This document shows, in pieces, positions 1 to 64,000 of a DNA stretch of 64,000 nucleotides. Source of the stretch: Prosopocoilus inquinatus (taxonomy: Eukaryota; Arthropoda; Insecta; Coleoptera; Lucanidae); the NCBI GenBank assembly GCA_036172665.1, contig CM069870.1:59954212-60018211 (forward strand), in the 5' to 3' direction. Every line of letters starts with the position of its first letter. Positions within the stretch are counted from its first letter, which is position 1. The notes beneath the pieces are model-generated. The model had not been told where the DNA came from. It worked only from the letters and a program-made list of their open reading frames with translations, and did no database searches. A program made the translations under genes and the position numbers.

Positions 1-60
1 TAGTTTCCTGGGATATTAATTGATGGTTAAATTTATCAGGAGGTGGTAAGATCGGGCCTA
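1..60. repeat. Partial copy of an inverted-repeat MITE (family M1), cut by the window edge
   Basis: The first 60 bases match the right half of two complete copies at 50224-50350 and 60932-61059. Shared landmarks are TAGTTTCC near the start, AAATTTATCAGGAGGTG and a terminal GGGCC/GAGCC. The left half would lie outside the window. Confidence 0.65.
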
Positions 61-413
61 AATGTTTTGGAATTGGAAACGTATCTTACCGATACGCTAC
101 AAACATGTTTTACGAAAAATTTCCAAACACTGCGGTATAGCGCGAAGCACTGCACAAACTTGTGTAGAAATTTGATTTAACTGCTGACGGCTGTTTTTGT
201 TAACATTTTGCAATAAAATAACTGACGAATCTACAATTAACGACGTTTTACAGTTCAATATTAAAAAATAATGCAACAACCTTTCATCCCCAAGATTAAT
301 TCTGATTATGTACATTAATTTCCAGATAACACGTTATCTCAATGAAACTTACCAACGTACAATCATAATACTCAAGCTTTAGACTTAATATTTTGTATTT
401 TAACTAATTTTAT

Positions 414-557
414 GTTAGAAAAATTTTGTGCAAATCGTTTTTGATTGCAGTGAGAACCTCGAGCAGCCTCTGGACAGCAGGGCTGAAACAGCTGTCCAGA
501 GGCTGCTCGAGGTTCTCACTGCAATCAAAAACGATTTGCACAAAAAAATTTTCTAAA
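414..557. repeat. Near-perfect palindrome carrying a truncated family B hammerhead
   Basis: Bases 425-478 and 491-544 are perfect reverse complements (54-base arms) around a 12-base loop; the match continues imperfectly to about 414 and 557. The right half begins with the 3' part of a family B hammerhead: GGCT (481-484), GAAA (485-488), helix III ACAGCTGT (488-495), then CAGAGG (497-502). The CTGANGA core and 5' strand of helix II are missing. The left arm is an inverted copy starting inside helix III. RNA from either strand would fold into one long hairpin. Confidence 0.85.
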
Positions 558-944
558 ATCTTTCATTATGCTTTGACAGCAAGCATGGCCGCCTTGCATG
601 GGGGACTCATTAGGAGCAAATCCCGCTTCAATTTGTCTATCCTACTGCAATGTTAGGTCAAAAAGCGATAGTAAGATGTCGCTATTTTATATGTTCATTA
701 ATTTTATGTTGTTAAGGAAATTTTTCTCTTAACAGTAAACTCTAAAATGCAATAAATGATACTCTATTGCTGAAGCTTTTTCATGTTATCTTAATTTGTA
801 GACATTCTGTACATTTAATCTGAAATTTTCCGACGGTTAATTTATCTACTCAACAAGCAGAACTTTTTGTAAAGAATGACTTTTTGTCGTAAAATCAATA
901 ATAAAGTTTATTTTCCTCTGGTCAACTCCACACTACACACTGTA

Positions 945-1130
945 TAAAGAAGGTAATGCAAGAGAATGCAGTAATTATAGAGGAATCTTCCTTCCGAGCA
1001 CACCAGAAATAGATTTCACAAGAATAACAGAATGTAGGTGAGAGGAAAATAAGAAGAAATGATAGGAGTGATGCAACATGGCAGAAGAGGCAGAAGTACT
1101 CAATATTTATTTTTAACTACAGCTTTTAAT
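945..1130 (+). pseudogene. RTE-type LINE reverse transcriptase fragment
   Basis: One frame from 945 reads YKEGNARECSNYRG, the conserved start of RTE-clade reverse transcriptase that precedes the ISLL motif. After a frame change, GRRGRSTQYLFLTTA (about 1080-1125) matches the conserved FRRGRST box. The order and spacing fit reverse transcriptase, but stops and shifts separate the blocks and neither end of the element is visible. It is a dead scrap. Confidence 0.6.
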
Positions 1131-1597
1131 TCTGAATGTTTTATTCTTATGATATTTTCCTGTATATTGTAAAATAAGGACACTTGACTTTTAAGTGGTG
1201 TATTCATTTCTCGATGCCCAAGTTGTATACTGTTCAAGATAAATTTTGTCTAACATTTCCCATTTTGACTTTAAATGATGCAGAAACATTCGAAGTGAAT
1301 ATTTTTTAAATAAAAATCAATAATAAAAAAATTCTATTTCTAGCACACATTTTGAAAGACGCTGTACTTACATCCAGATATAAATCTAGCTTAAGACTTT
1401 GCTTTTTAATTCCATGGCCTTCTCAGAACGACTTTAAATTGGATGACTTGATAGTTTCTTTGACGAACACAACCTTATGAATAAACCATAAGATTTTTGA
1501 GGGTGCCGTTCTGTCTCGAGGTTTAAATTTCAAGCATGATCAATTTCATCCCCCCGAGCGACAGAGGAGTTATTAAAATACTTTCTCCCCCTTTCAG
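1131..1597. other. No recognised feature; upstream intron of the host gene
   Basis: AT-rich sequence with no convincing coding stretch. It ends in the pyrimidine-rich tract (CTTTCTCCCCCTTTCAG) that forms the splice acceptor of the exon at 1598. Earlier exons of the gene must lie to the left. Confidence 0.5.
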
Positions 1598-1730
1598 ACT
1601 TAGATTGTTACACCGATCGGCCTACGTGTTTTACTTAACAGTCCTGATGATATTCTGCAGCGTCGCGTACGTAAACCTGCCGGAGATGCTGCTCTGTCAG
1701 TACCTGTTCTCGTCGTCCTGCGCCCTGCTG
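1598..1730 (+). CDS. Internal exon of a host membrane protein gene (unrecognised)
   Basis: The exon is bounded by a strong acceptor (CCCCCTTTCAG) and a perfect donor (CTG|GTGAGT). Its first base completes a codon begun upstream. It encodes 44 residues starting LRLLHRSAYVFYL, with a hydrophobic run (about VFYLTVLMIFCSVAYV) that fits a membrane helix, then a short loop and the start of a second hydrophobic stretch. GC content is clearly above the surrounding intron. It ends in phase 0, matching the next exon. An open frame extends left to an ATG at 1536, but the acceptor makes true internal splicing more likely. I do not recognise the family. Confident that this is an exon, not of its function. 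Confidence 0.8.
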
Positions 1731-1787
1731 GTGAGTACTACCAAAGGCATTTGCATTTCATAACATGTTAATCGCGTAACGTTTCAG

Positions 1788-1917
1788 GGATTCGCGACGC
1801 TGCTGTGCTACATAATTTACGCGGAAGTTTCATTACGGGGCCAGATAGTGGCTGGCTGGAGGGGAGCGAAGAAGGGCAGGAAGAAGGACGAGAAGCGCGA
1901 CTCCCAGGAGAACAACG
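1788..1917 (+). CDS. Second internal exon of the host membrane protein gene
   Basis: It is separated from the previous exon by a 57-base GT-AG intron (acceptor GTTTCAG, donor AACG|GTAATC). It opens in phase 0 with GFATLLCYIIYAEV, completing a second membrane helix begun in the preceding exon. A basic, lysine-rich stretch follows (AKKGRKKDEKRDSQ), as expected for a cytoplasmic face by the positive-inside rule. It ends after one base of a codon; that G joins the TT opening the exon at 28341 to make a valine codon, and the frame stays open for 265 further codons. The downstream intron is 26,423 bases. Confidence 0.8.
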
Positions 1918-1999
1918 GTAATCCCCTAAAGTGTGAGTAAGAACAGTAGTAGTTGGAAAAAAGAGAGACGCGAATTTCCGGGACGTCTTAACGGACTGC

Positions 2000-3100
2000 A
2001 TGCTTGCGCATAAATTTCACTAACACCTGGCAGTATTTCATTTGGAATGCCCAAATTACCGAGTGTGGATTACGTTAAGGAGAGGGGGGTGGGTCTTTCT
2101 TAGTATGCTTAACAACAATCATTTATCGTCAATTGCACTCGCAAGATTTAATTGCGGGCTCATCAGTATTCGGACCCGCACAAATCGATGTCAATTTAAT
2201 ATCTTGTTCGACGATAGTTAACCTAACAGTTTGAGCGCGAAAATTTTCTGACGTAACCATAAACTAATAGGATTATCAATAATTGAATTTTATTTTTCAA
2301 CATTTTCCTCCCTTCTGACACCAAAGATGATGCACCTATGTATGTATATTCCTAAAAAAATCTTTCGGGTTTCTTCGAAATGTACACTAATGCTTAAAAG
2401 TTTCGAAATGAAAAGCAATAAAATCGTTCGAATTTGAACCTTATTGAAACGGGCCTAATATATTTCGAACCTTAAGGAACAGAGACACTTTCTCCGCACC
2501 CCGATAGGAGGGTTGTTTACTTAGGTCCTATTAAACCCCGGCCGGTGCAGATGTTTATGGTTTGTTGAATTTCGTTGCCAGTATTTGGTTCCGAGTATTT
2601 ATTGAGGCGACGCGCGGTTGCGAACGCGGACGCGGTGGCGAATTTGTTTGTTCTCTTTTGCTTTAACTTAAAAATTGAACAAAAAAAATTTTTTTTTATT
2701 AGAATATTTTATATTGTTAAATAACAGGATTTCAGATCATATTATAAAGACATATAAATGTTAAATTAAAAGGATCGACGATGTTAATTAATCTGAAAAA
2801 TTAGAATTATACCAAATTTCTGCCTTTATACACTTCTGGTTTGTTTGACTTCACAAAAATTTTATTCGTTTGTAGTTTGTGTATGTTTTTCTGTGGATTC
2901 TAAAATTTTCATTACGAGAAATACATAAATAGATTTTTAGTAAATATAAAATACAGGGTGATTTATTAGCTCACCGACAAGCTTTGCCATACGGAAAGCT
3001 CACATAATTTTAAGAAAATAATAACAATTAGGACATATGTTCGATTTTATTTATTTTTAAGTAAATAGAAGACCTCACAATTTTGATTCTAGTTATTTTG
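2000..3100. other. Intronic sequence without recognised features
   Basis: AT-rich apart from a GC-rich island near 2540-2650. No coding frame or terminal repeat was seen. A lone ATACAGGGTGA at about 2951, resembling a mariner-type terminus, has no partner that I could find. Confidence 0.4.
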
Positions 3101-3107
3101 TCCCGTT

Positions 3108-3154
3108 CCTCTGTACAGCTGTTTCAGTCCTATTTGGGGCTTCGTCAGCAGAAG
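3108..3154 (-). ncRNA. Hammerhead ribozyme motif, family B (copy B2)
   Basis: On the minus strand the parts occur in hammerhead order. Helix I 5' strand CTTCTG (3154-3149), core CTGACGA (3148-3142), helix II AGCCC/GGACT around loop CAAATA, GAAA (3125-3122), self-complementary helix III ACAGCTGT (3122-3115), A at 3114 as the nucleotide 5' of the cleavage site, and helix I 3' strand CAGAGG (3113-3108). Helix I forms six pairs, one a G-T wobble. Helix II has one C-A mismatch. From memory, the CCCAAATAGGAC stretch resembles the Schistosoma satellite hammerhead. All invariant core bases of the CTGANGA...GAAA consensus are present. Activity is inferred, not shown. Confidence 0.72.
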
Positions 3155-3159
3155 CGATC

Positions 3160-5498
3160 GCAGGATGTCGCTATTTAAGCGGTTTCTATTATGCTATTTA
3201 ACCATTTCCGTTATATTTTACATTTTTTCACGTCATCTTTATTTTATAAATGTTAATATATTGACATTTTCAATTCAATTTTATCATACACGTCTTATTC
3301 ACATGTCAAGAAACCTATTCATGTAAAATATTTTCGACATCAAGAAAAATTATGTTTCATTTTACCGAACCTCTGTTTTATGATACCCTTTTGTTCTTTG
3401 TGATAAAGAGATATCACGTATAAAAACCTATGACTTTTATGCTGTTATGTTTTTCTGCGGATCCTAAAATGAAGCATCTATACATACCGTGACTTATTTT
3501 ATTAACTCTAAACATAAAAGGTAAATATTCCCAGGTTTAGTTATAAAAAAAAAACATGTCAATGCATAGCAGAATATGCAAACAAGTTTCAATAAAACAA
3601 ATATGATGTTAATGTCAGTTATGAATGTCATGAATTATGTCTGAAATATTTAAAAACATACTATGAAAGAATTTGATAATCGTTTGGCATTAGTATTTAA
3701 AACGTGAAGGACATTTGAAACAGTTAAAATGTTTTTACTAAAAATAAGTGTTATTATTTTTTCTAAAATTGACCATAGGGATATTTACATTGCATGTTCA
3801 GAGTAAAAAAAAACTCATGGTATAGGATGCACAATATATAAAAAAAATCTAAAACAATTTTATATATCAAGTATGCCTAAAACAAAAATTATGTGTTGAT
3901 TATTGGAAACAAGTTAAATAAATGTATCGGAAATCCCTGTTTAAGATGAGGGTTTTAGTATGAGGGAATTATTGTTTTGTTAATTTTTACTTTAGTTTTG
4001 TTTTTACTTGTAATAAGTTTTTCGTTGTTCTCAATAATAAAGTCTTGAATACTTTTTCCAGTGTATGTTATTCTTTTTTATACGGTATCATATAATATTG
4101 TAAGAATTTACAGTGAAATAAATTTAAAATAACTTAATTTCATTTAAATAATAAGTTTACTGATGATACTTATTGATCGAATAATTAACTCATTAAAATT
4201 ATTCAGAATCATACAAATTTAGGAAACTTAACAAATATAGTATTAAACTGCTAGAATATAGAATGATATGTGTAATACTTAAAAATTGCAATACTTGCGT
4301 TAAAAATAATATACATATTTCATTCTACGCCACAGAGGAAAAAATAATATTCTTTTTTTTTTAGTTTCTTCTCAAATCTGACATCAGTAAAATAAGTTGA
4401 AAAGTTCATCCACAAAGTTTGGCAAGTTTTCATTAATCTAGAAGTTAAGAGAAAATGATTAAATCGTATAACATTTATTTTGTGAAAATATGTGAATGAT
4501 TGAGTATTTGAAAAAATGTGTAGAATGAGCTAGATTATTTAAATTTGTTTCTTATTATAATAATATAAATGCTAAGAAGTTCTGCTCAACAAAGCTATTA
4601 ATTAGTTGCAAAACATATGTGTATTTAATGAAACTAGAAAGTTAAATTTAATTAACGAAAAATAACAGATTTTATTTTATTGACTTATTTAATTTCAATT
4701 GCCAAAGTTTCAGAAATTTTAATTTCATAATGCACACATTATTTACTACACATGTTATAACATTTAGAAAATAAATTTTGTTAAATTTCTTATCCATCCA
4801 ACTACAATGAAAGTCTTTCTAGCAGATTATTCAAGTTGGTTGAATAAGTTCGCATCTGTGTTAAATCGCTGTGTTTGCGATGACCGGTTTTATTATCGGG
4901 GTAGCAGGTACGGTTGTAAAAGCTATAAGGTTCATAATTGCAAAGCATAAAATTTCGTACTGCCAGTGGCATATCTCGTACTCCGAAAACTTTATAGCAG
5001 AAGTGTACCTAAACTGTAAACCTTCATCGCCTCGTCGCACACTGGAACGGCCTTATGGAGTGACTCGGACACTGAATAGTATCACAAATATTTGCAAATT
5101 ATAATTACATTTGTTGAGTAATATGCATTTAATTAATTGTAGTATCTGCTATAAAAGCATAAAAACACAATTTTTAGAGAAAAAAATATCTTTTTTCTTT
5201 AAAAATTCAAGATAAATAACAACGAGTTTAATATGATGCGTGATTTAATCGACATTTTCTTTCGATGATTTTAGGGTGAATAGAACATCAAGGAGTTACG
5301 CAATATTTGTTCAAAAAATAAATAATAAGGATATACAGGGTGATATGCGAGAATTTTCACCTCCTTTAACTTTTTTATTTTTGAACTTGGAAAGAAAAGT
5401 TTTGTATCAAATTTATACAGCCAAAATCAAAGATTTTACAGATGTCAAAACAAAACCATCTCTATTTATTTTAAAGTTAAAATGATACAGTTTTCATG
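3160..5498. other. AT-rich intronic sequence, nothing recognised
   Basis: More than 2 kb of low-complexity AT-rich sequence. The short frame near 4871-5104 has no family resemblance and is probably chance. Confidence 0.4.
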
Positions 5499-5500
5499 TA

Positions 5501-6074
5501 CAGTTGCGGAAACATAAAGCGGGACAAGTCTTATAACGAAATTTCCGATTATTTTAATAGTGTGAAGTTTCCTTGGTGACGGTCGTGATCCTTCTAATTA
5601 ATTTATTACCATCAGTGAACGTCAGAAATAACTTGTCAAAGTGAGTTCTTAAAAATGTATAGTCTTTCTAAGGGAAATGTAAGTGAAAATTTTCGACCAG
5701 TGAATCAAATGGAATTAGTGAAGCCTTTGGAAGAACTGTGTGACATTTTGGATGTGAAATATGTATATTAGAAATCTTAATTCAATCAATGTCCGGACAT
5801 TTGCAATCAATAATTTAATCGAAAGGCTGCATTACTGTGATTTTGTTTCATTTTATTTCGCAAGGCAATAATTATAAGCAAAATAAAAACTAACTATTAC
5901 ACTAGTATGATTTATTTGTATGAGGTATTTGTTCGTTTTATTTTTTAATTATAAACGGAATGATTAATCATTTTACTTAATGTGAAGGTTGATAAATTAC
6001 CACAGTTACCGAAATTTAGAAGTAAGGTTTAAACTAACGGAAGTTTACTGTCCCGCTTTATGTTTCCCCAACTG
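5501..6074. mobile_element. Tc1/mariner-type MITE with TA target duplication
   Basis: The 574-base element starts CAGTTGCGGAAACATAAAGC and ends with the reverse complement of CAGTTGGGGAAACATAAAGC; about 28 terminal bases match with one mismatch. It is flanked by TA at 5499-5500 and 6075-6076. The CAGT start and TA duplication are classic for Tc1/mariner. A short frame near 5655-5774 could be a transposase remnant but has no DDE motif, so the element is non-autonomous. Confidence 0.85.
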
Positions 6075-6841
6075 TACTTTATTTTGACAGATAATCATAG
6101 CAATTATTTAATTAGTTTGAACAAGACTTACTAGATTTCACGAAAAGAAGTTTTTTATCCGTCTTAAAACAAATTTTACCCGTTTTGGCTCTAGTTACCC
6201 AAATTGAAGTTTATTTGGAACTTGATAAGTAAATTTGAAATAGTGTATTTCTGGCAAACATGTGCTTATTTTGAGATAATTTAGATAATTAAGTTTCTAT
6301 TGAGGCGGTGTTATTGCTGGCAAAGTGCAAAAGAACACGAAATGTTATATTTCATAAACATTAAATACTTTAAAAAAAATTTAAACATTTAGAAAATTCA
6401 GTGCATGGATTTTATTGTCCGCTGTCCATTTATATCATTAAAACAAACTTTAGTAGCAATTGTTACTTCTTATTAGAAGTAGATTTTCTGAGAAACAATA
6501 ACAAAATGACAATTTTAAAACTTCGCGAGTTGGGTTTAGAATGAAGAAAAAGTGTAGTATCTCAAGTTTTTAATAATTTTTGAAGAATTATATGTGTTAG
6601 TGAATAATTCCTCTTGGTGGCGCTATGAACAAATAAGTCTGAAGAAGCAATTGATGAGGAAATAAATCTTCTTTTTCTTGATTTTTGTAGATCCAAACGT
6701 AAATTAAAGTTCGGCAGTAATTAAATTATCTTATAGAATCAGTACTAAATAATTGCTCATTGTAACACTGCGTTTATATTTATTATTTTTGTTAATAAAA
6801 GAAAAATAAATACTAATTCCAAAATTAAATTTAATAAAATT

Positions 6842-7175
6842 CTAGTATCACAAACTAAAATAGTAAAGGAGACTGTGGTTTAAGAGATAATTGAAATTAA
6901 TCTTCGCCCACAATAATTTTTATATCCGTAGATACTTATTTCGACAGCTAAGCTAAGTTAAAAGCACTAAAAAATGTCTAAAAACAACCTAATCACACTG
7001 ACAACATTTTTATGATTTTGTCAGTGTGATTAGGTTGTTTTTAGACATTTTTTAGTGCTTTTAAGTTGGTAGCGTACTGAAGATAGCAGCTTAGCTGCCG
7101 AAATACGTATCTACGGATATAAAAATTATTGTGGGCGGAAGTTAGTTTCAATTAACTAGTATCACAAACTAAAAA
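6842..7175. repeat. Head-to-head foldback of Penelope-derived 3' sequence
   Basis: Arms at about 6888-7005 and 7023-7156 are reverse complements, meeting near 7000-7022. The right arm carries an intact family A hammerhead. The left arm lacks the roughly 22 bases spanning helix I and the CTGAAGA core. The outer part (CCCACAATAATTTTTATA and neighbours) recurs at 25890-25915 in the Penelope-like fragment. The structure is flanked by a 19-base direct repeat, CTAGTATCACAAACTAAAA, at 6842-6860 and 7157-7175, which may be a target duplication. Confidence 0.85.
7068..7119 (+). ncRNA. Hammerhead ribozyme motif, family A (copy A1)
   Basis: Helix I 5' strand CGTA (7073-7076), core CTGAAGA (7077-7083), helix II GCAGC/GCTGC around loop TTA (7086-7098), GAAA (7100-7103), self-complementary helix III ATACGTAT (7103-7110), C at 7111 as the nucleotide before the cleavage site, and helix I 3' strand TACG (7112-7115). 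The core fits CTGANGA...GAAA. Deviations: one extra T after the core and an A-C mismatch at the base of helix II. Helix III has no loop, so a dimeric form is the likely active shape. Hammerheads in Penelope-like elements are established; activity here is inferred. Confidence 0.75.
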
Positions 7176-7179
7176 ATAC

Positions 7180-9400
7180 AACTTTACTATCTATGTATGC
7201 AAACTAATCAAAAAGTGTACAAACTTGACATAAACTGAGATTGATGTTTTAGATACACAAACGCAAATTAAACTCAAAGTTGCAGAAAGTGGCAGCTAAT
7301 TTATATATCAAAATTATCCTTAGAGAATGTACTTTTAGAGGATATCCTTAGAACAGTGGGGAACTGCGAAGCCTTTAAATAATGAAAGACTTTTTAAATA
7401 AATGAACAGACCAAATGAATTAAGTCAATTCAGCACCAGTAAAGACTTAAATTATAGTATTCGAAGTCAGTTATCGATTTAATTGAATACACAAATATCT
7501 AATAAAGAAGATACAACTCAAAAAGTACTCATATTTATATTTAACTTTAATAGAAAATGTCTAGATCATATCCGTCTCAGGCAAGTTGATTTGTGGATTA
7601 ACCGACATTGATAACTTTGCAAGCGTCTCCTTAATTATATAACTACCACTTTGCTGTAATATTTAAACATGTACCACGTAGAATATGTTCAATAATGAAA
7701 ATTATAAGTTAATATCTTTAAATTATACTTTTGGATTTTAGTCAACGTCCGACTTAATAAATAGAGTCGTTCCACTGTGCGTCGTCAATGAAATGACTCC
7801 TGAGAAGGTCAGCTTTCAAAGTTCCAAACAGGTAATAATCACTGTGCGGATGGGGGTTGGAAACCCTTGGACTTCTCAACCCCGTAAGTCCCCAATTCTT
7901 TCAAACAGTCCGTAAAAAGTTGATTATCGATTGTCTTTGTGAGTAGCATTCTGGTTTATAAAGAAACCAGATATCGATTTTCCAATTTGTTTTACCTTTA
8001 TTTCAAAAATTGTCAAAAATGCTTCGCCCTTTTCTCCTTTCTAGTTTTACTCTCATTCAACCTCAAATAAAATGAAAACCTTACTTGCCAGAAAATCTTA
8101 AGTAAAAATGCCCAAATTTTGAATACTCCTATAACATTAATTTAGAAAAAAAAAACCTAAAGTTTTAGTTTACAATACAATTTAAAAAAATTTAATACAA
8201 AAATATATTGAACAAAACCTTGAAATTCAGTTTACAATTTAGAAAGATCACATATATAATAATTTAGAATGTAGAAATGAATTAACAAAACGTGAAATCT
8301 AATCCACAATACATTTACGAGAAAAAAAAATTAATATGAACAGTTTTCTTTTTATTTCAAAATTGAAATATTAAGTAAAAATTAATTACAATCAACCAAA
8401 AATAATTCAAGATAAAATAAACATCAATGAAATTATAGCGTTAAATCAAATTTTTAAAAAATGGTTTAGAAAGAAAGGCCGATATTCAGCACTTAAAAAA
8501 AGCCTGTATTAGAAAATAGCTTTTCTTTACACGCGAAATGGACTTTTGTTTCAACTCACCAACGCAACACCGACTTCCTTGAAACACAGAAATAGATTTT
8601 AGTTAAAAAACATTGGATACGATTGAATTGTTTACCAAAAAATAACACCCGTGATGTGTAGTATCTCCATTCACAAAATTAATTTCAAACTGAGGAAACT
8701 GACTGATAAAAAAATAAATAAATAAAGAAACTTCATCGAGGGACGTAGCGCGTAATTAGGTCTAGAGACATCACTGGAGGGATCCTGAAGATTGATTTCT
8801 TATACGGTCCCGCTCTACTTAAGCACTTTGCACCTCCCTGACTTGTAAAAAGAGGGGGAGGACGACTTCATCCATTGTATCGGCGGCGTTTTCCTATATG
8901 TCAAAAATCCTTAATCGAGTGTATGATTAAGTGCAATATCGGAACTACCGAGGCTTGACTCCGTTCTTTCTCTGTTGTGCGTCAAACCGTCTACAACTCA
9001 GTTTCAAGAATTTTGGCCAGCGCTGCATGATTCAGACTTCGTTCGTGTTTTAAATCGTTAAAATATTGTTTAATCGCAACTTAGTTCTCAGAAAAACATT
9101 GCATCTGTACGTACTGACTATCCGAACCTTTACAATTGGAAACCATATCTAGGGTGATCGGCTTGTTCGAAACCGCTTGTGCAGTTTTAATAATGTGCCA
9201 CTATTCATTTTCCATGTCTCTTTTCCCATATATTTTGTATAAATTTCCGCAGTACTACTATTACATAATAGGCCCGCTGACTAAATATGTTCTTGTGACC
9301 TTTAGAGTTCATGAAAATGCCAGAAGTTTCGTGGCCAACACCTTTTTCTTTGTTGACTAGGCTGAGAGTGTGTCTCCTTTTCACCTCCATCCCGTCAACT
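7180..9400. other. Intronic sequence with one dispersed repeat
   Basis: Mostly AT-rich with no coding signal. The exception is about 7850-8000, which matches 18055-18205 (see the repeat entries). A GC-richer stretch at 8740-9010 shows no open frame of note. Confidence 0.4.
7850..8000. repeat. Dispersed repeat, copy 1 of 2
   Basis: It shares GGATGGG, GGTTGGAA, TTCTTT.AAAC..TCCGTA, a TCGATT..CT core and a final CCAGA.ATCGATTTCCAA block with 18055-18205 in the same orientation. Both copies are diverged. The family is unidentified. Confidence 0.5.
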
Positions 9401-11650
9401 ACTTTTTAGACAACGGATCGTTGTAAATAGCCATAGTTTCATGACAACTGTCGTCATCAACTGGGTTTTCTCCACAGAGCTCCAAAAAAACATCTAGTAC
9501 ATTCAACGCAAGACTAACGCTGATCCGCTGAGAATGTTTGAGGACTCGTCTTCCATTAACTTTAAATGTAAATCGGCGTTGTTCCTGGCTCGTCTCTCTG
9601 TTTGTTTTGTTCTGAATCTTCTCTCTAAAGGTTGCGGACGCCAAGAAGGTGAAATTTCACATAGGTTTTTTGGCCTTCACCTACTTTGTTGATTGGGGTG
9701 ACCGCCAGGACCCAGGCATGCATCTTCTCTTCATCTCCACTCCATCGACTTCTTTTTTCACAAAAGATAGTAAAAATCCCCAGTTTCAGTTTCCCAATTA
9801 TAATCGCCTTCAACACATCCAAAGGACTTTTTCTGTAGAGCTCCAAAGGATCGGGCACATTTAACGCAACGCTTGCAGTTAACTTCTGAGAAATGTTTGA
9901 CGACTCACCACTTTATTGTCGATGTGAACCACCTTTGTTTCTGGCTCATCTCTCTGTTTTTTTCCCGAATCTCCTCTGATTGCTGCGGAACACACGAGTT
10001 TAAAGTTGACCATAGATTTTTTTTGCTTTCACCTTTATTGTTTGACGGGGGTGACCGCCAGGATCCCGACATTGCTTCTTCTTTTCACCTGCATTCCATC
10101 GACTTATTTTTTGATAAAGACTGGTAAAAAAAAACATAGTTTCGTTCCCAATAACAATCGCCTTCAACACATTCCCAGGGCTTGCTCCATAGAGCTCCAA
10201 AGGAACAAGCACAGAGCCTGAGAGATGTTTAAGGACTCATCTTCCATTAACTTTCGATGTGAATCATCGTTGTTCCAGACTCGTCATTCTATCTGTGTTT
10301 TTCTTTTCTTCTGAATCTCCTCTAAAGGCTACGGAAACCAAGAAAGTGAACTTTCCCACAGATTTTTTGGCCTTCACCTTTTTTGTTGTCCGTCAGGCAG
10401 TGCGCTTCTCCTTTTCGCCTCCATTCCATCGATTCTTTTCTGACCAAGGATAGTAAAAAGCCGTAGGCTGCGGAAGCAAAGAAGGTAAACTTCCCCTCAG
10501 ATTTTTTTACCTTCACCTTTTCTTGTTAACTGCGGCGACCGCTGCATTGCTTCTTCTTTCGCCACCACTCCATCGACTTCTTTTTGGACCAAAAATACTA
10601 AAAAACCGTAGTTTCATTCCGAATGAAGATCGCCTTCTAGACATCCACGGGACTTTCCCCACAGCGCTCCAAAGAACCGGGTACATTTAACACAACGCTT
10701 GCGCTTAACTCCTGAGAGATGTTTGAGGACTCGCCTTTCACTAATTTTGATGTGAACCACCGTCGTTCCTGGCTCATTTCTCTCCTGTTTTTTTCTGAAT
10801 CTCCTCTGAGTACTGCGGAGCATATGAATGTGAAGATAAACACAGATTTTTTGACTATGGCTTTTTTTGTTGACCGGGATGACCCACAAGGGCCCTGGCA
10901 GTGCTTGTACTTTTCGCTTCCATTCCATCGATTCTTTTTTGACCAAGGATAGTAAAAAGCCGTAGACTGCGGAAGCCAAGAAGGTAAACTTTTCCTCAGA
11001 TTTTTTTACCTTCACCTTTTTTTGTTAACTGGGGTGACCGGGGCATTGCTTCTTCTTTCGCCACCATTCCATCGACTTCTTTTTGGACCATGAATACTAA
11101 AAAGCCGTAGTTTCATTCCCAATGATGATCGCCTTCAAGACATGCACGGAGCTTTCTCCACAGCGCTCCAAAGAACTGAGCACATTTAACACAACGCTTG
11201 CGCTTAACTTCTGAGAGATGTTTGAGGACTCACCTTTCACTGATTTTGATGTGAACCACCGTTGTTCCTAGCTCATCTCTCTCCTGGTTTTTCTGAATCT
11301 CCTCTGAATACTGCGGAGCATATGAATGTGAAGATAAACAGATTTTTTGACCATGGTTTTTTTTTGTTGACCAGGGACCGTATTCTCGAATCGAGCGACA
11401 AGAGTCGTATGCGAAAATGACGTCAAAATGATGCAATTCTCGAACGATTTGTATAGTTTTGTATAAGAGTCTACGTCATTTTGACGTCATTTTCGCATGC
11501 GACTCTTGTCGCTCGGCTTGAGAATAGGGCCCCGGGATGACCCACAAGGGCGCTGGAAGTGCTTCTATTTTTCGCTTCCATTCCGTAGACTTGTTTTTGG
11601 ACAAAGGAAAGTGTAAAAAGTCACAGTTTCATTCCTTACAATATTTGTTT
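9400..11650. repeat. Satellite-like tandem array, about 330-360 base units with a 500-base higher-order period
   Basis: The phrase GAGGACTCRYCTTYCA-like recurs near 9539, 9899, 10231, 10726 and 11224. The block TTCACCT...TTGTTGA...GGTGACCG recurs near 9672, 10027, 10370, 10510, 10857 and 11010, and CAACGCTTGC/GAGAGATGTTTGAGG recur with them. Early units repeat every 330-360 bases. From about 10500 a compound unit repeats every 498-500 bases. Short frames on both strands of this stretch, such as 10614-11015 minus, repeat with the array and show no known domain, so I treat them as by-products. Confidence 0.85.
11374..11532. mobile_element. Palindromic MITE inserted in the last satellite unit
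   Basis: The ends GGGACCGTATTCTCGA and GAGAATAGGGCCC are inverted, and the arms of about 55 bases contain GAGCGACAAGAGTCG and AAAATGACGTCAAAATGA. Comparison with the homologous unit near 10870 (TTGACCGGGATGACCC) shows the empty site. Flanking CCAGG and CCGGG suggest a 5-base target duplication. The ends resemble those of the smaller element at 27601-27758. Confidence 0.8.
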
Positions 11651-11954
11651 CTAACACAGTTCCAGAGAGCATCAAAATTTATTTTTTCAAATTTTAAATA
11701 AATTTTGACAGCTGGCATGTTATTTCTTGTTCTCGTCTGGTTAGGTAAAGAACTGATGATTCGGCATAGTTAATTTATCCGCTACTTAAATTAACGAGCT
11801 CTATTCGTTGAAAGGCAGTGTTTTTCTGTTTGCTCAGGTGGTTGTCGAAACCAGTAGGGCTAGAGTCTGTGATTAATATCAATCGCCATTTACCGCCAAC
11901 TCTATTCCCGAAAGTATAGTTAACCGCAATAATCAACTAACTTTACTGGTTTTA

Positions 11955-12870
11955 AAAAAGGCTATTCAACAATTACAGCTCTTCATGCTTTTATGGACGA
12001 AATAACTTCCGCTCTTAAAGAAGGTAAGAAATCTGTAAGTTTTTTCTATAACGTTAGCCGAGCTCTTGACTACGTTGAACATTCTTTGTTAATCTCTCAA
12101 CTTGAACTATATGGTATTCGCGATGATGAATCTATAATTAGTCCGCATCTTACCTATGTGGTCGCAATCAGCATGTTAAAGTCAAATTTTTCAGAAACAA
12201 TACGGTATCTACAGTCAAATGTTGTCTTCTACCAATAACTATATGTATGTATTCCCCAGGTTTCAAATCTGGACCCTGTTTTATTTTTTAATTGTGTCAA
12301 TCGTATTATGTCCGTTTCAAAGTTCAAAAACCTTTTTTCTTGCATATTGTTTGTTTTATTAATCACACATACATTGATAATGCACCTACGCAGATGATAC
12401 TTCATTCATCATGATACATAAAAACGTAATACACTTACACATTACTAAGCCAATGGTTCAATATGAATAAACTGTTTATGAATCTTACTAAAACAAGGTT
12501 GGTTATTTTCCGGTCTTCATATAATTCTAACAATTTAAATATTAATCTGCGCTTAAATTATATGGACCTGAAACGAGAATCCTGCGTATAAATTTCATCG
12601 GAGTTCACATTTATGAAAATTTAAATTGGAAGTTGATGTACAAAACTAATAAAAAAAAAGAATAATATACCATTTGTTTTCAACTTCGAAATCTTAAATC
12701 TGCTTTAACCCATAATTTTATGTTATCATCTTATTAGATACATTCAAGATTACTGTATGGTATTTGTTTCTGGAGCGACTCCGTATCATCATCTGCTGAT
12801 GTATCGATGCATTTTTAGCTCAAAAACGAATCATACGTTGTATTGCCAATTTTAAATCTATTGTATAGTA
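11955..12870 (+). pseudogene. Decayed LINE reverse transcriptase fragment
   Basis: From about 11949 a frame reads GFKKGYSTITALHAFMDE and continues to SRALDYVEHSLLISQLELYGIRD. These are the conserved fingers and the FDxVxHxxLxxxLxxxGI block of LINE reverse transcriptase (the first catalytic aspartate region). The YxDD box is not readable. Further remnants are LTKTRLVIFRS near 12485 and AQKRIIRCIANFKS near 12818-12860, typical of the region after the catalytic domain. Several stops and shifts intervene. The last block lies inside the left arm of the foldback at 12808-13383. Orientation is plus, the same as the host gene. Confidence 0.75.
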
Positions 12871-13383
12871 TTTCAGTTATTACTCATTGGTATATATGTC
12901 AATCAAAAGCCAGCAGCTCAGTCGTGACGGGCGTGAAAATTTATTTGAACGTGAAAGTAAATTGGCACTCATTTACTTTCACGTTCAAATAAATTTTCAC
13001 GCCCGTCACGACTGAGCTGCTGGCTAGTGAAAATTTATTTGAACGTGAAAGTAAATTGGCACTCATTTACTTTCAAGTTCAAATAAATTTTCACGCCCGT
13101 CACGACTGAGCTGCTGGCGGTGCTATAAGTTAATTTCCTCAGCACAATCTTGTGTCTACTCAGGTAGTAGCAAACTACCGAAATTTTAATTTTTCGTAAT
13201 TCAATTCAATTTTAATTTTAATTTTTTTAATTAATTTAATTTAATTAATTCAATTCAGATTACGTACAAAAGACTTTTGATTGACATATATACCAATGAG
13301 TAATAACTGAAATACTATACAATAGATTTAAAATGGGCAATACAACGTATGATTCGTTTTTGAGCTAAAAATGCATCGATACG
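12808..13383. repeat. Large nested foldback (outer arms)
   Basis: Bases about 12811-12908 and 13273-13381 are reverse complements, sharing TCGATGCATTTTTAGCTC, ATCATACGTTGTATTG, ACTCATTGGTATATATGTCA and ATCAAAAG. The arm contains the 3' reverse transcriptase remnant of the LINE above, so a LINE segment has been copied in reverse. Between the arms lie the perfect palindrome at 12909-13024, its partial copy, and an AT-rich filler. Confidence 0.85.
12909..13118. repeat. Perfect 54-base-arm palindrome plus a partial tandem copy
   Basis: Bases 12909-12962 and 12971-13024 are perfect reverse complements with an 8-base spacer. They run from GCCAGCAGCTCAGTCGTGAC to the matching GTCACGACTGAGCTGCTGGC. 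Bases 13025-13118 repeat the inner left arm, spacer and full right arm with one substitution (TTTCAAGTT for TTTCACGTT). Part of the right arm and its flank (CCGTCACGACTGA...GCTGC, then GTTAATTTCCT) recurs at 37570-37660. Confidence 0.92.
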
Positions 13384-13389
13384 GTTACG

Positions 13390-14320
13390 GCTAACCATAA
13401 CCGGAGACGAGGAGAGGTTAAAGGGCATAACTCAATTTAATCTCGGAAAATATTAGCAACAGGTAATTACAAAATGTACCTGAACAGAAATCCAGACACC
13501 AGAGGAGTGCGTGCGCACCTTAACGTTAACGCAAATGCATCTATTATTTTACAAAATGTAATTAAATACTAAGACCAAAATATTGGCTGACAAATAAATT
13601 CAGAACAAGATGACTAATAGCGGATCCGCCACTGGGGTTTTATGTAATTGGTAATTGAATTGCAGGTTTACTTAGTTATATTCTATTCATGGTGTTAATT
13701 GCTCAAAGCGCAAGAGTTCATCATAACAACGAACACAAATTCGCCCTAAAGCCGTAGCCCCAAAAAACGAGAATCCCATCTGAATATCCATGTCGAGAGT
13801 TCCTCGTCCTATCGGTCCATCGCCGCAACTGTTGACGTGTGGAGACGCCAAAGCAGAACCGGTTCGAAGGGCTACTTCGAAGAAAGCCGACACGAAAGGG
13901 TTGCTTAAAAAAAGACGATATGAAAAGGATCGTCACAGAAAGGCGACGCCAAAGATACTTAAACTAGTGCTCAAAACTTGTACTAAAACTCAACCAAAAC
14001 GGTGGTACTTAAAACTTATAAAGGAAGAAAAGCACGGCAATAATAGTTTGTACGAAAACAGCAAGAATCGCTAACATGCCTGTCCGTAACAGAGGGGACA
14101 AGCTGGGGCAAACTCTAACGACTTTTTGATCCGCCAGGGCAACAGATTAACTCCGACCGAAGTCGTACAATTGCAGGATACCACGAGGTCCTGCCGATAC
14201 CAAAAAAGCATGTCTTGTTCACCAACGGAATATAGATAGCCATGGAGTCGCAGCGCCCACACGAAACACCGAGCCTTGAGGATAGCGCAACGATTACTAA
14301 ATGCTACCAGTGTTGCCAAC
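13390..14320. other. No supported feature; two weak open frames
   Basis: Frames at 13790-14074 plus (94 residues, lysine-rich) and 14071-14319 minus (82 residues) resemble no family I know and lack signal peptides or repeats. They may be chance frames in a GC-richer stretch. Confidence 0.3.
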
Positions 14321-14472
14321 CCTGTAAAGACTGTTTTCCCTAATACATAATCAGAGAAAACTCTTTTTAATTAATTAATTTAAAACCAATGAGTTTTACT
14401 GTAAACACTGTTTTCCCCAATACACAATCAGAGAAAGCTCTTTTTAATTAATTTAAAAAGAATGAGTTTTAT
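14321..14472. repeat. Tandem duplication of a roughly 75-base unit
   Basis: Two adjacent copies share TGTTTTCCC, AATACA.AATCAGAGAAA, CTCTTTTTAATTAA and AATGAGTTTTA (14325-14397 and 14400-14472). Confidence 0.75.
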
Positions 14473-14683
14473 TTTTTATTTTAATTAATAAGCATCTGAA
14501 ATTAAATTAAATTTTTATAATTTATTTCTTAAATATTTTCTAAAGAAAATTCGATGAATATTAAATTTAAAAATTTTCTTTAAAAATATTTTAAAAAATC
14601 AATAATGCTGGTCAACACAATTTTTTGTATGGTAGGAAAACAGTAGGTAGTCTTATATAACTGCAACTGCCGTGAACACGACT

Positions 14684-15174
14684 GTGACCTTGAAACTGAC
14701 GTAAGACGTCCAGTTGTTGAGATATAAAAACAGTCACGATACGTACATTCTTGCATATAAAACAAATTATGCATACAGCAAATGTGCACAAATTGTTACT
14801 TGCATTTGAACGCATGCGCAGTGCGACAACCATGTTTATAAAACCACGGAGGGAAGATTGGTGTACAATGACGTCACAGCGCAACGTCTTGTAATCTACA
14901 GGTGTAACTAAAAATGGTACGTACAGTCACAACGTAAAGTAATGAAAATCTGGAGAGGTAAACGGTCACTAAACGCCGCAGCTCCGCCGTCCGAAGTTGA
15001 CCGTTTACCCCTCCAAACTTTCATTACATTGCGCACCAACATTCACTCCGTGATTTGATCAACACGGTTGACGCACTGCGCATGCGTACAGATGCAAGCA
15101 ACAATTTGTTTGTGTTCATTTGCTGTACGTATAATTTGTTTTATATGCAAAAATTTAGTCAGTTTCAAGGTCAC
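14684..15174. repeat. Foldback element with arms of about 145-180 bases
   Basis: The left arm (14684-14865) and right arm (15030-15174) are inverted copies. Shared blocks are GTGACCTTGAAACTGAC at the outer ends, GCATATAAAACAAATTAT, CGCATGCGCAGTGCG and TTGGTG..CAATG at the inner ends. A smaller palindrome sits in the middle (about 14938-15032), with AATGAAA.TCTGGAGAGGTAAACGGTCA on one side and its complement on the other. No target duplication was clear. Confidence 0.82.
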
Positions 15175-15179
15175 CATCG

Positions 15180-18100
15180 TAATCTCCAGACAAAATTACA
15201 TAAATACCAACACATTTCACCCAAGCATATATTTTTCCAATTTTATTTTGTCGGCCAGTGTAATATAATCAAGCGATAAATGTTAACGAATAATATTTTT
15301 CCCTGAATTATTGTATAATTTCCCTTTTCCCTTTTGATTTAAACATTCTCCAAAACAACAGAATTTCACTGTCAATTGGCAACACTGAATGCTACATGCT
15401 GGCCACAAATTAATAAAGCCAAACTTGGCTTCGCCCCGAAATACGAAAGGGAGGATTCGAATCAAAATCACCATAACATAAACCAAAGTCAACCATGTAT
15501 AAGATGATGTCAAGAGAAACCAATGGCGTTAAACATCAAGTATCAAAGCAATTTATAAATCCATTAAAATATCAAGTGGATAAAAGAAGCGTACTCCGCA
15601 AGGCCAGGACACAGGGCCCCCGTAACCATGTGTGCAAAGCGTGCAGTGCACGCGGGGGACATGTTCAAGGGGCGGCAATTAGCTTCTTGGTCACTGGACA
15701 TATTTTGTAATTTTCTTCGCCCAAAAAAAATAATAGGAAACATTTTTTTTGTCTGGTATAAATTATTCGAAAAACAAGCCGCAAGTTTTGACGAAGCCGT
15801 CAACCTCACGGCAAAACGTCGACTAAAATAGAACAGTTAACCGCAGCAATGAAAAGTAGAAAAGTTTTGTAATTTTATTAGGTGAAAAAATAAATTATGT
15901 AAGCTGTTACAGTTTGGTTAACAAAAAAACAAATTACATTTCACTTTTTAAGTTTTTATAAATTTAAGTTCCTTTTGCTTTTGTGATTTTGTTTCTTCGC
16001 CCACTTACATTCGGGAGGGGGGGGGGGCGTCTAAACAGAGGTCTTCTCGGTCAGATGAGGAGAAAGCATATCGCTTCGTTTTTGGGGGCTTGCGGCAGCT
16101 AGGAACTTGAAAAAATTAAGGAAAATGTTTAAATAAAAGTGAAGGAGAATGTTTAGAGAAAGTGAAGGAAAATGTTTAAAAAAATGTGAAGGAAAAAGTT
16201 TAAAAATTTTTTTGTTTTTTGTTTTTTCCATTTCTTTTCTTTTAATTTTTAATAATTTTGATAATTGACCGTTTTTGTTTGCCCCAACTCATCTGCCAGA
16301 GGACGCCAAAATATAGATAGGCACGCGGGCGGCTTTTGACCTCGCGGGGTCCCAGCCAGGACGATACAAAGAACTGGAGTGACGCCGAGTTTTACAACCG
16401 AACTCGATGTTAAGAATAAACATTCAATCGAATTTCCACGAAAAGCTGGAAAAATGCAGTTGCAGGCGATTATACATAATTATTGAAATATTGAAAAAAA
16501 TAATAACTCCGGACCGATAAATGTTTAACATAAGGAAATTATAATAATGCCGAAACAGCGAAATGTAAAAAAATGATTTATTGCCGGAGTATTCTGAGAT
16601 ATAAGTATAAAAAGCTATTTACGAATTGCACCACAAAATTAGATCGAAAACGCGGACTGTGTTCCTATTGACTCTATAATTTACGGTTGCTCGTTTTCAA
16701 AACTTTCAAACAAATACAGAGCGACGAAGCTATAGAAGAATGCATACGAGAGTTCAGTGAGAATCACCTTGTATGTATTTCATTATAGAAAACTATAATA
16801 TTCTGATTAATTTTTCACAATTTCTTTCTATTTTAAATAAATTCTTTCCCTAGCTTGGCTGGCGTAGATCGCGCGACTTTTGTACATCCATTACTGTATG
16901 TAAAAATTCCAATTGAGCAAGCTAAAATTTGAAAATGGAAAACGCAAACACTATGAAGTACTTTATAGTTAGTGAGCACTTTGACGTTTCAGTTGATACT
17001 CTATCGGTTGAAATATCAAAGGTACTAGAAAATATTATTAACTTATTAATTTATAATAAACAAACATTAATCTAATAAAGTAAACCGAATGAACAGTTGT
17101 TTACATAGTTCGATCCTCATAACCTTGTGTACTTGCTTCAATTATGTACATTATTCACCATAGAACCATTATTAATTTTTCGCTTCGAATCACAGACACC
17201 ATATTGAATAGAATTTTCCATTGAAAACTATTTTCCAATAAAAAGTTTACACTTGCGATTTTCATGCGAAATAAATCGGATCAATATTTTCAACAGGAAA
17301 TCCGATATTGTAAAATAATATGTTTTATCAACAAAATTTTCATTTGAAAACATTCCGCCCAATATTTAATGTGACAGGCTTGTATTGGAAATGCCATTCA
17401 ATCAATCACTTACTCAGTTTGCTCCAAATACAATTGAACATCTGCGGAAGAATATTTATGGGCCTTTCGAAAAATGCGAATTAATGTGGATAGTATCAAC
17501 GTGTGCGGTGTGGACTAATTTCAAAACTAAAATTGATTGTTTTTCTAAAACATTAAACCTGAAATATTTTTTTTAATTGGTATTTTTATTCAAGATAATA
17601 AAACGTACGCTTTAAATGATCAGAGCAATATTTCGGTCTTGAAAAATGCTACTTTGGGAAACCAACAAGCATTTTTAACAAGAATTTTAATGTTTGAAAT
17701 AATAAACACATAATTACAAACAATTCGATGGAATTTGTTTGGTTTGTTTAATGTATTCTATATTATTTTAATTTCAAGATTGAAATCGAAGATAATAATA
17801 CGAATACAAGTTTTACAATTGCGTTGCATACTCCCAAAATTATTTTTCTTATTACATTAGTAGCCAAGAAAACACTGACACTAAAAGAATACAAGCATTT
17901 TTGTATTATAGTGATGTTGACCTTGAAGCTGACAAGCTACATATACGGCAAATTACAGTTGTAAAGGTATAAAAGAAAATATTTACGTCATGTCGGGCCT
18001 TGTTTCCAGAATTTACTTTTCGACATTAATTTTGACTCGAACTAAAGTGTAAGACGTTGGATGGGAGAGGTTGGAACCCCCTTTTGTCGCCAGTTCTTTT

Positions 18101-20205
18101 AAACAAACCGTACACGTTTGGATCTCGATTTTCTCTGCGAGCAGCCTTTTCTGGTTTTGCTAATAGCCAGAAATCGATTTCCAAACCGGTTTCCACATAT
18201 GGTTCTACTCTCGGAAGCAAAAAATAGTAGACAAGAACAGTTTCCTGTGATCATTCTTTCACAAAATGGTATCAAGAAAAGTAGTAAACCAAACCAAAGA
18301 AAAACCTGAATCTATATTTTAAGAGAGATTGTTATACGATAACAAGAGATTATAAAGAAACAATATGTGAATTCAATCAAATTAATTAGTTATTTAAAAT
18401 TTAACACTTGCCACAAAATTGAACGTAGAATATGAAAGAGAGAAGAGAAGATCAACAAAAATTATTGCACTTCTATAAAATTTGTTAGAGACTGAAATTT
18501 TAAGCAACAATTTATCTATTTTATTTTATTTTTAACACACCCGCGCTGATCATGGTTGCTTCTTAGGTACACTCTATTTAAATTAAATTAGGAAAATTAA
18601 CTGACAGAAAATAATTTTGAATTATGAAAAACTTTATAACGAGGAAAATTAAGACACTTGTCAAACCAACTATGTACATGCGGAACTACTCGCAAGCTTT
18701 CTTCTCTGGTGATATTTATTATAATCTGGTGACGTGGGGACTAAAGCTAGCTAGCCCCTGGATTTTCGAAGAATTGGCTTGCACCGGGAGCTAGATTAAT
18801 GCAACGCATGGAGCTTTTAAATGACTCAGCATTGATATTTTTCGTTCTGCAAAGCAGTGTAATGCATGTTTGTTCTTTCTTCTAACATGTTACCCTAGTA
18901 CCGCGATTTCCAAACTGGAAAAACGACGACTGATGCCAAAAGAACCGCGAGCAGTGTAAAAGAAATGTAATTTTCGCAAGAAAAAAGTATTAATAAAAAA
19001 TATATACGTATAAATAAACTTTTCTATTATTATCTTATGAAATAAAGTGGGAGGGAAGGCGCCGAAATTACGTTTTTTCTAAGGGGGGCGTACTAACTTA
19101 AAGTTTGGAAACCACTACTCTAGTATTATCTAATTTCTTGGCATATTGCAAGCTGACTAATGCTTTCGTTGTAGGTATAAGCTGCAAGTGTTTAATTTTA
19201 TACTTTCAAGTGAGCCATAATTTAACATGATTTCTAATTAAATAAAGTTAAATTAAATAAAGTGTACTGAGTCATACAAAAAAAATGTGTTAAGAATCTG
19301 GTGTCTTACAAAAGTTTCATATCCTTCTTACTTTTTCGTTTATTCCTAATCTTAATTCAACAATAAAAAATATTTTCGCGAAGCTGGCGTAAAACTTTAA
19401 TGAGTCGTTCATTCTTGACGTGTATTACAAATTTCCGTCGTTTTAAATCACATTTTGAAACGATTGTTTGAAATTAATTTTTTTTTTCTCGATCTTTACT
19501 GGAAAAGAACAACAATAAACAAAAAATTATAGGTACAATATCAAAGATGCCGTAATGAGAACGTACAAAATTTGGTCAGAATCGGCGCAGTACATTTTGA
19601 TTATATGAAAATATATAGCAAAGAATGGTCGAAAATCAAATAAAACTATGCACCAAACACACTTGAAAAAATTCATGCGTAGAAAAAACAAAGGAAAACC
19701 AAAACAGAACGACATAATACATAATTACATGAACAGAAAACAAATAGTCGACGATAGGTACTATTAAGAAAAGAACGAGTAAAAATCAAAAAATTAAATA
19801 AATCATCAGAAAAAATACTCGATCGCTAAAAGAAAAGAAAATTCGAACAAATAATATTGGAATACTAAAAATAGAATCAACAAGAAACTAAGAACTCTTT
19901 TGCTTGTTTTGGTTTCTCTTTGTCGTTTTCTTTACTCTCTTCACTATTTCAAGCTTTTTTTGCCGATAATATTTAATTTCAGAAGCTTTCCTCTTCATTC
20001 TTTACCTTTCATTGTTTTTTTTTTATTTTATTTTAACAAATTATATCTTCCAAATAGCTTACAGGTTTCTCTTACTTTCTTCTTTTGCTTTGTGTTTTAT
20101 TTTTTCACGCTCCATCGAAGAATCTTCGATCTTCATTTGTTTTTAGGTCTCCTTATTCTTCAGATGTACATGTATGTCGTTCTTTTTTTCTGTTTTGCTA
20201 AATTA
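15180..20205. other. Five kb with no recognised gene
   Basis: AT-rich intronic sequence with homopolymer runs, including a G tract at about 16016-16027. The only supported feature is the dispersed repeat at 18055-18205. Frames such as 15495-15710, 17385-17576 and 19900-20223 are short, low in complexity and unlike known families. Confidence 0.4.
18055..18205. repeat. Dispersed repeat, copy 2 of 2
   Basis: Matches 7850-8000 in the same orientation over about 150 bases with moderate divergence. It ends in AGAAATCGATTTCCAAACCG. The family is not identified. Confidence 0.5.
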
Positions 20206-20210
20206 CAGTT

Positions 20211-20385
20211 TCGGATTTCATAGACACGTTTCACAGTCTCTTTTATTTGCTTTTCTGATAGTTTTAAATTAGTTACCTGAGAGGTTTATTGCTTTTTGGT
20301 CAACTTCGGATTTCATAGACAGTCTCTTTTATTTGTTTTTTGACAGTTTTGCATTAGTCACCTCAGAGGTTTATTTGGTCAACTT
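20211..20385. repeat. Tandem duplication of an 80-95 base unit
   Basis: The phrase TTCGGATTTCATAGACA starts both copies (about 20211 and 20306). Both continue with CAGTCTCTTTTATTTG, GACAGTTTT/GATAGTTTT and GAGGTTTATT and end in GGTCAACTT. Confidence 0.8.
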
Positions 20386-20429
20386 TTTGTTAAATTTTAT
20401 TGTTTTCTTTTTAAATATTCTTCGTAGGA

Positions 20430-20575
20430 ACTAAGAGCTTAATCAGAATGACGGCAAACCCAGGCGCAGATCGCACAGGGGAAAAAGTAGTCGGAGTTGT
20501 TGACGCTGGTAGATTGATTGTGCAAGAGTATGGCTGAAGTAGAACTGGTAACTCTATCAGTCATAAGCTATTGCT
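20430..20575. repeat. Dispersed repeat shared with 28135-28290, copy 1
   Basis: Shared blocks in the same order: GAGCTTAA, GGC.CAGATCGC..AGGG, CGGAGTTGTTGAC, GGTGGTA/GGTAGATTGATTGTG, TATG.CTGAA.TAGAAC and CATAAGCTAT. No open frame or RNA-polymerase III box was certain, so a SINE is possible but unproven. Confidence 0.6.
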
Positions 20576-21710
20576 TCTGTTTCGGTGTGACCTATGTTAC
20601 GGGCTGATTTCTATTTCAAGAACGTTTCATATTTTATTAGTGAATTTTTTTGCGAGGCTTGAATCCCTCTCTGTCCATTATTCTTTGCTGATATCTTGAT
20701 GAAATTTGCATTTTTTTCTTACCGTTCGCTTCCTAAATACTTGGATCAGATTCTCCGTGGGCCCTAAATTTAGTTGAACGAATTTCAAGCATCATCTCAA
20801 TAGATTAATTGAGATATTTACGAAATAATCTTTGTTTGGTTTTTTTGAAGATCATCTGTTCACGCCGGCCATGACTTATCCAGAGCCTCCATCTTAATGG
20901 CGTATTTCGCCACTCGATTATAAGTGCCCATTTTCTCTGCATTTTCAACATTTGCAAGTTGCCCTCCACGTGGCGAGTTTGATTTGTGCGTAAGGTGCTC
21001 TGTCACTTTAGCAGTGCTGCCAACACTACCGATTTTTCGATAGATCTACCAATTTTGGATTCAGTCTACCGATCTACCGAATTCAAATTAATTCTATCGA
21101 TATTTGACAAAATTTTATATGAAAATATAAGTATAGAAAAAGAAGTAATAAAATCTCATTTTCCTAACAGTCGTATTGCAGACTGAGGTTTGTTAAACAT
21201 AAATTGATTAATACAGCCGATAACAGATAAAACTAGCTTACATATCTCGCGAAAGCTTAATGATGGATCATCAAAAATGAAAAATATAAACTGGCCTCTA
21301 GATTTACCCCTCCAATATAAGCGGCGTTGCATTGATCCTGGCCCGTTGTGCAGACCTGGAATCATTGTGTATAAAAATCAAGACTACACTTAAAAACACT
21401 AATGTCTTATAAAATCAAGATCTCATTTGAAGATACATGTATTATACAATCATTTATTTCCAATTAATTAGTGATTTAAATTATAACACAACACAAAAGT
21501 ATAAATGAGTATAAGTATAGGTGTCGTTGTGGCACTAGAATTAAATAATAAAACTAATGATAATAGTGTCTTTATTGCGATCAAACAAAGGACACAATTT
21601 CAACTCAAGAGAAGTATATAGAGGTGAAGTTCAGGAGGCTCTCTCCACTTAACCTTCAACTTATTTTACAATTAACTAAACTACACTTCATTTTTTATTG
21701 ATAGGCAGTA

Positions 21711-21780
<70 letters not shown>
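21711..21780. repeat. (AAT)n microsatellite, the 3' tail of the minus-strand LINE
   Basis: Seventy bases of uninterrupted AAT/ATA repeat. On the minus strand this reads (ATT)n and directly follows an AATAAA at about 21783-21791. It therefore sits where the simple-repeat 3' tail of a LINE would be. Confidence 0.8.
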
Positions 21781-22130
21781 GAGTTTATTAAGCATGAATT
21801 ATACTACAGACATTCAATAATTGTGCAAATAAATTCCCATGCTTAAAAGGTCAAGGTTCAGACGAGCTGACAAAAGCCAGATCCCTGATCTACCACCAAG
21901 ACTTAAAAAAAAGAAAAGAAAAAAAAAACAAGACGCACAAGTAAGGCTGATAATACGCTAATATCAGGGGCGTGGATACAAAAATAATCAAAAAAGAATT
22001 TATTCTAAGAAGAACAAAAAAAAATGAGAATGTAGAAGAAAAGAAAAGAAGAAGAGAAAAGGTAAAAGAGAAAAAAAAAGAGAAAACAAAAGGAAGGAAA
22101 AAAAATAAGTTCCGTAATTGACAACAGTAG

Positions 22131-23909
22131 TTAATAACTGAGCATTCTTAATTTAAGTTTCTTCTTGAATAATGAAGGAGACAGCTGAAGAAATCCTCTT
22201 GGCAGGTCGTTCACAACATCAACTATTTTGTATCTAAAACAACGCTTAAAGAATTCCAGTCGGTGACTGGGTATTGACAAAAGACCGCGATTTCTAATGT
22301 TGATGTTGTGAACATCCGTACGGAATCTAATCCGATTGTATAAATAAGGAGGGCACCTAAATGTTAAGATCTTATGATAAAACTGTGCGCAGTGTAAATA
22401 CCTCCTATTTTGAATACTTAACCAGCCCAGCTCAATAAGTTTATGAGAAATATGTTCTCTACGCTTAACACCACAGATCAATCTCATACAACTGTTCTGG
22501 ACTTTCTGGATTCTCGCAGCATCGAAACAGCTCAAGAATGGACCATAGACTGTGTCGCAAAAATTAAAATGCGACAGAACTAAAGAATCGCATAACATGC
22601 ATTTGACTTTACGTGATAATATGTGCGTGCCTGTTAACGAAAATTAGTTTTAAATTGGCGTAAGCCCTGCGTATGAGATTAGTGACATGTTTAGTGAACT
22701 TAAGCTCAGAATCCATATACAGACCCAAATTTTTACAGCACTCAGAAATCGGCAGTGCCATGTCAGCAGTACGCAAGTCCACGACGCTCGCCACATCAGC
22801 TCGCATACCTTTTCTTCCAAATAATGTAACTGAGGTTTTTTCCGCATTAAGTTGAAGAGCATGTTGCACTGAAACTTAGCTAGGCAGTTAAGATCCTCCG
22901 TAACTAAAGCGCATGCAGAGTTAACTTGATCGTTATCAAAAATATAATAAAGTTGCAAATCATCTGCATAAAGATGATATTTGCAATGTTTAATTACTTT
23001 ACACAATCGAGATGAGTATAAGCAGTATAAAAGAAGACCGAGGATAGAGCCCTGTGGTACACCTCGAGTGACTCGCAAGGGGTTAGAAACTTGACCGTGA
23101 CAGTAGACCCTCTGGGACCTGTCCATTAAGTAATTACGGAAAAAATTTAAAGCAATATCACCCAACCCATAAAATTTTAGTATAGAAAAGAGAATATCGT
23201 GATTAATGCGGTCGAATGCCTTGGAGTAATCGAGTAAAACTAGTATTACAAATTTATTACTGTCAATGGCTGCAACAATGTCATCTGTGATTGCTGTTAA
23301 AGCACTCGCACAACTATAATGCGGTCGAAACCCTGACTGAGTTTCAGGCAGTATGTTATGAGTTTCAAGATATTGTCGAAGTTGTGTATCTATAATTTTT
23401 TCCAAGATCTTAGACAAAACAGGCAAGATGCTGATGGGACAGACGTCACTCAGGGATTGCGGATTACTGATTTTTGGTAGAGGCAGGACTCTAGCCTCTT
23501 TCCAGCAATCAGGAAACAACCCATGAATAACACAAAAATTAATGAGATGCGTATAAATAGGTAAAAGAAACGGACAACTAAAATGTATCAAGTCAATATT
23601 CAAATTATCAGTGCCACAGGCTTTGCTAGAAAACTTAAGAAGTAGGTCCGATATAACGTTTTCAGTTACGGGATGAAAAGAAAAGTTATTTTCTAACTTT
23701 TCCGAGTTGTTAGTGTAAGACCGAATAGTATCGTCATAATTCGTATTGGATGTAACCATAGGGTTTGAGAAGTACTCATTTAAGTTATTCACATTACCAA
23801 TACCTTCAGGAATTACATTATTGCTACAATTATAAACACCAAATTTCTTTAACTGTTTCCAAACTTCACCAGATTTACTGTTCCTAATTTTGTGTTCAAG
23901 GAAATCCAA
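22131..23909 (-). pseudogene. LINE reverse transcriptase, frameshifted
   Basis: Reading from 23909 down, the protein contains VLPLPKISNPQSLSDVCPIS, then LLDYSKAFDRINHDIL (first catalytic Asp), RGVPQGSILG and the catalytic YADD in HLYADDLQLYY. The frame is lost near 22870, continues in another frame with LNAEKTSVTLFGRKG, then returns to the first frame near 22600 to end at 22131 with the C-terminal HRLEFFKRCFRYKIVDVVNDLP-type tail. GPLL is changed to GLLL after the PQGS motif. The enzyme would reverse-transcribe its own RNA at a nicked target; with two frameshifts it is inactive. Clade assignment (CR1/Jockey group) is from overall motif style only. Confidence 0.88.
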
Positions 23910-23934
23910 ACTTAAAAAAAGAAAGTCGTTCTCC

Positions 23935-25875
23935 TACTAACCTACTTAACTGTAACTAAAACAAACATTTTTCACGGTCAACCTTAAGAATTTCTTTTGA
24001 TTACTCTATATATTTGGTATGCTTTCTTAAAATTTTTGTTATTACACCTTACACGGCTTACACACCTGCTGTTTTTTTTTTAATCATTAACTTCTATTTT
24101 TTTTGTTATAAATATTGCTTCACACGTGTTTTTTAAACATTTCTAATGATCTACCTAAGTTTCTAACTTTTCATAACTTTCTTTCGAAACACACACCAAG
24201 TCGGTTGGCAGCACTGCACTTTCGTACGTATCTGGCACGTATTTGGCTGTTGTTTGGGCGTTCGTCTCCTCAGGTTGATACCTTCAGAACAGTTGTTCCA
24301 TCTCAAAGATTTCTGTTGAAGCACACCTAATTGTTAATACTTGTTTTGTTTACTTCTAAACCACATACTCCAATTTTATTTTGGGTCAGTGGATCCGATT
24401 TCCGTTCTTGCTTGTGCATTTCGTCTGGATTGTTTGGTAAGTCAGTTTCTCTTTGTTCTTTTATGGTAAACACTCAGGTGTTTGTTCGTTCAGTTGTAGG
24501 CAAGTTCTCTTTACTCTGAACGGTATATTTTTTTTTGTTTCTTCTGTCGTTCGATTACGTACACCTGACAGTTACCAGTTTACCAATTAACGATTTAACG
24601 AGCTTTTTTGCCATTCACCGCTCGGCCTCATCAACCAGCCCTTTACAACTTTAGGCTTCTCCAATTCAATGGGTGTGCCAAATGTCAAATTTTTCGTAAC
24701 TGCAGAACGCTAATGTAATACTGCTCCACCTTAAACGCGTTACAGCGGCCGCCGTTGTAAAAACACAAAAAATTGCCGTAATAAAAAGCGTCAAAAGAAA
24801 TGCGAAACTGCGACTTTATCGAATGCATGCGAGAATACTTTAAGATACTAATCAGTTTGTAAATTTTGGAATTTGCAATGCAAGCGCGTTAAAAATGCTT
24901 TACTTGGCCGAATTTCATAATTGAATTAATAGAAATTGTAAAATTAATGTCGGTCATATTGGTAGTGAGCACATATCAGTTTTAACAGCTATTTTATTCT
25001 CTCTAGTGTGATTACGTAATGTTGCTGATTTTAAACTGTAAAAACAGCAGATAAATTACTACATTATTTTAAAGTTTCTTTATTAAACTAAAGAAATCTT
25101 AATATATTTAATTAGAAATGGAAAGGCAATTTATTACTTGTGAGGGTAAAATATCCGAAAATAAACGATGAATAACGGTGATGTCAATATTTAACTCATC
25201 CGCATTTTTTGTTCGATAATTAAATCGTCGGTTTATAATTTGAAAATACCAAAAATTGTAATTACTTGGACCGAAGTGGCACATGTTTTAATTAATCCAG
25301 GCGCTTTGTGAGCGCGTTTAAAATGTCTCGACTGTTACGATCTATTAATAGACCTCATATGAATAAAACAGATGTTCGTTTACGACATTGTAAACCACTG
25401 ACCTACATTCGGGTGACACAGGCAAGGCGGCGTACCATCCAGCTGTTTGCTATGCCAGCAGTTGTCAAACGGTTTGGTGAAAATCTTCCAATGCATTTTT
25501 CTCGAAAACTATTAACTTAGTGTTAAGGGCATGTAAGTTTAATCGTTGCCATTTATGTATTACAGGTGTACATATTTGCACACAGTAAAAGAACACCCTG
25601 TATATCTGATAGTGGATTTTCAATAAGTGAAGTGTCTCGAAGGTATAATCCATTTTTTTTAATAAACTTAAAAAATATTTTGAAACACTCCCATTCTATA
25701 TTTCCTCCATAAAAATTCTTCTTTTTATAAATGCCACCACTGAACAAATCTATATATTTCAGGCAATGCACAGAAATAGCATGCGTTTAGGAAATCTTGT
25801 TAATGTGTTACTTCAATTCAATTATAAAGATATTAAATTATGCAACATTTACTAAAATTAAAATATCATTTTCAT
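23935..25875. other. No supported gene
   Basis: Thymine-rich sequence at 24060-24560 followed by ordinary AT-rich intron. The frame at 25308-25520 plus resembles nothing known. A single ACACCCTGTATAT at about 25593 looks like a mariner terminus without a visible partner. Confidence 0.4.
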
Positions 25876-25918
25876 GATTGAAAATTAATCTCCGCCCACA
25901 ATAATTTTATATCCGTAG

Positions 25919-25953
25919 ATAGTCGGCAGCTAAGCTGCCATCTTCAGTACGCT
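25919..25953 (-). ncRNA. Decayed family A hammerhead (copy A3) in the Penelope-like element
   Basis: On the minus strand: helix I strand GCGTA, core CTGAAGA (25947-25941), helix II GGCAGC/GCTGCC with loop TTA (25939-25925). The following GAAATACGTATC seen in A1 is reduced to GACTATC. Helix I 3' strand TACGG is kept. Loss of the GAAA core and helix III should abolish cleavage. Its position in the element's 3' region, in the same orientation as the coding remnants, ties family A to Penelope-like elements. Confidence 0.75.
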
Positions 25954-26559
25954 ACCAATTTAAAAGCACTTAAAAGATCTAGAAACAACCTAATCATCCT
26001 AATAAAATCATAAAAATGTAAAAACTAACAACAATCTAATCATCCTAAAAGATATATATGTCTAAATGTAAGTAACTATAAATTATGTAAATATCTAAAA
26101 TTAACCGTCAGAAAACCCTTACAAATAAAAGCTAACCAAACAAACACGGAAATACGGAAATAAGTAGTCCAAAGACTCGAAAAAACTTCTTATTCTAACG
26201 AATAAATAAGTATATAATTCCCTGTTATTTGATACCTAAAAATCCTGAAAAATAAAATACAATATATATATTAAGTCTAAATCGTCAAAAAAAACAACCT
26301 ACAGATGAGAGCAAATCAACTCGTAAATTACGAGCACTTTAAGAAAATTTTATCTCGGAGAACCCTCTCCTTATCAAATATCCAGTGCAAATGCGCTTAA
26401 CTGTCTCTAACACCTCTTTAAATATGATTTAGGTTGCGAAATTTTGCGAATGATTTTTGACTTAAAAAGTACATCTAGGGCCAATTTTTGACTTAAGATC
26501 TAAAAAATAATAATGATAATAATCATATATATCTAAATATGAACCGTCAAATAACCTGT

Positions 26560-27240
26560 AAATTAGAGTAAATCAAATAATACGGAACTAGGTATTGGTC
26601 CATTGTCTAAATTCATTAAATTGTTTTTTTTTTTCGAATAAAAATACTTTCATAAGCATTCAATTCCCTTATTATTTGAAACTTCCTTAATGAGTTTTAA
26701 ATTATCCTTAATAATACTGTGTCCTGTATTGCAAATATGTTGTGCAACACTTGATTTCTCATACCTATTGTACCTGTAGTGACTTAAATGTTCTTTAGAA
26801 CGTGTTAATATATTTCTTTTTGTTTGTCCAATATATTTACTAGTACATTCGCTACACTTAATTTCATAAATTCCAGATTTCTGTTCCAACATCAACTTTA
26901 TCTTTCGGTTTTCCCAATAAATTCTTTATGATATTGTTAGTTGAAAACCCTAATTGTAAGTTTTGGGGTTTAAAAATATGTTTTAAACCTTTGGTGCAAA
27001 ACGGATCGAAAGATATTTTAACAAATTTTCCTAGAGATGAAGTTGCCGTTAAAGTGCTAGAATTTTGGACCTGTTTCCTATAGCTAATCTTCCTAATTAC
27101 ATTACCTACTAATTGGGGAATATAACCGTTATGAACAGCAACATTTTTAATATGTTTAACAATCCACGCAAAATTTCAAGGCATCAGAAAAAAATTCAAA
27201 GCATGAAAGAACACCTGGAAGATATTTTCCGACCTTCGAT
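26560..27240 (-). pseudogene. Penelope-like reverse transcriptase C-terminus and GIY-YIG endonuclease
   Basis: From about 27160 down a frame reads VKHIKNVAVHNGYIPQLVG, the end of the reverse transcriptase, and continues through a linker to the nuclease. The frame at 26895-26650 contains SGIYEIKC and KYIGQTKRN, the GIY and YIG halves of the active site, followed by R..EHL and SVAQHICNTGHSI, conserved in Penelope-like nucleases. After a shift near 26650 a C-terminal tail reads AYESIFIRK and NLDNGPIPS. The enzyme would nick target DNA for retrotransposition. The frameshift and missing N-terminus make it dead. Confidence 0.85.
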
Positions 27241-27291
27241 TTTAAAAAATGAATTCCACTGCAAATAGCTCCTGCAAAATTAATTCCGTTA

Positions 27292-28056
27292 TGCTAGGGC
27301 CACACTAGCGCGTAATGCCGTTAATGACTGCGCTATTTGGCGTTAAACATAGGTGTAGCCACGACTTAACACGCTAATTTGTTATCGTCGTTATGAATGG
27401 CGTTAGACGTTAGATGATAGCTCGAGTGGCGGTCTGTTTTGACTCATCAAAAGGCTTTAGCGCGTCATTTAACGCTTATTTTGGTCACACTAGCTAGCAT
27501 TTGTGAATTAACTCATCCAACAGGTTTTAGCTTAATTGTTATGTATTCAAGCTTGAGCATAGTTAGAGCTTGAGCTTGGTTAATGATTTTAAATACAATA
27601 GGCCGTATTCTCATCTCATGATTAGAGTCGTTTCTAACTAAAGCCGTGATTAAAATAAACAAAAACGATATAGCTTTATGCCAATTTAATGAGTAAGAGA
27701 GTGATAGAGAATTTAATTACGGCATTACTAAATTAAAGACGAGGTTAGAATATGGGCCATTCGCACGAAATGGACAGATAAAACAAATCGAGTAATTATG
27801 AAATAATCGAGTTTTTAGCCTTGGGTTTTGTCTGGTACAGTAATAATACAATAAATTCATAATATAATAATTTGCACTCATGGAGTATACTAGTTTCCAT
27901 CTTGAAATTATTTTATTAAAAAGCGCGTCATTTATTGACTGGACGTCAAATGCAAATGTAGCCATTCAATTTATCGCGTAGTTTAATCTATATTTTTGGA
28001 CGCCTTAATTATTACGATAATGGACGTTAGACGTTAACGTTAGTGTGGCCCTAGCA
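27292..28056. mobile_element. PIF/Harbinger-like MITE with TTA target duplication
   Basis: The 765-base element has 16-base perfect terminal inverted repeats TGCTAGGGCCACACTA (27292-27307 and complement at 28041-28056). Flanking TTA occurs at 27289-27291 and 28057-28059; a 3-base TTA/TAA duplication is the mark of PIF/Harbinger. No transposase frame is present, so it would be non-autonomous. A second inverted-repeat element (27601-27758) is nested inside. It lies 285 bases upstream of the last host exon. Confidence 0.8.
27601..27758. mobile_element. Small inverted-repeat element nested in the Harbinger-like MITE
   Basis: Ends GGCCGTATTCTCATCTC and the complement of GGCCCATATTCTAACCTC are inverted over about 18 bases. 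The terminal GG.CCGTATTCTC matches the element at 11374-11532, suggesting one family. Confidence 0.6.
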
Positions 28057-28134
28057 TTACGGAGAAACAAACGAGATTATTCACCAATTTATGACAAATT
28101 CTAACGATAGTAGGCACTTGACCGGTAGGTACCA

Positions 28135-28290
28135 TGAGCTTAAACAAAATGAACTAGGCACAGATCGCGTAGGGAAAAGCAATGACATATGAGCGAGGCG
28201 GAGTTGTTGACATTGACAGGTGGTAAACGAATTGTGTGAACGTATGACTGAAATAGAACCAGTAATTATCGGTAGTAAGCTATGAATTAA
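28135..28290. repeat. Dispersed repeat shared with 20430-20575, copy 2
   Basis: Same orientation and block order as copy 1. It lies just upstream of the splice acceptor of the host's last exon (28340). Confidence 0.6.
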
Positions 28291-28340
28291 TTAGTTCAGT
28301 CAGTTTTTTTTTTATAGCATCGCTTTCTTTTCCTTTGCAG

Positions 28341-29140
28341 TTTTCACCAAAGAAAAGCCCGACATCGACAACGAATCAACCCCGAATTACCAACCGTACT
28401 TCTGCAAGAACGGTAAGGCCGAGACCCGCTTCATGCCCGAAACGATCTGCAAGTACAAAGTCTCGGAAATATCCTCGCCGACGTTCAAGACGTACGCGAG
28501 CGCGGCATTCCCGGAGCACCAGTCTTCACCCCCGGAATGCCTAGAACGTTACAGTACCAGCCCCAAACAATTCACCAGCGTGTCCCCGAGTTCGCAGGCC
28601 GACAGGAAGCGCTTCCATTCGCCGGATATACTGGCGAGCGAGAAGTTCGTCGAGCTTGATTTGGTGGCGTCGTCCTTGCAGAAGGCCCCCTTAACATTCG
28701 AGACTAGCGAAGAGATAATTTGTGCCCCGTCGGTTTCGAAGATAAAGCAGCAGACTTCGACCCCCATTGTCACGGTGACGCATCACGACGAGATCAGATC
28801 TTTGGACGACGAGCGCTTGCAACCGGAAGGTCAGGAAAGGGCCGGCAGAGTCAACGAAACGTCCTCAGCAGACGAATTAATCGTCGAGGCCTCCGGGTCG
28901 TCCTCCAATCTCGCCGGTGATAAATTAGACGAGATGATGGACAAGATCACGCACGATTTAGATTATTTGCTCAACAGAGATAACGAATTCGATGATATAC
29001 AGCCCAGTTTACCCGTTAACCTCAGCATCAGGAAGATCTCCAAGTCGCAAGTGTGCGTCTTCGAGCAAATCGAGGAGGAGAGTGAGGAGGACGTTAAAGT
29101 TCCTGAAGCAATCACGAACGTCTCCAGAACGAATTGCTGA
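28341..29140 (+). CDS. Last coding exon of the host membrane protein gene
   Basis: The acceptor is TTTTCCTTTGCAG. The first two bases complete a valine codon with the last base of the exon at 1917; 265 codons then run open to TGA at 29138-29140. Codon choice is GC-rich at third positions (for example TCGCCG, GTCTCG), very unlike the flanking intron, which is good evidence for selection. The product is hydrophilic, with no membrane helix: a start around FTKEKPDIDNESTPNYQPYF, a serine/proline-rich middle, and an acidic C-terminus (EQIEEESEEDVKVPE) ending NVSRTNC. It would be the cytoplasmic tail of the membrane protein encoded by the upstream exons. I do not recognise the family. An ATG at 28433 in frame is unlikely to be the real start because the spliced frame reads through it. 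Confidence 0.88.
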
Positions 29141-29166
29141 TAAATTTATATGAATTTTCTTTGTGT

Positions 29167-29172
29167 AATAAA
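29167..29172 (+). promoter_or_regulatory. Polyadenylation signal of the host gene
   Basis: AATAAA lies 26 bases after the stop codon and is followed by a T-rich stretch (GTTTAATTTTTTTATTT). This is a very short 3' untranslated region if used; longer forms are possible. Confidence 0.6.
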
Positions 29173-29179
29173 AGTGTTT

Positions 29180-32100
29180 AATTTTTTTATTTACGACAAC
29201 AGAATCTGTTCGGTTTTATTATTTGTGTATTCAACGAAGCCGTTTTGTTCGTATTGGATACTGTCATACAACGCTGTCACGTCAAAGTTACACACATTAT
29301 ATTTGTTTCATCTTTATATTAATTTCAAACCCGGAAGCGAGAACTTTTAGACAGCTATTTTCATACCTACGTGAAAGCCAAGAACGAAACATAAGTTTTT
29401 AATGGTCCCTCGCGACTTTTGCTCCTCGCGGATAGTTGTTCTCAAAGGTAGTTTTGTTTTGTGCAGAAAGGCAGGCGGAAAACGAAACATCAAATAAAAG
29501 TTTATATCCTGAGAAGTTGTGCCGCAGATATTAAATTTAATATATTCACAAGTGGAGAAGTCGGTTCATTAGCTAATGTAGAAAATAACTTCAATGCTAG
29601 GAGTCCTTACGTTATTATTATCCACCGAAAACAGAACGAGGCAAAAAGTGAAAAAAAAGGCTTTACAGAAAAGGAACAGAAGATAAACCTCGTTTCACAG
29701 TTTAACTACGAGAGTCGTTTGTTTCAAATGTATAAACAAAGAAAACTTTTTTTGTTTCCATTATGTTCTAGGGCAGCGATGCCCTAGGACGCTCCGAAAA
29801 CGCTATCCCCACTCTTGTTTGTTTCGGGAAAAGGAGAATTCATTCACAGAGAAGCGCGCGGCAAATAAATACTTAATAAATACAGCGATCCCAGTTGTAA
29901 CGCCTAGCGCGGTGGAGGAACGTTTCCCCGCTGGCGGTCATCCTTAATCTAGGGTTTTCTATATGCTGTTAAATAGCGTTTTAATTTGATGACGCACATT
30001 ATTTTTAACTTTATCGCTCGTAATTTCACGTTACGTTAACATTGTAAATTGTAGACAAAGAACAGGGTACAGAGCGTCAATCAATCACCGCTCGCTTAAT
30101 TAAGTTCGATTAACATTTGTCGTAACGGCTGGATCATCTTGTAATTTTGTAAAATCCTCTGGCACAGTATCCTAAACAATCCCACCAAAATTTATCCGGA
30201 TCGCACGGCTAGAAAATTTACTTACGTGCTTCCGACGCTATTTAACACGGCGTTTCCGTCCGCTAAATTCCGCCAAAGTTAGTAATTCTTATATTTTGTC
30301 TGCAATAAAAGAGTTAGGCTCGAGAAAGGATTAATTCAAGAAAAAGAAATTTCAAACAAGCAGAAAAGAAACAAACAATTAACCCGCCGTTATTAAAATG
30401 AGAATAAAATCAATTAATATTCAATACTAAAAACATATACCTATGATATGTAAAATGTATAAAACTGGAAACAAAAGACGAGAGAATTTAAAATACTTAT
30501 AATAAGGCAGAAGCAGAGAGACTAAATTTCTGGACTAAATTATTCGAAAAAAGTGCTGCCTATCTACAGGGCCGATTTTTGAGGATATATTTCATGAATA
30601 ATATCAGAAATTATAAATTGATATTACTTCTAACTGTAATAAAACAGTAAATTGGTACGTATACATATCTAAATTTTCGCGCCAAACAAATTATGAACTT
30701 CGTAAGGACTCGTTCGTATTCGTCCGTAAGCGAGTTGCACTTTCGCACCTTGCTTAATATACTGATATTTTAAACTCCCTCGCAAATATCAACATATTAT
30801 ATTTTTTTGAAATCAGGAAAAATGATCTTTCATCTTAACAAACAATATTCAACAAAAAAAAAAAACAAATTGTATTTTTTTTCTAATTTGCAGTGCGCTG
30901 CGTGTTTCCTATGATAACTCTAAGAGATAACAGGTTTTTATTAATAGCAAAATATTAAAAAAACCTGTACATAGTTAGCATCAATGGAATAAGTCGGAAA
31001 ATAAAACAAAAGAATACGAACAAAATGGGTTGCAAAACGGGAATAAGCTAGAAAACGGAAACGATATACAAAAAAAGATCAACTTACAGGAAGAACAAAC
31101 GAAGGAAAAAATTACAAAGAGAAAGGTGCACGAAAAAACAAAAAAAAAATAATCATGATTACGTGGGGCGCTGTTTGAAATTTTTTTAAAAATTGACAGG
31201 AAACCAAACAAGAAATTAAATTGGAAATAGCGTCTATGAGACATGGTCATGAACATAAACTCGATAAAAGAAAAGAAGAACAAAAGCGAATAAACAAACA
31301 AAACGAAGAAAAAACGATGATAAGGCGAACAACAAACAAAACGATTCTAATTTGAAAAAAAAGCTAACAAAAAATTAAGAATGACTGCAAGAAAAACAAA
31401 TACTGTAAAAAGAAATGCAGTGGCATACGAAAAACCAAAAACACAAAAGAAGACTTGAAGATTATTTTAAAAAATGTCAAGAAAAAAAAACTCTAACAGA
31501 AAATAACGGCAACGGAATAACTATTTTAATTTGACGTGCAGAGTGCTGTCTGCGTATATTTGAGACTTAAGCGTGCCAGGCGCAGCCCTCTGGACTAAAA
31601 ATATTTTAGTGAAAAAAAAACTCAAAGGAAAACGAATGATCGCAAAGTAGTCAAAAGAAAAGCAGAACTTAAAATGCGAATGTATTGAAACAAATCTATC
31701 AGCAGTAATCGCCTATAAAGGAAAAGAATCAGCGACATATAAAATATTAATATGTAGTATCGTCACAGAAGACTTCACCAGGTCACGAATGACCTTCACG
31801 GAGAGACTTCCGGTTTGTAAGGGTGTAGATAGACTTGATTTAGATCAGAGTTACATTGACCTCAGAGGTTCGGGGTTTTTTCTGCCAGTCCGGGTTGCCA
31901 GGAACGTCGCATTGAAAACTTCTGCGTTGTGTTGAATGGGGTGGACAATGAACTCGGACGATTACTTAGATTTCTAGCAACAGTTTCGGCTTTGACGAAG
32001 CAGATGTAGGGTCCGAGGGCGACGATTACATCCCACAACGATAACAGTGCAGTCCAAGGGAAATGACGGCGGCGCCTATCACGGATGGAGACGGCACGTC

Positions 32101-32630
32101 ACTTGATATGAATCGAACTAACGATTTAGTTAACGATTAACCTGGTCTATTTACACGCATTTGTTTACAAAAATCTGTTTGTTTAACTAGATTGCGACAT
32201 AGCACTTGAATTTGCGACAGCTTGCAAGTATGCGTTCCAGTTTCAACACTCGCATGTCGTTTTTCGCCGAGCTCTGTGATTGCCTTGATAAGAGAAACAA
32301 GATTTATTTTCTAAACAACACATTTTGTGCCTAAAGGCAATAATAAAAACGCTACTTTGATTTCTGCGACACGAAATTAAAAAATTTGATTTTTTAGACA
32401 AACTCTAATGCAAATTTTAAATTGAAAAAAAAAGAAAAATTTTGGAAAAAAATAAACAAAAAATTGAATTTACTTTATCTTTATAACTGAATACTTGAAT
32501 TTACCTTATTTAAGATCTGCAGCTGACAATGGCACTTAAAAATAAGACAAAAGAAATAAATAAAACAAATAAGAATAGTTCTTAATAATAAAACAGAAAG
32601 AAAATGAATTATAATGTTAAAAGGCGCTGA
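29180..32630. other. Intergenic sequence, nothing recognised
   Basis: AT-rich and A-rich tracts (notably 30980-31520) with short frames of low complexity. The frame at 29461-29787 plus (108 residues) has no family resemblance. A GC-richer stretch at 31780-32110 may be unique host DNA. Confidence 0.4.
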
Positions 32631-32633
32631 TAA

Positions 32634-33005
32634 AATTTTACAACCCGGCGGCTTCACCTTTACTGTCGCCGTCAAAAAAAGTGGATACTTTTTGTGACGT
32701 AAATTTAATAATTCTGAGCATTTTGCTGAATGGCTGTAATTATGAACTGACACTTACGGATGGCAGATATTAATTGATAAAGTTCAGTCATTAATTCAGT
32801 TTGAAAAATATTGTATGTTCCGTACAGCTAGGGCAACAATGGAAAATGAATTTATCTTTAAAAAAGCTTGATTTGTTTGTCATTCGTAGATGACAGTTCA
32901 TAATTCCAGATACCCAGCAAAAGTCAAATTTACGTCAAGAAAAATGTTCACGTTCTTTTTTGGCGACGAGAGTAGCTACGCCGCCGTTGCCGCAGTTAAA
33001 GGAAT
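32634..33005. repeat. Diverged foldback
   Basis: The complement of about 32640-32760 resembles 32880-33000: TGTCAGTTCATAATTACAG/ATTCCAG, CAGCAAAA, AAATTTACGTCA.AAAAA and TTTTTTTGGCGGCGA.AG blocks appear in the same order. The copies are clearly diverged. Frames at 32481-32753 minus and 32890-33189 plus follow from this symmetry. Confidence 0.6.
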
Positions 33006-33316
33006 AAATAGATTACAACGTACCTATTTGAAAATGTGGTACGCTAAGCAAAAGACCGCTCATAATTTAAGAAAATTCGTAACTAAAAATGACAAAAGAA
33101 AAGAAGGCATACAAAAATATCTTCCGCTTCAAATGTTACTTCAATTTTTGATTAACTACAGGTCGGATTATAACAAATTAAGTATTTAGACAATACTCTC
33201 GACGAACAATACGTTGGAAATGTCACATCTGCTCTTATTTTTTGGATCGAGGCAGTTGGAATGTTTTTTCATAAATTTTGGATCGAAGCAGTTGGAAATG
33301 TCACATCCGTTTTTAT

Positions 33317-34010
33317 TTATTTTTTATTCGACGCAAGTCTAATTATATCCTTCATAAATTCTCCGTACGTATAAACTTCAGTAAACCTAAAAGTTCTGAA
33401 ATATCTGGATTGCGTTTTGCCGATTTGTTTGCCATTGCACATAAGCGGACCTCCCGAATCCCCTCCGCAAACATTTGGATTCTTGCCTGAGGTATCGCCT
33501 TTTATACACCAGTGATTGTATCCATTATAAACCATAAAACATGTGTCATCGGGGATTAGTGATACATAAACGCACTTGAAATGTTAAACAAGTAATATTT
33601 CGGGTGTCATTTCTGGAGATCTCCCGAAACCCATAATTGCGCAGTTCCCACAGGACTTTAGCAAGGACGGAGTATTGCTGTTGAAAGAGAGCGTGACGTA
33701 TTTACTTCGTACAATTCCTATCTTCAGTTCTGCTAATGCGATGTCATGCACATTTGAACCATTGATGTAGCCGAGATGAATGTAGAATGCCTCAGCTTCG
33801 CTTACTTGTACATTAGGTGAGATCTCTTCCATCTCTCTTCCAAAGATGACACACCGCCGGAAAAGTAAATTGTATCACCAACCGACCTGAATACTTCTCG
33901 ATCCAAACAATGAGCTGCCGTCAACACCCAAGTTGGATTAAGAAGTATACCACTGGAGATCTTGCCATTCCTGAGTGAAAGGATAAAGTAAGGATGCTAA
34001 TCCGGTCGGC
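33317..34010 (-). pseudogene. Trypsin-like serine protease pseudogene
   Basis: Reading down from about 34000, the catalytic domain is recognisable: PYFILSLRNGK, then WVLTAAHC with the catalytic His, VHDIALAEL with the catalytic Asp, and CGGDSGGPL with the catalytic Ser. Three faults break it: an in-frame TAG near 33985, a frame change near 33835 (between SLEER and EEISPNV), and an in-frame TAA after EILLV at 33584-33586. The usual Cys-Gly-Gly before the His region is SSG, losing a structural disulfide, and the C-terminal VYT region is degenerate. The three catalytic blocks are collinear without introns. It may be a retrocopy or a decayed member of an insect midgut-type protease cluster. Confidence 0.82.
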
Positions 34011-34205
34011 AATCGTATCTTGCTGTTATTTTGCTTGAATTGTCAAAAAATTTAGAAACTATTTTCTCTATCAGAAACAGAAAGAAGAAAATTGTAGCAA
34101 CTTTTCTAATTAAATACTTTTTCGTTAAGCGTCATTGTCAATTTATCACTTGCAAAAAAAAAAAACAAAACAAATTAAATGTTTCAATTATATCCATTGA
34201 CTCTA

Positions 34206-34331
34206 TTAACGTTTTCTTTTGTCATGCACTTTGTGCACTCAATGTATCTTCATCTCGTTTTAACCTCATGGAATAAAATGAGATGAAGATACACTCAGTG
34301 CACGTAGTGCACGCCAATCGAAAACGCTATA
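34206..34331. mobile_element. Palindromic MITE (family M2), copy 1
   Basis: Arms meet at TTTTAACCTCATGGAATAAAA. They contain GTGCACT.A.TGTATCT.CATCTCG and end AACGTTTTC / GAAAACGCTAT. The same element occurs at 50419-50542 with the same central loop. Confidence 0.85.
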
Positions 34332-34339
34332 CGATTCTA

Positions 34340-37300
34340 GCAACCAAAGCCGTCTCTGATTTCACATAGCGCATACGTAAGGATGAAACCGTACTGGATA
34401 ACGATAACTAAATACAAAGCATTAGGATTTGCTCAATTTGCGAAAAAATTGTTTTTGTATTTTCCTTTGTATTCTTTGACCAAAATATTTTTCCTGATTT
34501 TATCTTGCCCTTTTAAAGCAAATTGATTCAATTCAACATTTTACGGTATTTTATGATTGTATCGTTTTCCTTCACCATCCTTCATTGAATGACCTATTAT
34601 ACTCTACAGACAAGAGAAGTTATGTACGTAATTAATACGATAATCGATGTTTATGTGCAGCGTTGTGACAGTATCAATATTAACAGGCGTGTAACTGTAA
34701 GCGTGTTCTGTGATATTGTTGTTACAAAACAACTGCCAAATATATCGACTTGATTTAGCGTCAGTGTAAATAGTTATGTAATAAATTTTACCCGGTGTTT
34801 TAATGTGCAAATTTATGATAATAAAATCTTGTCAAAACGTGCCCCTGCTGGAGTTTGGATTCGGAGTTTCACCCGATGCATTAGCGTAGAACAATAACGA
34901 CAAGCAAATAAAACGTCGAACTTTTATGTCGCAAATAAATTTCGACGTGTGCATGTATTGGGGCTTTGTTTCCGAGCGCGAAACACTGCATGAATTAACG
35001 AATTTTGATAGTGTAACGCGACAGAAAAGTCTCGGCGATTTATGCGATGCGAATTTAGATAGGGCGACCCACGTTTGCTATATTTTCCCCAACTGCAGAT
35101 CCGGGTCATCAATAATTACACACAGGTAGGTATAGTTACCGTTTACTTTGTCAGGGATCAAATTTATCGGCGCCATTTATTAACTCTGGAAATATTTTAT
35201 CTTTCGCACGACTTGGATTAAATTTCTACGAAAATATCGTCACGCTTGCGACTGCAAACTCCAGTTTTAACAAAGGCCGAAAGTGTCCAAGACAACAATT
35301 CAACGACAAAAAGTTAAAGTTAGGTTCGTATTTCATCCAATGATCTTAAATATTTCCAAATACGAAAAGGTTTGTACGGTTGGAAATTTCCTATCGTCTC
35401 ACAATATCCCATGTAATAAAAAAAAATAATCTCTAGTACTTGAATCGACTCAAACGTTAACAAAAGTAGTGTAATTACGATTGACTAATATTACCGAGCA
35501 AGAATTATTTTCACAAAAAAAACAAAAAATTATTTGTTGACTTAAAAAAAATTGAATAATTGAATTAGCTTGTCACTTCTCTGACGCAAGATGATGCATA
35601 AACTAGGCAACGAAAGTTGCACGTCAGTTAAAAGAACTCAAAAAGTATCTTGTAAAACGGGTCCGTAGATAAGTAGCGATGATCAATCGTAGTGGCGAAG
35701 AAAAAAGGTATAAACGGTTACCTTAACGGCAGCACCTACGGTAGTATTCGGTGAATCGATCCCGAAGCTTCTTCGAAAGTCATCTTCAGAGTACGACACT
35801 AGCCTTTTGAAGGAAACGAGAGGCTTGAACGGTGTTCGAAACTTCACTTCGAGTAGACAGACTTCCTTACGACTGTTTGGTATCCAGAGGTTTATCAGAA
35901 CGAGTAGGGTAAAAGTGCTGTTGTAATCGGAAGCGGGATACGACTTGTCTACAAGGGCAACAAAAATTTTAAGTAGTATTTCAAAAAAAGAAAAAAAGGA
36001 CCTCACCAAGTCAGCTTCAAAAACAATGCAAAATGACTGATCTTGACACCAAAGGAGTGTTTCTCAAGCGAAAAAAAAATAATTCGCCCAGGAGAAAAGA
36101 TGATTACGTCGATTAAAAATAGGTTAAACAACTGCTAAAGGCTTCGGCACAAGCAACACACAACGACGTGTTCCCCAAACCAGAAAGAGTTTCACACTGA
36201 AACGTAGGCGGAACAAATGCGCGAAGTCGGGAGAAGGTGAGGGCTGCCATTCGTCCAACAGAAAGATTTACTACAAACACAAGCGACTTCGACCATAACA
36301 GAGTTGATGATTGGTGGCAACACTGAAGAAGAAACATGGCCACACGTTCAACAAAAAAATTACGAACATATTTTGGTCGAAAACTCGCGGGTAAAATGGA
36401 GAGTGTAACTCGCTCAGAAAAAGCAGTAAATCAGTTAGAAGCCAAGCTAAGACAACACGGGGCGACCGGTTTAAAAAAGTCAAGAATTCAGGTTGACTAC
36501 GGTAGCAAAAAAAAACCAAGAGAGAAATGGACGAGTTTAGATGACAAAGTGCGGCCAGTGGCATGCAGCTAAGACAAATAGGGCCCGTAAGCTATACAAC
36601 AATAGAGAGTAGCCCATTGGTTTAATATAATCTAGCAACACTGTCGTTAAATATTAATACTAATAATATAAACCCGTTCCTTTTACAAATAAACTGAGCT
36701 TACGCTAGTGGAGATGAGTGGCTAAGCTCACATAGAAAGTGAATGAAAATTTGTCTAAATGGAACGACTGACAATGGCAAAAGCGACGAAGTTCTTACGT
36801 CAAAATTTCAAACATGATACTAGTAAATAATACGTTAGAAGTCATTTAAGGATGCTTGAAACGGGTTTCTTTCAATGAAATGAAATATCTTTTGGCGACC
36901 TCTTCCAAGAACAAACGTTTCAGCATCAAACATTTTGTTAAGTAACTATGATTAATTTCCCCCACTACTGATGGACGAACACTCATTACTGAACTACTTC
37001 CTCACTTGTGCTCCCTCACTTCTAAGGGAAAGGAGCGTGTAATATCAACGATGGAGGGGAAGTGAGGTGAGAATCGGTGCAAAAGGAACGCGACTATCTC
37101 AGCGTAAATAAACAAGCGAGGTTCAATCAGATTCAGTACTGCACTACACAAAATGTGAACCAATAAATAATCCGTTTGACTTAAATTAAACTCAACTTGG
37201 ACGATACGGGAAAATTTTAATTTAATGCACTTACATATGCCGGTAAGTAAATAAAATGAACAACAGTAAACACAAAAGCCGACTGCACTCAAAATAGTTG

Positions 37301-38220
37301 TTGAAAAGAAACTTTTGTCATTTTCAGATTTCAGATTTCAATTCAGATTTCGTCTCACATAAAGCCTTTGGCGGATCCGCCAATGGTTAATTTGAATATG
37401 CGAAAGATATTGTATTAAGGCACTCACACACTTGGTGGCGCTAAGCGCGCCACACTATGTCGATGTATTTAACTACAAGTTGTTGCGTAAATTGAGTCCG
37501 TTTTCTTTGATCCTCTCCTCATTTCCGGTTAAAATTAGATGGCTCTCATTTGATGTAGTGTTTAATTAACATCCACACCCGTCACGACTGAAACTGCTGA
37601 CAGTGCTGCAGGTTAATTTCCTAAATCTTATTTCTACACACGGTAGGTAGCATCAATTTCGGGTGCATAAATTATAGCTTCGTATAATTGAAGGCGAATT
37701 GTTTTGAAATATATGACGAACCATGTCAAGATTGGCTCATTTTGGCCGGCCCGCTACGACCCGACTACTTTTACAAAACCGGAATTAAACAGTATAATTT
37801 ATTTTCTATAATAGTAACAACCATCCAGAAATCAATCAAACGACATTTTTTATTTACTTATTTACTTTCCAAACAGTTTTTTGAACTAAGAACCGCCAAG
37901 AAATTGAAAGATGTTATTTATTTTCTAAAGTAGTTTTTTAAATTGATATTGATTTTAGTTAGAAATCCGGTCTGAGATAAAGCTTTCATTCAGATCTGCG
38001 ACGTCAGCTCACATAAACAATATAAAACAACCCCTTTGTTGAATATCTCGTGCCAATTAATGTAAATTAGCAACCTACTTTTATTGATGCATTTCCTTCA
38101 AACAAGAAATTTTATAATGTCAAATCGCATGTTTCCCATAGAAAAATAATTTTCAGCTTGCTTTTTTTAAGCTAAGACGCTGACAATAACGATTAGGTTA
38201 AAATAACGTGCTGATATTCG
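34340..38220. other. Mostly featureless; one weak candidate exon
   Basis: A frame at 34926-35124 opens with ATG and encodes MSQINFDVCMYWGFVSERE onward, ending at a strong donor (ACACAG|GTAGGT). It could be a first exon, but no partner exon or family is known (confidence about 0.2). The GC-richer stretch 35690-36600 holds overlapping frames on both strands without known motifs. The only repeat noted is 37570-37660. Confidence 0.35.
37570..37660. repeat. Dispersed repeat related to 13095-13190
   Basis: Shares CCCGTCACGACTGA, CTGCTG.C.GTGCT, GTTAATTTCCT and GGTAG.TAGCA with the right flank of the palindrome at 12909-13118. Confidence 0.55.
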
Positions 38221-38259
38221 ACGCACTTAAGAAATAATGTCAGGATTAATTAAATAAAA
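38221..38259. repeat. 39-base target site duplication, left copy
   Basis: Identical over 39 bases (ACGCACTTAAGAAATAATGT and on) to 43806-43844. The pair brackets the RTE element. Confidence 0.85.
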
Positions 38260-38279
38260 CATGAACTATGACCTAAGTA

Positions 38280-39590
38280 TGAAAGAAGAAGAAAGTGGTT
38301 AGAAACAGGAAAAGAGCAAGACCTAATTGAATACAGAAACATAAAGCAAGAAACCAACAAGTTTTTTAAAAAGAAAAAATCAAACTGGATATCAAACCAA
38401 ATGCAAGAACTAGAAAGAGACCACAAAGACAACAAGAAGCTATTCCAATATGTAATGAAAAACACTGGCACTAAGAAAGCTAGAGGGAAAATAAAAAACA
38501 GAGCCTGGAAAAGATATTTTACGAGATTGTACAACGTAGAAGAAATGGAAGAAGACACAGAAGAAGAAACTGAAACAAGAACCCACGAAGAAGACGCACC
38601 TACTAATGAAGAATTTATGAAGGTGATGAAACAACTCAAATCAAATAAAGCAGCAGGACCAGATGAAATTAATAATGAACTGATACAAAATGGAGGAGAA
38701 GAGCTACTAGAGCGAATTTATAAAGTAATTGTCAAAATCTGAACAGAAGAAAAGATGCCAACAGACTGGGAAAATGGACGAATAACACCAATTTTCAAAA
38801 AACGAGACCCAGCGGACTGCAATAACTACAGGGCAATCGTGTTACTAAATACCACGTACAAGATATTGACTTCAATAATAAGAAACCGCCTAAGTAAGTA
38901 CACTGAAGAAAAACTAGGTGAATATCAGCAAGGATTTAGAAGAGGAAGGTCCACAATTGACGCAATACATACGTTGACAAATTATTGAAAAATGTTACGA
39001 GCACGGTACTGAGCTATATATTCTTTTCATAGACTTTAAACAAGCCTTTGACAGTGTTTAAAAACACCAACTTGTAAAAGATATAGAAAATACCAAAAAA
39101 ATTAAGAAAGCACAAGTCGCGGAGAAACAGGACACATCGATATAAAGGTAGGCGTGAGACAAGGGGATAGTTTGTCGGCGGTGCTGTTCAATATTTCGCT
39201 AGAAGGAGCCATTAAAAGTTCAGGGCTGAATAGGACGATCATACAAAGCTCCACACAGATTATAGGATATTCAGACGACTTAGCACTTATAGCAAGAGAT
39301 AAACAAAACCTGAAAGAAGCAATAGAGTGTTTAGCAAGAGAAGCAGAGATCAGAGGTCTAAAAATCAACCAAGATAAAACAAAATATATGATAAGCTCTA
39401 GAAAGCAAAATAGTAAGGAAGATCTAAAAACAAGGATATATCATTTCCAGAAAGTTGAATACTTTAAATACTTATGTGTGACTGTAAACGGAAGAAACAA
39501 TAGATGTATAGAAATAGAAATTAAAGCTGGAAATAAAGTATACTGGAAATATCACATACTGTTGAAAGATACTAACCTCACTAAATTGAC
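38280..39590 (+). pseudogene. RTE reverse transcriptase, N-terminal and catalytic part
   Basis: Recognisable blocks in order: MKQLKSNKAAGPDEINNELI, DWENGRITPIFKK, NNYRAIVLLNTTYKIL, GEYQQGFRRGRSTIDAI, LFIDFKQAFDSV (first catalytic Asp), VRQGDSLSAVLFNISLE, and GYSDDLALIA, where the usual Y(A)DD box has Ser for Ala. Then NQDKTKYM and FQKVEYFKYL. Breaks include a TGA within the KIWTEEK-like motif near 38741, a frame change near 38985, and an in-frame stop after DSV near 39060. The protein stops matching near LLKDTNLTK (39590). Confidence 0.87.
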
Positions 39591-41651
39591 CTCACTATTT
39601 GCTCTTTCAAATTATTTTCAAGTTTTTAGGGATTCCAGCGAAGCTTCGACAATTTCTTGTTGTTTTGCTTAAATTTTTACCGTCTTCTGCGCGAACGTAG
39701 TTCAAGTTCAAGGATCATAAATTCAGCAATAGCGTACTAAGTTCTACTGACATTCTCTTTCAAATGGAATAACTTCTGAAGACACAGAACAATCTAGAAC
39801 CTCCGTAAAATTAACGAATCTTACGCTAAATATTTAATGCGTGATCAGTATCTTTCCTGATGGCACATGAAATAATCAAAGACATGAGTTTTTTTTTTAT
39901 AAATAGAAGAGATATACGCCTCCTGGAATCCTGGAACTCGCTATTCTCGTCAGATGGTCTAAGTGGGCACTAAATTCTTTAACAGCAACTTCGAATTAAA
40001 ACACTGGCCACACGTAATTTTAAGAAATTATTTAATTCACTGCGCACCAGTTACTGTTTACAAAACAAATTTTAACAACTTAATTTAATTTGAATAAAGT
40101 ATTAAAACGACATTAAACATGTTTGAACCCGCAAGTTTGAAAATACTGTTATCTCTGAAGCAGCAACGAACTTCAGCATTCTTGTCTCCGGAGGCTGTGA
40201 TGAGATTTATAAGAATTCAAAAATGGGCAGTTCATGGGGAGAACTTTGACTTGATTTGCTGCAGTTAATTAGGCGGTGTTAACAGATACGAGTCGAGGCA
40301 GGGGTATTTTGGTCGTCAAACACAGGTAAATTCCAAGAACGACAAAGGATAATAAAATTAGTTGCTTTCAGTGACTGATGTTAAAATTAAAATATAACGA
40401 GCTGGAATTCCCATCGGTCGGGCGCTATTAACAAAGGACCGGCATGGTACTGAGTCAAATGTATTAAGGGTGATTCTAATCGGTTTCGAATCGGAAATTT
40501 CAAATAAATATTACTTTTTGAACGGTGAAATGCATGCTACAAGAATGAAAATCTGAACTAAGAAACAATTTGGAAAATACAACAATTAAGATTTTACAGA
40601 ATTCTGCGAAAGCTGAGTTGCGAACCTATTAGGAAATTTTATAAATTTGCAAGGAATTTTCTAAGAATCTCAGCCAGATTGTCTTAAAAATACAATTTAA
40701 CAGCTAAATGTTACTAAATGCGTAACAATATTGATCACATGTTATTAACAAAAAGAAAGGTATAAAAATAAACAAACAAATAAAATAAAAGTAGAAAATG
40801 ACGAGAATGATTTCGGAATTACGCAATTTTCCGTTATTTGAAAACGCTACGATTCCATATAGAACAAGGAAAACGTCGAATTGAAAACGATACACGCATT
40901 TCCCATACACCTTTGTCTCTGCCAATATATGTATACAAACGTGTTCATGGATCGTTTGTTATGTTTACCGTGTCTCGGTACAGACAGAATCAGTTGGTTT
41001 CCAACTGCACATTGTCTCCGAAAATTGAAGTGGTCTGATTTCAAGCGTCAAGTGTTTACGCTTTAAAGTGGACACTGAAACGTGAAATTTCCAACTTTAC
41101 GCTTCACTCTGAAACATCACCGAGTGGAAATTGTTTTCCTAATTATTAATTACTCCTTTATTTTATAATTGTTAAACATTCAGGTGTCCCCGAACTACAC
41201 GAACTGGTCAAGTTAGGTTAAATCGTCTACAACTTGTGTCTTTAATTGAAACCACAAAGAGCAGACAAGAAAAGCAAAATTTTTGCTCTCGGCTAAATTT
41301 AAAAACATAAATTTTGTAAATATTTAAAGGTTTTAAATACATATTCTGTACGTGTTGCTTAAATAATGATTAAATGGTTAATCCCTATTTTAATGGTTTA
41401 TGAAAAATTCCGTAAGACAATGACGTAGTGACTCGATTGCAGATATTTTTACAGGATGGTTAGTTTGGGTCAAAATGTACAAGAAATAATATTTTTTCGT
41501 AATGTTCTACGTTTCGTAATGTTCTACGTTTCGTAATGTAATATTTTTTCCTAATGTTCAACATTTTCAAATAACAAAATAAATTTCGAAAATTAAGGTC
41601 AATCTGATCAATTTAAACTGTATTGCAAATTGCTAATAATAATATTTTTTT

Positions 41652-41818
41652 AAGTACATTCTTTTAATCTCGAACCGGATAGAAATATGATGGGAACACA
41701 CTCAACGTTTCGCTATAGATAGAAAAAGTATTTCACTCCTGATATAAATCTATAGCGAAACGTTCAGTGTATTCCCATCATATTTCTGTCCGGTTCGAGA
41801 TTAAAAAAAATTGTACTT
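41652..41818. mobile_element. Palindromic MITE with about 70-base arms
   Basis: The left arm 41652-41720 and right arm 41748-41818 are inverted, sharing AATCTCGAACCGGA, AGAAATATGATGGGAA and AACGTTTCGCTATAGAT with a few substitutions. Confidence 0.85.
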
Positions 41819-41904
41819 ACAATTTTTATCGGACAAAAATCAATTTCAATATTTTTTTTATTACTTTACTAACTTTAATAGTTTCTAATTTCCTGAGTCC
41901 TTAA

Positions 41905-42290
41905 GAATTGTTCCTGAGCAAGTAGGAGCTGTTCCTGAGCAATTAAAAGCTCAGAATATCAGTTTAGCGCTGAAGATGGTAACTTCGTTACCGAAATACG
42001 TATTCGCTTTCAGTGAATTAATGTGGTCGAGGGGTTTTCTCACTATTTATTTGGATTACAGCCACAGGTTTTGTGTTGCTTTGTGATTAATTAAAAGCTG
42101 TTCCTGAACAGTTTAAAACTGTTCTTGACCAATTAAAAGCTATGTCTGAGCAGTTAAAAGCTGTTCCTGAGCAGTTCAAACCCAATTTGAACAGTTCACA
42201 ATTGTTCCTGAGCGATTAGAAGCTGTTCCTGAGCAGATAAAAGCTGTTTCTGAACATTTAAAACCTATTCCTGAGCAGTAACAAGCTATT
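41905..42290 (+). repeat. 21-base minisatellite, interrupted by a hammerhead-bearing insert
   Basis: The unit approximates GTTCCTGAGCAGTTAAAAGCT and is repeated many times with substitutions (for example at 41909, 42088, 42150, 42225). About 136 bases of unrelated sequence (about 41952-42087) carrying hammerhead A2 split the array, with AATTAAAAGCT on both sides. Confidence 0.82.
41963..42009 (+). ncRNA. Hammerhead ribozyme motif, family A (copy A2)
   Basis: Helix I 5' strand AGCG (41966-41969), core CTGAAGA (41970-41976), helix II GGTAAC/GTTACC (41978-41983, 41987-41992) with loop TTC, GAAA (41993-41996), self-complementary helix III ATACGTAT (41996-42003), T at 42004 before the cleavage site, and helix I 3' strand CGCT (42005-42008). 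All stems pair perfectly. Relative to A1, both helix I and helix II have changed on both strands while pairing is kept. One extra T follows the core, as in A1. Confidence 0.8.
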
Positions 42291-42630
42291 TATGAATACT
42301 TAGAATTATGTTCCCAACTCAGTTTAAACCCAATTTGGAAAATGTTAGATGAGAGGAATAGGACCATTTCTGCTTGCTAACTGAGGAGAAAAACATGGAA
42401 ATGAGGAACTGGAAAACGATTACCACACAGGAACTGTGTAAATGTAAATGTCCAGCGGAAATAAACATGACCACTTACCCCATCACGTCAATGTTCAAGC
42501 GGACGCGAAGCAGCAAAAAAAATTCGAAGACGATCCCTCAACGGGGAAATTCGGTGCGAAAGTGAATCTTAATCCGAAGCTAATTGTAATTCGGTTGGCA
42601 CAATTCGTAATCACAACACTACCGAATAGC

Positions 42631-42855
42631 AAGGTTGGTAAAACTGATATTGCATCTAGCAGATTGCCTCGTTCCCATTTATTATGCAGTTTGAAATTTC
42701 CTCTCCGCAAAAGTAACTCGTGACGTCACACGAAAGTTCTATCCGTCACACTGAAGTAAATAGTGAGTTTTAATCTGCTTCCTAAAGCTTAATCTAATTC
42801 ACTAAAAATGGAATCAATTCTGTGGTCCTATCGATCAAATAACGCAAAAGCCCTA
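42631..42855. repeat. Dispersed repeat shared with 61082-61290, copy 1
   Basis: Same orientation and order: GGTTGGTAAAACTGATATTG, CCTCGTTCCCATTTA, ACTCGTGACGTCACA, TTCTATCCGTCACA, CCTAAAGCTTAATCTAAT, CACTAAAAATGGAATCAATT and ATCAAATAACGCAAAA. It is about 220 bases; identity is visibly high. Confidence 0.85.
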
Positions 42856-42955
42856 TTTAGGATGTCGCTGTTTTATCGATTTATGACTATTACATCGCAT
42901 TTCCGAATAAATTAGTCCAGTCATTTTTGGTTTCCAATGGGAATTTCGAGCTACG

Positions 42956-43003
42956 TTTCTGCTGAAGAAGCCCCAAATAAGGCTGAAACAGCTTTACAGA
43001 GGC
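42956..43003 (+). ncRNA. Hammerhead ribozyme motif, family B (copy B1)
   Basis: Helix I 5' strand TTTCTG (42956-42961), core CTGAAGA (42962-42968), helix II AGCC/GGCT (42969-42972, 42981-42984) with loop CCAAATAA, GAAA (42985-42988), helix III ACAGCTTT (42988-42995, one substitution from the self-complementary ACAGCTGT), A at 42996 before the cleavage site, and helix I 3' strand CAGAGG (42997-43002). Helix I forms six pairs, two of them G-T. Downstream sequence (CTGCTCGAGGTT.TCACTGCA) is shared with the palindrome at 414-557. Confidence 0.75.
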
Positions 43004-43231
43004 TGCTCGAGGTTTTCACTGCAATCAAAAACAATTTGCAACAAAAATTTTTCACAAATCTACCATTCAAGCAGCCAAAACAAAAATATATCACGAAACA
43101 TACACTGCAAACTCTGCGATGTTGATGCTTCGAGCTCTGGAATAAGAAAGCAAATCTGTCCAGTTGCTATGCAGATAAAACTTAGTGGTGCAAGCCAACA
43201 GCAACACGCACAACACACAGAGAAAAGGGTG

Positions 43232-43700
43232 GCCAAGAACAAAAATGAAAATATATAGAGGAGCAATTAGACCAGTAATAACATATGCAGCTGAAACAAC
43301 GTGTCTAACAAACAATGACGAAGAAAAACTGAGAATTCTAGAGAGGAGAATTTTAAGAAGGATCTTGGTACCGAAGAAAACACAAGGAGAACTCAGGCCT
43401 CTCATGAACCATGAGATAAATAAGTTAATGGACGGAGAAGACATCGTAAGGTACATTAAAGTACAGAGGCTAAGGTGGTTTGGACATATACAACGGAAGG
43501 AACAAGATAAGGTATTATGGAAGATAACGGACTGGAGACCAATGGAAGGTAGACCAAGAGGAAGGCCCAAAATCAGATGGCAAGACCAGGTAATGGAAGA
43601 CATACGAAAGATGGGAATTATTAACTGGAGGACGAGAGTCAAGGACAGACAAGAATGGAGGAAACTAATAGAAAATGTGAAAACACACCATAAGTTGTAG
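43232..43700 (+). pseudogene. RTE reverse transcriptase, C-terminal part
   Basis: The frame contains MKIYRGAIRPVITYAAET, then EEKLRILERRILRRILVPKK, the zinc-knuckle-like RLRWFGHIQRK block and RPRGRPKIRWQDQV, ending KTHHKL with a stop at 43698-43700. This is the usual C-terminal half of RTE proteins and continues directly from the part ending near 39590. This piece has no internal stop. Confidence 0.9.
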
Positions 43701-43805
43701 AAAGTATAGGAAGAATAAATACGCGGACCGATCTCCCGCGAAAACCAGATCTAAAGAGCTCAGCCAGCTCAGCTCTGACAGGAGCGACAGACCTGTACAT
43801 GTTCT

Positions 43806-43844
43806 ACGCACTTAAGAAATAATGTCAGGATTAATTAAATAAAA
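43806..43844. repeat. 39-base target site duplication, right copy
   Basis: Identical to 38221-38259. The sequence after it (TTTTACGTTCTG) differs from that after the left copy, as expected for an insertion site. Confidence 0.85.
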
Positions 43845-43849
43845 TTTTA

Positions 43850-45320
43850 CGTTCTGTATTTTTTTTTTTTTTTTCTGAAAGCCAAATATTAACTTTATTG
43901 AAACTTCTCTGAAGGTGAACGCGAAAATGTTAATAAAAGCAATACAGCAGGAAACTTCTTATTTTCTTTTAACTCTGACTTTCATGTGCACCTTTACCAT
44001 CACAAAACGTACGAATATTACTCGTAAAATTTCACGTAAAACACTTCACTGCACAAATGCCTTCACTGTCGAATTTTCCTCGCCCCCGATGCGTCGTTGC
44101 ATGCAATTCACCCCCAGCGTACATAAATGCGAAGCGGATTCGAAACTTTAACTGAATCAAAAAGTTTCGACATCAAGTCGTAAAATGAGAACTGACAGTG
44201 CGACGACATTGCAGCAGAAAGATTCCGTTGACGAGTGAATTAAAGAGAAATATGCTTCGTTCCCTCCGAGTATTATTCAATAATTTCTTTTTTTTTACTT
44301 AAATTACAGAAATTACTGCGTCGTCGTTCGGAATTTTAAAACGGGAAGAGAGCACGTCGACCTTAAACCCGGAGAATCCTATATTTTTTCTCGGGGAGTA
44401 AATTTAATGCAATAATAAAATAAAAGGGGGTTTCACGCGAGTCCCTTTTACTTTTTAGGCCGAGCCCTTTTCCGCCGAGGCTTTTGTGCCTTCGTGATAC
44501 AAGATTCGTAATCTCGTTTTTTAAGGTCTTAGTTAGGTTTTCTTTTTTATCACTGCAGTAATATTTTTGTTAAACTTAAATCAAATCTACTTCTCTAATT
44601 TTATAATTTATTAACCGTTAGCGATCTTTTTAGTCTCTAGAGCGCTATGTTTTTTTTCGTTAAGTAACATGATGAACAGAACAGAATATGACATAAAAAT
44701 GTTATTGATAGTGTCACTTCAGCGGTACTGACTGTGTTGCAGATAAGTAAACCTGCAATATTTTAATTATTGAAGGCGTTTAATTACACCAGCTTGTGAT
44801 GGTTTTGTGGATGACATAAAACTAGGCGCATGTAGTAGATTTGGTGTTCCTGAGTTCGAGAAACATTTAATAATTTTTTCGTCACGCACCACTTTTTTTT
44901 AAATAACAATATTTCAAAGTAGGTTTTTCAACCATAATTTTCGATAAGCCAACTGTTACTCACTTGTTTGCACATTTCCACTTGTTATTATTGACAGATT
45001 TGTGCTTAAGTGTTTATACGTTTCATGCTATACAAAATATTAGTTTGTACTATACCGTGTGTTCCTGTTTAAGCAAATACTGAGAAAAAATTAATGATAA
45101 GGTAAATGTTACTAAAAGACGTTGTCTAAATGATTCTAACAGTTTTGCCACATTTGTGGTTGAACCTAAAAAAACACCAAAATAGGTTTGCTATATCCAA
45201 AGTTCATTATAACCGGTAAATAAAAACGAAGTATGAATTTAGTAGGATTATAACCGAGAGTTTTCTACAAACGGATTCACTATAGCCGACCTACACTGTA
45301 CAGGGCTTTTGATAGACAAA
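43850..45320. other. No recognised feature
   Basis: Contains a T tract at 43859-43875 and a GC-richer, non-repetitive stretch at 44300-44530. Frame 43915-44151 plus resembles nothing known. Confidence 0.4.
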
Positions 45321-45323
45321 CTA

Positions 45324-45493
45324 CAATCGAACCTCCATAACTCAAATTTCAAGGGACCGGAAAATTACGAGTTATAGAGATTTACAGTTGAAGAAATAGA
45401 TAACAGTTGCATATAATGTGCAAGGACCATCACTAAATTTCGACTTACAGAAAACGTCGATTTGTGGAGGTTCAAGTTAAAGAGATGCGACCG
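45324..45493. mobile_element. Pogo/Tigger-type MITE
   Basis: The left end CAATCGAACCTCCATAACTC and the complement of the right end (CGGTCGCATCTCTTTAACTT then GAACCTCC) are imperfect inverted repeats. TA flanks both sides (45322-45323, 45494-45495). The style of terminus fits pogo-like elements. 170 bases, no coding capacity. Confidence 0.6.
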
Positions 45494-45969
45494 TACATAT
45501 TTTTGGAAGTAAAAAGAGAAACTTTTGTTAATTCGAGAAAATTTACTGAATTTTTAATCTAAAATATCAAAGAAAATAGTTTTTAAAACTTTAACTGGAC
45601 ACTTTTAAAATTGGACAAAAATCAACTTCAATTAGAATAACAAACTTGATTCTCATTTCCAATCGTTACTTGTTTTTTTTTTTTTAGTAAATTCTGGCGG
45701 TTCAGGTAAATCTCTAAAACGTTTGCAATTAACATTTTTTTATATGTCTGATAATAAAGTGTACAATCCCGTACAAAATGTAAACAAAAACTCTCTAAAA
45801 AGTTTAATTTTTTTTTTGGAATCCTGACATGATAGAAAAAACTAATAACAGATTCTTTTTTATAATGTTGAAATCTTTGAAGAGCACATAGTCTTATCTC
45901 ATCCGCAAAAAAGATATATTTTTTCGCAGGCTAGTGTTACTGGATAAAGAATCGCTCAAAATTTAAAAA

Positions 45970-46110
45970 AAAAACGGATTTGAAGAACTGTCCTGTCAGC
46001 AAAAGAATCTAAAAGTGTGCGCGTTGGAGGAGGTGTTGAAAGAAGTAGACAGAATTCTAAACGTGGTACAAATGACCATGGAAAAAGTTTCTAAATCATC
46101 AGTTTTCTGA
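45970..46110 (+). repeat. Repeat with an open, coding-like frame (copy 1 of 3)
   Basis: One frame reads NGFEELSCQQKNLKVCALEE and continues through VLKEVDRILNVVQMTMEKV to TGA at 46108-46110. Related copies at 52262-52433 and 54490-54665 have TAG where this copy has CAG, but otherwise keep the frame. Predicted structure is helical and charged. The family is unknown to me. All three copies are on the plus strand. Confidence 0.6.
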
Positions 46111-46114
46111 CAGA

Positions 46115-48475
46115 TGCATTTTTTAATGATACCAATAAAAAAGTCACCCTAACACGACCTACTATGAGTCTAAGAAGATCGTGAACACATATTAGTTATA
46201 CCGTGATTTTATATTAACATGAAACATTGCAGTTCATGTTACTATAGCAACTAATTCCAATTTCTAAAATATCGTTGCATGATGGGCGTCGTTAAATTTG
46301 TCCATTTTATTTTGGAACATCTGTCAGGCGATGATAACGAAAATTTTTGAAAATTTGTTGCGATGTTCGTTTTGAATTAAAGAATTTCTGTTTTCCTTAT
46401 GTTTTAAGCTCACTTATTTCACACAAAAATATACTTATCTAATATAATTGAAAGAGTAGTTATTATTTTGTAGTACAAGTATATTGAAAGCACTAATAAT
46501 AGAACAGATTCATGAAAGCTGTCATCTCATGTTCTATTTTAAAAAGGACACTTCCACTTACAAATTGTAAACGTTGCTATGGATTCTCTGATTCGTACGT
46601 AATCACAATGTTTCATGTTAAAATAAATTCACGAATTCATGGAGTGGAATTCATGGAGTGAAATAAGTAAATTGGGAGAGGACAAATTCTTCACATAAGC
46701 GTTTCTTTAAATCCCTATTTAAGACAGATCTAAAAGGATTTTTTTTAAGGTAAACATTACTAATATATTTAGCGACCTGACTGCGGTAACCGACGCACAG
46801 TGTTGCCGAGTACTAATAAAAAATTGGACAAAATTATTTAATTTTTTTTTTCATTCAAAATATTTGTATTACGTTGAAATATACACGAAAAATATAAAAA
46901 TTCGAAAAGTACTTTTTCGTTTTAGGAACGATAAGACAATACATAAAATGTGAAGAAAAAGTCTGGTAAAGTAAATATTTCCGAAATATTTTCTTTTTGC
47001 AAAAATGCTCGGACACAAAAGTTATTACTATAAATCTACATTTCAGTTCATTTATTTGTACAGTGGCGTACCATTAGGGTACTAAAACAACTTTATTTTT
47101 TTTAATGGAAACGTCTACTTTTATTACGAATTCCAAGCGGGCATATTTTTCTACGTACAACTACAAAAAAAATTATAGTCACATAAGAATCTTTTTGAAA
47201 CAAATGTTCAAGTATTAATAAAGAAACAAAACAAATAGATGAAGTATTTTGAATGCAGATTATCACATCAACGCTCATTATCATGAAATGTGAGAAAATT
47301 TTCACTGTCTCTTCAAAGGAAATTATTAAAGATAAATGCAGGTGCACTGTGACTAACAAAATATTGGACTAAAATGTCAATGTCAATAACAAAATAACAA
47401 AAATGCATCGTTTCACTGTTTAATAGTGAACAGGCCATCATTTTATATTTATTTAATTTACTTCATTCAAAATTAAATATTTATTAAAACACTAGGTAAA
47501 TAAAAATGAAAATGGAGATTTATTATGAAAAAAGAAATTTATATTGTACCCCAATTATTGCTGAAAGTAAATAACCTGAAATGTAAGAATCGAGTTCGAG
47601 CGTTCTTGTAAAAACAAAATAGTTTAGCAAATATTTAGGGTGTTCCAGACTTTTATCCTCCTATAATACAATTTATTTTACACTCCTTATAGAAAGTAGC
47701 AGGAAAAGGATAAAATACTGCTGCAACTTCCAATTCCTTAATGTGTATGTATTTATTTCACATGTTTGATCGGAGCATTTTTATCAATTCTTCTTCTGTA
47801 ATGATGACTCCTCTGTTGAAAGAAATGTTTTTTTCTTTTCTTAAATTTGACACAATTACTAAAATTTTCTAGTTTGTTTAAATTCTTTAAAATTCATTTT
47901 TCATTGATTTTTTGAAAAATATGATTTTCATGTCAAGAAAATTCCACGAAGTGACCTACAACGAATAATAAGTAAAAAGTCAGAGTGGCGCAAAAACGCG
48001 CAAGTTTTTAAGTTTTATTATGAAAACACAAAGTGTATAGAACATTTAAACATAGGTCTCCAACAGGTGATATTCGGAATTACTAAACAAAAAGTTTAAT
48101 CAAAAAGATATAGTAGGTGTAAAATATTTGTATGATTTGTACGATTATTTCTAAACTATTAAACACAAAAAGATAATAATAGGTGAAACGATTAATTAAA
48201 CATACCTTCCATATTTGATTACATAGTTCAGTTTTGAACAAACTCACTTCAGAAGGAAAATATAATTAACAATGTTGCGATAAATTTATGGCGAGTATAA
48301 TGACATAACAATTAACATGACACTTTGTATATGGACTTACTCGATAATTTCAAAAGGAATTTCCCCTCTTTTTACGATAAATAATAAATTAACTCCTGAT
48401 CTACTATTTATTAAGTTTCTTTTCGTCTACCTTCATTTTAACATTTTGATTTTTGCCGTGTCTTGGCCACAGTGT
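46115..48475. other. No recognised feature
   Basis: AT-rich. 46110-46165 continues the repeat above and resembles the region after 54665 (CCCTAACA.G.CCTACT..GAGTCTAA). The frame at 47102-47359 minus resembles no known family. Confidence 0.4.
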
Positions 48476-48479
48476 GCGA

Positions 48480-49441
48480 CGCTACTGTCCATTACTAAAC
48501 CCAGATTCTCGACTTTTGTTAAAAAAGGAATCTAAACATCATTAATACAAATGTGAATGATATTTGAGATATTATCACAGGATTTCTTTTCACCAAAAAG
48601 TTTTAGGATTATTTGGGATTAAGTTTCAGAAAATGATCCTAAGTGTAATCGAGAACAAAGCCCCAAGATAGATGTTGATTTTCATAGTCCGTCAGCAGGT
48701 TCAAAGAAATAGCAGAGCTGAGTATCGTCCGCGTAAATATGAGCGACACAATGTTTTACAACAAACAGAAATTTAAAGATATAACAACAAAATAAGATAG
48801 GTCCAACAACAGAGCCTTGTAGTACTCCTTGCAAAACCGCAAAAGGACAGGAACGTTGGTTACCAATAGTAACAGTTTGCTCACGTTCAAAGAGATATGA
48901 CTTAATTAAATTACCAGCATTCTTACTTAAGCCAACATGCAGTAAAATTAAATGTAGTACGTCATGCTGTACTGTATCATATGCCTTGGTGAAATCTAAT
49001 AAGGTAAGTACCGTGATAAGTCCTTTATGAGTCGCTTGAAGTATATCATCAGTTACTTTCACAGCAAAGTAGTCACACAACTATGGTCTTTCCTAAATCC
49101 TGATTGAGTATTTGGTATAATACCAACAAAATTAAGATAATCTGTAAGTTATTCTATGATAATACTCTTGAAAAGTTTAGGTAAAGACGGTAATAAACTA
49201 ATTGATCGTAGATCTGTTATATTACTTGGATCTTTTACTTTTGGCACAGGACAGACTAAGGCATGCTTCCAGCAATCAGGAACGATACTATCAACAATAC
49301 AAGAATTAATTTTGTGAGTAAGATAATGGGCAACTGATTTTATCATGATTGTATTAATTCCATCTATGCCAGTTGCTGTAGGCTTAAATCGACGTAAGAG
49401 AGTGTCCACAGTAACAGTTTTAAAAGCAAAATTATACTCAA
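48480..49441 (-). pseudogene. LINE reverse transcriptase (CR1/Jockey-like), decayed
   Basis: Reading down from 49441: FKPTATGIDGINTIMIKSV, PDCWKHALVCPVPKVKDPSN, LRSISLLPSLPKLFKSI, a TAG stop, TQSGFRKDHSCVTTLL, a frameshift near 49080, LLDFTKAYDTVQHDVL (first catalytic Asp), QGSVVGPILF, and IYADDTQLCYFF with the catalytic YADD. After another shift, IPFLTKVENLGLVMDSS (about 48530-48485) is the usual downstream block. It belongs to the same broad group as the element at 22-24 kb but is a different copy with clear divergence. Confidence 0.85.
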
Positions 49442-49444
49442 ATA

Positions 49445-50223
49445 TTTTTTTTCGTTATTGTACGCTAATTGCGCAACTGTTGGGAATGATTATTATTTTG
49501 AGTAAGTAAATTATTAATGAAAAAATGTTTATTTGATTAGGTTCAACTAAATGAGGAGGTATTTTAACAGACTTGCATTTTATTAATACCTAAATACTCC
49601 CTCCGTCTCAAATTATGGTATACATTTCTATAAAGATGTTTTGAATATGAATGGTTATACATATAAAATAATAAGTTGTTAATGATGGATATTTATCAAA
49701 ATATAGGGCTTTTATTGATTAATATATGACTTTGCACGAATCTTGTGCTATTTTAATGTTATCCTTAATTTCATTACTGTCAAAATGTATTGATAATGAT
49801 TAAATGACAACCGTTGTGTTTAGGTAGAGAAAATTATAAATCCAGAAAATAGCATTTTTCAAAGGAAACGCTTGATGTCAAGCGATATCTAAACGTTGAG
49901 TGTTAATCGAACAAGAGTTGACTTCAATAATAAAACACAACACTATTGTGACTAGAGAACAATTTCGCAGTAAAGATAATTTGCAGATATCCATTTTATG
50001 AAATCAATATGCAGTTAAAACACAACTTATTACTCCTATAAAATATTATTGATAAATAAAACAAACTCTGATTACATTAATTTTGAATTTCAGACAAGAA
50101 AAGTAAATCCAATGTGAGTTTCGTATTCCTTAATTTGGGACAAAAATAACATCCGCACTGTATACCATAGTTTGAGACAGAGGAAGTAATTTAAATTTTT
50201 CCATGGACTTTTGAGATCACTAA
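49445..50223. other. No recognised feature
   Basis: AT-rich sequence. A phrase near 49600 (CTCCCTCCGTCTCAAATTATG) and its approximate complement near 50165-50185 (TACCATAGTTTGAGACAGAGG) suggest that 49597-50190 may be another long MITE with ends like CTCCCTCCGTCTCAAA. Confidence 0.5.
49597..50188. mobile_element. Probable Tc1/mariner-type MITE with CTCCCTCCGTCTCAAA ends
   Basis: The left end reads CTCCCTCCGTCTCAAATTAT then GGTATAC. The right end read in reverse gives CTTCCTCTGTCTCAAACTAT then GGTATAC, about 23 of 27 matching. The interior is AT-rich with no transposase. CTCCCTCCGTC termini with TA duplications are typical of Stowaway-like Tc1/mariner MITEs. Confidence 0.7.
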
Positions 50224-50350
50224 GGTCCGATTTCTTCATCTACGGATAAACTTATCTGCCAGGTAGTACCCTCGGAAACTATTATCGATACAATGGTTTC
50301 CAAGGATAGTATCTGGCAGATAAATTTGTCAGGAGGTGAAAAAATAGGGC
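50224..50350. mobile_element. Palindromic MITE (family M1), copy 2
   Basis: Inverted arms share CTTATCTGCCAGGTA.TACCCT.GGAAAC.AT and meet around TATCGATA. The outer ends are GTCCGATTTC and the complement AATAGGGC. Matches 60932-61059 and, partly, 1-60. Confidence 0.85.
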
Positions 50351-50418
50351 ATAATACTTCTAATATAATCAAAGTAAGCTTTCTTTTCGAGTCTGAAAGT
50401 TTTGTAAGTCAAATTTCT

Positions 50419-50542
50419 TATAGCGTTTTCGATTGAGGTGCACTATGTGCACTGAGTGTATCTCCATCTCGTTTTAACCTCATGGAATAAAACGAGAAGG
50501 TACACTCAGTTCACATAGTGCTCCCCAATCGAAAACGTTATT
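50419..50542. mobile_element. Palindromic MITE (family M2), copy 2
   Basis: Same element as 34206-34331, ending TATAGCGTTTTCGATTG and CAATCGAAAACGTTATTA, with the same TTTTAACCTCATGGAATAAAA centre. Confidence 0.88.
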
Positions 50543-50544
50543 AG

Positions 50545-51555
50545 AGTTTTATAGTATTCCCAATGTGCATTTCTTTTAGTGTGACGATTTCTTGCTTTAT
50601 ATCTACAATATCTATAATATCAAAGGAGAATTGTAATTACAAGGTATTTCGCCTCAAATAATGCTTAGACTAAAACACAAATTTTGTTCCATGAATTAAA
50701 TGATATGGGTAACGAAAAAACACGTTGAACCGCAATCTAAAGTAAGTCTTGAAGCTTCTACGATGTAACAAAGGACTGCAGGACTTTGCTGATATGAAGG
50801 CATCTCTTAAGCCTAGCAAAAGGTGGACACATCGTAAGCCAAAATGGTCATCTTCGGCCAAGAAGTCTTCAAGCATCACGACAACAAGAAACACATTCGT
50901 GGTAACAAAACAAAATGTGTACGGAAATTATTTTTTGATATCTGTAAAGGGAATTCATTTGGGAACATTTTAAAACATTACATAAGTCGGTAGCAACAGT
51001 AATAAAGAAGTAGTTTTTTGTGAAAAGCAATAAAACTCATTTAACAAAAAAGTGTTTACTAGAAATTGGGAATGACGCGCTCTAAGGATAGTCAGAAAAC
51101 GAGAGGGAGGTGTTTTTCTTGTATGATCTATATAAGGGGATGGAGCGATTTTCAAAAAAGTGATGAAAATACCAGCAAATAATCCGCGTCGGGTGTTTTT
51201 GAAAAAGTCAATTAAAAACGGATGTATAGTGTCGAAGTTTCATTGAATTAAATAAATGAACGAGTGCGTGCGTGTACATTAATAATAAAGTGCAGATGGG
51301 ACAAAAGCCGTAAAATGAACAAAAATATTGACATAACGTCGGAAACTATTTAAAATAATTTATCAATTTTAATAAAGGATTGTTCAATTAAATTCAACGT
51401 TAAATGTCAAGACAAATAATAAACATTTAAAGGAAAGCTAGTAATAGTATCGCAAAAATAAATATCAAACAATTAATAACTCCATTGCAGGAACTTAGTT
51501 TGTTATAACCCGTTTAAAAGAAAGAAAGACATTTCATTTATTGTTACAAATCAAA
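50545..51555. other. No recognised feature
   Basis: AT-rich. The overlapping frames at 50670-50894 minus and 50749-50973 plus have no known motif. Confidence 0.4.
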
Positions 51556-51558
51556 AAC

Positions 51559-52426
51559 TTCATTCAAAATTATAATTGAACTTTTATTTATAACAATTAC
51601 AAAAGAACCCAAAAGATTGTTATAAACAACAAACAAAAAGGTCACAACCCTGAACCTATAAGAGTTTCATGTTAACAAAAATTTATACGCGTTATTATAA
51701 ACAAAAATTATACGAAAAATAACAATAACGTAGCAATATGTTGAAAAGGAATGGAGGATAAGTCTTGTTCAAATAGCTCCCAATCTATATTATTAAAATT
51801 TCGGTACTGGCACTAAAAGAGGTGTTATTTTAGCCTGAAGTACTGAAACCTTACACAAGATAAAATCATTATCAGCAAAATCACAATTACTAACGTCTGA
51901 ATCTGTAGGCTACACTTCATCAGAAGTAAATAATAACAATTTTAAAGTTTAAAGTAAAGATCTAATATTTACTCGTGCTGATTTTAAAAACACAGTGTTC
52001 ATATTAATCAGTATTGCTACATTTAGAAATAAAATACGTTCAAAATAATAATAAGAAAGTGATTAATAATCTTAACGTCTCAATATTTTAGAGTTACTTT
52101 CTCCCTTCCAAATTTCAAAGCAAACAGGTATTTATAATGTGTAAAATTTAAGCAAGAAACAATCACAAAGAGACACTACAAACAAATATTTTTTTTATTA
52201 TAATCTCATCAAAATGCCAAAAGTTATATAAGTGGCGGAACTAAATGTGCAATAGTGAACGCGTTTAATTATTGCATGAAGGATCACCCAAATATAATAG
52301 AACGAAACGGATTTGAAGAATTATCGTGTTAGCGGAAGAATCTAAAAGTATGCGCGTCGGAGGAGGTGATGAAAGAAGTAGACAGAATTTTAAGTGAGGT
52401 TCAAATGACCTTGGAAAAAGTTCTAA
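51559..52426. repeat. Long direct repeat, copy 1 (with internal deletion)
   Basis: Starts TTCATTCAAAATTATAATTG and is closely matched by 53469-54662 through to AAAAAGTTCTAA. Near 51945 it lacks about 330 bases present in copy 2, which include LINE endonuclease sequence. The two copies share the segment with the NGFEELSC-type frame near their right ends. Confidence 0.88.
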
Positions 52427-52433
52427 AAGTACT
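52262..52433 (+). repeat. Coding-like repeat, copy 2 of 3
   Basis: The frame reads FNYCMKDHPNIIERNGFEEL then SC, a TAG, and RKNLKVCASEEVMKEVDRIL. It forms the right part of the long direct repeat copy 1. Confidence 0.55.
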
Positions 52434-52820
52434 CCCTTACCTAATCGTACTTTTAGAGAGAGAAACGTTTCCAGTTTAGATTTATTTTAAGTTTTTGAAC
52501 TCTCGAAATTACAATTTGATGACCTAATAGGTTGGCTTTCAGCCTTTGTTCTTTTATCAATTGAAAACGATTGTAAATATTTTGAAGATTTTTCTCAAAA
52601 GAGAAATCACATACACTTTCAAAATTACTTTTATTCAGTTGCAATAACTGCAAGTACCTCAATATTAAGCTCTAAACCTACATGATTGGTGTAGAGAACG
52701 TCATACCAAATCTTTATTTTATAGTTGCACTTTTATTTCATAGTAATATTTTTATTTTACAATTTTACTCCTTTGTTTCCACAGTTACATTTTTATTTCA
52801 CACTTTCAAACAACGATATA

Positions 52821-53332
52821 CAGGGTCTTCCAAGTTGAGTGACTTATTAAAAGTTTTCGGGAAAAGGAACATACAAACATTCTGAAAATTGACATACTCC
52901 CCTAAGAGGAAGTAGTCTTTCAGACTAAAATATGTTGACTTTTAAATCACTTCTTGTTATATCGGAAGTCGGCATTAACTTTCTTATTTTAAATTGAATA
53001 CTACTGTATTTTCTATTGCAAATTCCGATTCTATACGTTATTCTAAGTAAAAATTGTTTAGGCTTCCCTATACTTAAATGTAACGGTTTTTGAGATATCT
53101 TCGAATTTCTGAAAAGAAATTATTTCGGTGGCCTTTCATTTAAGAGAATGTATTTACGACACTTTCAAATTTCAAGATTCAAGTTGCCAAGTTGTCGTTT
53201 GAAAGAATAATGTTCATCTTTCAAATTATATTCTAGTTATCATTGAAAAATACACAGGCTGGTCAAAATATGGTGTCGAACCTTGTTCTGTTCAATTGTC
53301 CAAAACTCAGTTTTCGTAAATGCAACACCCTG
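52821..53332. mobile_element. Mariner-type MITE, 512 bases
   Basis: The left end is CAGGGTCTTC and the complement of the right end is CAGGGTGTTG, flanked by TA on both sides (52819-52820, 53333-53334). The inverted repeat is short. It lies between the two long direct repeats. Confidence 0.5.
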
Positions 53333-53468
53333 TATATTTTTGCATCATGGGCTGCAGAATCAAATTCTACATCGATTAGTAGCGGCGTTCTCTATACCTA
53401 TTTCCATTAGTTTTCTTGTTGTCAATAATTGTTTAGAAGAAAATAAACGATTTTAATTTGTTCTGAAT

Positions 53469-54662
53469 TTCATTCAAAATTATAATTGAGCTTTTATTTG
53501 TAACAATTACAAAAGAACCTAAAAGTTTGTTATAAACAACAAACAAAAAGATCACGACCCTATAAGAGTTTCATGTTAACTAAAATTTATATGCGTTATT
53601 ATAAACAAAAATTGTACAAAAAATAACAATAACGTAGCAATATGTTGAAAAGGAATAGAGGATAAGTCCGGTTCAAATAGCTCCCAATCTATATTATTAA
53701 AATTTCGGTACTCCCACTAAAAGAGGTGTTATTTTAGCCTGAAGTACTGAAACCTTACACAAGATAAAATCATTATCAGCAAAATCACAATTACTAACGC
53801 CTGAATCTGTAGGCCACACTTCATCAGAAGTAAATAATAACAATTTTAAAGTTTCCTCCACAGAGTATTTTCGATGAGTAATTCACTCAGAAAAAAATTA
53901 TAATCCAAACTGTGACGCTTTATACACATACTACTCCTATTACAAAAATTTTCATTACGAAATTTAAGGGATATCCACAGTTGCTCTATAATATCTTTAA
54001 CTATGATTAGGGAATACTGAAAATACACTCCAACTCTACCACCTTGACATGTACGGTCACTTCTTAAAAACTTATAACCACATATGTTAAGAACATCATC
54101 CGGTATATTAGCCCGAGGCCAAGTTTTTGTGAATAATAATATCTCAATATCATTACTGTATAAGAAGAAATATTTAACTCAGGAATTTTACTTCGTAAAG
54201 ATCTAATATTTATTCGTGCTGATTTTAAAAACGCAGTATTCATATTAATCAGTATTGCTACATTTAGAAATAAAATACATTCAAAATAATAAGAAAGTGA
54301 TTAATAATCTTAACGTCTCAATATTTTAGAGATACTTTCTCCCTTCCAAATTTCAAAGCAAACAGGTATTTATAATGTGTAAAAATTAAGTAAGAAACAA
54401 TCACAAGAAGACACTACAAACAAATATTTTTTTTATTATAATCTCAAAATGCCAAAAGTTATATAAGTGGCGGAACTAAATGTGCAATAGTGAACGCGTT
54501 TAATTATTGCATGAAGGATCGCCCAAATTTAATAGAACGAAACGGATTTGAAGAATTATCGTGTTAGCAGAAGAATCTAAAAGTATGCGCGTCGGAGGAG
54601 GTGATGAAAGAAGTAGACAGAATTTTAAGTGCGGTTCAAAGGACCTTGGAAAAAGTTCTAAG
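53469..54662. repeat. Long direct repeat, copy 2
   Basis: Matches 51559-52426 with an extra segment at about 53853-54195. Same orientation; a spacer of about 1040 bases separates the copies. Confidence 0.88.
53850..54240 (-). pseudogene. LINE endonuclease (APE-type) fragment
   Basis: Reading down from 54240: KSARINIRSLRSKIPELNIS, a frameshift, then LLFTKTWPRANIPDDVLNIC and GYKFLRSDR with GGRVGVYFQ, followed by EQLWISLKFRNENF. This is the N-terminal part of an apurinic-type LINE endonuclease. The catalytic TETW motif reads TKTW, replacing the active-site Glu. Together with the frameshift this makes it non-functional. Same strand as the LINE at 48480-49441 but not contiguous with it. Confidence 0.75.
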
Positions 54663-54665
54663 CCA
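54490..54665 (+). repeat. Coding-like repeat, copy 3 of 3
   Basis: The frame reads NGFEELSC, TAG, QKNLKVCASEEVMKEVDRIL, then SAVQRTLEKVL and SHQQQQEDSSI before a stop near 54696. The downstream region to about 54895 also resembles that after copy 1. Confidence 0.55.
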
Positions 54666-55019
54666 TCAGCAACAGCAAGAAGATTCATCTATTTAAATTC
54701 CCACGCGTGTAATTAATTTTTTAATGAAAAATAAATAATTATCAAGTTTGCTGGGGACGATTCTTCTCGTTTTCGCGGAATCTTTCAGCCTTACTTTAGT
54801 CCAGCTGACAACAATGGCAGCGGCAGTTTTCCAAAATATAAGCATTAAATTAAAAATGAGTATCCCCCTAACATGGCCTACTCCGAGTCTAAATATTATT
54901 TAATTTAATTATTTATATTATTTCACACCTGCAGTGTAGATTATAGGGCAAATGAACATTGTCGTCTTTGGAAAATTCTTAATTAATGTTCGATTTTAAT
55001 TCATTCTGACCCCAAAATA

Positions 55020-56857
55020 CAGGGTTGGGATAAAGTATGGATCCATCGAAATATCTCGGAAGTGGAATTGACGATTTTAATGAAATTTTGTATATGCAGA
55101 TAGAAACAAATGGCGCATGCGATGGGCTAACTTTTGTTTCCATTAAACTTCCGGTTTAGCCGGAAACGGCACCAAATTTTTTATTTTAAATAGAACACAC
55201 TGTATAATTTTACGTATTCTGATACTCCTCTGCCTTCTGCATCCATTAATATCAGGTTTCTTACCTTTATCTCTAGTCTCTAGCCGAAAAGATAGCTTTT
55301 TAATTATTGGCTCTAAACTATATTAATTTATTTCTTTTTTGTTTATTTTTTTGTATTTGCAATGGTTTTTATGTATTATTAAAGAGCAAAAGAACTACAT
55401 TTAGTTATTTTAAGTGTTCAAAATGTTGGCCATTTACTTCTTGGCAATAAGCAAGTCTATGAACAAATCCCTGAGACACATTTGCGAAAACTTCCCTACG
55501 AATTAAATTACATTCATCCAATATCCTTTGCCTCAATTCTTGCAAATTATTTGGACGTCTCACGTAAACAGCTGATTTTAAATATCCCCATAGAAAAAAA
55601 TCCATAAGATTAAGATCTGGGGAGCGAGCGGGCCATTCAATAAACCCTTTACGACCAATCCATCGATTGGGAAATGTTACATTCAAAAAATCCCTAACTC
55701 GTCTATTATAGTGCGGAGGCGCTCCATCTTGCTGAAACCAAAGATTTTGAGGAAGCAGACCATTTTCTTGAAGAGCAGGAATAATTTCATTGTTTAAAAG
55801 TTCCAAATACTTCGCCCCGGTCAGTGTACCATTAATAAAAAATGGACCAATAACCCTATTCCTTACAATTCCAGCCCACACATTCAACTTTTCTGGGTAT
55901 TGAGTATGTGCTTCATGTAATAAGTTACGATTGTCGACAAACCAATATCGTATAAATTATGGCGATTTACAGAACCATTTAAACAAAAGTTGCCTCGTCC
56001 GAAAATACCAAATTAGTTGCAAAATGCTCGTCGCTATTACAGATTTCCATCATTCTTTCGCAAAATTCTACTCGACGATCGTAATCATCTTCTGACAGTT
56101 CTTGGATCAGGTGTACTTTATAAGGGTGGTATTTTTCGCGTTTCAATACTTTGGCTACAGAACGACGACTTATCCCATGGTGTAATGCAAGAAATGTGAT
56201 AGAAGTTTGAGGTGACTCTTCCAGTTCTGTGGCAATATTTTCACTAACAATTGCGTTAGAAGCGGTCTTTGGTCTTTCACTTTTTGGCAAATTTTTCACT
56301 GTCCCATTCAAATTGTAGCGTCTAAGTGTTTTACCAACAAACGAGCGCGTTATAGGATTTCGTTCTGGGTGTAAACCGTTAAATAAGTCGCAAACTTCTT
56401 GATGAGTTCTAACACGATCACCAAAACCGATCATCATTATTGATACTGACAGATGTTGCTGACAATAAAATAACTTATAAAACATATAAAATAGCGACAT
56501 CTTAAAATTTTTCTAAAATAAAATAACTGTCAATTCCACCGGCTACTAGACAAAGAGGTATTTTTTGAGAAAACTAAAAGGTTATCTTTTTGGCTAAAGA
56601 CTAGAGATAAAGGTAAGAAATCTGATGTTAATGGATGCAGAAGGCAGAGGAGTATCAAAATACGTAAAATTATACAGAGTGTTCTATTTAAAATAAAAAA
56701 GTTGGTGCCGTTTCCGGCTAAACCGGAAGCTTAACGAAAACAAAAATCAGCCCCTCGCATGCCCCATTTATTTCTATCTGCATGTACAAAATTTCATTAA
56801 AATCGGCAATTCCACTTCCGAGATATTTCGATGGATCCATACTTTATCCCAACCCTA
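55020..56857 (-). mobile_element. Rosa-like (DD41D) Tc1/mariner transposon with about 285-base inverted repeats
   Basis: Terminal inverted repeats span about 55020-55305 and 56570-56857. They begin CAGGGTTGGGATAAAGTATG and stay closely matched through CGGTTTAGCCGGAAACGGC and the inner GAGATAAAGGTAAG region. TA precedes the left end (55018-55019); the right flank is changed. The transposase lies between on the minus strand. Long terminal repeats are unusual for mariner relatives and help define the family. Confidence 0.88.
55405..56500 (-). pseudogene. DD41D transposase with frameshifts
   Basis: The N-terminal frame (56500-55979) has helix-turn-helix-like stretches (SITFLALHHGISRRSVAKVL) and ends just after VFSDEATF, the first catalytic Asp. 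The frame is lost twice between about 55985 and 55890. It resumes as NVWAGIVRNRVIGPFF, with WFQQDGAPPH (second Asp) and WPARSPDLNLMDFFLWG (third Asp), ending at 55405. Forty-one residues separate the second and third Asp, the spacing that defines the rosa (DD41D) family. The enzyme would cut at the terminal repeats and join at TA. The frameshifts make this copy inactive. Confidence 0.87.
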
Positions 56858-56864
56858 CACATAT

Positions 56865-58010
56865 TTACCGCATTTTTTACGTAATGATGAAATTATTAAA
56901 ATAAAAGTAAGAAATATTAATACTATACATATACTTCTGTGTTGTACTTTTGCTGTAGGTATAATTCCGAAATAAGTGTGCGATTATTTCAAAATCGTAC
57001 ATTCAGTAGCATTACAACACTCAGGAGTACCGCAGATATTACTTATAGCGTTTTCAATTCACAGCTCCAGAGCAATTTAACTACCAACAAGTATTCAAAA
57101 GAGGCACGACGAATTACCAGATTCATAAATTAAAAGATTCAAACAAGTTTTCTAGACCATACAACTTAATTTATCTTAGAATCTCGTTGTTGTCGACATT
57201 CGTTCCGAACTTTTCTTAATCATTACATTATATCAAAGTTAATCCCCTTTCTGGCGAGTAATTATAAATTCATAATATTATCACATGTCAGGGGAGGATC
57301 TCCTGCAAAGTTCCGCAGCGTAATCGAGAAACGCTCAAGCGATCGAAGATGGTCTCTCCTCTTGAACATCCCTTACTCTTCTTTATCTGCCATTAGAGGG
57401 TAACTGGAAGCGGATATTAAGTAATCCCGCAGAGATGCGCATCACTCGACGCTCGTCTCATCAGAGATCTTTCGAGCTCGCCTTATCAATTATGAGGGCA
57501 CTAATTAAATAGTCCGCGCCGATTTCTCTTCGATTATTTTTCAATGCTCCGTCAAGATAAATTCTCAGGGCGAGAAGCAAAAAAGAAAAAAAAAAACTAC
57601 GATAGATCTACTCATCTCCTCAGTCATCAGACTCATCAGTTGGTACGTACCTAATAATAAACTTTCAGCTTTCAGATTGATTACTGTAGTGTAAAGTCAC
57701 GTTTATCACGCCTGGCAAGGAAATCCTTCATGAGCGCCCGTAAGATGTTAGATCACAATTATGCGCCGACAGCGTCGAAACTTTCGCACTGATATTAAAC
57801 TTCCGAATCCAACGAACATTTATATCACAGGAAGCCATCAATGCAGCGGCAGCAGCGGCGGCGCACGTGGGAGGAATAAAATTGGATCATAAAGAATATC
57901 GCATTTCTGAAGTTCGCATGTAGAGAGAATGTAAGTACATCGCGTTTGTATGCGATGCAAGTTTAATAGATGCGTGTTTTGGTGGAAAAGTCGTAGGTAT
58001 TATTAAACGT
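56865..58010. other. Non-repetitive, GC-richer stretch; possible host sequence
   Basis: 57220-57960 differs in composition from its neighbours and shows no repeat matches within the window. A short frame after an AG acceptor near 57829 encodes an alanine run (GCA/GCG codons at 57845-57870). That could be a small exon, but no donor or family supports it firmly. It could also be conserved regulatory DNA. Confidence 0.35.
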
Positions 58011-58019
58011 TATACGTGG

Positions 58020-60718
58020 GCTGCTGGAAAAGTTTCTGGAAACGGTATGAAAAAACGCATATGAAATTTGGTAAATGGTTATCATTGTTTTTCGAAGTAT
58101 TCGCTTTGACGTCAATACACTTTTGCATACGCTCGAACCAATTTCTAAAGTACGTTTTCCACACTAAAGATGGTACCTCAGAAACCAGTGTCCGAAATGT
58201 TTCAACCGCTGCACATAGGGGTATTGGACCCAAAAAGTTGGCCAAAATTATTTTTTCATATTTTCGCATTTATTCGGTGACAATAAAATAGTTTAGGCTG
58301 AAATTTGTTATCTGTTACCGAATACCGGGCACACACTTTAATTATGCACCACATGAATTTCTTTCAATTCCTGCCCCACATTGAAATTCCTGTTGAAAAA
58401 GCAACATGAATATCCGTTCGCCGCAAGACGTCTCTTTAATTTCCGAGATTATACAGAATGTTCATCGGGAGCCGGTACACTAGCAAATTTCATTATTCGC
58501 ATTTTTATGAAGTAACTTAAATTAGAAGTTTCAAGACTTTCCTGCTCGAATTTAGGGCATCATCAGAAAAACAATTGACTATCAGGTTTACGAGATTTTC
58601 CGTTGTTTTCAAATTCTTTAAACAGAACATTACATTTTTTTATCATCGTATCATTTAAAAAAAGTTGAAAACAATCGAAAATCTCGGAAACTTGATATTT
58701 ATTCATTTATTTCTCCTCAGGTACCATTAATTCGAGCAGGAAAAGTATTGAAATTCCTCTAATTTAGACTACCTACTGAAATTTCAAATAAAAAAAAGTT
58801 AGCTATTTTAGCCATTTTCTGTGAGTACCAAGATTTAGTTACTAAATATAAAATTGAATTATATTCCCAAAGATGATGATATTTTAGGAACGTAATCAAT
58901 TTAATATCCTGAACGCGATGCGATGATAAAATACCTAACATTCCATTTAAATAGAAACAATAACAATAAAAAATCTGAAAAACTTGATAATCATTTGTTT
59001 TTCCGAAAGCACCATTAAATCAAATCGAGGAGGAAAGATCCTGCAACTTTACTACTAATTTAAGTTACTTTGTAAAAATTCAAATAAGAAAGTTAGCTAT
59101 AGTAGCGGATTTTCATGAACACCTGTACATAACAATTTGTGTACGAATTCTTTCTTTTGTTCTTCAGGATATATATAATTTTTAACTATGTCGTTTTGTA
59201 AAAAGTTTTTTGCAAAGTTTTTTGGTACCACTATTGCAAGTCACAGCATCAAAAAAGTAATTGTCATAAATTTATAGGCAAATTTCGGCAGCCGAAGTCT
59301 TCAGATATTTAAAGTATCTTACCTACTGTAAAACATAACAGAAAAAAATCGACCCGGAAACGCCCTGACATATAAGAAAACTCTTTCGATATACACTAAT
59401 AACCGAAAATTCAACAACATACCGTTAATCTGAAATATGTTAAATACTGACAATAGCATTTAAAAAATAATGGTTGATATGAACACTACTTACTTGGCTG
59501 AACATCTTCCGTTACAAAAATCACAGCATATAGCTTCAAAGAAAAATTAGAAACAGTTTGAATTTAATTATTTTTTGAATTAGGCATGTACGTTTAACAC
59601 AACCGACTATCAAGGTGTTTTGATCCCTTTGATGGTATTTTGTTCATCTACCCGAGGAAAAAAATAAGTTTACCCTCTTGATCCCTAAGTATTGTTCTAT
59701 CTTAGGTAATAGTTATTGTAGTCAAATTCACGATTTTGTGTCATTCGACTTTCGGCCAGCTTTTCGGCACAAATACCCCTATGTGCGCTGCTTCAGCCGA
59801 CAAAAATCGCACACCACGCATTTTATTTTTGATATTTGGAAACAAAAAGAAATCATTAAGTGATAAATCAGTTGAATATGGACAATGAGTCATTAATTCA
59901 ACATTTTTTGTTGGACAAAAAATCAACAGTTTAGTTTGACGGGCTGAGTGAGAGCTGGCGTTGTCATGATGGAGAATAATTCGTCGATTTCGATTGTTTC
60001 TTCTTATTTGATCGATGACTTCCGGCAAACAAATTGTAGTATACCAATCAACATTCACGGTTTTTCTATCTTCTAAAGCCACGGTTGCTACATGTCCAGT
60101 TAAGCCAAAGAAACAAGCAATCATTTGTTTCGCAGCACAGCGTGAACGGACAACTTTTGTTGGTTTTGGTTCATTTTGAAATACCCAAACGGTAGATTGT
60201 TGTTTACTTTCTGGCTCGTACGAATAGATCCACGTTTCGTCACCAATAACGATGTTATAAACTAAATTTGAACGACCTCCATTGAATTTCTTGAGCATTT
60301 CTTCGCACCATTTGACACGACCCTGCTTTTGCGCTTCTGTTAAATTGTGTGGGATCCAACGACTGCAAAGCTTTCGTACGTCCAAATGATCATGCAAAAT
60401 CTGGTGTATTGCTTTCATGTCAATGGGTAAGGATGCTTGAATCTCACGGTATGTCACATGTCGATCTCGCTCAAGCATTTCACGCACAGCATCTACATTA
60501 GTGGCAACAACAGATGTTGATGGACGACCTTCACGAAATTCGTCACTGAGAGAGGTACGTCCACGCTGGAATTCGACAAACCAATTATAAACACTGCTCT
60601 TTGATGGTGCTTCATCTCCAAAAGCCAGATGAAACCGATCGAGGCATTGTTTCGGCGTTAGACCACATTTCAAATCGTAAAAAATCATGGCACGAAAATT
60701 TTCACGCGAGATTTCCAT
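58020..60718 (-). pseudogene. Mariner transposase, split by an insertion
   Basis: The main frame starts at ATG 60718 (MEISRENFRAMIFYDLKCGL) and carries the paired helix-turn-helix DNA-binding region, WVEF-like SVYNWFVEFQRGR, WIPHNLTEAQKQGRVKWCEE, the first Asp in IVIGDETWIYSYEPESKQQS, the second in IILHHDNASSHSA and the third in LSLNDFFLF. It is broken after MRGVRFLSAEA (59791). The C-terminus continues from 58206 with VETFRTLVSEVPSLVWKTYF and RNWFERMQKCIDV. Joined across the insert the frame is exact. SPDL is changed to STDL and the C-terminus after KCIDV is degenerate, so it may not have been active at insertion. Confidence 0.92.
58212..59785. mobile_element. Non-autonomous DNA transposon (possibly Transib-like) inside the mariner
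   Basis: The termini CACATAGGGGTATTGGACCC and the complement of the right end (CACATAGGGGTATTTGTGCC) match over about 35 bases, continuing AAAAG.TGGCC.AAA. A 5-base duplication CGCTG flanks it (58207-58211, 59786-59790). The interior has no transposase but carries repeated sub-blocks (CGAGCAGGAAA and AAGTTACTT-type phrases near 58540, 58730, 59025). A CAC-start terminus and a 5-base G/C-ended duplication are features of Transib; that assignment is inference. Confidence 0.82.
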
Positions 60719-60931
60719 GTTTACACAAAATTGCTTTTTCTCAAATGCTGTACAAACAAAACAAGTTCACTTGGATAGGAACTATCAATAGAATTATAGG
60801 CGAAAATCGTCAAATTTTTCAAATATGACAGTTGAAAACGCTAACAATTCTAGACCTACTAGATTCCAGAAAATTTTCCAGCAGCCCACGTATTAAATAC
60901 TTTTACCGTAGTATCCTTCAGCCGCCTCTAA

Positions 60932-61059
60932 TGCCCGATTTCACCTCCTGATATAACTTTATCTGCCAGGTATTACCCTTAGAAACCATTGTATCGATAA
61001 TAGTTTCCGAGGATATTACCTGACAGATAAATTTATCAAGAGGTGAAAAAATCGAGCCT
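60932..61059. mobile_element. Palindromic MITE (family M1), copy 3
   Basis: Same structure as 50224-50350, centred on TATCGATA, with outer ends TGCCCGATTTCACCTCCTGA and the complement of ATCGAGCCT. It lies 40 bases from the mariner end. Confidence 0.87.
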
Positions 61060-61081
61060 AACTGACATCTCTGACGATCCA

Positions 61082-61290
61082 ATGTTGGTAAAACTGATAT
61101 TGTATCCTCGTTCCCATTTAAATGTGTAGTTTGATCCCTCGCAAAAGTCACTCGTGACGTCACAGGAAACTTCTATCCGTCACAGTTAAGTAAATAGGAT
61201 GAATTTTAATCTGTCTCCTAAAGCTTAATCTAATTTACTAAAAATGGAATCAATTTTGCGGTCCTTTTGATCAAATAACGCAAAAACCTG
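61082..61290. repeat. Dispersed repeat shared with 42631-42855, copy 2
   Basis: Same orientation and block order as copy 1, lacking a short segment near AGCAGATTG. Confidence 0.85.
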
Positions 61291-61309
61291 GTTAATATGC
61301 TCAATAGAA

Positions 61310-62060
61310 TTAATCGCGTGACGTGACGTAACGAGTTACATACCCAAGCCCTCCCCTCTGTATCAAGGCAACCTTCTAACAAATAGTCCAGCTCTACCAA
61401 CCTTGTGCCGATCTAGATTTAAATTCGAATTAAATAAAGTAGTCGAATTATCTGATTTCATTTTTAATTTTAAGAGTCTACCATTTTTACTTTTTCGAAT
61501 AAGTATCAATCGCGTGTTCCATAAACAATGAAACAAACTTCAAGGTTGACTTCTGTGAATCAAGACAAATCAACGAAATTATCATATCCGTGCCAGACAG
61601 TAATCCAAATATCGGAACGCGTCATACACGACTTTAAATTTAATATTTGTTTTGGTCTAGTTTTCGAAAATCTTATTCGACAAGTTTATTTAAATTTTCT
61701 TGAGAACAATTTGCCTTAAACGAGAAGAATTTTATGAAATCGTCGAAACGATCCGCGCTGAAGATCACGTGAAGGCCCTGTATAAGTCTCTATAAAATCA
61801 ACCGTGCTTCCAGGGATTGGGCGTCAAAAAGAAAATTAAAAATGCCACATACCTATAAACAAACAATACGCATTCTTAGAACTTTGTGTTCGAAGCGCCC
61901 AGGTATGGCACCGGCCTTGGTTAGAATGGTTGCCGAGAGCGCTCGCGACTACTGTAGGTAGCTAGTTACGGGAAACCTGCGGAACATTTCCTGTGCGTAC
62001 GCGAAAACTCCGGACTTTTCTACGCGTATCTCGAGCGAACCACCCTTAACTATAAAAGTT
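61310..62060 (+). repeat. Tandem module, copy 1 (promoter-like 3' end)
   Basis: About 0.75 kb repeated at 62075-62890. Both contain GACGTAACGAGTTAC, CCGATCTAGATTTAAATTCG, a 63-codon open frame (61528-61719 here, starting MKQTSRLTSVNQDKSTKLSY), GCGCCCAGGTATGGCACCGG and an end with CTATAAAAG, a TATA-box-like sequence (about 62050). Confidence 0.85.
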
Positions 62061-62074
62061 AATTAATAAGCTCA

Positions 62075-62890
62075 AAAGAATTAATCATATGAGGTGATGT
62101 AACGAGTTACGTACCTAAACCGTCCTCTCTGGATCAAGACAACCTTCTAATACATAGTCCAGCTCTACCAACATTATACCGATCTAGATTTAAATTCGAA
62201 TAATACAGAGTAGTCGAATTGGAAGTAGTTCGAACTCTGGATCAAGTCAACCTTCTAAGCTTTCAGCTCTACCAACCTTATGCCGATCTAGATTTAAATT
62301 CGAATTAAATAAAGTAGTCGAATTATCTGATTTCATTTTTAATTTTAAGAGTCTACCATTTTTACTTTTTCGAATAAGTATCAGTTGTGTGTTCCATAAA
62401 CAATGAAACAAACTTCAAGGTTGACTTCTGTGAATCAAGACAAATCAACGAAATTATCATATCCGTGCCAGACAGCAATCCAAATGTCGGAACGCGTCCT
62501 ACGCGACTTTAAATTTAATATTTGTTTTGGTCTAGTTGTCGAAAATCTTATTGGACAAGTTTATTTAAATTTTCTTGAGAACAATTTGCCTTAAGTATGT
62601 ATATATATTCCCTGTATAAGTCTCTATAAAATCAACCGAGCTTTCAGGGATTGGGCGTCGAAAAGAAAATTAAAAATGTCACATACCTATGAACAAACAA
62701 TACGTATTATTACAGCTTTGTGTTCGAAGCGCCCAGGTATGGCACCGGCCTTTGTTAGAATGGTTGCCGAGAGCGCTCGCGACTACTGTAGGTAGCTAGT
62801 TACGGGAAACCTGCGGAACATTTCCTGTACGTACGCGAAAACTCCTTTCTACGCGTATCTCGTGCGAACCGCCCTTAACTATAAAAGGTC
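62075..62890 (+). repeat. Tandem module, copy 2 (promoter-like 3' end)
   Basis: Second copy of the module, with the 63-codon frame at 62403-62594 and a small internal duplication of the CTCTACCAAC..TATGCCGATC block (62160-62300). It ends in AACTATAAAAGGTC at about 62879-62891, followed about 25-30 bases later by an initiator-like GAGTTAGTTC. The two small frames differ at several residues, with no sign of a known protein. Confidence 0.8.
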
Positions 62891-63218
62891 ATATCGGGCG
62901 CTGCCGAGTTAGTTCTTATTTAGTGAGCGAAGGATACGAGTATTACAGAGCCACAATAGAAATGCAATTTGTTAAAATAAGTGCTACAGAGCAGCCATGT
63001 CAAAGATACGGCCTGCGATCGCAATTTGTCACAGAAAGAAGAATCATGTTTTTTAGAGCTTTTAGTTTACTTCACTCGATTCCTCTACGGAAGTTTTAAA
63101 ATGCGCCCACTACATCTATAAATAATTTCAAGGGCAACGCATGGTTAGACAAGCGAGTGAGATAGACAGTAACGCCATCTCTTAGCAACAAGCGGAAATA
63201 CCCTATTATTTTTGTCGA

Positions 63219-63280
63219 GAACAATAGAATCTTCCACGCGCTTCGAGTCTAAACTAGAACCTTCCTTATCGATATAAGAG
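63219..63280 (+). promoter_or_regulatory. Heat-shock-element-like promoter upstream of the hAT transposase
   Basis: AGAATCTTCC (63226-63235) and AGAACCTTCC (63256-63265) both fit nGAAnnTTCn, the core of heat shock factor sites. GATATAAGAGG (63271-63281) resembles a TATA box. The first ATG of the transposase is at 63310, leaving only about 30 bases, so a very short leader is implied if this TATA is used. Confidence 0.45.
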
Positions 63281-63309
63281 GAGTACGTCAGCGCGACGAT
63301 TTTGGCATA

Positions 63310-64000
63310 ATGTCACAAAAACGTAAAGTTGATAGTGAGTGCAGAGTTTTTCAGTCTGAATGGGAAATTGCATATTTTCTCATAGAATGAAAAGGTAAAC
63401 CACTGTATTTGATTTGCAATCAAACAGTTGCTGTTTGTAAGGAGTTTAACTTGAAGAGACACTATGATACGAATCATAAATCAAAATTCGATTGTTACAC
63501 TGAAAAAATAAGAATGGACAAATTGTCATCTTTAAAATCTAAACTTCAAGGTCAACAATCGACGTTTACTAAAGCTAATACTGAGAGCGAAGATGCCCTG
63601 AAATCAAGTTTTATTATTGCATTAGAAATCGCGAAGAGATCAAAACCTTTCACTGATGGTGATTACGCGCTTTTATTAAAGACTGTATGTCGAAAGTTGC
63701 TGATGTTTCATTTCCATTTCAAAAGTCAATAATTCAAAATATTTCGCTGTCAAGAAACACTGTTGCCTCAAGAATAAACGATTTATCTCAAAATTTGGTT
63801 CTTCAACTGAAGGAGAAAATTAAGGAATTTACAAACTTTTCACTGTCTGTTGACGAGAGCACTGATACTGTTGATACAGCTAAACTTGCTGTTTTATACG
63901 AGATATTAACAGTAACTTGGAAATAACTGAAGAACTATTAAAGTGCGTTCCATTGACAGGTACTACAACAGCAAATAATATTTATTCTGCAATTGAGCAT
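63310..64000 (+). pseudogene. hAT-type transposase (BED finger, GTF2IRD2/ZBED-like), broken; runs off the window
   Basis: ATG at 63310 starts MSQKRKVDSECRVFQSEWE. A TGA at 63388-63390 interrupts it, after which the frame continues LICNQTVAV and NLKRHYDTNH, a BED-type zinc finger remnant. A frameshift near 63670 leads to CMSKVADVSFPFQKS, then SLSRNTVASRINDLS and FSLSVDESTDTVDTAKLAV, which carries the first catalytic Asp region of hAT enzymes. A second shift near 63897 gives NSNLEITEELLKCVPLTGTT and runs to the window end. Insect and vertebrate genomes carry many such copies. This one cannot make an intact protein. Confidence 0.85.

Follow-up and report, generated by a model that had tools for sequence, protein, structure and literature searches.

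The window analysed here, a 64,000-nucleotide stretch of the Prosopocoilus inquinatus genome (GCA_036172665.1, contig CM069870.1), contains two hammerhead ribozyme motifs proposed by a first-pass annotation, A1 and A2, together with a third, damaged copy (C), the degraded coding remnant of a Penelope-like element (PLE) and copies of a second hammerhead-like family (B). The coordinates are collected in Table 1. On direct reading, the sequence of A2 and its exact CTGANGA and GAAA cores are as described in that annotation. Its statement that all stems are paired holds for the three helices of A2, although helix III comprises just 2 bp; it does not extend to A1, in which helix II carries an A-C mismatch.

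Table 1. Features of the window bearing on the hammerhead motifs (positions in the window unless a locus is named)
Feature	Position	Strand	Remarks
A2 hammerhead motif	41964-42010	+	47 nt; sequence reading, descriptor, alignment
A2 helix I	41966-41969/42005-42008	+	AGCG/CGCT, 4 bp
A2 core CTGAAGA	41970-41976	+	exact
A2 extra T	41977	+	between A9 and helix II; makes ATG 41976-41978
A2 helix II	41978-41983/41987-41992	+	GGTAAC/GTTACC, 6 bp, loop TTC
A2 GAAA	41993-41996	+	exact
A2 helix III	41996-41997/42002-42003	+	2 bp, palindromic loop ACGT (ACGU)
A2 H17	42004	+	cleavage predicted 3' of this base, placed by hammerhead consensus
A2 downstream flank	42022-42067	+	contains TGTGG and CCACAG, spaced much as in L069 and L067; suggestive
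A1 hammerhead motif	7071-7117	+	A-C mismatch at base of helix II, next to core
A1 foldback element	6861-7155	+	head-to-head pair of PLE 3' ends; arms 6885-7007 and 7015-7157
19-bp direct repeat, left	6842-6860	+	probable target-site duplication
19-bp direct repeat, right	7156-7174	+	
Copy C	25912-25953	-	complete helix II; 5 nt deleted from GAAA/helix III, most of GAAA gone; dead
PLE 3' stretch	25890-26947	-	from endonuclease to hammerhead; 1102 bp at 88% identity, co-linear with L078:3007-4099
PLE protein remnant	26668-27160	-	degraded C-terminal part incl. GIY-YIG endonuclease; tblastn best E 7e-10
Family B copy	42955-43003	+	pattern match
Family B copy	3107-3155	-	pattern match
Family B loci outside the window	L058, L068, L069, L071, L074 (two), L077, L081		

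The pattern CTGANGA...GAAATACGTATH, whose TACGTAT part was derived from A1 and A2 themselves, matched the window twice, at 7077 (A1) and 41970 (A2), and was found in none of 100 shuffles. A strict descriptor, which demands all three helices (helix II of at least 4 bp, helix III of at least 2 bp and helix I of at least 4 bp) but leaves the letters of helix III free, matched A2 alone in the window and 1 of 200 dinucleotide-shuffled windows; A1 fails it because of the A-C mismatch at the base of its helix II. A looser descriptor, run without a shuffle control, matched both motifs. The bare core gave 40 overlapping matches in the window against a shuffle mean of 20.5, a number reached by 5 of 100 shuffles and not significant.

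We then compared how the paired positions vary between copies. The first-pass annotation had reported that both strands change between A1 and A2 while pairing is kept, and had read this as selection on the RNA fold. In an ungapped alignment, 17 of the 47 columns differ, 11 of these being paired, and 5 of 12 pairs show a two-sided change (three in helix I, two in helix II), with one pair broken in A1. The report is thus correct for five pairs but too generous for helix II, where two of six pairs covary, three are identical and one is the pair broken in A1. The probability of as many two-sided changes is 3.5e-5 when changes fall on random sites and 0.022 when the same columns receive random letters. 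A three-copy alignment also shows two-sided changes in 5 of 12 pairs, a value as high in 4 of 500 shuffles. With six copies, 6 of 12 pairs are two-sided and 91.4% of 70 cells are paired, compared with 12.9-41.4% in slid registers, and none of 500 shuffles reaches the alignment on four of five covariation measures; the fifth, the number of pair types, was matched by 149 shuffles. Moreover, the hammerhead core (CUGANGA/GAAA/UH with A15.1-U16.1) is exact in five of the six copies, including A2, the exception being C. No two-sided change occurs in helix III among the six copies, and the compensatory support covers helices I and II. The six two-sided pairs and the outcome of the shuffles strengthen the case for selection on the hammerhead fold. 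Judged from sequence, A2 is a real conserved RNA fold, as first observed, and it is ordinary in kind: a minimal retrotransposon-type hammerhead, whose cleavage is a prediction.

The copies outside the window come from a genome sample of 296,100 bases, made up of 21 loci (202,000 bases), L078 (4,100 bases beside one match) and nine spaced stretches. We searched it with a covariance model, R1, which was built from A2, A1 and C and recovers these three by construction. In the window, R1 also found the left arm of the A1 element (18.3 bits, E 0.0035) and gave seven further matches at E of at least 0.37. Three of the first 21 loci matched at E <0.01, namely L070 (67.8 bits), L069 (52.2 bits) and L067 (36.9 bits); the nine spaced stretches gave no match at E up to 1. 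Matches at L077 (E 0.013), L068 (E 0.016) and L071 (E 0.91) were excluded from the six-copy alignment, and that at L068 proved on later inspection to be a family B copy. The hammerhead of L078 is the same copy as that of L070. L070/L078 and L069 belong to A1's family, and L067 is diverged. All pairs are present in A2 and L070 (one of them as G-U in L070), and the core of both is complete. The core is also intact in L069, which has one broken pair in each helix, and in L067, which has broken pairs in helices I and II.

The first-pass annotation had proposed a check with the Rfam hammerhead covariance models and had named the lack of a match, together with a lack of cleavage, as grounds for rejecting the motif. 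The first half of this went against it: no Rfam family reached its gathering score anywhere in the window, and no hammerhead family appeared around A2 and A1 even at E up to 5. It should be noted that this search had no published minimal PLE hammerhead as a positive control, and it shows that Rfam 15 misses this form, no more.

Folding prediction gives a stable helix II in A2, while for helices I and III there are competing folds. For a 55-nt stretch the best fold is predicted at -10.9 kcal/mol and the hammerhead at -3.8 kcal/mol. With flanks of 8 and 4 nt, the probability of helix I is ~0.015 and that of helix III 0.003; helix I rises to 0.36-0.80 with 0-5 nt of flank and is almost absent with at least 10 nt, and helix III never exceeds 0.01 at any flank length tried. 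Against dinucleotide shuffles there is no strong stability signal (z of -1.15 and -0.98 for A2, -0.65 and -2.16 for A1). No contact between the loops of helices I and II was identified by eye. A lone A2 is predicted to fold poorly. The calculated energy of helix III is +4.7 kcal/mol as a monomer hairpin, compared with -6.5 kcal/mol for a two-copy duplex of 8 bp and -8.3 kcal/mol for one of 10 bp, which is possible in A2.

As to the host of these motifs, 240 Penelope-like proteins (120 listed of 5340 and 120 listed of 1067) were compared with the window, and at E up to 0.01 they matched a single place, 26608-27160 on the minus strand, mainly in its part 26668-27160. The Pfam GIY-YIG match there (E 7e-4, 20.3 bits) lies below the curated cutoff of 22.6. 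Copy C lies ~700 bp downstream of this endonuclease remnant on the same strand, and the same order, from endonuclease to an intact hammerhead (L078:4030-4076), is found in L078. Given that both copies lie downstream of a PLE endonuclease and that the two loci are co-linear over 1.1 kb, the A1/C family is, by this sequence evidence, the 3' region of a PLE. That region may be a pseudo-LTR, but no 5' copy of it was found.

L078 has two PLE copies head to head (L078:988-3240), of which the minus-strand copy retains reverse-transcriptase blocks; in this opposite orientation the reverse transcriptase runs from 2716 to 1765 and the endonuclease from 1251 to 988. The A1 element looks like a short form of such a head-to-head pair. 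Its left arm is without the 5' half of the hammerhead, and no 19-mer other than its flanking repeat recurs exactly at a spacing of 200-400 bp in the window. The full element is predicted to form a hairpin of -165.5 kcal/mol in which the 3' half of the motif is paired with the opposite arm and the motif is hidden. No tandem pair of motifs was seen: A2 and A1 are each single in the window, and L078 has one hammerhead beside its two opposed PLE copies.

In the 296 kb sampled, nothing in the 133 bp around A2 recurs other than the hammerhead itself, and neither the 240 PLE proteins nor Pfam on read-through frames revealed a PLE coding remnant nearby; in the read-through frames near A1 and A2, Pfam gave one match, at E 0.27, and none of use. 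Downstream of the predicted cleavage site, TGTGG and CCACAG follow at 17 and 57 bases in A2, 18 and 52 in L069, and 20 and 60 in L067. A1 has TGTGG 18 bases past the site, its right arm stopping before CCACAG, which is found in the left arm; in L070, CCACAG lies 52 bases past the site and ATGG replaces TGTGG. The likeness of the A2 flank to the others is weak (shuffle P of 0.031 for A1, 0.20 for L070, 0.26 for L067 and 0.01 for L069). We regard it as probable that A2 is the 3' end of a diverged PLE family. A LINE was also considered as host and rejected because no LINE part adjoins A2; the reverse transcriptases of the window (22653-23909, 38272-39669 and 48400-49643) match proteins here labelled LINE, not the PLE set.

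Several other repeats lie around A2. Positions 38272-39669, with reverse-transcriptase blocks, and 43179-43697 are apparently parts of one LINE-type ORF, which appears to be split by ~3.6 kb of inserted sequence with A2. A 21-bp repeat with heptads like AVPEQLK flanks A2 (41890-41951 and 42084-42300), as if interrupted by the A2 insert. An inverted repeat with 62-nt arms (94%) lies just upstream, at 41659-41809. This repeat forms an element of its own, which is dispersed and has relatives in L059, L076 and L077. Farther away, on the minus strand, there are a Mariner-type transposase ORF (59741-60718) and a split Tc1-like transposase (55405-56500).

The second hammerhead-like family, B, is without the extra T and has 10 copies by pattern in the window and the sampled stretches, 6 of which, none in the window, pass the looser descriptor. 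Further copies missed by the pattern were found by BLAST, e.g., in L064, L082 and L087. Its stems reach 7 bp in helix I and measure 5 bp in helix II and 2 bp in helix III, whose loop AGCT is palindromic. The conserved core of this family proves nothing, since the pattern demanded it. Its 14 proposed pairs are 92.9% paired, with no two-sided change, and shuffles pair as well, so that its fold is argued from core and stems alone. Family B lies in dispersed foldback elements, the arms of that in L069 being 80 nt long and 100% complementary.

The extra T after the core had been proposed as a possible subfamily mark. It is present in all six aligned copies of the A2/A1 lineage and absent from family B in the same genome, which makes this a reasonable view. 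The standard rule places helix II directly after A9; here, one extra U intervenes in 6/6 copies. An extra nucleotide in the core of a viroid hammerhead is in print, to judge from the reference list of PMC6155905. In the Anolis PLE (PAc), according to PMC11167929, the ORF starts at the start of stem II, C3 and G8 precede the start codon and the cut falls 26 bp downstream. Counted from the text of that paper, A2 has the same spacing, H17 lying 26 nt past its ATG, and the extra T may by analogy be the U of such an AUG. A2 differs from the Anolis element in that its frame ends 36 codons past the ATG with no PLE protein after it, and the A1/C family in that its motif is downstream of the ORF. A2 lies in an open frame (41889-42083) that also extends upstream of the ATG, and this ATG therefore need not be a start. 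Its equivalent is ATA in A1, and in C an in-frame stop follows after three codons. A hammerhead over a PLE start codon was looked for and found no support: among the first 100 residues of the 240 PLE proteins listed, KYV[FSYLCW], the peptide that such an overlap would encode, occurs in none, EIR[IM] in 1 and [RG]NTY in 2, and the looser pattern GNV, for other hammerhead forms, in 8.

The fold of A2 is conserved, it has copies, and remnants of PLE coding sequence are attached to the A1/C family at two loci. We infer that A2 itself is a PLE end, and likewise how it would work. Most probably, A2 is a minimal type I hammerhead of the PLE kind, the surviving 3'-terminal part of a PLE family that has diverged from that of A1, C, L069 and L070/L078. 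Minimal type I hammerheads of PLEs were reportedly described by Cervera and De la Pena in 2014 and by Lunse et al. in 2017. In an RNA with at least two copies, the palindromic helix III sequences (AUACGUAU; AAUACGUAUU in A2) would pair into a shared helix III of 8-10 bp. The double hammerhead would cut on the 3' side of U16.1-H17 (U42004 in A2), with a 2',3'-cyclic phosphate and a 5'-OH as the new ends, and multimeric PLE transcripts would in this way be trimmed to units. On its own, a single A2 would probably be a relic with little activity. A more far-reaching version, which we consider unlikely, is that the U between A9 and helix II (A9-U-G = AUG) is obligatory and marks a PLE subfamily acting solely as a double hammerhead through the 10-nt palindrome; the foldback of head-to-head copies like A1 would switch the ribozyme off, and only multimeric or tandem transcripts would be cut.

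The literature describes type I hammerheads of a minimal form, many of which have no true helix III; they are found in the pseudo-LTRs of PLEs and scattered through animal genomes, and may cleave as dimers (PMC7229834, PMC6155905, PMC7761336, PMC6466107, PMC6431247, PMC11167929, PMC3088659). Dimer action through a palindromic helix III is given for PLE and amphibian hammerheads (PMC6466107, PMC7761336, PMC7229834), with a palindromic helix III loop and tandem arrangement named as its requirements (PMC6466107). A2 and its relatives share with the PLE minimal hammerheads the type I core, the near-absent helix III, the PLE link (for the A1/C family) and the occurrence as dispersed lone copies in non-coding DNA. 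According to reviews, PLE hammerheads usually have no helix III (PMC7229834, PMC7761336), and A2, with its 2-bp helix III and tetraloop, stands at the longer end of the range described in the reviews. The present copies differ from them in that no tandem pair was seen and A1 sits in a head-to-head foldback; the extra U (6/6) may be a further difference.

The helix III of A2 brings another kind of element into consideration. Non-LTR retrozymes could have given rise to A2 and perhaps A1; these are small non-autonomous elements that carry type I hammerheads and spread as circular RNAs. A2 is like amphibian and invertebrate retrozymes in being type I with a 2-bp helix III and a palindromic tetraloop, which is the form of the axolotl HHR_Amex2 and of invertebrate retrozymes, and retrozyme-like repeats are reported in insects (PMC7229834). 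The low GC and an A1 element of ~295 bp with long direct repeats would also suit such an origin. However, retrozymes are described there as having tandem monomers of 170-400 bp (PMC7229834), and none were seen for A1, A2 and C: no tandem repeat of 150-450 bp contains any of the three, a search in which arrays less than ~70% alike could be missed. That no contact between the loops of helices I and II was identified by eye also speaks against this origin, as does the joining of the A1/C family to a PLE endonuclease at two loci, and we hold it to be quite improbable. Most invertebrate retrozyme hammerheads, which have a 2-bp helix III with a tetraloop, are described in PMC7229834 and PMC7761336 as cleaving in monomer form. 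Helix III is thus by itself no mark of a PLE origin, and that a dimer is needed stays presumptive.

Whether the motifs are still active is a separate matter, and there is about an even chance that they are dead fossils of PLE ends whose two-sided changes date from active parents, an explanation that overlaps with the PLE reading in all but present activity. The loss of most of GAAA in C, the broken pairs of L069, the half motif in the left arm of A1, the hairpin that hides the A1 motif and the lone state of A2 all favour it; the complete pairing and whole core of A2 and L070 do not. A chance match, or conservation at the coding or DNA level without RNA function, is by comparison very improbable and is disfavoured. 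Rfam is silent, A2 lies in an open frame in which the ATG opens 36 codons, and the Anolis ORF starts at stem II according to PMC11167929; yet no pattern shuffle (0/100) and 1/200 descriptor shuffles gave a match, the six copies covary, the frame extends upstream of the ATG, A1 has ATA and C an in-frame stop, and the matching peptide is found in the first 100 residues of 0/240 of the PLE proteins listed.

Viral relatives were sought as well. A loose pattern found 55 stretches, which are treated as chance matches because none passes the helix descriptor with an A2-type helix III and R1 gives them at most 19 bits. Stricter patterns had no match in either the viral (viral_contigs) or the prokaryote collection (genome_contigs). 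The PLE protein alignments gave no related viral contig; a bacterial bin yielded one match, of 21 residues, which was not used.

PLE-type hammerheads that cleave as dimers have already been described, and A2, as far as its sequence tells, is a further member of that class. The present analysis adds two hammerhead lineages in the window that Rfam 15 misses; the two covary, and one of them has a PLE attached. Since intact, broken and foldback copies occur together in this genome, it is a handy one in which to test tandem order or the extra core nucleotide as a control of cleavage.
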